From the NCBI GenBank assembly GCA_944324115.1, contig CALUVB010000012.1, positions 1 to 64,000 on the forward strand: 64,000 nucleotides of DNA. The letters run 5' to 3'. This document shows positions 1 through 64,000 of the stretch, one piece after another. Each line of letters begins with the position of its first letter. Position 1 is the stretch's first letter. The position numbers and the translations under genes were made by a program. Source of the stretch: an uncultured Elusimicrobiales bacterium. Lineage in GTDB: Bacteria > Elusimicrobiota > Elusimicrobia > Elusimicrobiales > Elusimicrobiaceae. Under the pieces are notes generated by a model that was not told the origin of the DNA, did no database searches, and worked only from the letters and a program-made list of their open reading frames with translations.

Positions 1-8632: not shown

Positions 8633-8902
8633 TTATTTCCTTAATTTGAGTTCTTTGGTCACTTGCTGGTATTTGGCAAAATCAGATTTTTTCAAATACG
8701 CGAGCAAGCGTTTGCGCTGGCCGACCAGTTTGTTCAGGCCGCGTTCGCCGGCAAAGTCTTTCGGGTTGGCTTTGAGGTGATTGGAAATATAGCTGATGCG
8801 TTCGGTAATCAAAGCAATTTGCACGGCAGCAGAGCCGGTATCGTTGGGGCTGCTCTGAAATTTACCGATGATGTCTTTTCTGTCTTGTACGGAAAGTACC
8901 AT
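8633..8902 (-). CDS. rpsO: 30S ribosomal protein S15
   Basis: This 89-residue protein is the usual S15 length and carries the conserved pattern GSAAVQIALITERISYISNHL, then KDFAGERGLNKLVGQRKRLLAYL. S15 binds 16S rRNA in the platform of the small subunit. It leads an rpsO-pnp operon. The leader of about 108 nt begins near 9010 after a TGGTATAAT promoter, long enough to hold the autoregulatory structure known for S15 mRNAs in other bacteria (inference). Confidence 0.98.
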   Translation of the reverse strand: MVLSVQDRKDIIGKFQSSPNDTGSAAVQIALITERISYISNHLKANPKDFAGERGLNKLVGQRKRLLAYLKKSDFAKYQQVTKELKLRK

Positions 8903-9025
8903 TTTATTTTACACTTAGGTTGAAAACTGTTACGACCAAGCGTCCCATCTCCTTAGGAAACACCGAGCCGGAGTCCAACCTTCTCCTTTTTAGTTTTTTG
9001 TACCAGAGTACAGTTTATTATACCA
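8903..9025 (-). promoter_or_regulatory. rpsO promoter and long leader
   Basis: An extended -10 TGG-TATAAT occupies 9017-9025 on the minus strand, giving a start near 9010. The leader of about 108 nt contains complementary segments around GGTTGGACTCC and GGAGATGGGACG. A long structured leader suits S15 autoregulation, but the fold was not computed. Confidence 0.5.
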
Positions 9026-9065
9026 AAAAAAAGGCCAAAGAGCATATCTCTGCCCTTTGGCTTTT
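9025..9065 (-). terminator. Terminator after the DUF805 gene
   Basis: GCCAAAG (9034-9040) pairs with CTTTGGC (9055-9061); on the minus strand eight Ts follow. It also overlaps the rpsO promoter. Confidence 0.75.
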
Positions 9066-9098
9066 AAACAGTATAGCAAATCCGGCGCCTAATATAAA

Positions 9099-9476
9099 CT
9101 ACTCTTTGGGGGCAGGGCCGTATTTATTGGGGCGCCAATCCCCCTCCTCCATTAGCAAAACGCGGCAGGGATACTGGGCAAAACGCCAAAAATGAAACAG
9201 CGTGTACCAGCCGCTATAGCCCACATCGTGTCCGCGGCGCACCGCCGCCATAAACCCGGCCAAAACCAGCCACCCTAACATAATGCCAGCGAATGGTTTT
9301 AAGTGAGGATGAGTGCTATAGGCATAGTTATTAAGGATGCCCCAGCCGATTGCGATAAAAAAGAAAAAGAAAACAAAGTTGGCGTATCTTACGCGGCTGT
9401 CGCGCCCCCACGGACACCAAAACAGCAACAAACCTCTAATACCGCTTGTAACAAGGTAAATCAATTTTTCTAACAT
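9099..9476 (-). CDS. DUF805 family inner-membrane protein
   Basis: This 125-residue protein has about three hydrophobic segments (VRYANFVFFFFFIAIGWGI; LKPFAGIMLGWLVLAGFMAA; WYTLFHFWR). It has the DUF805 signature: a basic RRGHDVGYSGWYTL motif and a C-terminal NKYGPAP. The molecular function of DUF805 is unknown. It seems to be a single-gene unit with its own terminator. An inverted repeat (CCCGCCAAG/CTTGGCGGG, near 9502-9527) separates it from the small gene upstream. Confidence 0.85.
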   Translation of the reverse strand: MLEKLIYLVTSGIRGLLLFWCPWGRDSRVRYANFVFFFFFIAIGWGILNNYAYSTHPHLKPFAGIMLGWLVLAGFMAAVRRGHDVGYSGWYTLFHFWRFAQYPCRVLLMEEGDWRPNKYGPAPKE

Positions 9477-9563
9477 AATGACATTTTAGCACAAAGGAAC
9501 GCCCGCCAAGAGGGTTTGGGCTTGGCGGGCGAGGGGTTTTGTAGGAGGAGGTATGAATAAAAA

Positions 9564-9740
9564 TTAGATAAAGCTTACACCTAAATGCAGGCTGGCATAG
9601 CGTTCGGTATTGTAAATTTCTACATCGCTTAAAGTTTTAAAATCTTTAAATTCATTCTTCACCCAGGAGATTTCTCTCTCCAGGCGGCGTTTTTTCATTA
9701 CTTGCACTTTTCTGGTCAATACCATATTATTGCGTTTCAT
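9564..9740 (-). CDS. Small basic hypothetical protein (58 residues)
   Basis: The chosen ATG at 9740 has a Shine-Dalgarno sequence (GGGAG) 5 nt upstream. The longer frame back to 9869 lacks one and crosses inverted repeats. The product is very basic in its first half (MKRNNMVLTRKVQVMKKRRLE) and ends YASLHLGVSFI. It has no signal peptide or membrane segment and I recognise no family. The good ribosome binding site is the main evidence that it is real. Confidence 0.5.
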   Translation of the reverse strand: MKRNNMVLTRKVQVMKKRRLEREISWVKNEFKDFKTLSDVEIYNTERYASLHLGVSFI

Positions 9741-9814
9741 AACGGCTCCCATACAGCTTTGGGTTTTGTTTGCTTCCTTATTAACAGAATAACTTTTACG
9801 AAGAAAAACAGCCA

Positions 9815-9949
9815 GGGTCATTGGACCCAAAACCCCGCTTTTTTTGGGCCCAGTCTTTTGCTTGGGCAAAGGCCCAAAAAAGCAAGGTCCACGGGGCCCG
9901 TTTTTGTGGGATGCGGGCCTATATCAAAATAGGTCCTTTAGCCTATTTT
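9815..9949. repeat. Cluster of GGNCC-containing inverted repeats upstream of ppdK
   Basis: Several inverted repeats are packed together: GGGTCATTGGACCC (9815-9828), a long repeat with arms 9837-9850 and 9871-9883 (GCTTTTTTTGGGCC with GGCCCAAAAAAGC), GGGGCCC near 9893-9899, and AAAATAGG/CCTATTTT (9926-9949). All share GGNCC or GGCC cores. Some could be terminators, but no plus-strand gene ends here. Confidence 0.55.
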
Positions 9950-10081
9950 GTGTATCCTCGGGTAATAAAAAAAATCTTTTCTTTAAATAGGAAATATAAT
10001 ACAATATGAAAGTGCAAAACCTGTTTTACGGGGCGCTTCGTCGTGCCCCGCACGCTATTCCTTACGGAGAATGAATAAACA
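9950..10081 (+). promoter_or_regulatory. ppdK promoter and leader
   Basis: A TATAAT box lies at 9995-10000. The leader of about 75 nt has a GGGGC/GCCCC hairpin near 10029-10050 and a GGAG element before the ATG at 10082. Confidence 0.5.
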
Positions 10082-12877
10082 ATGGTAAAGAAAACTGTAA
10101 AAAAGACCGCCAAAAAAGCAGCAAAACCGGCGGCAAAGAAATCCGTTAAAATGGTATATGCTTTCGGCGGCGGCAAAGCCGACGGAAACGGTAAGATGAA
10201 AGAACTGCTGGGCGGCAAAGGCGCCAACCTGGCCGAAATGGCAGGACAGCTTAAACTGCCCGTCCCCCCTGGTTTTACGATTACCACCGAAGTATGCACC
10301 TACTACTGGAACAATAAAAAGACCTATCCCAAAACCTTAAAAGCCGATGTAGAAGCCAACCTCAAAAAAGTTGAAAAACTCACCAAAAAACAATTTGGTT
10401 CCGACAAAAACCCGCTTCTGGTGTCCGTACGCTCCGGCGCGCGCGCCTCTATGCCGGGTATGATGGAAACCATTTTGAACATCGGTTTGACCGAAAAGAC
10501 CATCCCGGGTATGATTGCCAAAACCGGCGACGAACGCTTTGTGTATGACGCTTACCGCCGCCTGATTATGATGTACTCCGACGTGGTGATGGAAAAAGCC
10601 GCCGGCATTGAACCCAAAGACGGCGAAGGCATCCGCAAAATTTTGGACGGTATGATGGGCGACGTAAAAGCCCGCCTGGGCGTTAAAGACGACACCGGCA
10701 TTCCGGCCGAAGAACTTAAAAAACTGTGTGTAGAATTTAAGAAAACGGTCAAAAAAGTCTTGGGCAAAGATTTCCCCGACGACCCGACCGAACAGCTTTG
10801 GGGCGCCATCGGCGCGGTGTTTGCCTCCTGGAACGGCAAACGCGCCATTGCCTACCGCAATATTGAAAACATTCCGCACGATTGGGGCACGGCCGTCAAC
10901 GTGCAAACAATGGTGTTTGGCAATATGGGCGACACTTCCGCCACCGGCGTGGCCTTTACCCGCAACCCGGGCAACGGCGACAGCCATTTTTACGGCGAAT
11001 ATTTAATCAATGCCCAGGGCGAAGACGTGGTGGCCGGTATCCGCACCCCCTCCCCGATGAACAAATGGTCTGCCAACGCCCATTCGGCCCATTTGCCCAC
11101 GCTGGAAAAAGTGATGCCCAAAGTGTACAAAGAATTGGATACCATTCAGAAACGTTTGGAAAAACATTTCCATGACATGTTGGATATTGAATTCACCATT
11201 GAACACGGCCGCCTGTGGATGCTGCAGTGCCGCGTAGGCAAACGCAACGGCACGGCCGCGGTGCAAATGGCGCTGGATATGTTGAAAGAACGCCTTATCA
11301 ATAAAGAGACGGCTGTCCTGCGCGTAACCCCGCACCAATTGGGCGAGCTGTTGCTGCCCGCCATTGACCCCAAAGCCGAAGCCCAGGCCAAACCGATTGC
11401 CAAAGGTTTACCGGCGGGCCCGGGAGGAGCCAGCGGCAAAATCGTGTTCAATTCTGACGATGCCATTAAATTGCAATCCGCCGGAGAAAACGCCATTTTA
11501 ATCCGCGAAGAAACTAACCCTGAAGATATTGAAGGCATGCGTGCCGCGGCTGGTATTTTGACACAGCGCGGCGGTATGACTTCTCACGCGGCCTTAGTGG
11601 CCCGCGGCTGGGGCAAATGCTGCATCGTAGGCTGCAGTGAATTGGAACTTAATACCGCCAAGAAAACCGTCAAAATGGGCAGCAAAACCTTTAAAGAAGG
11701 CGATAGCATTACTTTAAACGGGACCAAAGGCTGGGTCTATGACGGCGCTTTGAAAATGCTGCAAGCCGGAGAAGGCAACAAAAATCTGGCCGCTTTCCTC
11801 AAATTGGCCGACTCGGTACGCACGATGAAAGTGCGCGCCAATGCCGATACCCCCGAAGATGCAGCCAATGCGCGTAAATTTGGGGCAGAAGGTATCGGTC
11901 TGTTCCGCATTGAACATATGTTCTACGGCAAAAACTCCGATGAACCGTTGTTCATTTTGCGCAAAATGATTTTGTCCGGCAATGAAACAGAACGCAAGGC
12001 CGCGGTAAATGAACTCTTCTCCTATATGAAGAAAAGCATTAAAGAAACCATTAAAGCCATGGCCCCCTACAGCGTGACCATTCGCTTGATGGACCCCCCC
12101 TTGCATGAATTCGTGCCCACCTTGCTGCCTAAACAGCAAGAACTGGCCAAAGCGCTGGGTATTGATATGAAAACATTCCAGGAACGCGCGGCCGGCCTGC
12201 ACGAAGTCAACCCGATGATGGGCCACCGCGGTATCCGTTTGGGTGTAACTTATCCGGAAATCACGGAAATGCAATCCCGCGCTATTTTTGAAGCGGCGGC
12301 GGAGCTGATTAAAGAAGGCGTCAAAGCCGTACCGGAAGTAATGATTCCGCTGACCTGCGACGTCAACGAAATCGTCAAACAAAAAGAAATTATCCGCAAA
12401 GTATATGAAGAAGTGGTGGCTAAGACTAAAGTCAAAAAGCTCAACTTCTCCGTTGGTACGATGATTGAAATCCCGCGCGCTGCGGTCTTGGCTTATGAAG
12501 TGGCGCAGGAGGCGGATTTCTTCTCTTTCGGCACTAATGATTTGACGCAAATGACGTTCGGCTTCTCCCGCGACGATATCGGCGCCTTCCTGCCCGAATA
12601 CCTCAAACAGGGCGTATTAGACGCAGATCCGTTCCAAACGCTGGATCAACGCGGCGTGGGTATGCTTATTGAACATGCCGTAGCCGAAGGGCGCGAGGCA
12701 AAACCGAATCTCAAAATCGGTATCTGCGGCGAACACGGCGGAGATCCCGAAAGCGTGGAATTCTGCCACCGCGAAGGCTTCAATTATGTTTCTTGCTCGG
12801 CCTTCCGCGTGCCAATAGCGCGTTTGGCTGCTGCACAAGCTGCCGCCAAAGACGCATTGGCCAAGAAACGCAAATAA
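10082..12877 (+). CDS. ppdK: Pyruvate, phosphate dikinase
   Basis: This 931-residue enzyme interconverts pyruvate, ATP and phosphate with PEP, AMP and PPi. It has the N-terminal ATP-grasp domain starting at YAFGGGKADG, the swivelling phosphohistidine domain with GGMTSHAALVARGWG (His502), and the C-terminal PEP/pyruvate barrel with GICGEHGGD (Cys882). In gut anaerobes the enzyme often replaces or supplements pyruvate kinase. The first 24 residues are a Lys/Ala-rich extension (KKTVKKTAKKAAKPAAKK) not found in standard PPDK and like the tail of AccB. It is a single-gene unit with a strong terminator. Confidence 0.97.
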   Translation: MVKKTVKKTAKKAAKPAAKKSVKMVYAFGGGKADGNGKMKELLGGKGANLAEMAGQLKLPVPPGFTITTEVCTYYWNNKKTYPKTLKADVEANLKKVEKLTKKQFGSDKNPLLVSVRSGARASMPGMMETILNIGLTEKTIPGMIAKTGDERFVYDAYRRLIMMYSDVVMEKAAGIEPKDGEGIRKILDGMMGDVKARLGVKDDTGIPAEELKKLCVEFKKTVKKVLGKDFPDDPTEQLWGAIGAVFASWNGKRAIAYRNIENIPHDWGTAVNVQTMVFGNMGDTSATGVAFTRNPGNGDSHFYGEYLINAQGEDVVAGIRTPSPMNKWSANAHSAHLPTLEKVMPKVYKELDTIQKRLEKHFHDMLDIEFTIEHGRLWMLQCRVGKRNGTAAVQMALDMLKERLINKETAVLRVTPHQLGELLLPAIDPKAEAQAKPIAKGLPAGPGGASGKIVFNSDDAIKLQSAGENAILIREETNPEDIEGMRAAAGILTQRGGMTSHAALVARGWGKCCIVGCSELELNTAKKTVKMGSKTFKEGDSITLNGTKGWVYDGALKMLQAGEGNKNLAAFLKLADSVRTMKVRANADTPEDAANARKFGAEGIGLFRIEHMFYGKNSDEPLFILRKMILSGNETERKAAVNELFSYMKKSIKETIKAMAPYSVTIRLMDPPLHEFVPTLLPKQQELAKALGIDMKTFQERAAGLHEVNPMMGHRGIRLGVTYPEITEMQSRAIFEAAAELIKEGVKAVPEVMIPLTCDVNEIVKQKEIIRKVYEEVVAKTKVKKLNFSVGTMIEIPRAAVLAYEVAQEADFFSFGTNDLTQMTFGFSRDDIGAFLPEYLKQGVLDADPFQTLDQRGVGMLIEHAVAEGREAKPNLKIGICGEHGGDPESVEFCHREGFNYVSCSAFRVPIARLAAAQAAAKDALAKKRK

Positions 12878-12890
12878 AACCTATAGCTCT

Positions 12891-12926
12891 AATCCCGCCT
12901 TGTTTTTTGCAAGGCGGGATTTTTTG
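12891..12926 (+). terminator. Terminator after ppdK
   Basis: AATCCCGCCTT (12891-12901) pairs with AAGGCGGGATT (12911-12921), followed by a T-run. Confidence 0.88.
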
Positions 12927-12934
12927 GATTTTAT

Positions 12935-13444
12935 ATGTGCAATTCTGATAATCTTACTATTAATCCGGTTCTCTTCAATAAAATATTAATTTTATTATTT
13001 GGGGCGATTTGTTTGTGGTTTGCTTTTGCCACGGATTTGCTGCCTCAAGTTGCCCAAGACAAAAGCCAAAGCATCGGCCTCTTTTCTATTGGTGGCTGGC
13101 TCTTTTTGCTTAAACTGCTGTTTGTGGGCATGGGCGCGGCTGCTTTTGTTGTTTTTTTAGCGCCTTATCAAGTTAAAATTGCGCCTCAATCTATACAGGG
13201 CCCGATTTGTGCTTCTCCCGTACCGTGGCATGAAATTCAATGCGTAGAATATCATCAAGTACGCCATACAAAGATTTTGACTTTTCATATGAAAGAAGGC
13301 TGCTACGCACATACACGCATATTATATCTATTCCCTGCCAAACAAAAGTCTTTTGCTATTGTCCTTACCCAGTATAACGCCGACAATCAGCAGAAAATTT
13401 TAGACTTGGTAAAACAACATGCCGTATTGGAGAAAAAATCATGA
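12935..13444 (+). CDS. Hypothetical membrane protein, possible PH-like domain
   Basis: This 169-residue protein has two hydrophobic segments (ILILLFGAICLWFAFA, about 17-32; FLLKLLFVGMGAAAFVVFLA, about 57-76) and a soluble C-terminal part of strands with PVPWHEIQCVEY. That layout resembles small bacterial membrane proteins with a PH-like fold (inference). It overlaps the next gene by 4 nt (ATGA), so the two are translationally coupled. It follows the ppdK terminator closely and has no Shine-Dalgarno sequence. Function unknown. Confidence 0.72.
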   Translation: MCNSDNLTINPVLFNKILILLFGAICLWFAFATDLLPQVAQDKSQSIGLFSIGGWLFLLKLLFVGMGAAAFVVFLAPYQVKIAPQSIQGPICASPVPWHEIQCVEYHQVRHTKILTFHMKEGCYAHTRILYLFPAKQKSFAIVLTQYNADNQQKILDLVKQHAVLEKKS

Positions 13445-14028
13445 AAAAATTAAAAGATATTTTTTGGCTGTTGTTTTGGGGCATTATTGCTGGGGTTGTT
13501 TTTGTAGGCTGCATTTTGGGTTTTGGCAGTTTTGTAAACTGGCTAAATACGGCTCAAAATGCGCCAATGTCCGCTACGCTGTTTAGCACTGCGTTGGGGA
13601 TTTTTATTTGTTCACTTCTCTTTTTATTGTTTAAGGTTGCGGCGATTTTCCACAACAAAGTCACTTATAGGAATGCTGCCAAAATATTTTCGCCGGAATT
13701 ATTAAGATTTATCTATCGGGCTCCTTTGGCAAAAGCTGTTGTCCAACAAAGAGAAGACCAGATAGATAGCCTGCGCCTTGTGCCGGAATATACCCGCATA
13801 CAAACGCTTAATGCCCCCGTACACGAAGGCATTACCCCGCTGCATATTGCCGCCGCGTTGGGGTACAGAAAAATCTGCGTCAAACTGATTGTACAAGGGG
13901 CCAACCCTCGGGCACGCGACGCGCAAGGAAAAACTCCGCTGGATTATGCTGTTCGTTTTCACCAAACAGAAACGTGGGAATTGCTTTTGCAAACCCAATC
14001 ATCAAGCCCAAATAAAGATAATAAATAG
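13441..14028 (+). CDS. Membrane-anchored ankyrin-repeat protein, copy 1
   Basis: This 195-residue protein has two membrane segments (about 8-31 and 48-68) and a C-terminal ankyrin region: EGITPLHIAAALGYRKICVKLIVQGANP is one clear repeat, followed by a second partial repeat starting DAQGKTPLDYAV. Ankyrin repeats bind other proteins. The repeat domain probably faces the cytoplasm, but topology is not certain. It shares its plan with the gene at 14909. It is coupled to the upstream gene by a 4-nt overlap. Confidence 0.8.
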   Translation: MKKLKDIFWLLFWGIIAGVVFVGCILGFGSFVNWLNTAQNAPMSATLFSTALGIFICSLLFLLFKVAAIFHNKVTYRNAAKIFSPELLRFIYRAPLAKAVVQQREDQIDSLRLVPEYTRIQTLNAPVHEGITPLHIAAALGYRKICVKLIVQGANPRARDAQGKTPLDYAVRFHQTETWELLLQTQSSSPNKDNK

Positions 14029-14191
14029 AATTTCTTTTCCGCACAAACCTCTGCTCACAACGCGGGCTTTATAGAAGAAAATCCAATAAAAGCAATTATT
14101 GCAAAGTGGGGCATTAGGCTATTTAAAAGTCTTTTACAAAAGAAAAAGAACACTCAAAATTATTAAGAAATAAATCCTACGCAAAGAATGC

Positions 14192-14220
14192 TTGTTAGAC
14201 GTGTATTTTTCTACTATACT
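14192..14220 (+). promoter_or_regulatory. Promoter of TRL-like lipoprotein gene
   Basis: TTGTTA (14192-14197) and TATACT (14215-14220) are separated by 17 bp and lie upstream of the ATG at 14278, which has an AAGGAG ribosome binding site. Confidence 0.65.
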
Positions 14221-14277
14221 TTCAAATGGATAATATATATCCAAAACTCATAAAAATAACACGTAAGGAGAACTCTT

Positions 14278-14580
14278 ATGAAGAAGTTGTTGTTGATGGT
14301 GTTTGCGTGTGGCATTTTGTCTGCTTGTGCCACTCCCAGAACAGAAGTAGGGACTGCTCTTTTCAGCCAGACAAAGCAACCTTTGTTGGTAACTGAAGCC
14401 ACCGGCACCAAAACGGGCCGCGCCTGCGCGAAGAATATTTTAGGGTTGTACATCTCTGGCGATATGTCTATAGCAGCCGCCAAGAAAGCTGGCCGCATCT
14501 CCAAAGTTACTTCGGTAGATAAAGATATTAAAAGCTATGCCGTATATGCCGAGGTGTGCACTGTTGTAACTGGTTATTAA
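14278..14580 (+). CDS. TRL-like lipoprotein
   Basis: This 100-residue protein has a lipoprotein signal peptide with the lipobox LSAC (Cys17), so it is predicted to be lipid-anchored. The mature part (LFSQTKQPLLVTEATGTKTGRACAKN, then ILGLYISGDMSIAAAKKAGRISKVTSVD) matches the TRL-like family of small bacterial lipoproteins, whose function is unknown. It is a single-gene unit with its own promoter and terminator, set between two ankyrin genes. The start has a strong AAGGAG site. Confidence 0.85.
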   Translation: MKKLLLMVFACGILSACATPRTEVGTALFSQTKQPLLVTEATGTKTGRACAKNILGLYISGDMSIAAAKKAGRISKVTSVDKDIKSYAVYAEVCTVVTGY

Positions 14581-14585
14581 TAAAT

Positions 14586-14613
14586 ACCCCAGCTTTAGCT
14601 GGGGTCCTTTTTT
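14586..14613 (+). terminator. Terminator after TRL-like gene
   Basis: CCCCAGC-TTTA-GCTGGGG (14587-14604) is followed by TCC and a T-run. Confidence 0.85.
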
Positions 14614-14854
14614 AATAAAACCTCAGATTTATCCGGGGTTTTATCATGTAAAGAGAAATTCGGTTTCCTTTCTTATTTATCTTGCAGCGGCTGTAACTTT
14701 GCTTGGTAAAAATATTTCCCTCTTTGTGCCGAGACGAACAAATAGAGATCACGTTATTTGGTTGTGGACAAATATAATTGCAGTATCCCGCAGAAGCAGC
14801 CAAACCCGCTATAGCGGCTAGTTTAGACGATATCTAGCAAAAATAATATTTGTA
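14614..14854. other. Non-coding stretch between lipoprotein and ankyrin genes
   Basis: No convincing gene. A minus-strand frame at 14612-14803 has no ribosome binding site and no family features. The promoter of the next gene begins at 14855. Confidence 0.5.
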
Positions 14855-14883
14855 TTGACACAGCCTCGTCAAAGGATTAAACT
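14855..14883 (+). promoter_or_regulatory. Promoter of ankyrin gene 2
   Basis: TTGACA (14855-14860), a 17-bp spacer and TAAACT (14878-14883) precede the GGAG ribosome binding site and the ATG at 14909. Confidence 0.7.
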
Positions 14884-14908
14884 AATATAGTTCAAACATG
14901 GAGAAAAT

Positions 14909-15493
14909 ATGACGTGGGCCATCTTTTTTGTATTTCTTTTTTGTCTATTTTGGCTAAATCCCACTTTTATTGGGCTATTGTTGTGCATATTGCTGGCTGT
15001 TATATTTTATTTTGCGCGGCCGGTGTTAATGCGTATTGTATGGCGAATAGGTCTGCATAAAGATGTTAATCCAGACATTGTTAAATTTTTGAGCAAAGAA
15101 TTACAGCGCTTTCCATTACATCAAGCAGTTTTTTGGAATGATTTTTACAAAGTGGATAAACTACTGGACCAAGGCTATACCGTCGCCCACGAAACAGAAG
15201 ACGGACAAACCCCGCTGCATATAGCGGCTGAATGCAATCAGTTAGGAATGTGCGTTTTCTTGTTAAAAAACGGAGCGGAAATAGATGCCCTTGATAATTT
15301 TGGGGGCTCTCCTTTACATGCGGCCGCCGCTTGCCAAACCCAACTGCGGGTAATTAAATTTCTAATCAGACATGGCGCCAACCCGCATTTACGCGATTCC
15401 GCCGGCCTAACCCCTTTAGACGTGGCCCGCAAGTATCAACATCCGCTTATAGAACAATATTTGAAGTCTTTATCCTCCCAAGGAACTCGTTAA
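14909..15493 (+). CDS. Membrane-anchored ankyrin-repeat protein, copy 2
   Basis: This 194-residue protein starts with a long hydrophobic region (residues 2-46) that can form one or two membrane segments. It continues with at least three ankyrin repeats (DGQTPLHIAAECNQLGMCVF; GGSPLHAAAACQTQLRVIKFLI; AGLTPLDVARKYQHPLIEQYL). The plan matches the gene at 13441, so they look like diverged paralogues, but this copy has its own strong promoter. Partner and role are unknown. Confidence 0.85.
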   Translation: MTWAIFFVFLFCLFWLNPTFIGLLLCILLAVIFYFARPVLMRIVWRIGLHKDVNPDIVKFLSKELQRFPLHQAVFWNDFYKVDKLLDQGYTVAHETEDGQTPLHIAAECNQLGMCVFLLKNGAEIDALDNFGGSPLHAAAACQTQLRVIKFLIRHGANPHLRDSAGLTPLDVARKYQHPLIEQYLKSLSSQGTR

Positions 15494-15579
15494 TCTTGCT
15501 TGGACCGCAGCCTTGCGGAAAAAGGTGTATTCCTTGGCGGGTATTTACCAAAAGCCCTTTATTTTACTAAAATAGAGGA

Positions 15580-16179
15580 ATGAAGCCTTTTCCCATTATA
15601 ATTTCTTCCCCTTCTGGCGGCGGAAAAACCACCGTAGTGCAGCATGTGCTGCGGCGAGATAAAACACTGTGCCGGGTAATTACAGCCACCACCCGGGATC
15701 CGCGCGACGGGGAAAAAGACGGGAAAGACTATTATTTTTGGACCGAGAAACAATTTTTGTCCGCCGTTAAAAAAGGGCACATGCTGGAATGGGCGCAAGT
15801 GCATGCCCATTATTACGGAATACCCAAAAAGTCTGTAGACGGGTTGATAAAAAAAGGGCTTTATCCTGTCCTTGTTATTGATGTACAAGGCGCCAGAACT
15901 GTATCAAAAAAATATCCGCAGGCAGTTAAAATATTTATTATGCCGCCCAGCTTGAAAGTGCTGAAAGAACGCATTGCCGCACGCAAAGACCATACCCAAA
16001 ATATCGCGTTGCGTCTTAAAACGGCAAAACAGGAATTAAAAGAAATCGGCGCCTATCATTATGCCGTATTAAATGACGATTTAAAACAAGCAGTTTGCGA
16101 TACAATTGCCGTTATCCGGGCGGAGAAATTAAGCACTGCCCGCCGGGCAAAAAATTTAAAACTATCTAAAGTTATTTAG
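15580..16179 (+). CDS. gmk: Guanylate kinase
   Basis: This 199-residue protein converts GMP to GDP with ATP. The P-loop SPSGGGKTT (residues 9-17), the GMP-binding region with TTRDPRDGEKDGKDYYF and the lid region with RIAARKDHT support it. Length is normal. It heads the gmk-rpoZ-udg-priA row. A TAAAAT box ends only 6 nt before the ATG and the intervening AGAGGA resembles a Shine-Dalgarno sequence, so the mRNA leader is either absent or very short. Confidence 0.97.
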   Translation: MKPFPIIISSPSGGGKTTVVQHVLRRDKTLCRVITATTRDPRDGEKDGKDYYFWTEKQFLSAVKKGHMLEWAQVHAHYYGIPKKSVDGLIKKGLYPVLVIDVQGARTVSKKYPQAVKIFIMPPSLKVLKERIAARKDHTQNIALRLKTAKQELKEIGAYHYAVLNDDLKQAVCDTIAVIRAEKLSTARRAKNLKLSKVI

Positions 16180-16189
16180 GGAGCCAAAC

Positions 16190-16489
16190 ATGCCGAATAC
16201 AAAGACAGACAAGACCTTTGAGTCCGAACTCATGAACTTTGACGGGGACCGCTATGACGTGGTGGTGCTTGCGTCTATTTGGGCCAAAGAGCTGAAGAAG
16301 AAATCCGAATATAAAAACCAGCCGAACGCGGCCGTTATTAAAGTAGCGTTAGATGATATTCTTTCGGGCCGTATGAGCAAAGACGCCGTGTTGGAAATCA
16401 GCCGCCAAAATTTGGAAGCGGAACTAAAAGCTCAAGAAGAAGCCCGCAAAGAAGCCGAACGCAAAGCAAAAGAACCCTTAAAACTCTAA
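16190..16489 (+). CDS. rpoZ: RNA polymerase omega subunit
   Basis: This 99-residue protein begins like omega subunits (DRYDVVVLASIWAKELKKKS) and has AVIKVALDDILSGRM. It ends in a charged Glu/Lys/Ala helix. Omega helps assemble the beta' subunit. Its place just after gmk is the usual bacterial context and strengthens an otherwise short match. A GGGAG site precedes the ATG. Confidence 0.85.
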   Translation: MPNTKTDKTFESELMNFDGDRYDVVVLASIWAKELKKKSEYKNQPNAAVIKVALDDILSGRMSKDAVLEISRQNLEAELKAQEEARKEAERKAKEPLKL

Positions 16490-16491
16490 TC

Positions 16492-17544
16492 ATGAACAAA
16501 GAAGTGCGCGCGCTCGCGGCAGAATTTAAGGCGTTTCTGTCCAGCAGAGAAGAAGATGATTTGACGCCGGCGGCCTGCAATCAGGCCGCCGCGTGTATAT
16601 CTGCCACTGGAGAGGCCGCCTCAGATACAACGCCATCACTGCTCCCCTCTGCCGCTGAGACACAGCCCCAAGACCATTTGACCATAGAGTTTGCTCATGT
16701 CGCCCGCAGCGCTTCCACCGGCTCTCATTGTGCGGGGAACGCACCAACGGCCTCAGCTCCAAGCAAGATTTTGCCAACAGCGCATGAAGCGGCTGCGGCT
16801 TCTTCTTTGCCCGGCGTACGCTGCGCCGAAGCCGTTTCTATGCAAACTGCTCAGGCTGATACTCAAGACAAAACCGAAGCATCTCATTCTCTTATGCAGG
16901 AGACCCCCATGACCCCGCAGGAAAAACAAGCCGCTTTGGACCAACTAGCAGAGGAAATCAAAAACTGTCGCCGTTGCCCGTTAGGGCAAACGCGTTTAAA
17001 CGCTGTACCCGGCGAAGGAAATCCGGCCGCCGAACTGATGTTTATCGGAGAAGGGCCCGGTTTTGACGAAGACCACCAGGGCCGCCCGTTTATCGGTCGC
17101 GCCGGACAGCTTTTGGATAAAATGATAGCGGCTATGGGGCTTAAACGCGAACAGGTCTTTATAGGCAATATCGCCAAATGTCACCCTATGGTCAATCCGG
17201 CAGATCCGCAAGCCCGAGGCAATGACCGGGCCCCCAATGCCGGAGAAATAGCCGTTTGCCGCAAGTATATAGAACGGCAAATTGCGATAATATCTCCCAA
17301 ATACATCGTGGCGTTGGGCGGTGTAGCTGCCAAAGCGTTAATCAGCGACACCAAATCTTTAGGAGCGCTGCGCGGTAAATTCCATTTGTTGCATTTAGAT
17401 ACAGTGGAGCTAAAAACACCTGTTAAAATTTTAGCCACTTACCACCCGGCTGCCCTGTTGCGCAATCCGGGGTGGAAAAAAGACGCCTGGGCTGATTTGC
17501 AAATGGTCATGGCGGAAATGGGGCTTAAACGCCCGCAGGCATAA
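16492..17544 (+). CDS. Family 4 uracil-DNA glycosylase (Fe-S)
   Basis: This 350-residue protein removes uracil from DNA in base excision repair. The catalytic domain (about 145-345) has motif 1 GEGPGFDEDHQGRPF, the HP loop YHPAALLRNP, and cysteines (NCRRCPLG; KCHP; VCRKY), some of which would bind the 4Fe-4S cluster of this family. The first 140 residues are an N-terminal helix (EVRALAAEFKAFL) and an Ala/Ser/Thr-rich linker, a layout also seen in other long family 4 enzymes. The ATG at 16492 has no clear ribosome binding site, whereas an internal ATG at 16909 has AGGAG at good distance, so a short form may also be made. It occupies the place that coaBC often has in this gene row. Confidence 0.92.
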   Translation: MNKEVRALAAEFKAFLSSREEDDLTPAACNQAAACISATGEAASDTTPSLLPSAAETQPQDHLTIEFAHVARSASTGSHCAGNAPTASAPSKILPTAHEAAAASSLPGVRCAEAVSMQTAQADTQDKTEASHSLMQETPMTPQEKQAALDQLAEEIKNCRRCPLGQTRLNAVPGEGNPAAELMFIGEGPGFDEDHQGRPFIGRAGQLLDKMIAAMGLKREQVFIGNIAKCHPMVNPADPQARGNDRAPNAGEIAVCRKYIERQIAIISPKYIVALGGVAAKALISDTKSLGALRGKFHLLHLDTVELKTPVKILATYHPAALLRNPGWKKDAWADLQMVMAEMGLKRPQA

Positions 17545-17548
17545 TCCC

Positions 17549-19498
17549 ATGTTTTGTAAAGTCGTATTTGATGTACCCTTGGACAGGGACTTTGATTATG
17601 CAGTCCCGGAATCGCTGTGCGCCCACGTTAAACCCGGCATACGCATTACCGCTCCTTTTGGTCCACTGCTCACGACTGGCTTGGTAGTGGAAATCGCTTC
17701 GCAGACTTCACTGCCCGCTAATAAAATTAAAGAAATAGCTTGTGTATTAGATGAAAAGCCTGTATTCGGCTCCGACTTGTTTGCCTTGGCCCAATTTATC
17801 AAATCTACTTGGGGCGGCCCGATAGGACAAATTCTGTTTTCTTTGGTACCGCCGCAGGCTTATTTCAAGCTCCCCGCAGCAGACATAGCGCCGCAAACGC
17901 CCTTTTCGGTCCCAACAATTCCTCTTTCTCCCAAGCAGCAGGAAGCATTTTCCCAGCTGGAAGCAATGACCCATGGGTTTAAGCAGGTTTTATTGGCAGG
18001 ACCGGATTCCCAGGGACAAAGCCAAATAATACTGCTGCTGGCAGCCCGAATACTCGCTCAATACGGACAAGCCCTTATCACGCTGCCTGACGTGCTGGCT
18101 GCCCAAAATTTTGCTTTACGCTTAGAGCAATCTTTTGGAGAACAATGGGTATATGGCTGGCACAGCAAAATGCCCTTAAGCCAAAAGAAAAAGATTTTTG
18201 CCCGTGTATCCAATGGACAACCGCTTCTGATTGTATCCGCCCGTTCCGGCGGGTTGCTGCCTTTTAAAAACTTGCGTTTGGCCGCCATGCTGGAAGAAGA
18301 AAACGATAATTATAAACAAGAAGAAAACAAACCATTTTTCCACTTGCGCGACCTGCTGGCATTGCGTTGCCGGCAGCATGAGGCTTTGTTCGTCTGCGCC
18401 TCGGACACCCCTTCTTTAGAAACATTGCACCAAGTGCAAAACGGCCGCTGCAGCCTAATCCGTCTGCCCTCTGCCGGAGGTAAAACGCAACTTAAAATTA
18501 CAGCAAAAAAGGGCCAGCATTCAGCGCTTTTGTCAGATTTTTTGATTCAGCAGCTTACGGATACATGGCAAGCAAAACAAGCCGCTTTAATTATTCTTAA
18601 TCGCCGCGGCTATTCCAATGCCTATTATTGCTTAAATTGCGGAGCCTACGCAAAATGTAAAAAATGCGGTGCTATCTTGGCGCGTGAAAAGACAGAAACG
18701 GGCGAAGACCGGTTGATTTGCAAAAAATGCGGGCATAAAGAGTCTTTGGAGCAGACCTGTCCCTTGTGTCAAAATAAAATTTTTAAGTCACGCGGAGGCG
18801 GCACACAAAAAATAGTCAGCGAAATCAACAAGCTCTTTCCTTCCGTGCGCGTCTTACGACTGGATTCGGACACCCTGAAAAACAAAGACGGACAAGGGCG
18901 CGCCGTGCGCCAAGCCTTGCAACAAGGCAAAGCGGACCTTATTGTAGGCACCCGCCAAGCCATGGAAGCGGCGCTCTCCCCCCGCATTACACTTTGCGCC
19001 ATAGCTGACGCGGATTTAGAACTTGACAGTCCGGACTTCAGAGCGTCAGAAAAATTCGGCCAGCTCCTTTTTAAATTACGAAACCGCCTCTCTTTACGAC
19101 CCAACGGAAGATTAATTATTCAGACTTCTTCTGCCGATATATATCCGTTTGAGGCATTAAAAACAACCTATGAAGATGTCGCCAGAGAAGAATTGTTGGC
19201 GCGGGAAGCTTTTGCCTATCCGCCATTTGTAGATTTGGTTAAAGTATTGGTACGCAGCAAAGACGCCGCGCTGTTGGCGGCGGAAACAGCCCGCATATTA
19301 AGCGCCGCCGCGCCATTCTGCCAAAATACGCTGGGTCCTGTGCGCAGCGGCAAAAAGACAGACGTCTATCAAAAACAGTATCTCATCTTAAAGGCTGCTC
19401 CCGGCAAATATCAAGATTTGGTACATGCACTGGATACATTGCCCCCCGTCAAAAAAGCGGACTTTAAGGTAATAGCAGATCCGTATGACTTTTATTGA
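17549..19498 (+). CDS. priA: Primosomal protein PriA with eroded ATPase motifs
   Basis: This 649-residue protein aligns by eye along the PriA plan: 3' DNA-binding domain (1-105), helicase lobes, zinc region (CLNCGAYAKCKKCG at 361-374, CKKCGHKESLEQTCPLC after it) and the C-terminal domain. The Walker A position reads LAGPDSQGQSQ (about 149-159) instead of the usual GVTGSGKTE form, and the DEEH motif is EEEND (about 249-253), although flanking LPFKNL and YKQ are kept. ATP hydrolysis is therefore doubtful. Actinobacterial PriA is similarly degenerate (established knowledge), so a structural replication-restart role is likely. It starts 4 nt after the glycosylase gene. Confidence 0.9.
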   Translation: MFCKVVFDVPLDRDFDYAVPESLCAHVKPGIRITAPFGPLLTTGLVVEIASQTSLPANKIKEIACVLDEKPVFGSDLFALAQFIKSTWGGPIGQILFSLVPPQAYFKLPAADIAPQTPFSVPTIPLSPKQQEAFSQLEAMTHGFKQVLLAGPDSQGQSQIILLLAARILAQYGQALITLPDVLAAQNFALRLEQSFGEQWVYGWHSKMPLSQKKKIFARVSNGQPLLIVSARSGGLLPFKNLRLAAMLEEENDNYKQEENKPFFHLRDLLALRCRQHEALFVCASDTPSLETLHQVQNGRCSLIRLPSAGGKTQLKITAKKGQHSALLSDFLIQQLTDTWQAKQAALIILNRRGYSNAYYCLNCGAYAKCKKCGAILAREKTETGEDRLICKKCGHKESLEQTCPLCQNKIFKSRGGGTQKIVSEINKLFPSVRVLRLDSDTLKNKDGQGRAVRQALQQGKADLIVGTRQAMEAALSPRITLCAIADADLELDSPDFRASEKFGQLLFKLRNRLSLRPNGRLIIQTSSADIYPFEALKTTYEDVAREELLAREAFAYPPFVDLVKVLVRSKDAALLAAETARILSAAAPFCQNTLGPVRSGKKTDVYQKQYLILKAAPGKYQDLVHALDTLPPVKKADFKVIADPYDFY

Positions 19499-19550
19499 TT
19501 TCCCGGCATCTAAGGAAGAATAACCCCTTTTTCCCGAAAGCGCGCGTATA

Positions 19551-19559
19551 TGGTAAAAT
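19551..19559 (+). promoter_or_regulatory. Extended -10 promoter of tyrS
   Basis: TGG-TAAAAT (19551-19559) lies about 80 nt upstream of the tyrS ATG. No T-box-like element was seen in the leader. Confidence 0.55.
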
Positions 19560-19637
19560 AGAAAATAGAGATTTTTTCCAATTCTACGGCAGCCGCCATG
19601 TTACCCGCTGTCGGTTAGGATAAGGTACGAGGAAGCT

Positions 19638-20798
19638 ATGAATATCCAAGAACAAATTGCTTTTTTAACCCGCGGCTGCGTGGACATTGTAAATCTGGAA
19701 GGCTTACAAAAAAAGCTGGAAAGCGGTAAAAAATTGATAGTCAAACTAGGCTGTGATCCTACCAGCGCCGACTTGCATTTGGGGCATAGCGTAGTGCTCT
19801 CGTTACTGCGCCGGTTCCAAGATTTAGGACATACGGCTGTGTTGGTCATTGGAGACTTTACAGCCGCCATTGGGGATCCTTCCGGCAGGGATTCCACCCG
19901 CCCGGTTCTGCCTCGGGAAAAAATTTTGGAAAATGCCAAAACATACACCGACCAAGCTTTTAAAGTATTAAAACCGGAGCAAACGCTCATTCGCTTTAAC
20001 AGCCAATGGCTGGATCCTTTCGTCAGTGGGAAAGATTTATTACAAACGCTTTCTAAAGTAACCGTTTCGCAAGTGCTGGAACGAGATGACTTCAAAAAAC
20101 GCATGAAAGAAGGCAATCCTATCAGCATGTTAGAGATCTTATACAGTCTGTTCCAAGGGCAGGATTCCGTAGCGCTTAAAGCAGATGTGGAGTTGGGAGG
20201 AACGGACCAAATTTTCAATTTACTCGTTGGGCGGCAGCTGCAAAAACAAAACGGCCAAGAACCGCAAATTGCCCTCACCGTGCCGCTGCTGGTGGGCATT
20301 GACGGCGTGAAAAAAATGTCTAAATCATATGGCAATTATGTAGGCTTGAACGATGCGCCAAACGATATGTTCGGCAAGTTAATGTCCGTATCCGATGAAA
20401 TGATGCTGAACTATTACGAACTGTTAACCTCAGAAAATATGGACACGGTAAAAGCCATGCATCCCATGGAAGCCAAGAAAAAATTAGCCGGTCTGCTGAC
20501 GGAGCGTTTTCATGGTAAGCAAGCTGCCCAAGCCGCGCGGGAAAATTTTGAAAAGGTATTTTCCAAAAAAGAAAATCCAGACCAGATGCCTGTCTTTAAG
20601 GCCGCCGAAGGAACCATGCTTTCGGCCATACTGTTTGAAGCCGGCGCAGCCCAAAGCAAGAACAAAGCCCGTTCTTTAATAGAGCAGGGAGCCGTGCGTT
20701 TAAATGGAGAAAAAATAATGCAAGACGGCCCGCTTTCTTTTAAAGAAGGAGATGTATTGCAGGCCGGGAAACGCGCATTTTTCAAATTATCTCATTAA
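19638..20798 (+). CDS. tyrS: Tyrosyl-tRNA synthetase
   Basis: This 386-residue enzyme charges tRNA-Tyr. It has the class I signature as LHLGHSVVL (the HIGH motif) and KKMSKSYGN (KMSKS), a GDFTAAIGDPSGR segment, and a C-terminal S4-like RNA-binding domain (about 325-386, ARSLIEQGAVRLNGEKI). The ATG has GAGGAAG 3 nt upstream. It is followed after 2 nt by mltG, so they are likely cotranscribed. Confidence 0.97.
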   Translation: MNIQEQIAFLTRGCVDIVNLEGLQKKLESGKKLIVKLGCDPTSADLHLGHSVVLSLLRRFQDLGHTAVLVIGDFTAAIGDPSGRDSTRPVLPREKILENAKTYTDQAFKVLKPEQTLIRFNSQWLDPFVSGKDLLQTLSKVTVSQVLERDDFKKRMKEGNPISMLEILYSLFQGQDSVALKADVELGGTDQIFNLLVGRQLQKQNGQEPQIALTVPLLVGIDGVKKMSKSYGNYVGLNDAPNDMFGKLMSVSDEMMLNYYELLTSENMDTVKAMHPMEAKKKLAGLLTERFHGKQAAQAARENFEKVFSKKENPDQMPVFKAAEGTMLSAILFEAGAAQSKNKARSLIEQGAVRLNGEKIMQDGPLSFKEGDVLQAGKRAFFKLSH

Positions 20799-20800
20799 CA

Positions 20801-21772
20801 ATGAACAGACGTTTTTTGCTCTCTTGCATAATATTTTTGGCCTTTGTGCTGGCTTTCGCCTTGTTTATTAAATTGCATTACTTCAACGAAGGCGAAGCGT
20901 TGGTTTTTGAAATAGAACCCGGCCAAACCGCTACGCAAGTGGCCCAAAACCTCAAAGAAGCGGGTGTCATCAAAAGCCGCACTTGGTTTAAACTAATTCT
21001 CAGGCTTTCTTCTTCCGCCAAAGACCTCAAGGCCGGGAAATATGACTTACATAAAAACATGCCTTCAGAATCGGTATTGAATTGCATTAAAAGCGGACAG
21101 TGCCTGCATTTGACCAAACTGACAACGTTGGAAGGCTGGCGCAGTGAAGAAATTGCAGAAGTACTCTCCGCCAATGATATTACTGATCCGCATGCTTTTT
21201 TAGATATTGTGCGCAAACGTGAATTGGAAGGAAAGCTTTTTCCTTCCACCTATTATTTTTCAGAAAATACGCCGGCTTGGGCTGTAATAGATGCAATGCT
21301 GGCCCAGTATAATAAAATGGTTAAACCTCTTTTTGAGCAATATAAAACCGATTTAACGGAAAGAGAAGTGTTAACTGTAGCGTCTATTGTGGAACGAGAA
21401 GCTATTTTTCATGACGAACGGCCCAAAATAGCTGCGGTGTATTTAAACCGCTTAAAAATAGGCAAACGTTTAGAGGCAGACCCAACGGTGCAATATGCGC
21501 TGGGATTTAACTTTCGGGAAAACCGCTATTGGAAAAAAGGCCTTACCTACCGCGATTTGCGCAACAAATCTCCCTACAATACATATCGTTATAATGGCTT
21601 GCCGCCGGGACCTATTGCGAACCCCAGTTACGAGTCTATCAAAGCCGTCTTAAATCCAGAGCCGGACTTTGATGCCTTGTATTTTGTGGCGGACAATACG
21701 GGCCGGCATGATTTCAGCCGAACTTATAACGAACATTTGCAGAAGAAAAACAAATACCGCCGCAAAAATTAA
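20801..21772 (+). CDS. mltG: Endolytic murein transglycosylase MltG
   Basis: This 323-residue protein has one N-terminal membrane segment (residues 5-23), a LysM-like region (EPGQTATQVAQNLKEAGVI) and the YceG/MltG catalytic domain with ASIVEREA, where the first Glu of EREA matches the catalytic residue, and a C-terminal TYRDLRNKSPYNTY motif. It cleaves nascent glycan strands at the inner membrane and limits their length. It is cotranscribed with tyrS. Confidence 0.96.
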   Translation: MNRRFLLSCIIFLAFVLAFALFIKLHYFNEGEALVFEIEPGQTATQVAQNLKEAGVIKSRTWFKLILRLSSSAKDLKAGKYDLHKNMPSESVLNCIKSGQCLHLTKLTTLEGWRSEEIAEVLSANDITDPHAFLDIVRKRELEGKLFPSTYYFSENTPAWAVIDAMLAQYNKMVKPLFEQYKTDLTEREVLTVASIVEREAIFHDERPKIAAVYLNRLKIGKRLEADPTVQYALGFNFRENRYWKKGLTYRDLRNKSPYNTYRYNGLPPGPIANPSYESIKAVLNPEPDFDALYFVADNTGRHDFSRTYNEHLQKKNKYRRKN

Positions 21773-21793
21773 CCCCGCAAAAGCGGGGTTTTT
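21771..21793 (+). terminator. Terminator between mltG and P-type ATPase
   Basis: AACCCCGC-AAAA-GCGGGGTT followed by Ts, between converging genes. Confidence 0.85.
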
Positions 21794-21835
21794 GTTGGAA
21801 TTATCTTGTTGCTGATATTTTTAAACGCTGGAGAG

Positions 21836-23674
21836 CTATCTTTTAAAATACAAAGGCCGCAGCGAATTGCATACCGCCAGCAACGCCACGCCCACATCAG
21901 CAAATACGGCTTCCCACAGCGTAGCCATGCCAAAGATACCCAGCGCCATAACTCCCGCCTTTACCAACAAAGAAAAAACTATGTTTTGCTTCACGATTTG
22001 TACAGTAAAGCGGCTGATGGCCACTGCATAAGGAATTTTGGAAGGTTTATCGTCAGTTAACACGACATCTGCCGCTTCTATAGCGGCATCACTTCCCAAC
22101 GCCCCCATAGCAATGCCTACATCAGCTCGGGCCAACACGGGAGCATCATTGATTCCGTCTCCGGCAAAAATGAGTGTCGCTGCCGGCTCTTTCACTCTCA
22201 GCAATTCTTCCACCACGCGTACTTTATCAGAAGGAAGCAAGCTGTCATACACCTGTTCTACACCCACTTGCCGCGCCACGGCGGAGGCACTTTCGGGGCG
22301 GTCCCCGGTCAACATCACGGTTTGTTTAATCCCCAGTTTTTTTAATTCCGCCACCGCTTGAGCCGCATCGCTTTTTAATGTATCAGCCAATTCCACCACC
22401 CCGGCATATTTCCCGTCAACCGATACAAACACCGCCGTATGCCCAACCGCCGGCCCCAACTTCTCCGATACAGCCTTTATGGCGCTTTTTTTACCCACAA
22501 AGACTTCCTGTCCGTCTATTTGCGCAAAAACCCCTATTCCGGCTTTTTCACGCACGGCGCAGATACGCCCGCGTTCTATAGGCTGTCCGTAAGCTTTTAC
22601 AACAGCTTGGGCTAAAGGGTGGGTGGAAGCGCTTTCGGCATAAGCGGCCAGTTCCAACAGTTTTTCTTTAGAAAAATTTGCTGAGGGATAAACGGCGTTT
22701 ACTTGAAATTGGCCGCGTGTAAGCGTACCGGTTTTATCAAATACCATGACCGCCGCCTTAGCCAACCCTTCCAAACTGGCACTTCCTTTAATCAATACTC
22801 CTCTGCGGGCCGCCCCGCCAATGCCGCCAAAGAATCCCAACGGCACAGAAAGCACCAGCGCACACGGGCAGGATATGACTAAGAAAATCAGAGCCCGATA
22901 CGCCCATACATCTAACTGGGCCTCAGCAAACAATAAAGGAGGCAAAAAAGCGGTCAACAACGCCGCTGTTACTACCGCGGGCGTATACCAACGAGCAAAA
23001 CGGGTAATAAAACGCTCGGTGGGAGTTTTTTTGGCAGAAGCATTTTCTACCAGTTCCAAAATCTTAGCTACGGCGGAATTGGCATACGAACGCAAAACTT
23101 CTAATTCCATTTCCCCATCTAAAGCGATCATACCGGAGAATAATTCCTCTCCGGGCGCCGCTTCCTGCGGCAGGGATTCCCCCGTCAACGCCGAGGCATC
23201 TATTAGGCTGTAGCCCTTTTTCACCACCCCGTCTACAGGCACCCGTTCCCCTGGCCGAATGCGCAGCAAATCTCCTTTTTGAACAGTATCCGGCTTGCTT
23301 GCTTTCCATTCGCCGTCTTCCCAACGCCAGACGGTTTGCGGCTGCAATTCCATTAAAGCGCGGATACTGTGCCGGGAACGATGCAATGCCATATGCAGAA
23401 AAAATTCCCCCGTCTGGTAAAACAACATAACCGCCACCGCTTCTGGATATTCCCCCAATACAAAAGCCCCCACCGTAGCCAAGGACATCAAAAAGTTCTC
23501 ATCTAGCCATTCTCCGCGTAAAAGATTACGGACCGAACGATACAGCACATCTCCTCCGCAAACAACATACGCCGCTATAAACAGTCCCAGCCGGCCCCAG
23601 CCCTCAGGCCCGCATAAAGCCGCCGCGAACAAGATTCCCCCCGCCGCAATCTGTGCAAATTGTCTTTTCATCAT
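21836..23674 (-). CDS. P1B-type ATPase, probable Zn/Cd/Pb exporter
   Basis: This 612-residue membrane pump has all P-type landmarks: TGES in the actuator domain (164-167), the metal-site motif CPC in a membrane helix (269-271), the phosphorylated Asp313 in DKTGTLT, the STHP motif and GDGINDAPVLARADVGIAMG. CPC with a companion SmtB/CadC-type repressor points to Zn, Cd or Pb export rather than copper (inference). The usual N-terminal HMA domain is absent; the protein starts almost directly with membrane helices. It begins 2 nt after the repressor gene and ends convergent with mltG. Confidence 0.93.
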   Translation of the reverse strand: MMKRQFAQIAAGGILFAAALCGPEGWGRLGLFIAAYVVCGGDVLYRSVRNLLRGEWLDENFLMSLATVGAFVLGEYPEAVAVMLFYQTGEFFLHMALHRSRHSIRALMELQPQTVWRWEDGEWKASKPDTVQKGDLLRIRPGERVPVDGVVKKGYSLIDASALTGESLPQEAAPGEELFSGMIALDGEMELEVLRSYANSAVAKILELVENASAKKTPTERFITRFARWYTPAVVTAALLTAFLPPLLFAEAQLDVWAYRALIFLVISCPCALVLSVPLGFFGGIGGAARRGVLIKGSASLEGLAKAAVMVFDKTGTLTRGQFQVNAVYPSANFSKEKLLELAAYAESASTHPLAQAVVKAYGQPIERGRICAVREKAGIGVFAQIDGQEVFVGKKSAIKAVSEKLGPAVGHTAVFVSVDGKYAGVVELADTLKSDAAQAVAELKKLGIKQTVMLTGDRPESASAVARQVGVEQVYDSLLPSDKVRVVEELLRVKEPAATLIFAGDGINDAPVLARADVGIAMGALGSDAAIEAADVVLTDDKPSKIPYAVAISRFTVQIVKQNIVFSLLVKAGVMALGIFGMATLWEAVFADVGVALLAVCNSLRPLYFKR

Positions 23675-23676
23675 GC

Positions 23677-24030
23677 CTATTCCCTCACATGTTCCAAACC
23701 CTGCTTGAAGATAGACTCCACATGTCCGTCTGCCAATGAATAAAAAATAATTTTACCTTCCCGGCGGCTCTTTACAAGTTTCGCCTGTTTTAAGATGCGT
23801 AACTGATGAGAAAGCGCTGATTGGCTGATCCCCAACAAAGCCGCCAAATCAAATACACACAATTCCTTGCGCTGCAAAGCCGCCAAAATGCGCACGCGGG
23901 TAGAATCGGCAAACATTTTATACAAATCGGCCAACTCATACAAATCCTGCTCAGGCGGCATATTTTGTATTAATCTGCGGACTTGTTTACTGTTTAAATG
24001 CAAGTAAGAAATTTCCATTTCCTTTTTCAT
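23677..24030 (-). CDS. ArsR/SmtB-family metal-sensing repressor
   Basis: This 117-residue winged-helix repressor contains ELCVFDLAALLGISQSALSH (helix-turn-helix, with the ELCV-D metal motif region), a wing EGKIIFYSL and a last helix DGHVESIFKQGLEHV. In SmtB/CzrA-type sensors, Asp and His residues in the last helix bind zinc, and these are present here (Asp-X-His, then Glu-His). It lies directly upstream of the ATPase gene and would release the shared promoter when metal is high. A near-palindrome suited to this family lies at 24085-24104. Confidence 0.93.
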   Translation of the reverse strand: MKKEMEISYLHLNSKQVRRLIQNMPPEQDLYELADLYKMFADSTRVRILAALQRKELCVFDLAALLGISQSALSHQLRILKQAKLVKSRREGKIIFYSLADGHVESIFKQGLEHVRE

Positions 24031-24084
24031 ATTTTTATTTACTCTCTAAAGCCTATCTTGAGCGAGCGCAAAATAATGACAAAC

Positions 24085-24115
24085 ATATGAACAAATGCTC
24101 ATATATAGTATAATA
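24085..24115 (-). promoter_or_regulatory. Operator and promoter of the metal-export operon
   Basis: ATATGAACAAATGCTCATAT (24085-24104) is an imperfect palindrome with 16 of 20 symmetric positions, close to the SmtB/CzrA operator form TGAACA-N-TGTTCA. A TATACT-like -10 lies beside it on the minus strand, so binding would block transcription of arsR and the ATPase gene. Confidence 0.75.
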
Positions 24116-24120
24116 AACAC

Positions 24121-24844
24121 GCTCTTTTTTGTCAATTGCTTTTACATAATTAAAAGGAAGACGCATCGTCGTTAAACTCCCCCACAGGGAGCTTTATAAT
24201 ACAAACCCTTTCTAGCAATAGAAGGGGCTTTTTATACCCATTTCTTCTATACAGAAAAGGAACAAAACGGAAACAATGCAAAATGATGAGAATGCTTTTT
24301 GCTTACGAACTCCTACCCCAAACGCTAGCAATTTTTACTGATATATTCATATTTTACGCAATACAAATTCTTTTTTCCCTTTATTCCGGGTTTGCGCCGA
24401 ATGCAGACTTGCCACACGGCAGTACACTTCACAAATAGGAATGTAATCAAATGGAAAAGGAGAAAAGCGCCTATCTGATTGTTGCTTGAAAAATAAGCAG
24501 ATTATGCACGGCGGCTGCCGGAAACAGGGATTAGCGATGGGCATTGTATTCGTTCATTTTCCGCCTATTTCCCCCATAGAAGCCCCAGAGAAGATCGTTT
24601 AGGCCTGCCGGCTGCCGTTTACTTTATATTCACGCCGCGGCATATGGAACAAAAGCAAATTTATCTACGAAGAATTTAAAACAAAAAACGAAACATTACA
24701 TCTCCCGTCGCCCTGGGGGCATAGACAAGGGGAAGTGGGGAGAATAAATAGTCGCAGGGTCAGCCTTGGAATTTTAACCACAAAAAATCCCGGCTCAATT
24801 GAAAGGTTTTGAAATAAAAATCCGGGCCAGCCCCAGGATCTTAA
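24121..24844. other. Non-coding stretch between metal operon and murG
   Basis: No convincing gene in about 720 nt. It contains CTCCC/GGGAG followed by CCCTTTCTA-GCAA-TAGAAGGGG with five Ts (24206-24234), a terminator pointing on the plus strand away from the repressor, which suggests a short transcript divergent from arsR. Two minus-strand frames (24347-24544 and 24665-24880) lack ribosome binding sites and family features. Confidence 0.5.
24206..24234 (+). terminator. Orphan terminator-like hairpin
   Basis: CCTTTCTA-GCAA-TAGAAGG with a T-run on the plus strand. No plus-strand gene precedes it; it may end a short RNA. Confidence 0.5.
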
Positions 24845-24875
24845 ATAAAAAACCCCGGAGGGATACCCCGGGGTT
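24845..24875 (-). terminator. Terminator of the division cluster after murG
   Basis: AACCCCGG (24851-24858) pairs with CCGGGGTT (24868-24875); on the minus strand seven Ts follow. Confidence 0.85.
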
Positions 24876-24892
24876 AACACACACTCATTTTA

Positions 24893-25987
24893 TCACAGAT
24901 TTTTTAGCAATTTGGCAATATTTTCCGTAGCTCCCATGGGATCCGGCAGGCCCAATTTGGCATAATTTCCCTCCATGGTCTGCAAGATAGAATTATGTGC
25001 GGAATTAAGAATACGGTCCATAATAGTATACAGTTCACTTTGCAAGGTAGGCCCCTGTTGCACCAAAGCGGCACAGCCCACACTCTGCAATACCTTGGCA
25101 TTATAATACTGGTGATTCGCCGCCGCCGTAGGCAAAGGCACCAACACGGCAGGCTTTTTGCAATAAATCAGCTCCGCCAAAGTACCCGCTCCGCTGCGGC
25201 ATACAACCAAATCACACGCATGTATTAAATCATAAATTTCGTTAGAATAAGCCAGCACAATCACGCGCAGCGTTTTTCCATAACGTTCCGTAAGGGTATT
25301 ATACCAACGTTCCCCACTGATATGAATAAACTGCAAATCATCATTCTCAGACACTAGGCGTTTGACCGTTTCTATCAAAGCTTGATTTAGCGCTTTGGCC
25401 CCTTGGCTGCCTCCAAAAAGCAATACCGTTTTGCAGGCCGGATTTAGCCCCAACGAACTAAGCACTTCACGGCGGTTTACAGGTTCGGCAAATTCCCGGC
25501 GGATAGGCGTACCCACCAGAATGGAGTGCGCAATTTTTTCATTCACCGGCAACCCCAACAAAAACAAATTGGTCCAACGGGAACAGATTTTGTTGGCCAG
25601 GCCGATTTTGGTATTAGAATCATGCACGGCGGTTTTAATTGATTTCAAATGCGCCATAAAAATCAAAGGAAAAGAGATATACCCTCCCGTTCCAACAGCC
25701 ACGTCTGGCTTAAATTCTCTCAATATGCGGCTGGTTTGGGAGAGTGCTTTAAAAAATTTGACGATAAATGAAACATAACGCAGCGGATTAAAGGAACGGG
25801 GCAGCGAACAAAAATCTATTTCCCGGTATTTTAATTTGTTTTCTTCCAACACCCGGCAGGAAGGATCCGCTTTGCGCACAATGAAAAGCACGCTGCAGCC
25901 CTGTTTATTGAGCAAACGCCCCAGCGAAAAACCGGGATAAAAATGCCCGCCTGTTCCTCCTGCGGCAATAAGAAAACGCTTATTCAT
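24893..25987 (-). CDS. murG: Lipid II synthase MurG
   Basis: This 364-residue GT-B glycosyltransferase adds GlcNAc to lipid I, the last cytoplasmic step of the peptidoglycan precursor. It has the N-terminal GGTGGHFYPG loop (residues 10-19), a VGTGGYISFP motif, GGSQGAKALN and CRSGAGTLAELIYCKKPAVLVPLP for donor binding. It is the last gene of the minus-strand division cluster and starts 2 nt after ftsW. Confidence 0.97.
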   Translation of the reverse strand: MNKRFLIAAGGTGGHFYPGFSLGRLLNKQGCSVLFIVRKADPSCRVLEENKLKYREIDFCSLPRSFNPLRYVSFIVKFFKALSQTSRILREFKPDVAVGTGGYISFPLIFMAHLKSIKTAVHDSNTKIGLANKICSRWTNLFLLGLPVNEKIAHSILVGTPIRREFAEPVNRREVLSSLGLNPACKTVLLFGGSQGAKALNQALIETVKRLVSENDDLQFIHISGERWYNTLTERYGKTLRVIVLAYSNEIYDLIHACDLVVCRSGAGTLAELIYCKKPAVLVPLPTAAANHQYYNAKVLQSVGCAALVQQGPTLQSELYTIMDRILNSAHNSILQTMEGNYAKLGLPDPMGATENIAKLLKNL

Positions 25988-25989
25988 GG

Positions 25990-27213
25990 CTATCTGTTCC
26001 TATTTTTATAATCGCTAAAATCATCTAAACGTCTGGCTTTAGGGGCAGCCTCACTGGCGGCCACATTCAAAATAATGCCTATCATGACCAAGGTCATAAT
26101 CACTGAAGATCCGCCATATGAAAAAAACGGCAGCGGAATACCTTTCGTAGGCATAAGCCCAATAGCCATCGCCATATTAAAGAACGCCTGCATGCACACC
26201 GTCATCGTCAAACCGAAAATAAGCAGGCTGTTAAACCCGTTTTTAGACACCCGGGCCAAGCTGATGCCGCGCACCAACAGCCAACAGAAAAAGAAAATAA
26301 CAATTAATACGCCAATTAATCCTATTTCTTCACACATTATAGAAAAAATAAAGTCTGTATGAGCCGCCGGCAAATATTCTAATTTCAAATCGCTGTTTCC
26401 CAGCCCTTTGCCAAACCACCCGCCGGAGCCTACCGCCAAACGTGACAAATTCAACTGATATCCCGCTCCTCCTGCCTGCGCCTCTGGATTAAGGAAAGAC
26501 AATAAACGTTCCAAACGATAGGCATAAAAAATCAACTGATACGCAATAATCGGCAGCGAACAAGCGAATAAAATTCCCAGTTGTTTCAAACTGGCTCCAG
26601 CCACAAACAACATCAATACCACCACTGCCCCCATCAGCATAGGAGTGCCCAAATCCGGCGCTTTCATCATCAATGCAAATGTAATCCCACTTACCACCAG
26701 GGGTTTTAGCAGCAGTTTCCAATTTTTAGACAGACGGCCTTGTACATTACTCAAATAATCCGCCACATAAATCACCAACGCCACTTTAGCCACTTCAGAA
26801 GGTTGCAAATTAAAAAAGCCCAAATTAATCCAGCGGTGCACATTGGCAATAGGCTCCGTAAACAACACAATTAAAAGCAACGCCCACGCCCCATACATCA
26901 GCCAAATAGGTTTAAAAATGCGTTGCAGCGGCAAATATGTTTGGGACAGAAACAAAGCAACAGCTATGCCTAATCCGTCAAAAATCAGCTGCCTCTTAAA
27001 ATAGGAGGTAGAATCAAAGGCGGAAGACGAATAGGTAAATATTAAACCAAAACAAACAAAAGCAAACACGATAAACGCCAGCCGTTTATCTATCTTTAAC
27101 GGCTGCCAACTCTCCAGCATCGGTTTTTCCCCGTGGGCCGTTTCCCGAAACAACGTGGTCGGGCGGCGGGAAAAAGTATTGCGTTTTTTTGTTTTAGAAA
27201 ATAATTTCACCAT
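25990..27213 (-). CDS. ftsW: SEDS-family peptidoglycan polymerase FtsW
   Basis: This 407-residue protein has about ten membrane segments after a basic N-terminal tail of 45 residues. SEDS motifs include WINLGFFNLQPSEVAKVALVIY, KAPDLGTP and a C-terminal GIPLPFFSYGGSSV. SEDS proteins polymerise glycan at the septum with a class B PBP, here FtsI in the same cluster. RodA is the alternative, but the position between mraY and murG favours FtsW. murD, usually between mraY and ftsW, is absent. Confidence 0.95.
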   Translation of the reverse strand: MVKLFSKTKKRNTFSRRPTTLFRETAHGEKPMLESWQPLKIDKRLAFIVFAFVCFGLIFTYSSSAFDSTSYFKRQLIFDGLGIAVALFLSQTYLPLQRIFKPIWLMYGAWALLLIVLFTEPIANVHRWINLGFFNLQPSEVAKVALVIYVADYLSNVQGRLSKNWKLLLKPLVVSGITFALMMKAPDLGTPMLMGAVVVLMLFVAGASLKQLGILFACSLPIIAYQLIFYAYRLERLLSFLNPEAQAGGAGYQLNLSRLAVGSGGWFGKGLGNSDLKLEYLPAAHTDFIFSIMCEEIGLIGVLIVIFFFCWLLVRGISLARVSKNGFNSLLIFGLTMTVCMQAFFNMAMAIGLMPTKGIPLPFFSYGGSSVIMTLVMIGIILNVAASEAAPKARRLDDFSDYKNRNR

Positions 27214-27229
27214 ATTATTTCCCGGTATA

Positions 27230-28315
27230 TTAGCGTATTTTCAATGAAGCAAGCGCCAAAAGCATCAGCATAGCGCCCATAATCCAAAACCGTACAATAA
27301 CCTTGGATTCCGGCACTCCGCATAACTCAAAATGATGATGTATGGGAGCCATTTTAAACAAACGTTTGCCGTGCGTCAGTTTAAAATATCCCATTTGCAG
27401 CATGACCGAAAGGGTCTCCAACACAAAAATCCCCCCGGCAATAGGCAACAAAAGCTCCTGTTTTACAATCAATGCCGCCGTGCCCAACACTCCGCCCAAG
27501 AATAGAGAACTGGTGTCTCCCATAAATACGCTGGCCGGATAGGCATTAAACCACAAAAAGCCCAAACAAGCCCCCACCAGCGCACCTAAAAATACAGATA
27601 CTTCCCCCGCCCCCGGTACATAAATAATTTTAAGATACTCGGCAAAATTCACATTGCCCGCCAAATAGGCAAACACCGCATAAGTAATCGCCGCAAACAC
27701 CATGCACCCGCTGGCCAAGCCGTCTAGTCCATCGGTCAAATTGGTTGCATTAGACGCGCCTACAATGACCAACATGGAGAACGCAAAGTAAAAAACGGAC
27801 AAATCAATAAAGGTTTTGCTCACATAGGGAATAATCAAGGAAGTAGCATATTGTCCATTGGGCGGATTCAACGCCAAATATCCGACCACTACCACAGCCG
27901 TAAAAATTTGTATCGTCAGCTTGAGTGAAGAAGGCATGCCTTCGGGATTATGTTTAATCAGCTTGGTGTAATCGTCTAAAATACCCGCAAAAGCCAAACA
28001 AACTGTCGTAAAAAGCATCAGCCAAATATAAGCGCTGTCCAGCCGCGCCCATAACAACACGCTTGCCAACAACGTCACCAAAATCAGCAGGCCGCCCATG
28101 GTGGGAGTGCCGTTTTTAGACAGATGAGACGCCGGACCATATTCACGTTCTATTTGCTGTATTTTAAAAGAACGCAGTTTCGCCACCAAGGAAGGCCCCA
28201 ACAGCAAAGACAACAAAAACGCTGTAATAATCGCCCCGCCGGTACGGAATGTAATGTAATTAAAGATATTTAAGAAGCTAAAGTCGTCTTTGAATAAAGA
28301 AAGGTAATACAGCAT
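27230..28315 (-). CDS. mraY: Phospho-MurNAc-pentapeptide transferase MraY
   Basis: This 361-residue membrane enzyme attaches UDP-MurNAc-pentapeptide to undecaprenyl phosphate to form lipid I. Motifs are GTPTMGGLL, DDYTKL, ATNLTDGLDGLA and APIHHHFE. I chose the ATG at 28315 because AGGAG lies 7 nt upstream; a longer frame to 28342 would overlap murF. It starts 1 nt after the murF stop. Confidence 0.97.
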   Translation of the reverse strand: MLYYLSLFKDDFSFLNIFNYITFRTGGAIITAFLLSLLLGPSLVAKLRSFKIQQIEREYGPASHLSKNGTPTMGGLLILVTLLASVLLWARLDSAYIWLMLFTTVCLAFAGILDDYTKLIKHNPEGMPSSLKLTIQIFTAVVVVGYLALNPPNGQYATSLIIPYVSKTFIDLSVFYFAFSMLVIVGASNATNLTDGLDGLASGCMVFAAITYAVFAYLAGNVNFAEYLKIIYVPGAGEVSVFLGALVGACLGFLWFNAYPASVFMGDTSSLFLGGVLGTAALIVKQELLLPIAGGIFVLETLSVMLQMGYFKLTHGKRLFKMAPIHHHFELCGVPESKVIVRFWIMGAMLMLLALASLKIR

Positions 28316-28316
28316 C

Positions 28317-29663
28317 TTATATCTCCTTGAGTAAGTTTTCAAACTGCATGCCGCGTGACGCTTTGAGCAGACAGGTGCCTCCGCGTTTAGAGAGCAAATT
28401 CTTCAACTCTTTCACCCAGCTTTGCGGCGTTAGCGCATAATTTACCACAACGGAGGTGTCTTCTTTTAGGGCATCAGCGGCATATTTCATTTCCGTACCG
28501 GCCAAAAAAGCATAATCTACTTTATTATCCAACAACCAGCGTGCCACCAAGCGGTGATAATTTTTTGAAGTATCCCCCAATTCTTTCATATCGCCCAGCA
28601 CGGCTATGCGCGGAGAGCCTGCCTCCCGCCCCAAGATTTCCAAGGCGTTTTGCATACTGGCCGGATTGGCATTATAACAATCCAAAATAAACTGCGTTTC
28701 TCCCCGGCGCACACGTTCCATACGCATGGGCATAGGCGTATAAGAAAGAAGCCCTTTTTTGATATCGTTCATGAACAACCCCAGCGCGATTGCGGCCGCA
28801 CAAGCCGCAGCGGCATTTAGCTTGTCATGACGCAACAGATGCATGTCTATCACATAGGCTTCATTTTTATAGGTAAACGAAAAATTTTCCGTTTCCAAAA
28901 TACGCAAATCCGCATTGGCAGAAAACCCAAAGCTGATTGCTTTGCCTTTATAAGCCCCCAGGTGGCGCAGCCATTCATCATCAACATTATAAACCAGCGT
29001 TCCCCCGGCTGCAATACAAGGCACGATTTCCGTCTTGGTCTTATAAACTGTTTCCAAATCTTTAAAAAACTCCAAATGGGCCGCCGACACATTGGTAATA
29101 ACTGCCACATCAGGCACAGCCAAAGAAGCCGTTTCGGCGATATCTCCCGGGTGGGAAGCACCCAGCTCAAATACGCCGAATTTATGTTTAGGCTGAATCT
29201 CCAACAGAGAAAACGGCACCCCGAACTGATTATTAAAATTCCCCATATTCGCCACCGTCTCTCCGGCTTGCTGGCAAATGGATTTAAGCATTTGTTTTGT
29301 GGTGCTTTTGCCATTAGAGCCGGTAATGGCGGCAATTTTAAGCGTGCTGTTCAAACGGTGGTATTTGGCCAGTTTTTGCAAAGCCTTTAAAGAATCCTCC
29401 ACTTCCAAAGTATCCACGCCTGCGGCGGTGGCAGCCCCCAAACGGCCCTTCTCACCTATGATTAACGCAGCGCCTTTCTGTACCACTTGGGAAATAAATT
29501 CATGCGCATCATGCTGGCGGCCTTTAAGCGCCCAAAAAGCGTCTGAGGCAGATAATACGCGGCTGTCAGTCACAAAGGACTGTATTTTGGCCTGCGGATC
29601 TTTGGCATGCAATACGCCTCCAGTCACAGAAGCAAGTTTAGATAAAGTGAGGTTCAATTTCAT
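28317..29663 (-). CDS. murF: UDP-MurNAc-tripeptide--D-Ala-D-Ala ligase
   Basis: This 448-residue Mur ligase adds D-Ala-D-Ala to the peptide stem. It has the ATP site GSNGKSTTKQML (about 115-126), the central motif ELGASHPGDIAETASL, NVSAAHLEFF and the C-terminal DCYNANPASM. The family member is assigned as MurF rather than MurE from the DCYNANPASM motif and the position before mraY. murE is missing between ftsI and murF. Confidence 0.95.
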   Translation of the reverse strand: MKLNLTLSKLASVTGGVLHAKDPQAKIQSFVTDSRVLSASDAFWALKGRQHDAHEFISQVVQKGAALIIGEKGRLGAATAAGVDTLEVEDSLKALQKLAKYHRLNSTLKIAAITGSNGKSTTKQMLKSICQQAGETVANMGNFNNQFGVPFSLLEIQPKHKFGVFELGASHPGDIAETASLAVPDVAVITNVSAAHLEFFKDLETVYKTKTEIVPCIAAGGTLVYNVDDEWLRHLGAYKGKAISFGFSANADLRILETENFSFTYKNEAYVIDMHLLRHDKLNAAAACAAAIALGLFMNDIKKGLLSYTPMPMRMERVRRGETQFILDCYNANPASMQNALEILGREAGSPRIAVLGDMKELGDTSKNYHRLVARWLLDNKVDYAFLAGTEMKYAADALKEDTSVVVNYALTPQSWVKELKNLLSKRGGTCLLKASRGMQFENLLKEI

Positions 29664-29691
29664 AATTTCTCCTTAAACAATACGGCTAAAT

Positions 29692-31404
29692 CTAGTTTTT
29701 CTTAGCAGATTGTTGCAATTCTTCCGGGCGGTCCGGAGGAATTGCCTGCATGGCCAGCAATCCTTCGGCCACTTCTTTAAATACAGGCGCGGCGGCCGTA
29801 CCTCCAAAAGTATATTTGGCCGGATTATCCAAAACCACCAAAATGGTAAACTGCGGATCGTCTATCGGAGTAAATCCGCAAAAAGACACCACATGATGTC
29901 GTTTGGCGTAACCGCCTTCTTTGCTTAGTTTTTCTGCCGTGCCGGTCTTGCCGGCTACGCTATACCCTTTAATCTGCGCTTTTTTACCGGAGCCCTCTTT
30001 TACCACATGTTCCAGTACTTTTTTCATAGTTTGCACCGTTTCGGGTTTGATAATGCGGCGGATACGTCTTGTTTGGGCTTTTTTCTGCACACGTCCATCG
30101 GCATATTCTATACGGTCCACCAAATGAGGCTGCATCAAATACCCCCCATTGGCTATGGCCGAATAAGCGCCTATAAGCTGGATAGGTGTCAGAGAGATAC
30201 CATAGCCATATCCTTTTGTAGCCGTATCTACCACAGTCCATTTTGTATAAGGAGGAACATAGCCCTTAGACTCTCCGCTGAAGTTAATATCCGTTTTAGT
30301 GCCAAATCCAAAAGCCGTAATATAATAAAATAAATTTTTCGCTCCCAGTTCCAAAGCTATTTTCCCCGCACCGATATTGGAGGACACCGCCATAATCTCC
30401 GGAATGGTCAAGGCGTCTTTATCATGCTGATTGTCCCGCACCACTACACCGCGGGCAATTTCCCATTTGCGACCGCTCATATCTATAGGGTCATTAATGG
30501 AAACCACCCCCGCATCTAAAGCCGAAGCAATAGCTATTGTCTTAAACGTGGAGCCCGGCTCATAAGTAAACTGGAACGGCAAAGATTGCCCGTCTTTGCG
30601 CGGATAAGAAGCCGCCGCCAAAATCCGCCCGGTTTGGGGCTGCTGCACAATGATAAGGCCATGTTCCGGTTCATAGTCTTTGACGGCTTTTGCCAATGCT
30701 TCTTCCGCATAATATTGGGCCAAGATATCTAAAGTTAAATAGATGCTGCCCACGGAACGTTCTTCTTTTAGGCTGCGGTCATAAATCAATTCTCCCTTCC
30801 GCGCCCGTTTTACCCGGCGCCGGCTGATTTCTTGGCTTAATTCGCTATTAAACATCAGCTCTATGCCAGAAAGTCCAAGATTTTTGGAATTGGCCGCTCC
30901 CAAAATATCAATCGCACTGTCTCCATAAGGATGTACACGTTCATATTCCGGCGTCAAATCCAGCCCTTGCCCCAACGAAGTGCGCAATACAGGCAAAAGA
31001 TTCATATATACATCGGGTTTAATTTTCTTCGCCACAAAAAAGAAATTTTTATTCCGCTGCCATTTCCGTTCTATATCCCGGCGGGAAAGCCCCAAAGTTT
31101 GCGCCAAAAAATCCAACGTTTTCTTTTTGTCTTTTACATACCGCTTGCTGATACCGCAGGAATGCGTACGCACCGACTCAGCCAAAAATTTACCATTGGT
31201 GTCATAAATCTTTCCCCGCAGACGGTCTTCATCTAAGAAATTATAAATGGCTCTTTCTGCTTTGGAAGTAAATTCTTCATGTTTAAATGTCTGCAGATAA
31301 AACAACTGCGCGCCAATGCACAAAGGCGCCAGCAAGCACAAAAGCCCGCACAATTTCATACGGGATTTGACATTATAAACAAAAGGATTACCGCGTTTCT
31401 GCAT
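29692..31404 (-). CDS. ftsI: Class B penicillin-binding protein (FtsI/PBP3)
   Basis: This 570-residue transpeptidase cross-links septal peptidoglycan. It has one N-terminal membrane segment (LCGLLCLLAPLCIGAQLFYL), a dimerisation domain, and the transpeptidase motifs SxxK (GSTFKTIA), SxN (VSSNIG) and KTG (GKTGTAEKL). No PASTA domain is seen. It directly follows ftsL (stop and start adjoin) in the division cluster. Confidence 0.96.
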   Translation of the reverse strand: MQKRGNPFVYNVKSRMKLCGLLCLLAPLCIGAQLFYLQTFKHEEFTSKAERAIYNFLDEDRLRGKIYDTNGKFLAESVRTHSCGISKRYVKDKKKTLDFLAQTLGLSRRDIERKWQRNKNFFFVAKKIKPDVYMNLLPVLRTSLGQGLDLTPEYERVHPYGDSAIDILGAANSKNLGLSGIELMFNSELSQEISRRRVKRARKGELIYDRSLKEERSVGSIYLTLDILAQYYAEEALAKAVKDYEPEHGLIIVQQPQTGRILAAASYPRKDGQSLPFQFTYEPGSTFKTIAIASALDAGVVSINDPIDMSGRKWEIARGVVVRDNQHDKDALTIPEIMAVSSNIGAGKIALELGAKNLFYYITAFGFGTKTDINFSGESKGYVPPYTKWTVVDTATKGYGYGISLTPIQLIGAYSAIANGGYLMQPHLVDRIEYADGRVQKKAQTRRIRRIIKPETVQTMKKVLEHVVKEGSGKKAQIKGYSVAGKTGTAEKLSKEGGYAKRHHVVSFCGFTPIDDPQFTILVVLDNPAKYTFGGTAAAPVFKEVAEGLLAMQAIPPDRPEELQQSAKKN

Positions 31405-31659
31405 TTAATCTTCCAAAATAACTATATTTTGTGGCGGCGTGCGACGTAAATTTAATCTTTCCTGCGCCATTTCACGCACAGTCTGCGGGCTCTGCAGCCG
31501 GATTACTTCCAGCTCTAAATATTGGTTGCGCGCCCGCTTGATTTCCACTTCATTTTGAAGCTGGCCTATTTCCCGCCCGGAGCGGTTTATTTCTATGCGC
31601 ATCATCGCCACGCCAAAGGCAAATATGCTGCCTACAAATACAATTCCAAACAGTCTCAT
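31405..31659 (-). CDS. ftsL: FtsL-like cell division protein
   Basis: This 84-residue protein has one membrane segment (LFGIVFVGSIFAFGVAMMRI, residues 3-22) and a short coiled coil (GQLQNEVEIKRARNQYLELEVIRL). Sequence identity in FtsL is weak, so the call rests on topology and position: it overlaps rsmH by 4 nt and adjoins ftsI. It would scaffold the FtsQLB complex with FtsI and FtsW. Confidence 0.8.
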   Translation of the reverse strand: MRLFGIVFVGSIFAFGVAMMRIEINRSGREIGQLQNEVEIKRARNQYLELEVIRLQSPQTVREMAQERLNLRRTPPQNIVILED

Positions 31660-32540
31660 ACGCGTTCTATTACCCGCAGTTTGGCGCTGCGGGCCCTCGG
31701 GTTTTGGCGCACCTCTGCATATTGAGGAGCCACCACATGTTTATTCACCAGCCGCCATCCGCCGCCGGCAACCAATTCTTTAAAGCGGTTTTTGACCAAG
31801 CGGTCCTCCAGTGAATGAAAGGTAATAATACCGGCTCGGCCATTGCGTTTAAGCAACTGCGGCAATACAGACAAAACCTGCTGCACGCAGCCCAATTCAT
31901 CATTTACCGCTATGCGTAAAGCTTGAAATGTTTGGGTGGCAGGATGTATTTTTCCACGGCCGCGCACAACCCCTTCCACTATTTTTTTCAACTCAAATGT
32001 AGTCTTAACTGGGCCTTGTCTCCGGGCAGCCATAATGGCCATGGCAATAGCATGGGCGTTTTTTTCTTCTCCATACTCAGTCAAAATCCGCTCCAAATCC
32101 AACAGCCCCCATTCATTGACTATCTGTGCCGCAGTCAACGGAGCCGATATATCAAAACGCATATCCAATGGGCCATCTCGCTGCAAGCTAAACCCGCGTA
32201 CAGGATTATCCAGCTGGTAAGAACTCAATCCCAAATCAAATAATGCGCCGTCTACTCCGTCTATACCGGCTTGACGGAGCACTTCCGCCGCTTGAGTATA
32301 GGAAGCATGCACCGCATGCAAACGCGGGTCATTGACGCGTTCCCGCGCTATCGCCAAGGCTTCCTCGTCTTTATCAAATCCAAACAACCGCGCTTCCGTT
32401 CCCAACCTAGCCAAAAAATAGCTGGCATGACCGCCCAACCCTAATGTGGCGTCAATATACACGCCGTTAGGCTGCCGGAGCAGCAATTCCGCCGCTTCCG
32501 CCGCCAACACAGGAATATGTGTCCAGTGGGCTGCCATCAA
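31656..32540 (-). CDS. rsmH: 16S rRNA m4C1402 methyltransferase
   Basis: This 294-residue SAM-dependent enzyme (also MraW) methylates C1402 in the decoding centre. It has HIPVLAAEAAELL, the SAM loop DATLGLGGHASYFLA, DGALFDLGLSSYQLD and a C-terminal HSLEDRLVKNRF. It is usually the second gene of the dcw cluster after mraZ; here mraZ is absent and its place is taken by a metalloprotease-like gene that overlaps it by 4 nt. Confidence 0.97.
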   Translation of the reverse strand: MMAAHWTHIPVLAAEAAELLLRQPNGVYIDATLGLGGHASYFLARLGTEARLFGFDKDEEALAIARERVNDPRLHAVHASYTQAAEVLRQAGIDGVDGALFDLGLSSYQLDNPVRGFSLQRDGPLDMRFDISAPLTAAQIVNEWGLLDLERILTEYGEEKNAHAIAMAIMAARRQGPVKTTFELKKIVEGVVRGRGKIHPATQTFQALRIAVNDELGCVQQVLSVLPQLLKRNGRAGIITFHSLEDRLVKNRFKELVAGGGWRLVNKHVVAPQYAEVRQNPRARSAKLRVIERV

Positions 32541-33841
32541 AATCCCCCTTTATAACTATTTGTTTCCACCAGTTTCAATTTGGGAATAACCGTCTTCTTC
32601 GTTGTTTGGGCCTGGGCTGGCTGCGTTTGGGGTTGGGCCGGAGGCACGGCAATTGTCTGCGTAGAAGAAATGACATCTGCCGGGACAGAGGCCGTCTGTC
32701 CTTGTTTAGAATACAAATGTCCCTTAGGATGTTTGGCTAAATCATGCAGCCAAACGTTTTGCAGAACAGACACTTTAGTAAACGGCATACCATAGGCACG
32801 GTAAAGCGCCTGGTGTATAGGAGCACCGGATTTCAATTCATTACAAAAGCGATAGAATTCGTCTCGGCTGCGTTCATTGAGCAAATAGTCCACCACGCTG
32901 TACGCCTGGGAATACCACATTTCTGCCTGATCCGTATTTAGAGAAGACAAATCTTCCATTTCTACCATGGTCTCCAGAGGAATATACCGTCCCTGCAAGA
33001 CATTGTTTAAGCTTTTGTCCACCCAGCTGGGTTTTTGGCGCGTGGCGTATATCTGCATATAAACAGCCATGCCTTCCGAAAGCCACAACGGGGAAATGGT
33101 CGGCAAAAAATATCCGTCAAAATACAAATGCGTCAGCTCATGCACCGAAAGCGGATAGAAACTGTGTCCTTCCAACACATACATGGTGTCAGCTTTCAAG
33201 TCCGAGGCCGCACCCGACCAAGGAGGCCGCTTGGTAAAACTCATATAGCTTTCTCGCTGCCCAAAAAGCATGACCAAGATTTTATTCGGTTTTGACACCA
33301 AGGTAAAAGGGGTTAAATCCAGCATCAAATTGCCGTGAATGGTATCCAACACTTTTTTCAGTTTTTCTCCGACGGCTTCTTTTTCCCGGTAAATCAAATA
33401 ATTAAAGGTTTCTCCCGTCGTAAATCCCGGCGGAGGAGGCAGCCAGCGCACTTTTTGTTGGGCATCTGGCGCGGTGCGCACTTGAGCCGGTACGCCCACG
33501 ATATGGTGTTTTTCCTCCGGCACCGCCACAGCGCCTACTTGCTCCAAACCGGAAATTAATTCTTTGAATTCTTTTTCTACGGCAGCCCGCTGTTCAGGTG
33601 TTTCCGGCTGATGTTCTTCAAACAACTCATCAAATATTTGCGGATTTATTGTTTGTTTTTGGCTTGGGACCGGGGTTTTATCTGCGGATTTTGCCGTGTC
33701 TTTTTCGGTAGGTTTTTCCACCATAAGTATTTTGCGGTAAGCGGTTTTAACATCAATGTCAAAATAACGCAGCACAGGCGGGGCGATTAAAATAGCGCCC
33801 AGCACCCATAACAATACGGTAATTTGTTTGACTATATCCAT
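32537..33841 (-). CDS. Membrane-anchored HELTH metalloprotease-like protein
   Basis: This 434-residue protein has an N-terminal membrane segment (ITVLLWVLGAILIAPPVLRYF), a Pro/Thr/Lys-rich linker and an extracytoplasmic domain with the zinc motif HELTH followed 17 residues later by WLSEGMAVY. HExxH plus a downstream Glu in WLxEG is typical of gluzincin peptidases of the MA-like type. The ATG at 33841 is preferred over a TTG at 33880, which would overlap rsmG. It is coupled to rsmH by a 4-nt overlap, so it is made with division proteins. Substrate unknown; a Pro/Gln/Thr-rich tail ends the protein. Confidence 0.78.
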   Translation of the reverse strand: MDIVKQITVLLWVLGAILIAPPVLRYFDIDVKTAYRKILMVEKPTEKDTAKSADKTPVPSQKQTINPQIFDELFEEHQPETPEQRAAVEKEFKELISGLEQVGAVAVPEEKHHIVGVPAQVRTAPDAQQKVRWLPPPPGFTTGETFNYLIYREKEAVGEKLKKVLDTIHGNLMLDLTPFTLVSKPNKILVMLFGQRESYMSFTKRPPWSGAASDLKADTMYVLEGHSFYPLSVHELTHLYFDGYFLPTISPLWLSEGMAVYMQIYATRQKPSWVDKSLNNVLQGRYIPLETMVEMEDLSSLNTDQAEMWYSQAYSVVDYLLNERSRDEFYRFCNELKSGAPIHQALYRAYGMPFTKVSVLQNVWLHDLAKHPKGHLYSKQGQTASVPADVISSTQTIAVPPAQPQTQPAQAQTTKKTVIPKLKLVETNSYKGGF

Positions 33842-33848
33842 CGTTTGT

Positions 33849-34505
33849 CTATCCCGCTTTTTCAGACGTTTCTTTGGCAAATACCGCCAAATAGCGTGTT
33901 TTTTCTTCCCCCGGCAAGATATATACCACCGGCTCCTTTTCCGCCAAACCGCAACGCGCCGCTAAGGCTGCATCGGCTTGAGCGGGCTGGCTTTGGTATG
34001 CAGCCAAAAGACCGCCTTTAGACAAAGTGGGCGCAATAAGGGGCAGCACTTCATTGATTTGCCCCATGGCGCGTTCTGTCACAAAGTCAAAAGGGCCTAT
34101 TGTTTTTTGCCCCAGACGCATACTTACTACCCTAACATTTTTTAAACCTAATTTTAATACAGTCCAATTCAAAAAAGAACAACGCTTTTGCAAGCTTTCC
34201 ACTAAGCTGACCCGCGCCTGCGGCAAAGCAACGGCACAGGCAAGGCCTATATACCCCGCCCCGGAGCCCATATCTGCCAAGGAAAAACTTTCTTTCTCCC
34301 CCGCCACCCGCTGACAAAACGCCGCCGCGGCCAACCCGTCGCAAATATGGCGGGTAAAGATTTCCTGTTTATCGGACACGCTGGTTAAATTTAAAAAATC
34401 CTTTTTCTCCCACACCAGCTGCGCATAATCCTCCAAAAGCCGTACTTGCGCTTGGCTCAACGCCAATCCCAACGAGGCGGCAAAATCACACATGCTGCTG
34501 GGCAT
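33849..34505 (-). CDS. rsmG: 16S rRNA m7G527 methyltransferase
   Basis: This 218-residue Rossmann-fold enzyme (GidB) methylates G527 of 16S rRNA. The SAM loop is LADMGSGAGYIGLACAVALP and the N-terminal helices contain FLNLTSVSD. It overlaps the end of mnmG by about 20 nt, the usual gidA-gidB order, and is the link between the tRNA-modification genes and the division cluster. Confidence 0.95.
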   Translation of the reverse strand: MPSSMCDFAASLGLALSQAQVRLLEDYAQLVWEKKDFLNLTSVSDKQEIFTRHICDGLAAAAFCQRVAGEKESFSLADMGSGAGYIGLACAVALPQARVSLVESLQKRCSFLNWTVLKLGLKNVRVVSMRLGQKTIGPFDFVTERAMGQINEVLPLIAPTLSKGGLLAAYQSQPAQADAALAARCGLAEKEPVVYILPGEEKTRYLAVFAKETSEKAG

Positions 34506-36270
34506 GTTTAAGCCTCCGGTAACGTTCTATATGAATAGCCAACAGCTGTATATCAGCCGGCGTAACGCCGGGAATACGTGCGGCTTGGCCCAAAGTGCGC
34601 GGGCGGACTGTTTTGAGTTTTTGGCTGCTTTCTATCAAAATACCTTTTACTGCAGACGGATCAAAGCCTTCCGGAATAACAATATTTTCCGCTTGGGCCA
34701 GCTTTTCGGCGTCTTTGCGGTTGCGCTCATAATAACCGGCATATTTTTGAAACACATCTACATGAAAACGTACTTTTTGTGCAGTCCAAGGATACATATC
34801 CGTTTCATCTATCACATGGCGCGGATCGGCTTTAAGCAATTCCACCTGCCGTTGATATTTTTCAAATGCGTGTTTATATTTCAAATCCAGCGTACCCAAC
34901 GCAAACCCATGCGGACACAAACGCAAGTCCGCGTTGTCATTACGCAGCAAAATGCGGTATTCCGCACGGGAAGTAAACATGCGGTAGGGCTCATTAACGC
35001 CTTTGGTCACCAAATCATCAATCAAAACGCCGATATAAGCTTCATCTCTGCGCAATACAAAAGGCTCCTGCCCGCGTGTTTTTCGGGCCGCATTGACCCC
35101 GGCTACAAATCCTTGTCCGCCGGCTTCTTCATAGCCGGTGGTTCCGTTTACCTGTCCCGCACAGAAAAGCCCTGCCACGATTTTACTTTCCAAGGAAGGA
35201 TACAAATCCATCGGATCGGAAAAATCATATTCTATGGCATATCCGGGGCGGGTAATAGAAGCATTTTCCAATCCCGGCACAGATTTGAGCAAAGCCCGCT
35301 GCACTTCTTCGGGCATACTGGTGGAAAAACCTTGTATATAAAATTCTTCCGTATTATTTCCTTCCGGCTCTAAAAAGAGCGGATGTGTTTTCATGTCAGG
35401 AAATTTTTTGGTTTTGTCTTCCACGGAAGGACAATAGCGCGGCCCCAGGGCATGTATTTTGCCGCTGTACATGGCGGAACGGTTTAAATTCTGGCGCAAA
35501 ATTTTATCTGTTTCTTCCGTAGTGCGTGTAATATAGCAACTTAAAAAACGACGCTTAGACTGTTGCAGCGCATCAGTAAAATGAGAAATGGGCTGCAGCG
35601 GATTATCCGACGGCTGAAGGCGGAACTTGGAAAAGTCAATTCCACGCGCATTGACGCGCATCGGCGTACCGGTCTTAAAACGGATAATATGCAGACCCAA
35701 TGCTTTTAATGATTTGGAAAGTTCATTACTGGGCATATCATTATACCGCCCGCCCGGGAACACTTCCTCTCCTATATGAATCGTACCCGCCAAAAAGGTC
35801 CCCGCCGTTAGCACCACGGTTTTCGCGCGGTACAACGTATGGCGCAAAGTCACCACGCCCGTCACCGCTCCGTCTGAAGTGGTAATTTGAGCGGCCTCAT
35901 CTTGCATAATATCCAAGTTTGGCTGGCGCTCCAATGTGTGTTTAAAATTGAATTGATAGGTTTTTTTGTCGCATTGTACGCGCGGTGAATGAACGGCCGG
36001 CCCCTTGCCGGTATTGAGCATATGGTAATGCACGGCGGCGCTGTCGGTTACTAGGCCCATGGCTCCGCCCAAGGCGTCTATTTCCCGCACGATTTGCCCT
36101 TTGGCAATACCACCGATAGAAGGATTGCAGGACATTTGGGCAATCGTGTCCAAGCTTTGGCTCAAGAGCAATGTATGCGCCCCGGTTTTGGCGGCAGCCA
36201 AGGCCGCTTCACACCCGGCGTGTCCACCGCCTATTACCAACACGTCATATTCATTTGGATACTGATACAT
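34486..36270 (-). CDS. mnmG: tRNA U34 modification enzyme MnmG
   Basis: This 594-residue FAD enzyme works with MnmE to install carboxymethylaminomethyl at U34 of certain tRNAs. It has the FAD loop VIGGGHAGCEAALAAA, SCNPSIGGIAKGQIVREIDALGG, GTFLAGTIHIGE and CAGQVNGTTGYEEAGGQG. I chose the ATG at 36270, where GGGAAAG lies at a fair distance upstream; the frame opens at 36291. It lies just after mnmE, so both halves of the pathway are cotranscribed. Confidence 0.97.
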   Translation of the reverse strand: MYQYPNEYDVLVIGGGHAGCEAALAAAKTGAHTLLLSQSLDTIAQMSCNPSIGGIAKGQIVREIDALGGAMGLVTDSAAVHYHMLNTGKGPAVHSPRVQCDKKTYQFNFKHTLERQPNLDIMQDEAAQITTSDGAVTGVVTLRHTLYRAKTVVLTAGTFLAGTIHIGEEVFPGGRYNDMPSNELSKSLKALGLHIIRFKTGTPMRVNARGIDFSKFRLQPSDNPLQPISHFTDALQQSKRRFLSCYITRTTEETDKILRQNLNRSAMYSGKIHALGPRYCPSVEDKTKKFPDMKTHPLFLEPEGNNTEEFYIQGFSTSMPEEVQRALLKSVPGLENASITRPGYAIEYDFSDPMDLYPSLESKIVAGLFCAGQVNGTTGYEEAGGQGFVAGVNAARKTRGQEPFVLRRDEAYIGVLIDDLVTKGVNEPYRMFTSRAEYRILLRNDNADLRLCPHGFALGTLDLKYKHAFEKYQRQVELLKADPRHVIDETDMYPWTAQKVRFHVDVFQKYAGYYERNRKDAEKLAQAENIVIPEGFDPSAVKGILIESSQKLKTVRPRTLGQAARIPGVTPADIQLLAIHIERYRRLKHAQQHV

Positions 36271-36275
36271 TGGAT

Positions 36276-37634
36276 TTACTTTCCCATACAAAATTTAGAA
36301 AAAATAATACCCAGCACGTCATCGGGAGTTACTTCCCCGGCCAACTCCTTTAGCGCCTTCAAAGCGCCGCGTATATGCTCGGCACACAGTTCCAAGCCGG
36401 AGGCGCTCTGCAGCCGCACGCAGGCAGACTCCACTTCTGTCTGCGCATCTAAAACAGCTTGATATTGGCGCAAATTGGAAATCATGACTCCGTCTTGGGC
36501 GCTCATTTGCGGAGCAGACACAAACGATAAAATTTGTTTCTTTAGCTCCGCCAAGCCCTCTCCGTTTTTACAAGACACACACACACAATACTGGGCCCGG
36601 CCTTCTAACCCGCAACGGCCTTGCGGAGCACAGTCGGTTTTATTCAACACCAGCACCACCGGTTTATTGGTTTTTTGTACATCTTCCCAAAGAGCTTCCT
36701 CCTGCGGGGTAAGCTCACGGGTTAAATCCGCCACAAAAAGCACCAGGTCTGCCTTTTCAATGGCGCGCAAACTGCGCTTCATGCCTTCTTGTTCTGCCGG
36801 ATCCAGGGCATGTTCGCGGATACCGGCCGTATCCGTTAAAATAATTTTTTGCCCCTCTAAATCCAAGGTTTCTTCCACCGTATCACGCGTAGTGCCGCTT
36901 TGGTCGGAAACAATGGCGCGGTCAAACCCGACTAATGCATTAAGCAGGCTGGACTTGCCGCAATTGGGCGCGCCGACAATGGCTGCTTTGAGACCTTCTT
37001 TAATCAGTCTCCCCACGGAAAATGTATCCGCCAAACGGGCTAATACTTCAGCTTGGGCCAGCCATTGGCTGCGTGTTTGCTGCGTATCTAACGGAGGCAT
37101 TTCTTCATCTACGTCATCTAAACGGGCCTCCAGCTGGGCCAAAGACTCCGCCAACGCATTTTTGACGCCGCTTAATTTCTCGCTCAAACGCCCGTCTAAT
37201 GAAGATAAAGCCAAATCATGGGCTGCTTTATTTCCGGCAGAAATCAAATCACACAATCCCTGCGCTTCCAGCAAATCCATTTTGCCATTTAAAAATGCCC
37301 GGTAAGAAAATTCCCCCCGCTTGGCCGGTTCCGCTCCGGCCGCGCATAAAATTTCCAGCAAACGCCCGCGGATGTAGGCAGATCCGTGCAAAGCAAACTC
37401 TACCACGTCTTCCCCGGTAAAACTGCGCGGTGCAGGAAAATAGGTAACCAAAGCCGTATCTAATACTGTTTGCCCGTCATACACGCGGCAAAACACCTGT
37501 TCACGCGGCGGAAAAGCTTTATCCGCAGCGGTTACCTTGTGTAACAGGGCCAAACTGTCCAGCCCACTCACTCGGATAAGAGAGACGGCGCTCTGCCCCG
37601 GCGCGGTAGCCGGAGCGCAAATGGTGGTAGTCAT
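36276..37634 (-). CDS. mnmE: tRNA modification GTPase MnmE
   Basis: This 452-residue GTPase is the partner of MnmG. It has the N-terminal folate-binding domain (TICAPATAPGQSAVSLIRVSG), a central G domain with GAPNCGKSSLLN, DTAGIR and NKTD, and the C-terminal FCMGK, a variant of the conserved C-[I/L/V]-GK end. Length is normal. It is the first gene of the long minus-strand run to murG. Confidence 0.97.
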   Translation of the reverse strand: MTTTICAPATAPGQSAVSLIRVSGLDSLALLHKVTAADKAFPPREQVFCRVYDGQTVLDTALVTYFPAPRSFTGEDVVEFALHGSAYIRGRLLEILCAAGAEPAKRGEFSYRAFLNGKMDLLEAQGLCDLISAGNKAAHDLALSSLDGRLSEKLSGVKNALAESLAQLEARLDDVDEEMPPLDTQQTRSQWLAQAEVLARLADTFSVGRLIKEGLKAAIVGAPNCGKSSLLNALVGFDRAIVSDQSGTTRDTVEETLDLEGQKIILTDTAGIREHALDPAEQEGMKRSLRAIEKADLVLFVADLTRELTPQEEALWEDVQKTNKPVVLVLNKTDCAPQGRCGLEGRAQYCVCVSCKNGEGLAELKKQILSFVSAPQMSAQDGVMISNLRQYQAVLDAQTEVESACVRLQSASGLELCAEHIRGALKALKELAGEVTPDDVLGIIFSKFCMGK

Positions 37635-38079
37635 AGTTATATTTTATAATTTTTACTGGATTTTTGGGGGGTCTTTCCGTACGCACGCGATAAATGTCAT
37701 TCAGAAGAACACGCCCCTCCGACACGCTGCTGGCTCTGCAGACTAAGAAACTCTTTTTGGACTGAACTCCTTTTTGCCAAGCGGAATTCATACCCAAAGG
37801 CTGTTTATATGTATAAAACAAGCCGCCTCAAGCAGCTTTAAACTCTCATCTGTTCCCAAACCTTTGATGACGTACAGCGGCTGCTGAAATGCTGAAGCGG
37901 TTGGCATGGCTATTTATACCTAAGAATTTGACGATGCCAAGCCGCTTCGCCATAACAGGAAACACCTAATCCCCCTCAAAAATGCCAACCGGCGCCCAAT
38001 CGTTTTTATTGAGAAAAGAAAAAGCTTTTTAAGCCAAATCTCACAGACATATTCCCGATTTTTCCGTTTGTTTTTAACA
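37635..38079. other. Non-coding stretch upstream of mnmE
   Basis: About 440 nt with no supported gene. A minus-strand frame (37519-37821) mostly overlaps the mnmE start. The short match ACGGAAAGACCCC resembles a 23S rRNA segment but nothing around it does. It presumably holds the mnmE promoter. Confidence 0.4.
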
Positions 38080-38105
38080 TAAAAAGGCCCGCTTGAAAGC
38101 GGGCA
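38080..38105 (-). terminator. Terminator after hydrolase-like gene
   Basis: GCCCGCTT-GA-AAGCGGGC (38087-38104), with five Ts following on the minus strand. Confidence 0.85.
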
Positions 38106-38128
38106 TAACTACACAAAATAAGAAACGG

Positions 38129-39127
38129 TTAATTTTCTTTAGGAAGTGTAGGAACAAACTGTTTACCGTCGTTAGCCTTAAAAAATGCAGCCGCGTCAGA
38201 CCACGCCGGTTCGGCGCCTTTGCCATAATACAAATGCGTTTGCACCGCAGCCCCGCTGCGACGCAGCAACGTAGCCACATTATTCCAACGCTGGGTCAAA
38301 GAAATGCCAAAAATATCTAAAGCTTCCGTAGCTTCTTCTTTGCCCAAAAAACTGTCCGAAGCTAAACTAAAGTTCGGGTCCCGGCCTCCCACATAATAAA
38401 ATTGCGGAGTCTTTTTCCAATTTTTCAAGTCAAATTTTTCTCCGCTCCATGCTTTAATATCTGCAACACCTAACGGATAATATAAATTTTGTCCGTTCCA
38501 ATGCTCCAAAGGAAGCGGCACCAAGCCGTCTGTCCCTCCGCAGACGGCGGCCTGCACAGCCTGCGGGTGCAGGAAAGTAAAACGCGTGCAGAAATCTCCC
38601 GACGGACCAAACCCATTTAACCAAATTTTTTTATAAGTTTTTATTCCCTCTTTTTTCAAGCGTTCTCGGGCATCTTTAAGCATGGCCAAAAACTGCAAAT
38701 CCGGGCGTTTTAAGGAGCCTTCTTTTATGTGCATAATCTCACGGTCTAAGCCGCCGGGGCGCAGCGCGGGGGCAGAAGGAACCCGTGTAAAAACAGGCAT
38801 AATAACAGGAGTTTGCAAACTTTCCAAAAGCGGATACGCCTGCAAAAAGCCCAACGCGCCGGCTGTTTGGTCGGCACGGCCCCCGCTAAGCTTAAACAAA
38901 GCGGGATCTGCTTCCGCCAGAAGAAAATACTTTTTATCTCGTTCCAAACCGCGCGGCACGGCCAAAAAATATCCGTTAGAAAAGCCCTTCTCTGGGTTGG
39001 GGCCAACATATTGCAGCCACAATTTATCAGTATATAATTCCCCGGTGCGGCTTTGGGCCCCAAGCAGGCCGGGCAAAAAGCAACATATTAAAAACAAAAG
39101 CAAACTTTTTTTAATCATTCTTTTCAT
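38129..39127 (-). CDS. Secreted alpha/beta-hydrolase-like protein
   Basis: This 332-residue protein has a signal peptide (SLLLFLICCFLPGLLGAQ, cleavage after about residue 25). The fold pattern resembles extracellular esterases or PHB-depolymerase-like alpha/beta hydrolases: a strand-turn KIWLNGFGPSGDFCTRFTF at the place of the nucleophile elbow, then FYYVGGRDPNF, a usual acid-residue region. The elbow reads GPSGD, not a full G-X-S-X-G, so activity is uncertain. TGC-TACAAT (39137-39145) ends 9 nt before the ATG and no ribosome binding site is visible. Substrate unknown. Confidence 0.6.
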   Translation of the reverse strand: MKRMIKKSLLLFLICCFLPGLLGAQSRTGELYTDKLWLQYVGPNPEKGFSNGYFLAVPRGLERDKKYFLLAEADPALFKLSGGRADQTAGALGFLQAYPLLESLQTPVIMPVFTRVPSAPALRPGGLDREIMHIKEGSLKRPDLQFLAMLKDARERLKKEGIKTYKKIWLNGFGPSGDFCTRFTFLHPQAVQAAVCGGTDGLVPLPLEHWNGQNLYYPLGVADIKAWSGEKFDLKNWKKTPQFYYVGGRDPNFSLASDSFLGKEEATEALDIFGISLTQRWNNVATLLRRSGAAVQTHLYYGKGAEPAWSDAAAFFKANDGKQFVPTLPKEN

Positions 39128-39136
39128 ACAAGAAGT

Positions 39137-39145
39137 ATTGTAGCA
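39137..39145 (-). promoter_or_regulatory. Extended -10 of hydrolase-like gene
   Basis: TGC-TACAAT on the minus strand, 9 nt before the start codon; leaves room for a leader of only a few nt. Confidence 0.55.
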
Positions 39146-39457
39146 TAAATTTCCCCCTCATCTATTGCGACAAAGAGTAATTTTTATTCATCTTGCTTTT
39201 CAAAAAAGGCTTTTCCCGGCCGTTTTGGTTTTCCGTCACCAAATCAAGCTTCCAAAACGCCTGCGATAGTTCTCTTAAAACACGATATGACAGGTGCAAT
39301 TATAGTTTGCATGTGCTGTTTTATATCTCTTTATCCAGCTCAAGAAACTGCTGTTGCTAAATTGTCTGCCGCCACAGGTGATTTGTTATAGAAAAAGATT
39401 TTTGTCTTGTATAAGGCTTTCCCTTTTCAGGCTTAGCCCGGGGGCCTCACAACATAG
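39146..39457. other. Non-coding stretch between hydrolase-like gene and jag
   Basis: About 310 nt with no ORF of note and no recognised RNA or repeat. Confidence 0.4.
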
Positions 39458-39486
39458 AAAAATCCCCGCTTCGCAGCGGGGATTTT
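39458..39486 (-). terminator. Terminator after jag
   Basis: AATCCCCGCT-TCGC-AGCGGGGATT (39461-39484), bidirectional, with Ts on the minus side. Confidence 0.85.
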
Positions 39487-39504
39487 GACTAAAACCGACA
39501 AGGC

Positions 39505-40806
39505 TTATTTTTCCTCTTTTGTTTGTGGGTCCGCCGCTTGCGCCTGCTCAAACAAAGGACCGCATGCGCAATTATTATCCTGTTCGGCAGCTGCGGGTTC
39601 CTCCGGGCTCGCCGCAGCAGGAGCCGCAGGCTCGTGGGTTACGGAAGACGTCGTTTCGCAAACGCACTGCGTTTGAGCCGTTTGTTCTTCAACCGGCGCA
39701 GCTGTTTCCTGTCCGGCTGCTGTTGTCTCTGCAGCGGCAGGCACTTCACACACTTCAGCAGACGTGGCCGGCTGCGGGGCCGGTGCCGTTTCCGAGGCTG
39801 GGCAGACAGCCGTCAAATCCGGTTGCACAGCCGCCGGATCATGAACTGGCGCGGAAAGCTCCTGCTGAACGGATTCTGAAGCGGTAACAAGCATTTCTGT
39901 TTTCTGCACAGGCTGGTCGGCTGGGCGAGGGCGCAAGGTAACTTTACGCCATTGGCCTTCCCCTTCCGAAACAGTAATGACAAACTCATTGTTTTCCGCT
40001 GCACGGTGTATGTAGCGGCGCAGCTGCGCGCTCATCGGGCGGAAGCGGTAAACGCTATAGCCATTTTTAATTTGATTGATACCGTATTCCAAATCCGCAT
40101 TGATTTTATCTTCCGCTTTGCGCCAGTAATTCTGCGTATCGGCGATGACGGAAATCGGTTTATCAAAATGACGGCTCAAGCTCAGCGTGGCTAAATATTG
40201 TAAAGATTCCAACGTTTTTCCTTCTTTGCCAATCACAATGGCGGGGTGATCACAGTCAAAAGTCAACAGAATACGATTTTGTTTTTCGTCCCACCAAACA
40301 TTTAGATTTTCCACTTTTACACCCATATGTTCCAACACGTTAGCCACATACTCTTTAGCTTCTTGCATGGGGGCTTTCAAAAAGTCGGGAATTACCGCAT
40401 GCTGTATTTGTTCATTAGGCAACAGCTGCTGCTCATTCTCTTTAGGGGCTTTGTCTGCTATGCTGTGGCGTACTCCATAAGAGCGGCGCCCTCCGCGTTT
40501 AATTTCGCGCACGCCGCTATCTTCCCCTTTGCGGGAGCGGGCAGAACGCCCTCCACGGCCGCGCCCGGAAGAAGATCGTTTCTTTTTAGGCACGTCCATA
40601 TAAATTTGCGCGTCTAAATTATCAGACACCCAACGTTTCTGGCGCAATTCCACCACAGCGGGCCGCGCGCCGATACCCAAAAAACCTTTACGCGGGCTTT
40701 CCAATACAGTTACTTCCACCTGGTCACGGCGCAGGCCCAATTTCTTTAGTCCTTTTTCTATGGCCAAAGATACTTCTTTATCTTCTACTTTAATTTTGTG
40801 CGGCAT
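39505..40806 (-). CDS. jag: Jag/KhpB RNA-binding protein with long Ala/Glu/Cys tail
   Basis: This 433-residue protein has an N-terminal Jag_N domain (1-50, VSLAIEKGLKKLGLRRDQVE, FLGIGARPA), a basic Arg/Gly/Ser-rich linker (75-110, RGRGGRSARSRKG), a KH domain (VVIGKEGKTLESLQYLATL) and an R3H domain (YRFRPMSAQLRRYIHRAAEN). KhpB acts with KhpA on RNA and in cell elongation in other bacteria. The last 140 residues (from about 295) are low-complexity Ala/Glu/Pro/Thr with eight or so cysteines, including CVCE and CACG, which is unusual. It follows yidC by 12 nt, the normal context. Confidence 0.93.
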   Translation of the reverse strand: MPHKIKVEDKEVSLAIEKGLKKLGLRRDQVEVTVLESPRKGFLGIGARPAVVELRQKRWVSDNLDAQIYMDVPKKKRSSSGRGRGGRSARSRKGEDSGVREIKRGGRRSYGVRHSIADKAPKENEQQLLPNEQIQHAVIPDFLKAPMQEAKEYVANVLEHMGVKVENLNVWWDEKQNRILLTFDCDHPAIVIGKEGKTLESLQYLATLSLSRHFDKPISVIADTQNYWRKAEDKINADLEYGINQIKNGYSVYRFRPMSAQLRRYIHRAAENNEFVITVSEGEGQWRKVTLRPRPADQPVQKTEMLVTASESVQQELSAPVHDPAAVQPDLTAVCPASETAPAPQPATSAEVCEVPAAAETTAAGQETAAPVEEQTAQTQCVCETTSSVTHEPAAPAAASPEEPAAAEQDNNCACGPLFEQAQAADPQTKEEK

Positions 40807-40818
40807 AAAATAAACTCC

Positions 40819-42405
40819 TTACTTATTCGCTTGAGCGATTTTTTTATTGGCTATGGTCTGGACCCCAAAGGTAATCAAACTGTTTGTCAACCAATATAAT
40901 ACCAAGCCAGACGGAAAATTCATAAACAACAGGGTAAAAATGATGGGCATGTATTTAAACATGGCGGCCTGAGTCGGGTCCATACCGGCAGGAATTGCGG
41001 ACCGCTGCTGAAAAAACATCACCCCACCCATTAAAATGGGCAAGATATAATACGGATCTTTAGATGACAAATCCGTAATCCACCACACAAACCCGGCTCC
41101 GTGCAAAGACCACGATGTGCGCAAAGCATTAAACAGCGCCAGGAAAATAGGCAGCTGGATTAACAAAGGCAAACAACCGGAAAACGGATTAATTTTATAC
41201 TTTTGATACAAGCCCACCATTTCGCGGTTAAGAGCTTCGTTATCGTTTTTATACTTCTCCTGCAAGCGCTTCATCTCCGGCTGTATTTTTTTCATTTGCG
41301 CGCTGGATTTAAGCGACATCAGCGTAAATTTAAACAATATCAACTGCAACAAGACTGTCAGCATGATAATGGCTACGCCGTAATTGCCTGTCCAACTGTA
41401 AAACAATTCCAGCACATTGCGGGCCAAACGCCCCAATGCCCCAAAGAAACCAAATTCTATGCTGCGGCCCAGATGATAGGGCAGTTTTTCAAAAGCCTGA
41501 TAATCTTTCGGCCCAAAATAAAAATCGGATTTCATTTCCAGGGAAGAATTGGCGGCTACTGTCTGGGTAGGCACATTGATTAACAGTTGCGGACCAGTCA
41601 CTTGAGTTTGCCCAAACAACCCCCACATGCGTTTACGGGTAGTGACGGGCTGTTTGTCGGTTTTTAAGGTGCCGGCAGTCCAATTCTGAGGAATAAGCAC
41701 ACTCAAGAAGTACCGGTTTTGTACCCCGGCCCATATCCAGTCTTTGCCGGAAGCAGGGGAATCTTCCGTTTTGGTAAATTTAACCAAAGTCGGATTTTTC
41801 TTGCCGGCTTCTTGGGTTAAATAAACCGCCTTGGATTCGCGCTCATTATCGGACATCTCGCTCTTGGTAGTAGCCAAGCCGGGGCCGAAATTAAAGGCAA
41901 AAGAAGGCAACGTTACTTCCGAGCCGGTTTTATTATTAAAAGTAATCGTCAGATTATTAATCCCGTTTTCATTAAAACGGTAGGTCTTGAGCATTTCCAC
42001 CCCGGCAGCCAAATCCGCAGAAAACGTAATGGAATCCTGCGTACGCTGGCTTTCCGCAAAATCCAGCTGCGGCAAAGTGGCAAAATATCCTTCTCCTTGA
42101 TATGGGGTCAAGTCCAAATCCCCCAGCACATCATCAAAAAGAAAGGTTTTTATTCCCGCACCTTTGGAAGTAAACGTAATTTTCGCGGTGGGAGATTGGA
42201 AGGTAATCAGCTCTTCCGGCTGGGAAGAAGCGGCTACTTTAGAAAGCACCGCAGGAGCAGCCTGCTCCAGCTCCGCCTGGGCGGCGGCCAACTGTTGCTC
42301 CGCGGCTTTTTGTTCCCGCTGCATACGAGGAATAGTTACAAATTGATTATATCCCGTAACCAGCAGCAGAAAAAACAAAGCCGCAAGTAAAAAATTTCTG
42401 TTCAT
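40819..42405 (-). CDS. yidC: Membrane protein insertase YidC
   Basis: This 528-residue insertase has the Gram-negative form: an N-terminal membrane segment (FLLAALFFLLLVTGYNQF), a large periplasmic domain (about 60-320) and the conserved membrane core (NYGVAIIMLTVLLQLILFKFTLMS; NPFSGCLPLLIQLPIFLALFNALR). It inserts and folds inner-membrane proteins with or without Sec. The periplasmic domain supports a two-membrane cell. It lies between yidD and jag. Confidence 0.97.
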   Translation of the reverse strand: MNRNFLLAALFFLLLVTGYNQFVTIPRMQREQKAAEQQLAAAQAELEQAAPAVLSKVAASSQPEELITFQSPTAKITFTSKGAGIKTFLFDDVLGDLDLTPYQGEGYFATLPQLDFAESQRTQDSITFSADLAAGVEMLKTYRFNENGINNLTITFNNKTGSEVTLPSFAFNFGPGLATTKSEMSDNERESKAVYLTQEAGKKNPTLVKFTKTEDSPASGKDWIWAGVQNRYFLSVLIPQNWTAGTLKTDKQPVTTRKRMWGLFGQTQVTGPQLLINVPTQTVAANSSLEMKSDFYFGPKDYQAFEKLPYHLGRSIEFGFFGALGRLARNVLELFYSWTGNYGVAIIMLTVLLQLILFKFTLMSLKSSAQMKKIQPEMKRLQEKYKNDNEALNREMVGLYQKYKINPFSGCLPLLIQLPIFLALFNALRTSWSLHGAGFVWWITDLSSKDPYYILPILMGGVMFFQQRSAIPAGMDPTQAAMFKYMPIIFTLLFMNFPSGLVLYWLTNSLITFGVQTIANKKIAQANK

Positions 42406-42479
42406 AGAATCCTCTGAAAATAAGCCGTTTGTACAGCGGACTTCATTTCAGCGGGCTTTCAGAACATGGAAAAGCGGCT

Positions 42480-42716
42480 TTAAGGTACCGGGTCATAACC
42501 ACCCGCATGAAAAGGATGGCATTTGCTTACACGCCATAGTGCAAGCCCCGTTCCCTTAAAAACCCCATATTTAGTAATCGCCTCTTTGGCATACTGACTG
42601 CAGGTAGGCGTAAAACGACACACCCCGCGCGGTCCTAAAAAAGGCCGCACCAGCAGCATAAAAGCGTTTAACAAAAAAAGCAGAATTTTTCTGCTACTCA
42701 GCGAAATTGTTTTCAT
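42480..42716 (-). CDS. yidD: Membrane protein insertion efficiency factor YidD
   Basis: This 78-residue protein contains the YidD signature [22 protein letters not shown] and [12 protein letters not shown]. YidD helps YidC-dependent insertion. The ATG at 42716 is chosen; GTG codons upstream extend the frame to 42725. It overlaps rnpA by about 23 nt, as is common. Confidence 0.95.
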
Positions 42717-43104
42717 CATCACCACAGAGTCCCTGCTCCGCAGACAAAGACGGCATCAAGCCTGCTTTGCGGCACAGGCCGAGCAGGGCATATTCCGCTG
42801 CATCGGCCGTGGCCAAACTGTCGCTGTTGCGGGGACTAAAAATATAATCAACCCCGCTTTGTAATCTTTTCCGGTTTAGTCTGAAAGCTTCGCGAAGAAG
42901 CCTCTTGACGCGGTTGCGCACCACCGCATTTCCTAGTTTTCTGGATACAACCAGCCCCACGCGCACATCTTCTTGTCCCAGGGGGGCTGGCTTCCACCAC
43001 AATACAAGGCCAAAACCCTGTATTTTATGGCCGCTTTGTATGATACTCTTAAAGTCATTTTTAAGATGTAAACGGCGGCTTCGGGGGAAGCCCTGGGCTG
43101 TCAT
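42694..43104 (-). CDS. rnpA: Ribonuclease P protein component
   Basis: This 136-residue protein has the RnpA pattern: [44 protein letters not shown] (the RNR motif) and an acidic C-terminal end. It aids the RNase P RNA in trimming tRNA 5' ends. It starts 4 nt after the rpmH stop. The RNA component was not found in this window. Confidence 0.95.
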
Positions 43105-43108
43105 AAGA

Positions 43109-43246
43109 TTAGGCCTTAATTAATTCGTGGCGGCCTTTGGCTCTTCTGGCGCTGAGGACTCTGCGTCCGCCGGCGGTAGCCATGCGGGCACGAAATCCAA
43201 TATGTTTAGCTCTTTTAGCTTTATTCGGTCTGTATGTAGGCAGCAT
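43109..43246 (-). CDS. rpmH: 50S ribosomal protein L34
   Basis: This 45-residue protein ([18 protein letters not shown], then [17 protein letters not shown]) is a standard L34. I chose the ATG at 43246, which gives the normal length; the frame stays open upstream to 43354 without support. The rpmH-rnpA-yidD-yidC-jag order is conserved in bacteria. dnaA, often next to rpmH, is not here; recO lies divergent instead. Confidence 0.96.
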
Positions 43247-43447
43247 GTGTTTCTTTATACGGGCGGAAAAATACAACTTTGTTTCAGGCCCGTACACTCC
43301 TGTTATTAAGTTAAATTCTCCTTCAATGCGCAGCTTTGTGCGCCAAAAGGACATATATATTATAACTTATCGCGGCGGCGCTGTCCAACGGGTTTTGGCG
43401 CGTATTGAGAACCAAGAATAATTCTTTCCCGAAAAAGCTTCCAAATA

Positions 43448-43456
43448 TGCTACATT
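43448..43456 (+). promoter_or_regulatory. Extended -10 of recO
   Basis: TGC-TACATT (43448-43456) ends 9 nt before the recO ATG; no Shine-Dalgarno sequence is present. Confidence 0.5.
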
Positions 43457-43465
43457 AAATAAAAT

Positions 43466-44182
43466 ATGATATTTACCGACCACGGCATCGTACTGTTCCG
43501 ACAAAATTTCCGCGAAGCAGACCGTTTAATTTCTCTTTATACGCTGCAACACGGGCGGATTAATTTGCGTTTGCCGGGCGTGTGCCGCCCCACCGCCAAA
43601 CTTAAAGCCCTCAGCGAACCGCTTTGCTGTGCTTGTTATCGCATTTATGTACGCAATGGAAGCGTAGTCGGTACGGTAACAGGAGGGAAAATAGAACACA
43701 TTTTCCCCCAAATCCGCCACGACCTCAAGCGCCAGGCATTGGCTCTTCATTTTTGTGAACTGATGATGCGTTTAACTCCCACCCATCAGCCCAGCCCGCA
43801 AAAATACCGGCTGCTGCTGCAAGCGCTGACAGAATTGGAATATACTCCCCCCTGCCCTGCATTCGCCCCGGCATTTACCTTGCGTTTGATGAATGCGGCC
43901 GGGTTTGGGCTGGACCATCCCGTATTACAAATTTCCGCCGACTTTTGGAAACGCATGCACGAGGATAATTTTTCTTCTTTAAATTTTACTTCAGCTGAGG
44001 ATTTGCTTTCTTTGGCCAAATGCACCAATGTATGCCAGCGTTTTCTAAACCGCTATTTGACGGCTCCGCTGCACACACAACAAAATTTCGGACTAAAAAA
44101 TATAGATTCTTTGCCACATCTCCACCTGGAACAAGAAAACTTTCCAATTTCTATACAGTTGGAAACGGCGCCGGCTCAATAA
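43466..44182 (+). CDS. recO: DNA repair protein RecO
   Basis: This 238-residue protein starts with the RecO OB-fold pattern (DHGIVLFRQNFREADRLISLYT, GRINLRLPGVCRPTAKL) and continues with the helical domain (LALHFCELMMRLTPTHQPSP). RecO loads RecA on SSB-coated DNA with RecR. Sequence conservation in RecO is low, but the N-terminal pattern and length are right. Confidence 0.9.
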   Translation: MIFTDHGIVLFRQNFREADRLISLYTLQHGRINLRLPGVCRPTAKLKALSEPLCCACYRIYVRNGSVVGTVTGGKIEHIFPQIRHDLKRQALALHFCELMMRLTPTHQPSPQKYRLLLQALTELEYTPPCPAFAPAFTLRLMNAAGFGLDHPVLQISADFWKRMHEDNFSSLNFTSAEDLLSLAKCTNVCQRFLNRYLTAPLHTQQNFGLKNIDSLPHLHLEQENFPISIQLETAPAQ

Positions 44183-44530
44183 AGCAAACAACTTTTCAAG
44201 CACCCGCTCTCTTGTTCCCCCTTCATTTAAGAAATATATATACAGCCATTATATCTTTCCAATTTGTTTACAAAAAACACAAAGAACGCTGCAGAGCCCA
44301 CCAAACGGCATATATAAGAAAAATGGATTTTATAAGCCCGCATCACAGTTGTACCGACAAAAAGATACGGATAGAGCGACCTTGTAAAATAAAAGCACAG
44401 GACCCATTTTTATTCTAGGTCTTTTAAACATATGAACATAGGACTAAATTCTCTTGCATTTACCCTCTTATTCTTACAAAATAAAAATATAATCTTCCTT
44501 AGGAAGAACAAAAACAGGAGGCTGTCTTTT
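44183..44530. other. Non-coding leader region upstream of secreted protein gene
   Basis: About 350 nt without a supported gene. Near 44401-44425 GACCC and TAGGTC with a T-run form a weak hairpin that resembles the motif upstream of the caspase-like genes. A TTGCAT/CAAAAT or TATAAT promoter is possible in 44453-44500. Confidence 0.4.
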
Positions 44531-45187
44531 ATGAACAAATTCACTAAAAAGAGCAAAATTCTACTTCTTGCTCTGGCCGTTGTCGCTTTTGGTTCCGTTA
44601 CTGCATTTGCCCAGCACTATGGATGTTATGAATATGTACCGCCTACAAAATGGGATTTCCAGAAAGCGATTCACGCTTCCACTTATAAAACGTGGAACGA
44701 CTTGAAACTGGTCATCACCGGGCGCTATAACCAAACGCAAGAAAACTTTAAAGAAGCGGCTAAAGATATTGCCAATAAAGTTCGCCAAAATCCTGAAAAA
44801 TATTTCAAAACCCCCTATGCTTTAACTCACGCTGAAAAATCCAACCTGCCCATGGCGCAACAAGTGGCAAAAGAAATCCAAGCCCAACAAATCCGCATGG
44901 CTTACAAAGAAGCTTTCTTGCAGCGCTACAACCTGCTGCAGGATAAAATCAGCGCCAACAACAATATATTTTATGGCTATGCATTGGCGGGACAGGCCGA
45001 CTTGGTAAATGATATTTCAGAAGACACGATGAAAGATTTAGAAGCTCTTTTCAGCGGCACTGACAGCAGCAACACACCCAACTTTGCGTTTTATAAAACC
45101 GATAACACGGTAGTTATTCAGTTAAATAAGGAAGTTTGGGTCCTGGTGAAAGCAAATGTCAGACAGATTCTGATTGTCAAAAGATAA
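44531..45187 (+). CDS. Secreted hypothetical protein
   Basis: This 218-residue protein starts at an ATG with AGGAGG 8 nt upstream; the longer frame from 44432 lacks support. It has a signal peptide (SKILLLALAVVAFGSVTAFAQ) and a mature helical, Lys/Gln/Asn-rich part (FKEAAKDIANKVRQNPEKYF; LPMAQQVAKEIQAQQIRMAY). No known domain is recognised. It is a single-gene unit with its own terminator, probably periplasmic or exported. Confidence 0.7.
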   Translation: MNKFTKKSKILLLALAVVAFGSVTAFAQHYGCYEYVPPTKWDFQKAIHASTYKTWNDLKLVITGRYNQTQENFKEAAKDIANKVRQNPEKYFKTPYALTHAEKSNLPMAQQVAKEIQAQQIRMAYKEAFLQRYNLLQDKISANNNIFYGYALAGQADLVNDISEDTMKDLEALFSGTDSSNTPNFAFYKTDNTVVIQLNKEVWVLVKANVRQILIVKR

Positions 45188-45202
45188 AAATAAATTCTCA
45201 TC

Positions 45203-45229
45203 AAAACCCCGGCATACGCCGGGGTTTTT
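45203..45229 (+). terminator. Terminator after secreted protein gene
   Basis: AACCCCGGC-ATAC-GCCGGGGTT followed by five Ts. Confidence 0.85.
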
Positions 45230-45270
45230 GGTATTCAGCCCAGTCCAAGGCGGGAATATTTTGGGGTATT

Positions 45271-45296
45271 AAAAAACCCCAGCCGGGCTGGGGTGT
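45271..45296 (-). terminator. Terminator after HAD gene
   Basis: ACCCCAGCC-C/G-GGCTGGGGT followed on the minus strand by six Ts. Confidence 0.85.
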
Positions 45297-45344
45297 GCTA
45301 AAAGGAATAAAAAGCGGAGCCCCCAAAATAACCGCAAAAACGCG

Positions 45345-46001
45345 CTAAGCCAGCAACTCCTCTATATCAGGCTGTATATCGCATAAAGAGTTGTAAATCC
45401 GAAACGCATTGGAGCGAACGAATGAATTGGGCTGTTTTAAATCCGGCACAACAATTGTACGCATTCCGGCTGAAATAGCCGCCGTAGCCCCCGCCACCGA
45501 ATCTTCTATCGCCAAACATTGGCTGACATCAGCCCCCAATTTCTGTGCCACGCGCCAATACACCTCCGGATCTGGTTTGGGTTTATCCACTTGGTCCGAA
45601 GTCACTACCGCCGAAAAATAAGACGCGATTTGAGCCTTTTCCAGCAATTTTTCCACCCAACGGCTGATATTGGAAGTGGCAACTCCCATTTTCAACCCTC
45701 GGCTATGAAAATATTGCAATGTTTCTTTGGCGCAGGGTTTCATGGGAATGGGGTGCGTCTGCATATACTGCTCAAAGTTGCGCCCGCATTGTGCATATAA
45801 ATAAGCGACATCAACATCTCTTCCGAAATAACTTTTAACCAGCTTTGAAGAATCTTCCACACTCATGCCGATACAGCTTTCAAACAATTCAAAGGTAAAT
45901 TTTAGTCCCATCGGCTCAGCGGCCTGCTGGTAACATTTAAAATAGATGGGCTCGGTGCTGAAAAGCGTGCCGTCCATATCAAAAATTACACTGGTAATCA
46001 T
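45345..46001 (-). CDS. HAD-superfamily phosphatase/phosphomutase
   Basis: This 218-residue protein has all four HAD motifs: DMDGTLF with the nucleophile Asp9, VATSN, the Lys in KPKPDPEVY and AIEDSVAGATAA. The helical cap between motif I and II fits subfamily I, close to beta-phosphoglucomutase or phosphoglycolate-phosphatase-like enzymes. Substrate cannot be fixed from sequence or context; it is a single-gene unit. Confidence 0.88.
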   Translation of the reverse strand: MITSVIFDMDGTLFSTEPIYFKCYQQAAEPMGLKFTFELFESCIGMSVEDSSKLVKSYFGRDVDVAYLYAQCGRNFEQYMQTHPIPMKPCAKETLQYFHSRGLKMGVATSNISRWVEKLLEKAQIASYFSAVVTSDQVDKPKPDPEVYWRVAQKLGADVSQCLAIEDSVAGATAAISAGMRTIVVPDLKQPNSFVRSNAFRIYNSLCDIQPDIEELLA

Positions 46002-46385
46002 AAAAGATATTTCTCTCTTAATTTTTATATGCTGCCTTCATCGCAAACGCCCATATTTCGGAACTTTGCAATTTCTTCGCAGGTTGGACTTGGGCGCCGT
46101 TGGCAACTGACCTTCCACTAGGCACAAGCCCTCACCCTTCATCACAGCCTGCCCTTTCATGCCGCAGCGCTCCTTGCAAAGAAGCCTTTTGTTATGAAAG
46201 CCACCCTTTAATTAGAGCAATTGCTTGGCAGGCCCGGGCTCAGAGACTGTTGTCTCTTTGGGTTTATTATAACAGTTTTCCCGTATAGACGTGAAATAAA
46301 AAAACATTAGCTTTTTTATCTCCACAAAGCCGAATCAACCCCAACGCACAGCCGTTGTGTTTCTTACCACCCGCCTGCGCGGCGC
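46002..46385. other. Non-coding stretch upstream of glyQS
   Basis: About 400 nt with no supported gene. A GAGAC/GTCTC hairpin followed by a T-rich run lies near 46242-46266. I looked for a T-box (the conserved GGTGG-ACCGCG antiterminator) and did not see one. Confidence 0.4.
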
Positions 46386-46414
46386 ACGGCGGATTTTATA
46401 TAATATAATCACTT
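46386..46414 (+). promoter_or_regulatory. glyQ promoter abutting the start codon
   Basis: Overlapping TATAAT boxes lie directly upstream of glyQ; the second ends 5 nt before the ATG at 46415, with no ribosome binding site. The transcript would start at or next to the start codon. Confidence 0.5.
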
Positions 46415-47302
46415 ATGAAATACGGAAAAAATTTTCAAGATATTATTTCTTCTTTAAACGAATATTGGAAGAAACAGGGCTGCATTCTCGTGCAGCCTTA
46501 CGATATGGAAAAAGGCGCCGGCACCTTCAACCCCGCCACCGTGCTTGGAGCACTGACCAAGACCCCCGTCAACCGCGCTTATGTGGAGCCTTGCCGCCGC
46601 CCCGCCGACGGCCGCTACGGAGAAAACCCCAACCGCCTGGGCAAATATTATCAATACCAAGTCATCATGAAGCCCGCACCGGCCAACATTCAGGAAATCT
46701 ATTTAAACTCTTTAAAAGCCATTGGACTGGACCCGAAAGAACACGACGTGCGTTTTATTGAAGACGACTGGCAATCCCCCACCTTGGGAGCCAGCGGCGT
46801 AGGCTGGGAGATTTGGCTTGACGGCATGGAAATCACGCAGTTCACTTATTTCCAAAATATGGCCGGTTATTCTTTAAATCCAATTACAGTGGAAATCACC
46901 TACGGTTTGGAACGCATAGCCATGTACTGCCAAAAGGTAGATAATGTTTTTGACATTCGTTGGAATGATACCGTTACTTACCGCGATGTACACCAAGAAG
47001 GCGAACGGCAATTTTCCCATTATTACTTTGAAGAGTCCAATGTAGAACGTTTGCGCCGTGACATTGAAGAAAATGAAGCCGAATGCCATACTTTGTGCAA
47101 AAAAGGACTCTATTTACCGGCCTATGAATGCGCTATGCGCGTATCACATTTGTTTAACATGCTGGAAGCGCGGGGCGCTATTTCCGTCTCAGACCGTACC
47201 AATATTATCACCAAAATCCGCAACTTGGCTAAGGCCTGCGCCAAAGTGTATGTAGAAAGCGTAGAACCTAAAGAAGAGAAGAAAGAGGAGGCCGCCCAAT
47301 GA
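46415..47302 (+). CDS. glyQ: Glycyl-tRNA synthetase alpha subunit
   Basis: This 295-residue class II catalytic subunit has [40 protein letters not shown], and [17 protein letters not shown]. With the beta subunit it charges tRNA-Gly in the tetrameric bacterial form. Its end overlaps glyS by 4 nt. The C-terminal [10 protein letters not shown] is an acidic/lysine tail. Confidence 0.97.
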
Positions 47303-49377
47303 ACGCATTTTTAGAAATCGGCTGTGAGCATTTGCCTTCGCGTTTTGTCAAACCGGCTTTAAGCCAAATAGAAACATTGGCTAAACAATTTTTAGCAGAA
47401 TACCGCATTTCATATGAACAAGTGGAAACCTTTGGCACATATCGCCGTCTGTGCTTGATTGTACAAGGCATTGCCGAGAAATCCGCCGACATACAAAAAG
47501 AAGTCAAAGGCCCCCCCGCCAAATTGCTTAAAGACGCCCAAGGCAACTTTACGCCTCAAAGCGCCGGATTTGCGCAAAAAAATGGAATTAAACCGGAAAA
47601 ACTGGTCATTAAAGAAACAGAAAAAGGCCCTTTTATCTTTGCCGATTTAAATATTAAAGGAGAAAAAACAGCCAAACTTTTGCCGGAGATTTTTGTCAAA
47701 ATTATTACCGGAATGGAATTTGCCAAAAACATGGTGTGGGAAGAAAGCGGTTTAAAATGGGGCCGCCCGATACGCAGCTTGATTGGCCTCTACGGAAGCA
47801 AAATCGTTCCGTTTGCAATAGCGGGAGTCAAGTCCAACCGCTACACCTACCCCATTACTTCTTTTGGCCGCAAACCTATTCGGGTGGAAAAAGCGGACAA
47901 AGACTATTATGTAGAGCTTCTCAAATCCCAGCCGCAGCCCATTTTGGTCTTGCCGCAGGAACGCCGAGAAGCGCTAATACGCAGCGTAATGAACGAGGCG
48001 AAAATGCGCGGTTATCATGCTGATTTAGACCAAAACCTAGTGGAAGAAACAGTATATTTTACAGAGCACCCGGTGGCGGTGGGAGGCGATTTTGATTTAA
48101 AATTTTTGACTTTGCCAAAAGAGCTGATTACCACCGTTTTTAAAACCCAGCTGAAGATGTTCCCGGTGGTAGACGGAAGAAACGATATTCAGCCGTATTT
48201 TATCGCAGTAAGAGACGGCATATCCGCCAACCAACTGGAAGTGCGCGAAGGATTTAAAAAAGTGATGTCTGCACGCCTCTCTGATGCCGTATTCTTCTAT
48301 GAAAATGACAAAAAAGAAGGATTGGACCACTTTAAAAACAAACTGGCCGAACGCACATTTGTGGAAGGATTGGGCAACTTGCTGCAAAAATCTGACCGTA
48401 CGCGCGAATTGGCCATGTGGCTGTGCGACCGTATAGGAGCAGAAAACATCAAGGACAGCGTCACATATGCCGCCGGCTATGCTTACGCCGACTTGGCAAG
48501 CTCTGTGGTCTATGAGTTTCCGGAACTGCAAGGCTATATGGGCGGAAAATATGCCGAACTGGAAGGCCACCCCCAAGAAGGGGAAGCGATGGCGCAGTTT
48601 TATTGGCCGTTGTCCTCCAATTCCGAATTGCCGGACACGCTGACAGGCGCCATTGTATCTTTAGCTGGGAAAATGGATACGCTGGCGGGCAATTTTTTGA
48701 TTGGGCAAATTCCCACTGGAAGTGAGGATCCTTTTGCTCTGCGCCGCCAAGCATTTGGCGCCGTACGCATTATGCTGGAAAAAGAGTTGCCTGTTTCCTT
48801 ACAGGAAGTAGCCCAAAAAGCCTTCTCCCTCTATGCCCATAAAGACACGGCTCATGCTCAGACCGAACTTCAAAACTTTCTGGCCCAACGGGTAGCCCTT
48901 ATTATGCAGCAACGCGGACACCAGCCCGGTACAGCAGAAGCCTTAACCCGTTGGTACGGCACCCCGCTGGCCGATGTGGAAACAATGGTAAGCGTATTGG
49001 AAAAAGGAAAAGAAAGCGATAGTTTCCAATCAGCGGCTGAAGCTGCCAAACGTGTATGCAACATTTTGAAAAAGGCTGAAAATTCTTCTGCGGCATTAAA
49101 AGAAGAATTGCTGCAGTTGCCTGCGGAAAAAGAGCTTTTTGCAGCTGTTTGCAAAGCGCAAAACGCTTTGGAAAATCTGCCAGCTGATGCTTCGGCAGAA
49201 AACAAATGTACGACCACATTGCGCGTTTGCGGAGATTTCGCCGCGCCGCTGGCCGCGTTCTTCACCGATGTCATGGTTAATGTAGATGACGTGGCTGTGC
49301 GTCAAAACCGCCTGGCGTTGCTCAGTGCGGTAAAAACCTTGCTCACGCAGGGAGTGGTGGACATTACAAAGCTGTAA
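47299..49377 (+). CDS. glyS: Glycyl-tRNA synthetase beta subunit
   Basis: This 692-residue subunit binds tRNA. It starts with [20 protein letters not shown] and has [44 protein letters not shown], and the HD-like region ([22 protein letters not shown]). Length and the 4-nt overlap with glyQ are normal. Confidence 0.97.
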
Positions 49378-49395
49378 AATCTTTATACCCAACCA

Positions 49396-49423
49396 TAATC
49401 CCCGGGCATAAATCCGGGGATTA
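49396..49423 (+). terminator. Hairpin after glyS
   Basis: TAATCCCCGG (49396-49405) pairs with CCGGGGATTA (49414-49423); T-run weak. A second, stronger hairpin follows. Confidence 0.6.
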
Positions 49424-49470
49424 TGCTAAAAAGTATTTATAGCCCGCCCCTTTTGAAAGTGCTATATAGG

Positions 49471-49500
49471 AAAAAGCCCCGTTTTAAAACGGGGCTTTTA
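49471..49500. terminator. Bidirectional terminator between glyS and pilin gene
   Basis: AAAAGCCCCGTTTT pairs with AAAACGGGGCTTTT, with T-runs on both sides. Confidence 0.88.
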
Positions 49501-49600
49501 TTAGCCACAACGGCAAAAGTCAGTGTGTAAATTTACCCATTTCACATAATTATACGAAGGCGGTGCAGATATGACTCCGTCATTTGCCACGCCAGTTTTA

Positions 49601-50083
49601 TTAATAGCCTGGTTCGTGCCAATAGACCTCATCAAATCGTTTAGTAAAGCCAAGCATAGAACAAAATTTATCTTTACTAGACTCACAAAAAAACCCTTTA
49701 TAAATAGCTTGGACATCTTCACCATCACCACAGGCTTTTGTATATTCCTCATCTACTAAATACACAGAGCCATTACCCGTAGTTTTCTCATAAGCTCTCC
49801 ATGAACAGCCAAAAGTGCCATTACCCAAACAACACTCATCTAACTCATAGCGCCAGTTTTTTGAATCGGGAATTGTGACGGCTAAAGAATCTATTTGAGG
49901 GTGTTCTCCCGTCTCTAAATAAGCCAAAGAAGAAGCTTTTTGCAAGCTGCTTAACACCGTCTTGGCCTCAGCCACGCGGCTGCGCCAAACCGCTTTCTGA
50001 TACTGTGGCAAAGCTAGCGCCGCCAAAATACCGATTATCAGCACCACTACTAAAAGTTCTATCAACGTAAAGCCTTTTTTCAT
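49601..50083 (-). CDS. Type IV pilin-like protein (Cys-rich type)
   Basis: This 160-residue protein begins MKKGFTLIELLVVVLIIGIL, a class III signal with cleavage before Phe and the Glu5 needed for pilus assembly, followed by the helix QKAVWRSRVAEAKTVLSSL. Six cysteines (CCLGNGTFGCS, KACGDG, FFCES, KFCSML) would form disulfides. I chose the ATG at 50083, which has GAGGAAAAA directly upstream; the frame opens at a TTG at 50143. The promoter about 70 nt upstream has the shared 12-T spacer. A second frame stays open past the stop to the terminator at 49500. Confidence 0.88.
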   Translation of the reverse strand: MKKGFTLIELLVVVLIIGILAALALPQYQKAVWRSRVAEAKTVLSSLQKASSLAYLETGEHPQIDSLAVTIPDSKNWRYELDECCLGNGTFGCSWRAYEKTTGNGSVYLVDEEYTKACGDGEDVQAIYKGFFCESSKDKFCSMLGFTKRFDEVYWHEPGY

Positions 50084-50152
50084 TTTTTCCTCATATACTG
50101 AATAAATTAGGGCTAAAGGCCTTTTATAAAGCCTTTTTAACAAGTCTTTTAC

Positions 50153-50182
50153 AGCATATCAAAAAAAAAAAATGAGTCAAGA
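50153..50182 (-). promoter_or_regulatory. Pilin promoter with 12-T spacer (copy A)
   Basis: On the minus strand TTGACT, CA, twelve Ts (50172-50161), GA and TATGCT give -35 and -10 boxes with a 16-bp spacer. The same layout precedes the pilins at 58892 and 63005. Confidence 0.7.
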
Positions 50183-50224
50183 TTATTGAATTTTCAGACG
50201 AAAAAAATCTTATGATTTTCCCCC

Positions 50225-50252
50225 TTGACAAACAGCAAAATACGCTTATAAT
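50225..50252 (+). promoter_or_regulatory. Strong consensus promoter of the RNA gene
   Basis: TTGACA (50225-50230), 16-bp spacer and TATAAT (50247-50252): perfect consensus boxes and the strongest promoter seen in the window. Confidence 0.85.
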
Positions 50253-50257
50253 ACTAG

Positions 50258-50630
50258 TGAAGCTAGTCCCAAGCCGGGTGCGTGGGCAAAGGCAACTGCA
50301 AAGGAAGGAATGCGGGTAGGAAAGCGGACTGACCGGATGCAGGGCTGCAGCAACGAGCGGATGTGAGAGCCGCTGTTGCAGAGCGTATAAACAAGACGTT
50401 GCCGCAGGAGCCAGCGATGATGTAATTGAAGTGGCGCGGTGGTCGGCGGTAGGGTAGTGTGAAGACGTAGAAGCGTTTCGCGGAGGTTGATGTACATGGT
50501 TCGGCCTAAGCGGGGCGTGTGGTTGCCAAGGAATGCCTGGAATGTTAAGTCGCTTGGCTTGACTTAAAAAGGAAGAGTAAATGAAAGAGTCGACGTGAAC
50601 CCCCCGATGGAATATCGGGGGGTCTTTTTT
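50258..50630 (+). ncRNA. Candidate structured non-coding RNA, about 370 nt, family not recognised
   Basis: A consensus promoter and a strong terminator bracket about 370 nt with no long ORF. The sequence is purine-rich and rich in stems: ACTAG/CTAGT at the 5' end (about 50252-50266), GCAACGAGCGG with CCGCTGTTGC (50350-50379), TTAAGTC/GACTTAA (50545-50567) and the terminator. I looked for tmRNA (tag frame, CCA end), RNase P (GAGGAAAGTCC), SRP RNA (GGAAGGAAGCA), 6S and group II intron domain V and did not find them. It could hold a 25-codon ORF (50490-50567). It converges with the secreted-protein gene at 51120. Confidence 0.6.
50600..50630 (+). terminator. Terminator of the RNA gene
   Basis: CCCCCCGAT (50600-50608) pairs with ATCGGGGGG (50614-50622), followed by TCTTTTTT. 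Confidence 0.9.
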
Positions 50631-51050
50631 ATGCTTGCTTTGAACGGAGAAAGAGTGGAGTGTACATGTGCTTTGATCAAGGTTTTTTTATGCTTGTTTT
50701 GCCCAGCCCAAATAACTGCTTATCGGCAGGAAAATGACGCCTATATTCACCCCAGTCCAAGCTTCCGCCTCATTTTTAGTCAGCATTCCGCTATTATTAC
50801 GGGGTATTATAAACACTACTGCGTGTTTTTGTATTTTCCTTTATCAGCTCGCCATTATGAACACCGTTAATTGTTGCAGGCATATCGCCCATGCTCTTAA
50901 ACGCAGTTCTATGCCCTGCCATGCCCTCGAAAACGCTTACCGGGGCCCATAGCGCTATTGCGCTTTATAATCAAAGCCCCGTATCCCACCTGTGCCAAAC
51001 AGCAAGTTTAGTGCAACAAATATTCTTCAACCCAATCAAATTATATATAT
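50631..51050. other. Non-coding stretch after the RNA gene
   Basis: About 420 nt; one plus-strand frame (50595-50870) runs out of the terminator and has no ribosome binding site. I see no other feature. Confidence 0.4.
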
Positions 51051-51082
51051 AAAAACCCCGCTCCAAATAAGAAGCGGGGTTC
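51051..51082 (-). terminator. Terminator after Cys-rich secreted protein gene
   Basis: AACCCCGCT (51054-51062) pairs with AGCGGGGTT (51073-51081); Ts follow on the minus strand. Confidence 0.8.
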
Positions 51083-51119
51083 TATATTCTATAGCATAGG
51101 GTTATGAAGCCGGGACAAA

Positions 51120-52349
51120 CTAGTTGCCCAAATTACCCAAATTACCTAAATTTCCCCCGACATTGCCTCCTATAATATCACCACTGATATCTCCTTCACC
51201 CAAACCAGGCAAAATGCTATGCAAATGACCGCACTCATAGCGGGTATCTTTCGTAGTATCCCAGTTGCGGGTATAAGTAGTCGTGTTTACTTTTACACAT
51301 TCTTTCCAGCTTACACTCGCAGTATACCATTTGGCAGCTTCCCCGCTCATAGAATTACCCGGAGATTCTACTACAGTGCAAGAAGTAACACACTTGTCTC
51401 CTACATTATCACAATTTATATCTGTTGGAATAAGAGAACTAGATACACCGCAAGAGCGCATTCCCGCAGGAGCATTTTGAAAAGGCCAGCCCCAGATAAC
51501 TCCATATACTCCAGTTGACGCAGAACAAATATTAGCAGGGGCAGACATAAGTGCATCAGAAACGGACGCAGTCTCATGTTTCAGGTTCCACTGTGCCACA
51601 ATGGTATTTTTTGTCCAGCACTTCGTATCAGAATATGGCGTGGAAGCGGAGCAACAAGACCCCATATGATAATATTCATCTGCGCCGGGGCAAGCGCACT
51701 TTTTGGCGCTGGCGTCCCAATAAGTGCGAGCATCGGTGTTACATTCTCCGGCACCGCCCAGACAATTGGTATATCCTAATACTTGATAATTATATTTCTT
51801 GCCATTTTGTTCCGCCGTGCGGGTAATCCAAGAGAGACCGGAGCAGGTTCTGGAAGGTTTCGGAATTTTGTTATTACCCAACGTAAATCCGCTTACCGCC
51901 GCATCATCGTAGTCCTGAGCCTCCCCCCCTTCTATTGACATAGTGCCTACACGCAATACATTCGCCCGCAAACGCAGCAAATCCGCCTGGGTGTCTATTT
52001 GCCTGATATTAGAATATGCCCCAGACGTTCTATCCACAAAAGCCGCCGTTCCGCTGCTATATACCGTACCGCCTTCAAACAAAGTCTCCGGCATGTCCAC
52101 AGCACCTTGTACATCAGCCTCTAAAATCTGATAATCTCCATCATTATCAATAGTGACGGTTCCCATAGACTGTATAGTGAGGGCTTGTGCGTTAATCCCC
52201 CCTTTTGATACCAGCTTATCAGATACCTTTAACGTCTCATACCTTCCCAAACGTGACGGATTGAAAGACAGCGATTCTATGATCTCTGCGGCATAACCCG
52301 AAACACCCAGCACATAAATACCTAAAATAGCCCAAATATACTTTTTCAT
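51120..52349 (-). CDS. Cys-rich secreted hypothetical protein with Gly-Asn-Leu repeat tail
   Basis: This 409-residue protein has a signal peptide (YIWAILGIYVLGVSGYAAE), an N-terminal beta-rich part (about 30-150: ALTIQSMGTVTIDNDGDYQI, then VLRVGTMSIEGGEAQDYDD) and a cysteine-rich middle (about 20 Cys, including CACPGADEYYHMGSCCS). It ends in GGNVGGNLGNLGNLGN, a run of short NLG repeats. I chose the ATG at 52349 because GGGAGG lies 4 nt upstream. No domain is recognised. An exported surface or pilus-associated protein is a guess from its composition and the nearby pilin. Confidence 0.7.
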   Translation of the reverse strand: MKKYIWAILGIYVLGVSGYAAEIIESLSFNPSRLGRYETLKVSDKLVSKGGINAQALTIQSMGTVTIDNDGDYQILEADVQGAVDMPETLFEGGTVYSSGTAAFVDRTSGAYSNIRQIDTQADLLRLRANVLRVGTMSIEGGEAQDYDDAAVSGFTLGNNKIPKPSRTCSGLSWITRTAEQNGKKYNYQVLGYTNCLGGAGECNTDARTYWDASAKKCACPGADEYYHMGSCCSASTPYSDTKCWTKNTIVAQWNLKHETASVSDALMSAPANICSASTGVYGVIWGWPFQNAPAGMRSCGVSSSLIPTDINCDNVGDKCVTSCTVVESPGNSMSGEAAKWYTASVSWKECVKVNTTTYTRNWDTTKDTRYECGHLHSILPGLGEGDISGDIIGGNVGGNLGNLGNLGN

Positions 52350-52485
52350 ACGCCCTCCCAAAAGGCAATAATCCCTTACTGAAATATAGCAAAAGAACGT
52401 CTCAGAGTCAAGGGGAAATCTTCTCAGAAACGGCTGTTTTTGCCAAAAAATCTTTTTGCATGGTCATCTTCTTCGCCAAGCCATA

Positions 52486-52520
52486 AAAATCCCGCCTTGT
52501 TTACTGCCACAAAGCGGGAA
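52486..52520 (-). terminator. Terminator after nadE
   Basis: On the minus strand TCCCGC pairs with GCGGGA around a 20-nt loop with a TTTG/CAA extension, followed by five Ts. Confidence 0.65.
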
Positions 52521-52575
52521 TAGATACCAAACCGTATGGGCGAAAGAAACCGCCGTTTCCAGCCGGCATAGGGTT

Positions 52576-54078
52576 TTAAGGAGCAATTTTTTTGGCTATA
52601 GGGCGCAGACGCTCCCCTAAAACAAAACGGCTGGTTTGCGTAGCCGGCGGACATTGGCGGCGTTTAAAATCCACGCTGTCTATACGTGCCACCACATCAG
52701 CTACTACGGATTTGGCTATTTTATATTTTTTGACAATCTCTGCCGCAGAAAGCTGCTCCTCCCAATAGGCACGGATAATTTTATCCAGCACCGGATAGGG
52801 AGGCAAGTTGTCTTGGTCCGTCTGGCCGGTGGCCAATTCCGCCGTAGGAACGCGGTCAATAATACCTTGGGGAATAATCTCTCTGTCTTTATTTATAAAA
52901 CGAGCCAATTTATACAAGTCCGTCTTATAAATATCCCCCAACGGCATCAGCCCGCCGCATGTATCCCCATATAAGGTACAATAACCCACAGCCGCTTCAC
53001 TTTTGTTTCCGCAAGAAAGCACCATGGCATTCAGCTCCGATGAGAGCGTCATCAAAACAACCGATCTTATACGGGACTGTAAATTTTGCTCCGTCAAATC
53101 TTTCGGGTGAGAAGAAATATGAAGTACGCCGTTTTTTACCGCTTCAAAAGCCGGTCCTATCGGAATACGCTCATGATTAATCTTCAAATTTTGGGCCAAC
53201 TGTTCCGCCAGCTGTTTGCTTAATTCGCTGGTATAGCGGAAAGGCAACCCCACCGCAAACACACTTTCCCCGCCCAGCGCACGGGCAGACAGCACAGCCA
53301 CTACCGCCGAGTCTAACCCGCCGGAAAGCCCCAGCAGCACTTTATCCATACCGCATTTGGTAACTTGGTCTTTAATGGAAAATGAAAGCGCTTCCAACAG
53401 CTCCTGCATCTCCTCATATTTAAAAGCAAAAGGCTGAGTGCGTTCGGCCGGTTCCCAAACAAAAGACTGCTCTTTAAATGGAGCACTGACAAAAGTATAT
53501 TCTCCCTTGCGGTTCAAAGAAGCGCATACTCCGTCAAACACCAAGCCGTCTCCCCCGCCCAACAAATTGAGAGAAATCAGCGGGGCGCCGGCTCTTTTGG
53601 CGGCTTTTTTCAAATTTTCAATACGCGCCGGCGTTTCCCCGCGGCGGTAAGGCACAGCACAAGGATTCAGCACCACATCTGCATCAGCAAAGTCTTTGTA
53701 TTGAGAGATGTCTCCCGGGCAAATTTGTATATTTTGACCTTTAAATTCAATATTTTCATAATCAAAAAACTTTGTAATTTTGCCTTTATAGATAAAAGCA
53801 AAAGCGCTGAGCGGTTGCTTGTCTACATAATCAATGTACCCCAACACACAGGCGACTTCTTTGGTATATTTTGCAATTTCTTTTAAAGCATCTAGATTTT
53901 GCTTAATAAGCCGTTTATCCTCAAACAAATCATACAACGGGCACCCCGTCAAGGCCGCTTCCGGCAATAATAACAAGTCCGCTTGAGAAGCGGCTGTTTT
54001 TAACAAAAGAATAATATTGGCGGCGTTGGCTGCAATATCAGCCGAACGCGGATTAAAAGAAGTAGCGTATATTTTCAT
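52576..54078 (-). CDS. nadE: Glutamine-dependent NAD+ synthetase
   Basis: This 500-residue enzyme makes NAD+ from deamido-NAD+. It has an N-terminal nitrilase-like amidase domain (1-250, with LLLLPEAALTGCPLYDLF holding the catalytic Glu) and a C-terminal synthetase domain with the P-loop LGLSGGLDSAVVAVL, then GNKSEAAVGYCTLYGDTCGG and a RVPTAELATGQTDQDNLPPY stretch. I chose the ATG at 54078 with GAGGAAAA upstream. The amidase Lys and Cys were not assigned with confidence. Single-gene unit. Confidence 0.95.
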   Translation of the reverse strand: MKIYATSFNPRSADIAANAANIILLLKTAASQADLLLLPEAALTGCPLYDLFEDKRLIKQNLDALKEIAKYTKEVACVLGYIDYVDKQPLSAFAFIYKGKITKFFDYENIEFKGQNIQICPGDISQYKDFADADVVLNPCAVPYRRGETPARIENLKKAAKRAGAPLISLNLLGGGDGLVFDGVCASLNRKGEYTFVSAPFKEQSFVWEPAERTQPFAFKYEEMQELLEALSFSIKDQVTKCGMDKVLLGLSGGLDSAVVAVLSARALGGESVFAVGLPFRYTSELSKQLAEQLAQNLKINHERIPIGPAFEAVKNGVLHISSHPKDLTEQNLQSRIRSVVLMTLSSELNAMVLSCGNKSEAAVGYCTLYGDTCGGLMPLGDIYKTDLYKLARFINKDREIIPQGIIDRVPTAELATGQTDQDNLPPYPVLDKIIRAYWEEQLSAAEIVKKYKIAKSVVADVVARIDSVDFKRRQCPPATQTSRFVLGERLRPIAKKIAP

Positions 54079-54233
54079 AGTTTTCCTCTGTATATATTTT
54101 ACTATTTTTGCCATAGCTGCGCTGTATATCAAGCCATATACGGGCATTCTTTTTTATGCGGATACTTCTGTCCTGCCAAACTGCTGGAAACAAGGTAGTT
54201 TTCTTACTTGAACAAATAATTTATTTGACTAGC

Positions 54234-54264
54234 TTGACTTTTTGCCTTAAAAAAAAGTTACAAT
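54234..54264 (+). promoter_or_regulatory. Promoter of LA_2272-type gene
   Basis: TTGACT (54234-54239) and TACAAT (54259-54264), 19-bp spacer with an 8-A run, upstream of AAAGGAG and the ATG at 54302. Confidence 0.5.
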
Positions 54265-54301
54265 AATCAAGTCAGTATTTTTAAAAAAGGAGAATATAGG
54301 C

Positions 54302-54865
54302 ATGAAAAAATTAGCTCTTATGCTTGCTTTGGCTGTAGCGGCGCTGCCGGCTATGGCTGCCAGTGGAGATGCAAACTTCAAAATCTCTCTGTGGGACCGC
54401 ATCGCGGTGGGTATTCCTAACAACATTGACAGCGTCACCGGATTGGATTTAGGTATCGGCTCTGTGGCGGATCATGTGTCTGGCGTACAGTTGGACCTGC
54501 TTTATGCCAATTCCAGAAATGAATTAACCGGTGTGCAATGGGCTTGGGCGTATACCGTCACTCCCGAATTTACCGGTTTGCAGGCTGCCATTTATGCCAA
54601 ATCTGACAACTTTACAGGCGTACAATCCGGCCTCGTGGCCAAAAACGCCCAAGATTTTACCGGTGTGCAGTGGGGCGGCGTAAACTTGACCGACTCTTTT
54701 ACCGGTGTCCAGTTGGGTTTTGTCAACGTTGCTAAATCCGTCAAAGGGTTGCAATGGGGTTTTGTAAACTACACAGAAGACATTTACGGGTTGCAGGTTG
54801 GTTTGCTCAATATCGCCCGCAACGGCTGGCTGCCCGCGATGGTTATCGTCAACGGCCGCTTCTAA
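54302..54865 (+). CDS. LA_2272-type surface repeat protein
   Basis: This 187-residue protein has a signal peptide (LALMLALAVAALPAMAAS) and then about eight degenerate repeats of the form F/LTGVQ-x-G-x-V-N, for example NFTGVQSGLVAKN, DFTGVQWGGVNLT, SFTGVQLGFVNVA, VKGLQWGFVNYT, IYGLQVGLLNIA. These match the LA_2272-type surface repeat proteins, probably beta-structured and in or at the outer membrane. Function unknown. Single-gene unit with its own promoter and terminator. Confidence 0.82.
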   Translation: MKKLALMLALAVAALPAMAASGDANFKISLWDRIAVGIPNNIDSVTGLDLGIGSVADHVSGVQLDLLYANSRNELTGVQWAWAYTVTPEFTGLQAAIYAKSDNFTGVQSGLVAKNAQDFTGVQWGGVNLTDSFTGVQLGFVNVAKSVKGLQWGFVNYTEDIYGLQVGLLNIARNGWLPAMVIVNGRF

Positions 54866-54880
54866 GAATTGTCTGTTTTG

Positions 54881-54910
54881 TAAACCGCGCCCCCAAGGCG
54901 CGGTTTTTTT
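54881..54910 (+). terminator. Terminator after LA_2272-type gene
   Basis: AACCGCGCC-CCCAA-GGCGCGGTT followed by seven Ts. Confidence 0.88.
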
Positions 54911-54911
54911 G

Positions 54912-55048
54912 TATAATAATAGTAAGTTTATGACCGGCAAGGGCGCAACCTGGTTGCAAATTAAAGCCCTTCCCTTCTTAAACCCGGGCAAAAGCCGCCG
55001 GGGAATCCTCTTCCCTAATTTTGGTTTACGCCCTACAAGGAGAGTATA
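54912..55048 (+). promoter_or_regulatory. rpsB promoter and leader
   Basis: TATAAT (54912-54917) directly follows the terminator T-run. The leader of about 125 nt contains GC-rich complementary pieces (GCCGCCGGGG near 54990). Ribosomal autoregulation by S2 is known in other bacteria; a structured site here is inferred only. AAGGAGAG precedes the ATG. Confidence 0.5.
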
Positions 55049-56101
55049 ATGAGCAACGTATCCATGAAGTCCATGTTGGAAGCGGGTGTGCATTTTGGAC
55101 ACCAAACCTCCCGCTGGAACCCCAAAATGAGCCGTTTTATTTTTGGCGAACGCAACGGGGTGCATATCTTAGATTTACAAAAAACCGCCAAAGAACTCAA
55201 AAAAGCCTGCGCTTTCGTGAAAGAAGAAGCGAAGAAAGGTTCCAAATTTTTATTCGTCGGCACGAAAAAACAAGCTCAGGAAGCTATCGCTACCGAAGCA
55301 GCCCGCGCCGATGTCTATTGCATTCACGAAAAATGGCTGGGCGGCACGCTGACCAACTTCCAAACAGTCAAAAAATCCATTGAACGCATGAACGAGTTGG
55401 AAAAATGGGAAGCCTCCGGCGTATTTAAAGCCATTTCCAAAAAAGAAGCCAGCCGCTTGAGCAAAGAGCTTAACCGCTTGCAGAAATTGTTAGGCGGCAT
55501 TCGCGAAATGAAAGTACTGCCCGATGTGGTATTTGTCATTGACCCGGTGGATACCGCCGGCGCCGTGCGCGAATCCCATGTATTGGGTATTCCTGTGGTA
55601 GCCGTCTGCGATACCAACTGCGACCCCGATTTGATTGACGTGCCTGTGCCGGGCAACGACGATGCGGCCCGCTCTATTAAATTGTTCTGCGCCGCTATCG
55701 CCGATGCCGTATTGGAAGGCCGTGCCGAAGCCGAAGCCGCCAAACAGCCGGCCCCGGCCGCCGCTGCCGAAGAAGGCGACGCCGCCCCGGCCAACCCGGC
55801 CATGGCCCAAGCCTTTGAAAGCATTATGCTTGCCGGTGAAAAAGCCGAAGAAGCCAAAGCGGAAGTAAAAGAAGAAGTAAAAGAAGAAACCAAAGCGGAA
55901 GAAATGAAAGAAGAAGCCGCCCCGGCCGAAGAAAAGAAAGCCAAAACCGCTAAAAAGACTACGGCTAAAAAACCCGCCGCCAAGAAGACTACGGCCAAGA
56001 AAACCGAAGGCACCGCTAAAAAAACCACGGCTAAAAAAGCTGTAAAAGCCGAAGAAAAAGCGGAAGAAGCAAAAGAAGAAGCCGCCGCGGAAACAAAATA
56101 A
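55049..56101 (+). CDS. rpsB: 30S ribosomal protein S2 with long Lys/Ala/Glu tail
   Basis: The first 230 residues are a normal S2 ([76 protein letters not shown]). The total of 350 residues exceeds the usual 230-260 by a low-complexity tail: first Ala/Glu (about 230-300), then Lys/Thr/Ala repeats ([17 protein letters not shown], about 300-330), then Glu/Ala/Lys. The tail resembles histone H1-like segments and the N-terminal tails of AccB and PpdK. It is followed by tsf, the normal operon. Confidence 0.97.
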
Positions 56102-56165
56102 ATTTGGCCTCTCCGGGCCGATATATCGGCCCGGACAACCGATTTAACAGGTTTAGGAGAAAACA

Positions 56166-56990
56166 ATGTCTTTAGCTGAAAACATTAAGATTTTAAGAGA
56201 AAAAACGGGCGCCGGCCTAATGGCTTGCAAAAAAGCCCTGGAAGAAAATAACAATGATATGGAACAGGCTGTTGTCGCTTTGCGTAAAAAAGGCTTGGCC
56301 GACATGGCTAAACGCGCCGACAGAGCCACCAAAGAAGGCCGCGTATCCGTCAAAACAGACGGCAAACGTTTCGCCATGGCCTATCTGGGCTGTGAAACCG
56401 ACTTCGTGGCCAAAACGCCGGATTTCATTGCGTTGACCGACGCTATTGCCGACTATGTATTGCAGCACCCCGAAATTGCCGACTATACGGCCGACGAACA
56501 CATCAAAAACATGATTGTGGAAAAAGCGCCCAAATTTGGAGAAAACACGACTTTCAAAGGCGCTTACAACTGGGCAGCGGCTGACGGAGACGTGATTGCT
56601 TCTTATGTCCACTCCGACAACAAAAAAGCTTCTCTGCTGGAAATTGCCGCCGCCGGTTGCAAAGATACCGAAAAAGTGCACGAAATCGCCCGCGGTTTGG
56701 CTATGCACACCGTAGGTATGCAGAGCATGTGGGTAGACGCCAAAGATATTCCGCAAGCCGATATTGACAAAGAGTTGGACATTTATCGCACCCAAGCCAA
56801 AAACGAAGGCAAAGCTGACGAAATGATTGCCAAGATGTTGCCCGGCAAAATCAAAAAGTTCGCCAAAGAAACCTGCCTTTTGGAACAGCCGACTATTAAA
56901 GACAACAAAAAAACGGTTGCCGATTATTTGGCCGAAGAATCCAAAGCGCTGGGATGTGAGTTGAAAGTTGTACGTTTTGTGCGCTTCTAG
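56166..56990 (+). CDS. tsf: Elongation factor Ts
   Basis: This 274-residue guanine nucleotide exchange factor for EF-Tu starts with the UBA-like domain and the LREKTGAGLMACKKALEEN motif, then KGLADMAKRADRATKEGRV and YLGCETDFVAKTPDF. It follows rpsB with an AGGAG site and ends at a strong terminator. Confidence 0.97.
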   Translation: MSLAENIKILREKTGAGLMACKKALEENNNDMEQAVVALRKKGLADMAKRADRATKEGRVSVKTDGKRFAMAYLGCETDFVAKTPDFIALTDAIADYVLQHPEIADYTADEHIKNMIVEKAPKFGENTTFKGAYNWAAADGDVIASYVHSDNKKASLLEIAAAGCKDTEKVHEIARGLAMHTVGMQSMWVDAKDIPQADIDKELDIYRTQAKNEGKADEMIAKMLPGKIKKFAKETCLLEQPTIKDNKKTVADYLAEESKALGCELKVVRFVRF

Positions 56991-56994
56991 TTTT

Positions 56995-57022
56995 AAAGCC
57001 CCTCGCAAGAGGGGCTTTTTTC
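56995..57022 (+). terminator. Terminator after tsf
   Basis: AAAGCCCCTC-GCAA-GAGGGGCTTT followed by Ts. Confidence 0.88.
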
Positions 57023-57360
57023 TGCCTGAACGGAACGATTATGCCGCACAGGAAGGAAAGAGCCCCGCTCATACAAAATGCAGCAGCCGCCCAGATGCAG
57101 TATTTGCTTTAGTTTTCTTAGGTTGGCTTGAGTCCGGCCCTGCTGTATAGCGCAGAAATGGCTGTCGGAATAAAAATAAACGGGTATTTCCACACCATAT
57201 ACTGCCGCGTGCATTTTCAGCCGGGAAGCGTTGCTAATATAAATTTACACTGGGGAACAATATACGGATCAAGCGTAGTTCAAGGTTACATTCATGACGC
57301 CTTGCTTTTAAAAGCCGATGGCTTTGTCAGAGGACTAAAAAGTTTTTCCCCCCTGTTTTA
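57023..57360. other. Non-coding stretch between tsf and pyrH
   Basis: About 340 nt. A plus-strand frame (57128-57454) has no ribosome binding site and runs into pyrH in another frame, so it is not called. The pyrH promoter lies at its end. Confidence 0.45.
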
Positions 57361-57369
57361 TGCTAGAAT
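57361..57369 (+). promoter_or_regulatory. Extended -10 of pyrH
   Basis: TGC-TAGAAT, 24 nt before the pyrH ATG, which has AGAGGA upstream. Confidence 0.55.
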
Positions 57370-57393
57370 TAAAAAAACCGCAAGAGGAACACT

Positions 57394-58113
57394 ATGGTAC
57401 ATAAAAAACCCTGCAAAAGAAGAATTTTACTCAAACTTTCTGGAGAAGCTTTAAGCCAAGACGGCTGCCGGGGAGTAGACCCTAAACCGCTGAAAGACAT
57501 TGCGCTGGAAATAGCCCATGTGCATAAAACGGGCTGCCAGCTGGCTATCGTCATTGGAGGCGGGAATATTTGGCGCGGTTTGCGCGACGGCGGCGGAGTA
57601 ATTGACCGCGTCAATTCAGACAGTATGGGTATGCTGGCCACCGTAATCAATGCCATTGCGTTGCAGTCCGCCTTGGAAGAAATAGGCGTACCAACCCGCG
57701 TACAGACCTCCGTCAACATTTACCAAATGGCGGAGCCTTTTGTGCGCCGGCGCGCCTTGCGCCACTTGGAAAAGGGCCGCATCGTCATTTTTGCAGGCGG
57801 AACGGGTAACCCCTATTTTACCACGGACAGTGCAGCTGCGCTGCGCGCTTCGGAAATCAATGCCGACGTATTGCTCAAAGCCACTCAAGTAGACGGAGTT
57901 TACGACAGCGACCCCAAGAAAAATCCCAAAGCCAAACGCATCAAGAGAATTACTTTCAAAGACACCATCGCAAAACACCTGCAGTTTATGGATACGGCGG
58001 CTTTAGCTATTTGTATGGAAAACAAAGTACCGGTGCAAGTGTTTAATCTGCATAAAAAAGGCAATATTAAACGCGCCGTCTGCGGAGAAGATATTGGTAC
58101 GGTAATTTACTGA
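57394..58113 (+). CDS. pyrH: UMP kinase
   Basis: This 239-residue amino-acid-kinase-fold enzyme converts UMP to UDP. Motifs are KRRILLKLSGEAL, IVIGGGNIWRG, DRVNSDSMGMLATVIN, GGTGNPYFTTDSAAALRASE and KATQVDGVYDSDPKKNP. Length is normal. It is followed by frr as in most bacteria, though frr also has its own promoter-like box. Confidence 0.97.
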   Translation: MVHKKPCKRRILLKLSGEALSQDGCRGVDPKPLKDIALEIAHVHKTGCQLAIVIGGGNIWRGLRDGGGVIDRVNSDSMGMLATVINAIALQSALEEIGVPTRVQTSVNIYQMAEPFVRRRALRHLEKGRIVIFAGGTGNPYFTTDSAAALRASEINADVLLKATQVDGVYDSDPKKNPKAKRIKRITFKDTIAKHLQFMDTAALAICMENKVPVQVFNLHKKGNIKRAVCGEDIGTVIY

Positions 58114-58141
58114 TCAGCTGCTGACACGTCGGGAACGGAAT

Positions 58142-58150
58142 TGCTATAAT
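58142..58150 (+). promoter_or_regulatory. Extended -10 of frr
   Basis: TGC-TATAAT (58142-58150), upstream of GAGGAAAG and the frr ATG. Confidence 0.6.
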
Positions 58151-58176
58151 AAACTATCTTAATCATAGAGGAAAGT

Positions 58177-58740
58177 ATGGAAGGAATCAACGAATTTATT
58201 ACCAAAGGCAAAAATGAAATGGCCGGTCATGTGGAAAAACTCCGCCAGGATTTAACCACTATCCGCACTGGCCGCGCCAGCGCGCAGTTGTTGGAAAATA
58301 TCCGTGTAGATTATTACGGCACTCCCACGCCGCTTAAACAGATGGCTATGATTAATGTATTAGACGCCAAAACATTAGAAATACAGCCGTGGGACATGTC
58401 CGCCTTAAACGATATTGACAAAGCCTTGCAAAAAGCCGACTTGGGTGCCAGCCCGGTAAACGATGGAAAGGTGGTGCGCATTACGCTGCCTTCCATGACG
58501 GAAGATCGCCGCAAGACATTGGCCAAAAATATTGCCAAGATGAGTGAAGACTTTAAAGTGGCTGTACGCAACACCCGCCGCGATATTTTGGAAAAAGTCA
58601 AAAAAGCCCAAAAAGCCGGCGAAGTAACGGAAGACGACTTAAAACGCTATGAAGCTGATGTACAAAAAGCAACCGACGCCAATATTGCCCAAATTGACAA
58701 ATTGGTAGCTGATAAAGAAGCGGAAATTATGAAAGTGTGA
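58177..58740 (+). CDS. frr: Ribosome recycling factor
   Basis: This 187-residue protein has the RRF pattern LRQDLTTIRTGRASAQLLENI, YYGTPTPLKQMA, and LPSMTEDRRKTLAKNI with VRNTRRDILEKVKKAQK. It splits post-termination ribosomes with EF-G. Standard length. Confidence 0.97.
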   Translation: MEGINEFITKGKNEMAGHVEKLRQDLTTIRTGRASAQLLENIRVDYYGTPTPLKQMAMINVLDAKTLEIQPWDMSALNDIDKALQKADLGASPVNDGKVVRITLPSMTEDRRKTLAKNIAKMSEDFKVAVRNTRRDILEKVKKAQKAGEVTEDDLKRYEADVQKATDANIAQIDKLVADKEAEIMKV

Positions 58741-58759
58741 CCGCTTGTCTCCTTTTACC

Positions 58760-58790
58760 AAAACCCCGGTCTACAGGCCGGGGTTTTTAT
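58760..58790. terminator. Terminator between frr and pilin gene
   Basis: AAACCCCGG pairs with CCGGGGTTT with Ts; it can serve both converging genes. Confidence 0.85.
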
Positions 58791-58891
58791 ATTTATTTCC
58801 ACCGCACGGGAAAGATTCCTCTACAAAATGCCCCACTTTAAGCTAAGCTGCGCATTGAAATAAAATAGAAACAAGAGGGTATCTTGGTAAT

Positions 58892-59464
58892 TCAAAATTT
58901 ATAATATACTGAAGAATTGGAAGGATATTCCGTATCGGAAGCTGTCACGGCGCGACAGATTTTTTTAGCACGTTCCCCGCCTGTCGGATAGGCCAAACAC
59001 CGCCGGTCATTGCCGGTCATATTTGTCCAATAGGCCACTCCCCTGTTATCATCTTTTGAAAACAAGTAATTAATAGGGCAATCTGCCGGTTGGGTGCCTC
59101 CCTCTTCAGCCGCTATGGAACAACCAAGCTGTATGGTAGTATTCTGCTGGCGATTCCACAATACGCGCTGAGATCTAATGACATAACCAGCCGGCACAAT
59201 TCCGCCCAAGTCTTCCCAAGAAATAGCATACGCTCCATTCGCCATAAAATAAATTTGCTGGGATTTTAAAGCCCCATCAGTATTAAGAATTAATTGCGTA
59301 AAACGGGCTTTATCCACCGCTGTCTGATACTGCGGAATGGCGATAGCCGCCAAGACACCAATAATCAAGACTACCACCAAAAGTTCAATAAGGGTAAAAC
59401 CTTTTGTTTTGGCTTTTAGGGAGATTTTTCTGTCTGAAATATTTTTTTGATACATTTTGTTCAT
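58892..59464 (-). CDS. Type IV pilin-like protein (tandem copy 1)
   Basis: This 190-residue protein has a long basic leader and then KGFTLIELLVVVLIIGVLAAIAIPQYQTAVDKARFTQ, the class III pilin N-terminus. The C-terminal part has four cysteines and ends in Tyr-Lys-Phe. It is closest to the next gene at 59661 (shared FMANGAYAISWEDLG). I chose the ATG at 59464 because a TACATT -10 ends exactly 6 nt upstream with no ribosome binding site, so the mRNA is probably leaderless; TTG at 59470 and ATG at 59455 are alternatives. A perfect 17-bp inverted repeat spans the start. Confidence 0.88.
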   Translation of the reverse strand: MNKMYQKNISDRKISLKAKTKGFTLIELLVVVLIIGVLAAIAIPQYQTAVDKARFTQLILNTDGALKSQQIYFMANGAYAISWEDLGGIVPAGYVIRSQRVLWNRQQNTTIQLGCSIAAEEGGTQPADCPINYLFSKDDNRGVAYWTNMTGNDRRCLAYPTGGERAKKICRAVTASDTEYPSNSSVYYKF

Positions 59465-59483
59465 ATACAAAATGTATCAAAAA
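59444..59483. repeat. Perfect 17-bp inverted repeat over a pilin start codon
   Basis: Arms 59444-59460 and 59467-59483 (TTTTTGATACATTTTGT and its complement) flank a 6-nt centre. It covers the -10, the likely start site and the first codons of the pilin gene, so it may be an operator. Confidence 0.75.
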
Positions 59484-59498
59484 AAAAAAACAATTCAA
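59471..59498 (-). promoter_or_regulatory. Pilin promoter with 12-T spacer (copy B)
   Basis: TTGAAT, TG, twelve Ts (59490-59479), GA, TACATT on the minus strand; 16-bp spacer; 6 nt to the ATG at 59464. Confidence 0.7.
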
Positions 59499-59594
59499 GC
59501 CATTTCAGTCACGGCACGCTGTATCCTGTTTTTGCACGGGCGCCAGAAAGCGCAATAAATATTTTCTCTCCAAGCCGGGGGCCTATATATCCAC

Positions 59595-59625
59595 AAAAGC
59601 TCCAGGTTTGCACCTAGAGCTTTTA
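59595..59625. terminator. Terminator between tandem pilin genes
   Basis: AAAAGCTCCAGGT pairs with ACCTAGAGCTTTT (one mismatch), with T-runs on both sides. Confidence 0.75.
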
Positions 59626-59660
59626 TGGATAGCAAAATGGATAAAGTATCCGGGAAACAA

Positions 59661-60203
59661 TTAAAAACGATAAACAGAAGCATCGGAATTGGAAGACACA
59701 TTGGTCTCACTGCCCGTAATAATTTGACAAAGTTGGTCAGCATACTCGCCGCCGGCGGCATAAGCCAAACAGCTGCGCGTTTTACCTTTCATATCTGTCC
59801 AATAAGCCACATTCGTTTTTAAATCACGAGAAAAGAGATAAGAAGCCGGACAATCCGCATTCATTCCCCCGCTTTCAGAAGGGGTACTGCAACCAATGCT
59901 AATGGTAATTTTATGATCCGGGCTTTCTAATGTACGAGAAGTAGAAGGGGTGTATCCGGTAGGAACGTCTGCACCCAAATCTTCCCAAGAAATGGCATAA
60001 TCTCCGTTTGCCATATGGTAAAGCTGTTGGGCTCTAAGCAACGTGTCCGTATTAGAAATTAACTGTGTAAAACGAGACTCATCAACAGCCAATCTATACT
60101 GGGGTAAGGCCCAAGCAGCCAAAATGCCGATAATTAATACGACCACTAAAATTTCCACTAAAGTGAAACCAGCGGAAAATTTATTATCTTTTATCATCTT
60201 CAT
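59661..60203 (-). CDS. Type IV pilin-like protein (tandem copy 2)
   Basis: This 180-residue protein has a 12-residue leader and GFTLVEILVVVLIIGILAAWALPQYRLAVDESRFTQ. It is a close paralogue of the gene at 58892 (shared TQLI-NTD, MANGDYAISWEDLG, CP-SYLFS, RSCLAYAAGGE). The C-terminus ends in VYRF and has about four Cys. No ribosome binding site precedes the ATG at 60203; a TAGGCT box ends 6 nt upstream with TTGACG 18 bp further, so it too may be leaderless, but it lacks the T-run spacer. Confidence 0.9.
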   Translation of the reverse strand: MKMIKDNKFSAGFTLVEILVVVLIIGILAAWALPQYRLAVDESRFTQLISNTDTLLRAQQLYHMANGDYAISWEDLGADVPTGYTPSTSRTLESPDHKITISIGCSTPSESGGMNADCPASYLFSRDLKTNVAYWTDMKGKTRSCLAYAAGGEYADQLCQIITGSETNVSSNSDASVYRF

Positions 60204-60328
60204 ACTACAAGCCTAACAAAAAACATTTTAACCCGTCAATTCAGCCGGTACGTTTTGTCTGCAACTCCTAGGATAGAGGGAAAAAACGCCATTCCGTTTG
60301 TCGGCGGGGCATATAATTAAGGGCCGCT

Positions 60329-60652
60329 CTACACCCAACCGGACTTGTCGGAATGTAGAAAGAAGAAATACCCAATTAAGCCGCAAATAAAATACAACAA
60401 CAAAGCGCCGCCCGTAAGCAGCCATACTCTTCCCCACGAGAAGCGGGAGAATAATATAAAAAATGAAGCTACATATACCCACAACGGCAAAAACATTCTA
60501 AGGATTACCATAGCCGCCAACAGCATAATCTGAGAGCAATCCCCCGCCACGGCAAACAACAATAGCCAGCACAACACAAAAACCGCCAACGGCAATAAAG
60601 CGGGGATCAAAGACACGCCGGCAGTCTTTAAAATTAGAATAAAACTATTCAT
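60329..60652 (-). CDS. Small hypothetical membrane protein
   Basis: This 107-residue protein consists of about four hydrophobic segments (SLIPALLPLAVFVLCWLLLF; IMLLAAMVILRMFLPLWVYV; FSWGRVWLLTGGALLLYFIC) with little else. An AGGAG site lies 5 nt before the ATG at 60652. No family is recognised. It lies between typA and the pilin pair. Confidence 0.65.
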   Translation of the reverse strand: MNSFILILKTAGVSLIPALLPLAVFVLCWLLLFAVAGDCSQIMLLAAMVILRMFLPLWVYVASFFILFSRFSWGRVWLLTGGALLLYFICGLIGYFFFLHSDKSGWV

Positions 60653-60713
60653 AATATCTCCTTTGCATGCCGGATTTCAAAGTCTAAAAAATGGACTTTT
60701 AGACAAAACGTGC

Positions 60714-62561
60714 TCAAGCCGCCCCTTCCAGCATTTTTTCTTCTGCAATGGCTGCCCGTTTACGCAAATGATGTACTAAAATCTTCTTGCGCAGGCGCAA
60801 AGATTTAGGCGTGATTTCTACCAGCTCGTCGGGGGCAATATATTCCACCGCCTGCTCCAGACTCATTTGGCGCGGCGGGGTGAGCGTATAGGATTCATCG
60901 CTAGATGAACTGCGCATATTGCTTAAATGTTTGGCTTTGCAGGGATTAACTACCAAATCATTATCGCGGGAGTTTTCCCCCACGATTTGGCCCGCATACA
61001 CTTTCTCTCCGGGCCCCAGAAACAGCTCCCCTCCGTTTTCCAAGGCAAACAATGCATAGGCCGTAGTAATGCCGTCTTCTTTGGCCACTAATACGCCGTT
61101 ATGGCGAAGCGGCGGTAAATTGACCTTGGGATAAAAGCCGTTAAAGCTGTGGTGCATAATGCCCGTGCCGCGGGTGCCCGTTAAAAAGTCATTCTTAAAG
61201 CCAATCAGCGCGCGTGAAGGAATTAAATATTCCAGCCGCAAGCGGTCTTGACCTTCAGTCACCATATTCTCCAGCCGCGCTGCCCGCTGGCCCACCAAAG
61301 TAAACACCGCGCCTTGGTATTCTGACTTAATATCCAGCACCAGATATTCCATGGGCTCCAAAATTTGCCCGTTTTCCTCTTTGTAAATCACTTCCGGAGA
61401 GGATACCGCCAATTCAAACCCTTCCCGGCGCATATTCTCAATCAGTACGGTCAAATGCAGTTCACCGCGGCCGTATACTTTGAATTTGCCCTCCCCTTCC
61501 AGCGGCACCACTTTGAGGCCCACGTTGGTTTGGGCTTCTTTTTCCAAGCGGTTTTTAAGATGACGGCTGGTGACGAATTTGCCTTCCTGTCCGGAGAACG
61601 GACTGTCATTGACCATAAAATCCATAGACATCGTCGGTTCATCAATAGCCAACGGCGGCAGCGGCAACGGGAAATCAGGCTGGCAGACGGTATCTCCCAC
61701 ATCTACACCTTCCAAGCCCGCTATAGACACAATATCTCCAGCTTGGGCAGTTTCCACCTCTTTTTTGCCCAATCCTTCAAACATTTCTATTTTGACGGCT
61801 TTGGCGGGGGTTTGCTTGCCGTCGTGGTGAATCAGCACCACACTTTGCCCGCGGGTAATTTTGCCGGCTAAAATACGCCCGATACCGACGTGGCCCAAAA
61901 AGTTGTTATAGTCCAACATAGTTACCTGCATCTGCAGCGGGTCATTGGGCATAGCCACCGGGGCCGGCACATGGGAAATAATCGTATCCAGAAGCGGGGC
62001 AATATCTTTGCCTTTTTCTTCCATTTTCACGCTGGCCCAGCCCTCACGGCCGGAAGCATACAAAATCGGGAAATCCAACTGTTCGTCTGTGGCGCCCAGC
62101 TCCATAAATAAGTTAAACACTTCATCAACCACTTCGCTGGGGCGAATATGTTCGCGGTCCATTTTATTGATAACCACAATTGGGCGCAGGCCCAAAGCCA
62201 AGGCTTTGCGCAGCACAAAGCGGGTCTGCGGCATAGGGCCTTCCACGGCGTCTACCATTAAAATAGCTCCGTCTACCATACGAAGCACGCGCTCCACTTC
62301 ACTGCCGAAATCTGCATGTCCCGGAGTATCTACGATATTGATAGTGTGGTTTTTGTATTTAACAGACGTACATTTGGCCAAAATAGTAATTCCGCGCTCA
62401 CGCTCCAACGGATTGGAATCCAACACGGTTTCCTGCGCCTGGTCTTCTTTTACATTAAATTCCCCGGCCAGTTTAAGCAGTGCATCTACTACTGTTGTTT
62501 TGCCGTGGTCCACGTGGGCGATAATAGCCACATTGCGTACGTCACTGCGAACATTACTCAT
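60714..62561 (-). CDS. typA: Ribosome-associated GTPase TypA/BipA
   Basis: This 615-residue translational GTPase has the G domain ([18 protein letters not shown], then [16 protein letters not shown] and NKMDR), EF-G-like domains and the TypA-specific C-terminal region ([37 protein letters not shown]). TypA helps 50S assembly and stress growth. Single-gene unit. Confidence 0.97.
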
Positions 62562-62671
62562 AAATTCTTTCTTCTTCCGTAACTTAAAATTTCCACAAAA
62601 ACAACCTCGCCGCTAGGCGGGAGGCTTTTGTCTGCGGTCCGTACCGCTTTCATTCACTTTGCAGATGATAT

Positions 62672-62680
62672 ATTTTACCA
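62672..62680 (-). promoter_or_regulatory. Extended -10 of typA
   Basis: TGG-TAAAAT on the minus strand, about 110 nt upstream of the typA ATG. Confidence 0.5.
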
Positions 62681-62975
62681 TTTTTCGCGCGCGTACGGGA
62701 AGGAGGGGCCTTGCGTCTTGTAGTAGAACGGAAATATATGGACATTGCGCAATGCACTTACGGAAGGGCTGCATGTGCTGGAAGCTGGCTTTGCGGTATG
62801 TATTTTATATGCTGGGGCCGTACAAATGGATTATACGTTCAAAGTCCATGCACCAAGCTTCACAAAACGCTTAAAAGGGCGGCAAGACCGGCGTGTTATT
62901 CTTTAAGGATATGGCTTTTTAGTGGGCAGAAGGTGTGCGTTTTTTATGGAGGCTGAGCGATATATGCACTGGCTA
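62681..62975. other. Non-coding stretch between typA and pilin gene
   Basis: About 300 nt; plus-strand frames here (for example 62711-62956) have no ribosome binding site or family features. I see no repeat or RNA signature. Confidence 0.4.
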
Positions 62976-63001
62976 AAACACCCCGCTGTTGAGCGGGGTT
63001 A
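62976..63001 (-). terminator. Terminator after pilin gene
   Basis: On the minus strand AACCCCGCT-CAAC-AGCGGGGT is followed by GTTTT. Confidence 0.8.
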
Positions 63002-63004
63002 AAT

Positions 63005-63529
63005 TTAATTGATTACATAGAAGGACCCTTCTTGCACACCTCCGGAGAGGGCTTTACACTTTTCCGTTCCTTCGTCAGAATATCCATAACAATAAATAGA
63101 ATTGCTTTGTGGCCGAATAGACAAATAATACGCTGTAAGCATTGGCAGACGATTGGCCACCGCCAGCACTTGAGTGGTATCTCCTACTATATGTACCCCA
63201 TAACTGAAATATTTGGTTTCCTTGCGTTTTTGTCCTTGATAAGTGGTGTCCGTACCGGGCACTTCTATATCCAATGCGCTCAAATCAGGCGCATATTCGG
63301 CAGCAGCCATATAATAACGCCGGTTGGCTTCCGCTATACTGCGTAATATCACCATGGCCTCAGCAGCGCGGCTCTTTTCCACCGCTTTGGTATATTGCGG
63401 CAAAGCGATGGCGGCCAATATGCCGATAATCAATACCACCACCAAAAGTTCAATCAGCGTAAAACCGCCCAAACCGCGTTTTACGAGGTTTTTTATATCC
63501 AAGTTCTTTTTTTGATAAATTTTGTCCAT
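63005..63529 (-). CDS. Type IV pilin-like protein
   Basis: This 174-residue protein has a 21-residue leader, then GFTLIELLVVVLIIGILAAIALPQYTKAVEKSRAAEAMVIL, the class III pilin signal and helix. Only two cysteines near the end (YCYGYSDEGTEKCKALSGG) form the likely D-region disulfide, a classical minor/major pilin form. The ATG at 63529 lies exactly 6 nt after a TAAATT box and has no ribosome binding site (leaderless, inferred). The leader codons KIYQKKN resemble those of the pilin at 58892. Confidence 0.9.
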   Translation of the reverse strand: MDKIYQKKNLDIKNLVKRGLGGFTLIELLVVVLIIGILAAIALPQYTKAVEKSRAAEAMVILRSIAEANRRYYMAAAEYAPDLSALDIEVPGTDTTYQGQKRKETKYFSYGVHIVGDTTQVLAVANRLPMLTAYYLSIRPQSNSIYCYGYSDEGTEKCKALSGGVQEGSFYVIN

Positions 63530-63549
63530 ATGCCAAATTTATCAAAAAA
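63508..63549. repeat. 17-bp inverted repeat over a pilin start codon
   Basis: Arms 63508-63524 and 63533-63549 match with one mismatch around an 8-nt centre; the centre contains the start codon. Layout is the same as at 59444-59483. Confidence 0.7.
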
Positions 63550-63563
63550 AAAAAACGAGTCAA
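63536..63563 (-). promoter_or_regulatory. Pilin promoter with 12-T spacer (copy C)
   Basis: TTGACT, CG, twelve Ts (63555-63544), GA, TAAATT on the minus strand; 16-bp spacer; 6 nt to the ATG at 63529. Confidence 0.7.
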
Positions 63564-63649
63564 GCCGTTTTGAAAAACCCACCCCTTATTTTGTAATATA
63601 TCGTCAAATTATCCACGGAAGGAAAAGCGTTTTTTATTATAATAAATTT

Positions 63650-64000
63650 ATGGAAAAGATAACTTCTATTTTAATAGGACTGGGGCTTTTGTTTGGAGTT
63701 TATTTTTTTGGAATGAGAAAGTGGGACTATACTTCCCAAGCCAAACAAACCGCTGAGAAAGAACGCCTCCAACAAGCAGGGTTGGCTACTTGCTACTATT
63801 TTATACCCGTTTGGAGACTAGCGCTGTTTAATATATTAAGCGGCGGGCTTTTTTCTTTTTATTGGGCGTTAAAACAATGGCAGGCCATAAAAGCAGGTTA
63901 TAAAAACACCGAAAATACTCCTCTTGCTTTTTCCCCGTGGCTGCGTACGCTGTTTCTTTTTCTTTCTTTTTATCAATTAACAGCTATCATCAACCGCACC
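63650..64000 (+). CDS. Partial membrane protein, truncated at window edge
   Basis: An ATG at 63650 opens 117 codons to the window end without a stop. The product starts with a membrane segment (SILIGLGLLFGVYFFGMRKW), then a charged helix (QAKQTAEKERLQQAG), then NILSGGLFSFYWALKQWQAI and FLFLSFYQLTAI, two more hydrophobic segments. The SGG-FSFYW pattern resembles small DUF4234-like membrane proteins (weak). A TATAAT ends exactly 6 nt before the ATG and there is no ribosome binding site, so it is probably leaderless. Confidence 0.65.
   Translation, partial: MEKITSILIGLGLLFGVYFFGMRKWDYTSQAKQTAEKERLQQAGLATCYYFIPVWRLALFNILSGGLFSFYWALKQWQAIKAGYKNTENTPLAFSPWLRTLFLFLSFYQLTAIINRT

Follow-up and report, generated by a model that had tools for sequence, protein, structure and literature searches.

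The window (the whole 64,000-nucleotide stretch of DNA analysed) contains a gene for a structured RNA, provided with its own promoter and intrinsic terminator and, immediately before the latter, with a mini-ORF. The features of the locus are the following:

50225–50252, plus strand: sigma-70 promoter TTGACA-16-TATAAT (12/12 match).
50259–50630, plus strand: structured RNA of ~370 nt (z = −3.28; full-length homologues at 73–89% identity).
50270–50281, plus strand: 5′ strand of P1, the helix closing the body (pairs with 50549–50561 in the consensus of 9 relatives).
50473–50518, plus strand: conserved hairpin, made of a lower stem and the top GGUUGA-[UGUACAUGGU]-UCGGCC (50485–50506); near-invariant in its upper stem and loop, covarying in the lower helix.
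50546–50551, plus strand: UAARUC motif near P1, present in most homologues, including two without the hairpin core.
50549–50561, plus strand: 3′ strand of P1 (consensus of 9 relatives).
50570–50573, plus strand: Shine-Dalgarno AGGA (AGGA, AGGAG or GGAG 2–8 nt 5′ of the ATG in 49/49 homologues).
50581–50598, plus strand: mini-ORF ATG AAA GAG TCG ACG TGA (MKEST), with five codons in 52/55 homologues.
50599–50630, plus strand: intrinsic terminator and U tract, starting right after the stop codon; covarying stem.

The consensus promoter with its 16-nt spacer, the strong terminator and the purine-rich composition described in an earlier note on this DNA were all recovered. The terminator stem (50599–50623) has 11 pairs, 7 of them G-C, and the RNA is 62% purine, with 36.8% G. 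Just 7 perfect copies of TTGACA-16..18-TATAAT exist in the 1.52 Mb genome (1,522,886 of its 1,527,951 bases were scanned; the 3′ end of 16S rRNA was not found in the scanned assembly). The strong, housekeeping-level expression suggested in the same note may be expected from the promoter. The RNA would begin at 50259, ~7 nt past the −10 element. A promoter of the form TTGAHA/TTGATT-16-TATA(C/A)T stands 5′ of 47/49 homologues, copies from the wider search counted, and its spacer is always 16 nt. Within the RNA, the ORF list has nothing of 60 aa or longer on the same strand, so the absence of a long ORF claimed earlier stands; the RNA is nevertheless not ORF-free, as it carries the 5-codon ORF with its Shine-Dalgarno at 50570–50598. 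The ORFs listed at the RNA are an antisense ORF of 83 aa and another one beginning at the terminator. The antisense ORF was rejected, as it has no Pfam match, its start codon is not conserved and its frame is interrupted in relatives; low C and T content keeps antisense frames open here.

The RNA usually lies 3′ of glyS and is followed by a convergent gene, and it is therefore considered a stand-alone gene. In the window, a type IV pilin-like gene (N_methyl, PF07963; 49601–50143, minus strand) sits between glyS and the RNA. Such pilin-like genes are variable at this site in other species, while the RNA is constant there.

Concerning known RNA families, a search of the whole window with the covariance models of Rfam 15 (4227 families), as the earlier note had suggested, gave no match at gathering score, in agreement with its view that the RNA belongs to no recognised family. 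Nothing credible appeared in the window at a relaxed threshold either, the best score being 22.6 bits versus a cut-off of 65. The signatures of tmRNA and RNase P, previously noted as missing, are indeed without matches in the window, where ARAGORN also found no tmRNA. Both genes are present elsewhere in the same genome (RNase P RNA on C13, 211 bits; tmRNA on C1, 126 bits), so that the RNA replaces neither of them. The length, the promoter and the closed fold would fit a divergent version of a housekeeping RNA (tmRNA, RNase P, SRP or 6S), but this reading is largely refuted already by the lack of an Rfam match and by the two genes found elsewhere, in a genome-wide search that covered these two; its probability is practically negligible. 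Two other loci were observed in passing. At L128:16422 (minus strand; G000:C1 about 176,400), another strong promoter, TTGACA-17-TATAAT, is followed by ~300 nt without a long ORF and by a strong terminator, which possibly represents another uncharacterised RNA. At L119:15262–15400 (G000:C20), a promoter-like site, ~90 nt that look structured and a terminator lie near tRNA-Gly and tRNA-Thr genes; this could be a small housekeeping RNA.

Homologues were collected by several routes. A DNA search of 100 relatives returned the full-length copies listed above, all in the same genus, and partial copies in further species. A covariance model built from the 3′ domain of the RNA matched in 53/66 genomes of the genus, and 49 of these matches were judged genuine by inspection, while the other four (L081, L084–L086) turned out to be coding sequence or the usual terminators of protein genes. 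Inspection of the region 3′ of glyS in genomes without a genuine match yielded 6 more copies (G031, G015, G018, G045, G058 and G026), which brings the RNA to 55/66 species of the genus. Among the other 11 genomes, glyS was not found in five and the contig ends at or near glyS in another five; G038 alone has ~1.9 kb after glyS and lacks the RNA there. Outside the genus, the class-wide covariance search gave no credible match, the hits in sister genera and other families (L089–L097) being coding sequence or ordinary terminators; nothing similar lies 3′ of glyS in five sister genera (g12–g16), and no copy was found in viral contigs. A scan of ~85,000 species for the hairpin pattern returned 27 loci of Elusimicrobiales type from gut MAGs, including UBA1436, one of which (L226) stops before the ORF and is apparently on the same contig as L074. 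The scan also returned ten chance matches in other phyla, dismissed as the mini-ORF is missing from them.

The RNA has a predicted folding energy of −134.8 kcal/mol, z = −3.28, and none of 100 dinucleotide shuffles was equally stable. The consensus folds of two clades, analysed separately, present a multibranched body in which P1 joins the 5′ end to the stretch just 5′ of the ribosome-binding site, the P1 of the 13-sequence clade being equivalent to that of the 9 relatives. The conserved hairpin is located in the 3′ half of the RNA; a GGAGGUUGAU sequence within it was considered as an anti-SD-pairing site and rejected, since it is absent from the METSR clade. Compensatory changes affect 28/137 and 13/82 pairs in the two clade alignments. 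In a family alignment of 47 sequences, which was fitted to the covariance model and is thereby biased towards it, 8 pairs show changes on both sides, a number reached by 0/500 shuffles. The earlier description of a structured RNA is supported by its stability, which exceeds that of shuffles by 3.3 SD, and by these compensatory changes, which the collection of homologues proposed in that note brought to light. Judged by such comparisons, the RNA is a real, genus-specific structured RNA, because most species of the genus have a homologue, almost all homologues have a promoter with the 16-nt spacer, and many predicted pairs show compensatory changes. The earlier idea of a lineage-specific RNA of Elusimicrobiota holds as to lineage specificity, but the range is one genus of gut Elusimicrobiaceae (UBA1436 lineage) and not the phylum. 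The body varies strongly between clades, with RNA lengths of ~219–543 nt, and three divergent members (L250, L253 and L254) lack the hairpin core while retaining promoter, mini-ORF and terminator. A trans role shared by the bodies of all clades is therefore put forward below as a proposal.

The most conserved part of the RNA, overlooked when it was first described as a structured RNA without a long ORF, is its near-invariant 3′ mini-ORF. In 55/55 copies the 3′ end consists of a purine-rich Shine-Dalgarno and a short ORF that starts with ATG and whose stop codon lies 0–5 nt before the terminator stem; the start codon was ATG in all 49/49 homologues where it was tabulated. The ORF has five codons in all but three cases, with four in one (L253) and eight in two (L082 and L254); where two ATGs are adjacent (L068, L079, L082, L248, L249 and L256), the count takes the second, better-spaced one. 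Its length is fixed even though the distance from hairpin to ATG, 75–112 nt, varies by almost 40 nt. Its sequence is not: 48 five-codon cases comprise 30 distinct DNA versions, the peptides (MKEST, METSR, MTPCN, MKGRP, MHSCN, MKVHS and others) have no common sequence, and the stop codon is TGA in 41, TAA in 4 and TAG in 3, with interchange even within related types (MKVHS-TGA, MKVQN-TAG, MKHHS-TAA, MKEEK-TAG). None of the 30 versions contains an in-frame stop (P = 0.005 by shuffling), and stops do occur in the other frames. For the landing region, single-sequence thermodynamic prediction gives 0.64 unpaired versus 0.35 upstream (median at the 96th percentile within its own RNA). As read from the sequences, selection is acting to maintain the start, the length and the stop of the mini-ORF and not the peptide, since the ORF DNA varies while the five-codon length persists and the three stops interchange. 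What the RNA needs is probably the landing of a ribosome rather than a product.

The same layout occurs in a second RNA (type B), found in 10 species of the genus, which has a different conserved core (CCGTTTCACGAGCCCGG...GGGAGATGGA...CGGCAA), no detectable similarity to the RNA of the window and no Rfam match. Its example L194:1501–1880 (see also L195–L202 and L192) has a TTGACA-16-TATACT promoter, ~300 nt, a terminal ORF of 5–6 codons and a terminator. The type B ORFs, of 5 or 6 codons, encode MKKAIS, MEKAIS, MEEAIS, MKKAK, MKRAT, MEKEK, MEQEK and MNQTK, the last one from a G028 member that was found by the model of the window's RNA (type A) and assigned to type B by short motifs only. In L194–L196, type B sits upstream of hydF. 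A DNA search found no type B in the genome of the window. Several genomes carry both types, among them G058 and G026 (L254 and L256 together with L198 and L199), so type B is not just a replacement for the RNA of the window. The repetition of the layout in a second, unrelated family argues for a function. In L194–L198, AAGGCG just 5′ of the mini-ORF and AAAGCG within it could both pair with a 5′ ACGCUU, a possible switch.

The explanation that we consider best, and to which we give an even chance, is that of a ribosome-docking RNA, that is to say, a single-copy, free-standing gene with a ribosome landing strip built into its 3′ end. What the sequence shows is a folded body closed by P1, an A-rich linker with a Shine-Dalgarno and ATG predicted to be exposed, and an unconserved five-codon ORF ending at the terminator hairpin. 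A ribosome would bind at the exposed Shine-Dalgarno and ATG. An initiation complex reaches to about +16 from the ATG with its leading edge, and five codons plus the stop make 18 nt; five codons would thus be about the minimum for loading a ribosome without first melting the terminator, since the edge of the complex meets the stop and then the hairpin. It would be the shortest ORF that allows both docking beside the hairpin and normal release, the pentapeptide being a by-product of docking. In the most speculative step, docking would bring the folded body to the side of the 30S subunit where the mRNA exits, there to regulate or sense translation.

Other interpretations of the mini-ORF have to be weighed against ribosome docking. 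The A-rich stretch 5′ of terminators can mimic a Shine-Dalgarno and an ATG, and the whole pattern might be chance within a conserved terminator region; yet its length is fixed despite sequence divergence, its stop codons interchange, and the similar frequency before unrelated terminators that chance predicts was not borne out, as among 616 terminators of the 1.52 Mb genome only that of this RNA adjoins a Shine-Dalgarno-led ORF of 3–12 codons (one chance ORF of 2 codons also abuts a terminator). We attach next to no weight to it. That the pentapeptide itself is the product, as a signal or inhibitor, would explain the strong conservation of the translation signals but not peptides without any shared sequence, and is very unlikely. 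Equally improbable is a leader in which translation of the mini-ORF blocks termination and turns on a downstream gene: an ORF beside an intrinsic terminator does resemble the parts of a leader-peptide attenuator, whereas past the terminator the next gene typically has the opposite orientation, the window has no convincing co-oriented gene there, the codons lack conservation and no alternative antiterminator was noticed.

The mini-ORF could also act only in cis, the ribosome tuning termination, or opening or protecting the terminator hairpin against exonucleases, so that the RNA level would be set by translation activity and the function of the body would be separate. The stop lies within 5 nt of the hairpin in every member and, given established footprint sizes, a ribosome terminating there would partly cover the terminator stem, which counts in favour of this possibility. 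There is a published precedent in a two-codon mini-ORF acting in cis, possibly via mRNA protection (PMC8708949). Taken alone, the cis effect leaves unexplained why a structured RNA gene needs a mini-ORF when other terminators of the genome do without one. We hold a trans role, with the ribosome as partner of the body, to be about evenly balanced between right and wrong, and a cis role, the tuning of the RNA's own 3′ end, to be rather doubtful.

Going further, and with somewhat less than even confidence, we propose a class of bacterial RNAs, of which one genus has at least two families unrelated in sequence, defined by a minimal "landing ORF" of 4–8 codons between a folded body and a terminator. 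Its functional form would be a complex of the RNA with a ribosome, for parking, for sensing or for delivery of the body to ribosomes, and not the free RNA or an mRNA. Bacterial structured RNAs are sorted as non-coding or product-coding; here an ORF is kept across a genus for its length and position alone, which suggests an RNA acting through ribosome engagement. The succession Shine-Dalgarno, ATG, mini-ORF and terminator is a recognisable pattern for seeking similar RNAs elsewhere.

A literature search, with most subscription papers outside its scope, found no description of such RNAs. The RNA is like tmRNA in being folded, in having a helix that closes it and in carrying a short ORF, but it has no tRNA-like domain or CCA end, and the tmRNA of this genome is normal. 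It recalls the attenuators trpL and tnaC by its short ORF near an intrinsic terminator, and differs from them in lacking a co-oriented downstream gene and conserved codons. Phage lambda bar contains a very short ORF whose translation matters and not its product. The same applies to the two-codon mini-ORF of axe-txe (PMC8708949). These minigenes lie in mRNAs or leaders, whereas the mini-ORF described here forms the end of a structured RNA and is followed by no gene. The dual-function sRNAs VcdRP, SgrS/SgrT and RNAIII are also RNA genes that carry translation signals. SgrS/SgrT and RNAIII encode functional small proteins. VcdRP encodes a functional protein of 29 aa (PMC8672173). The RNA of the window, in contrast, has five codons, and a conserved encoded protein, which marks dual-function sRNAs, is absent across its 30 ORF DNAs. 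With OLE, ROOL and GOLLD, as portrayed in extracts of PMC12286853, it shares being free-standing, strongly structured, lineage-restricted and of unclear function; it has no Rfam match to them, is usually shorter, and is single-copy, chromosomal and, as far as tested, not phage-borne. The same extracts discuss a ribosome link of OLE via RpsU and the binding of ribosomes by GOLLD in pull-downs, and report no terminal mini-ORF for OLE, ROOL or GOLLD (PMC12286853). The closest analogues are OLE and GOLLD, as large structured RNAs suspected of a ribosome link (PMC12286853), and minigenes that act in cis, such as that of axe-txe (PMC8708949). Neither kind is reported to unite, as the RNA of the window does, a free-standing folded RNA and a terminal ORF whose length is fixed and whose sequence is free.
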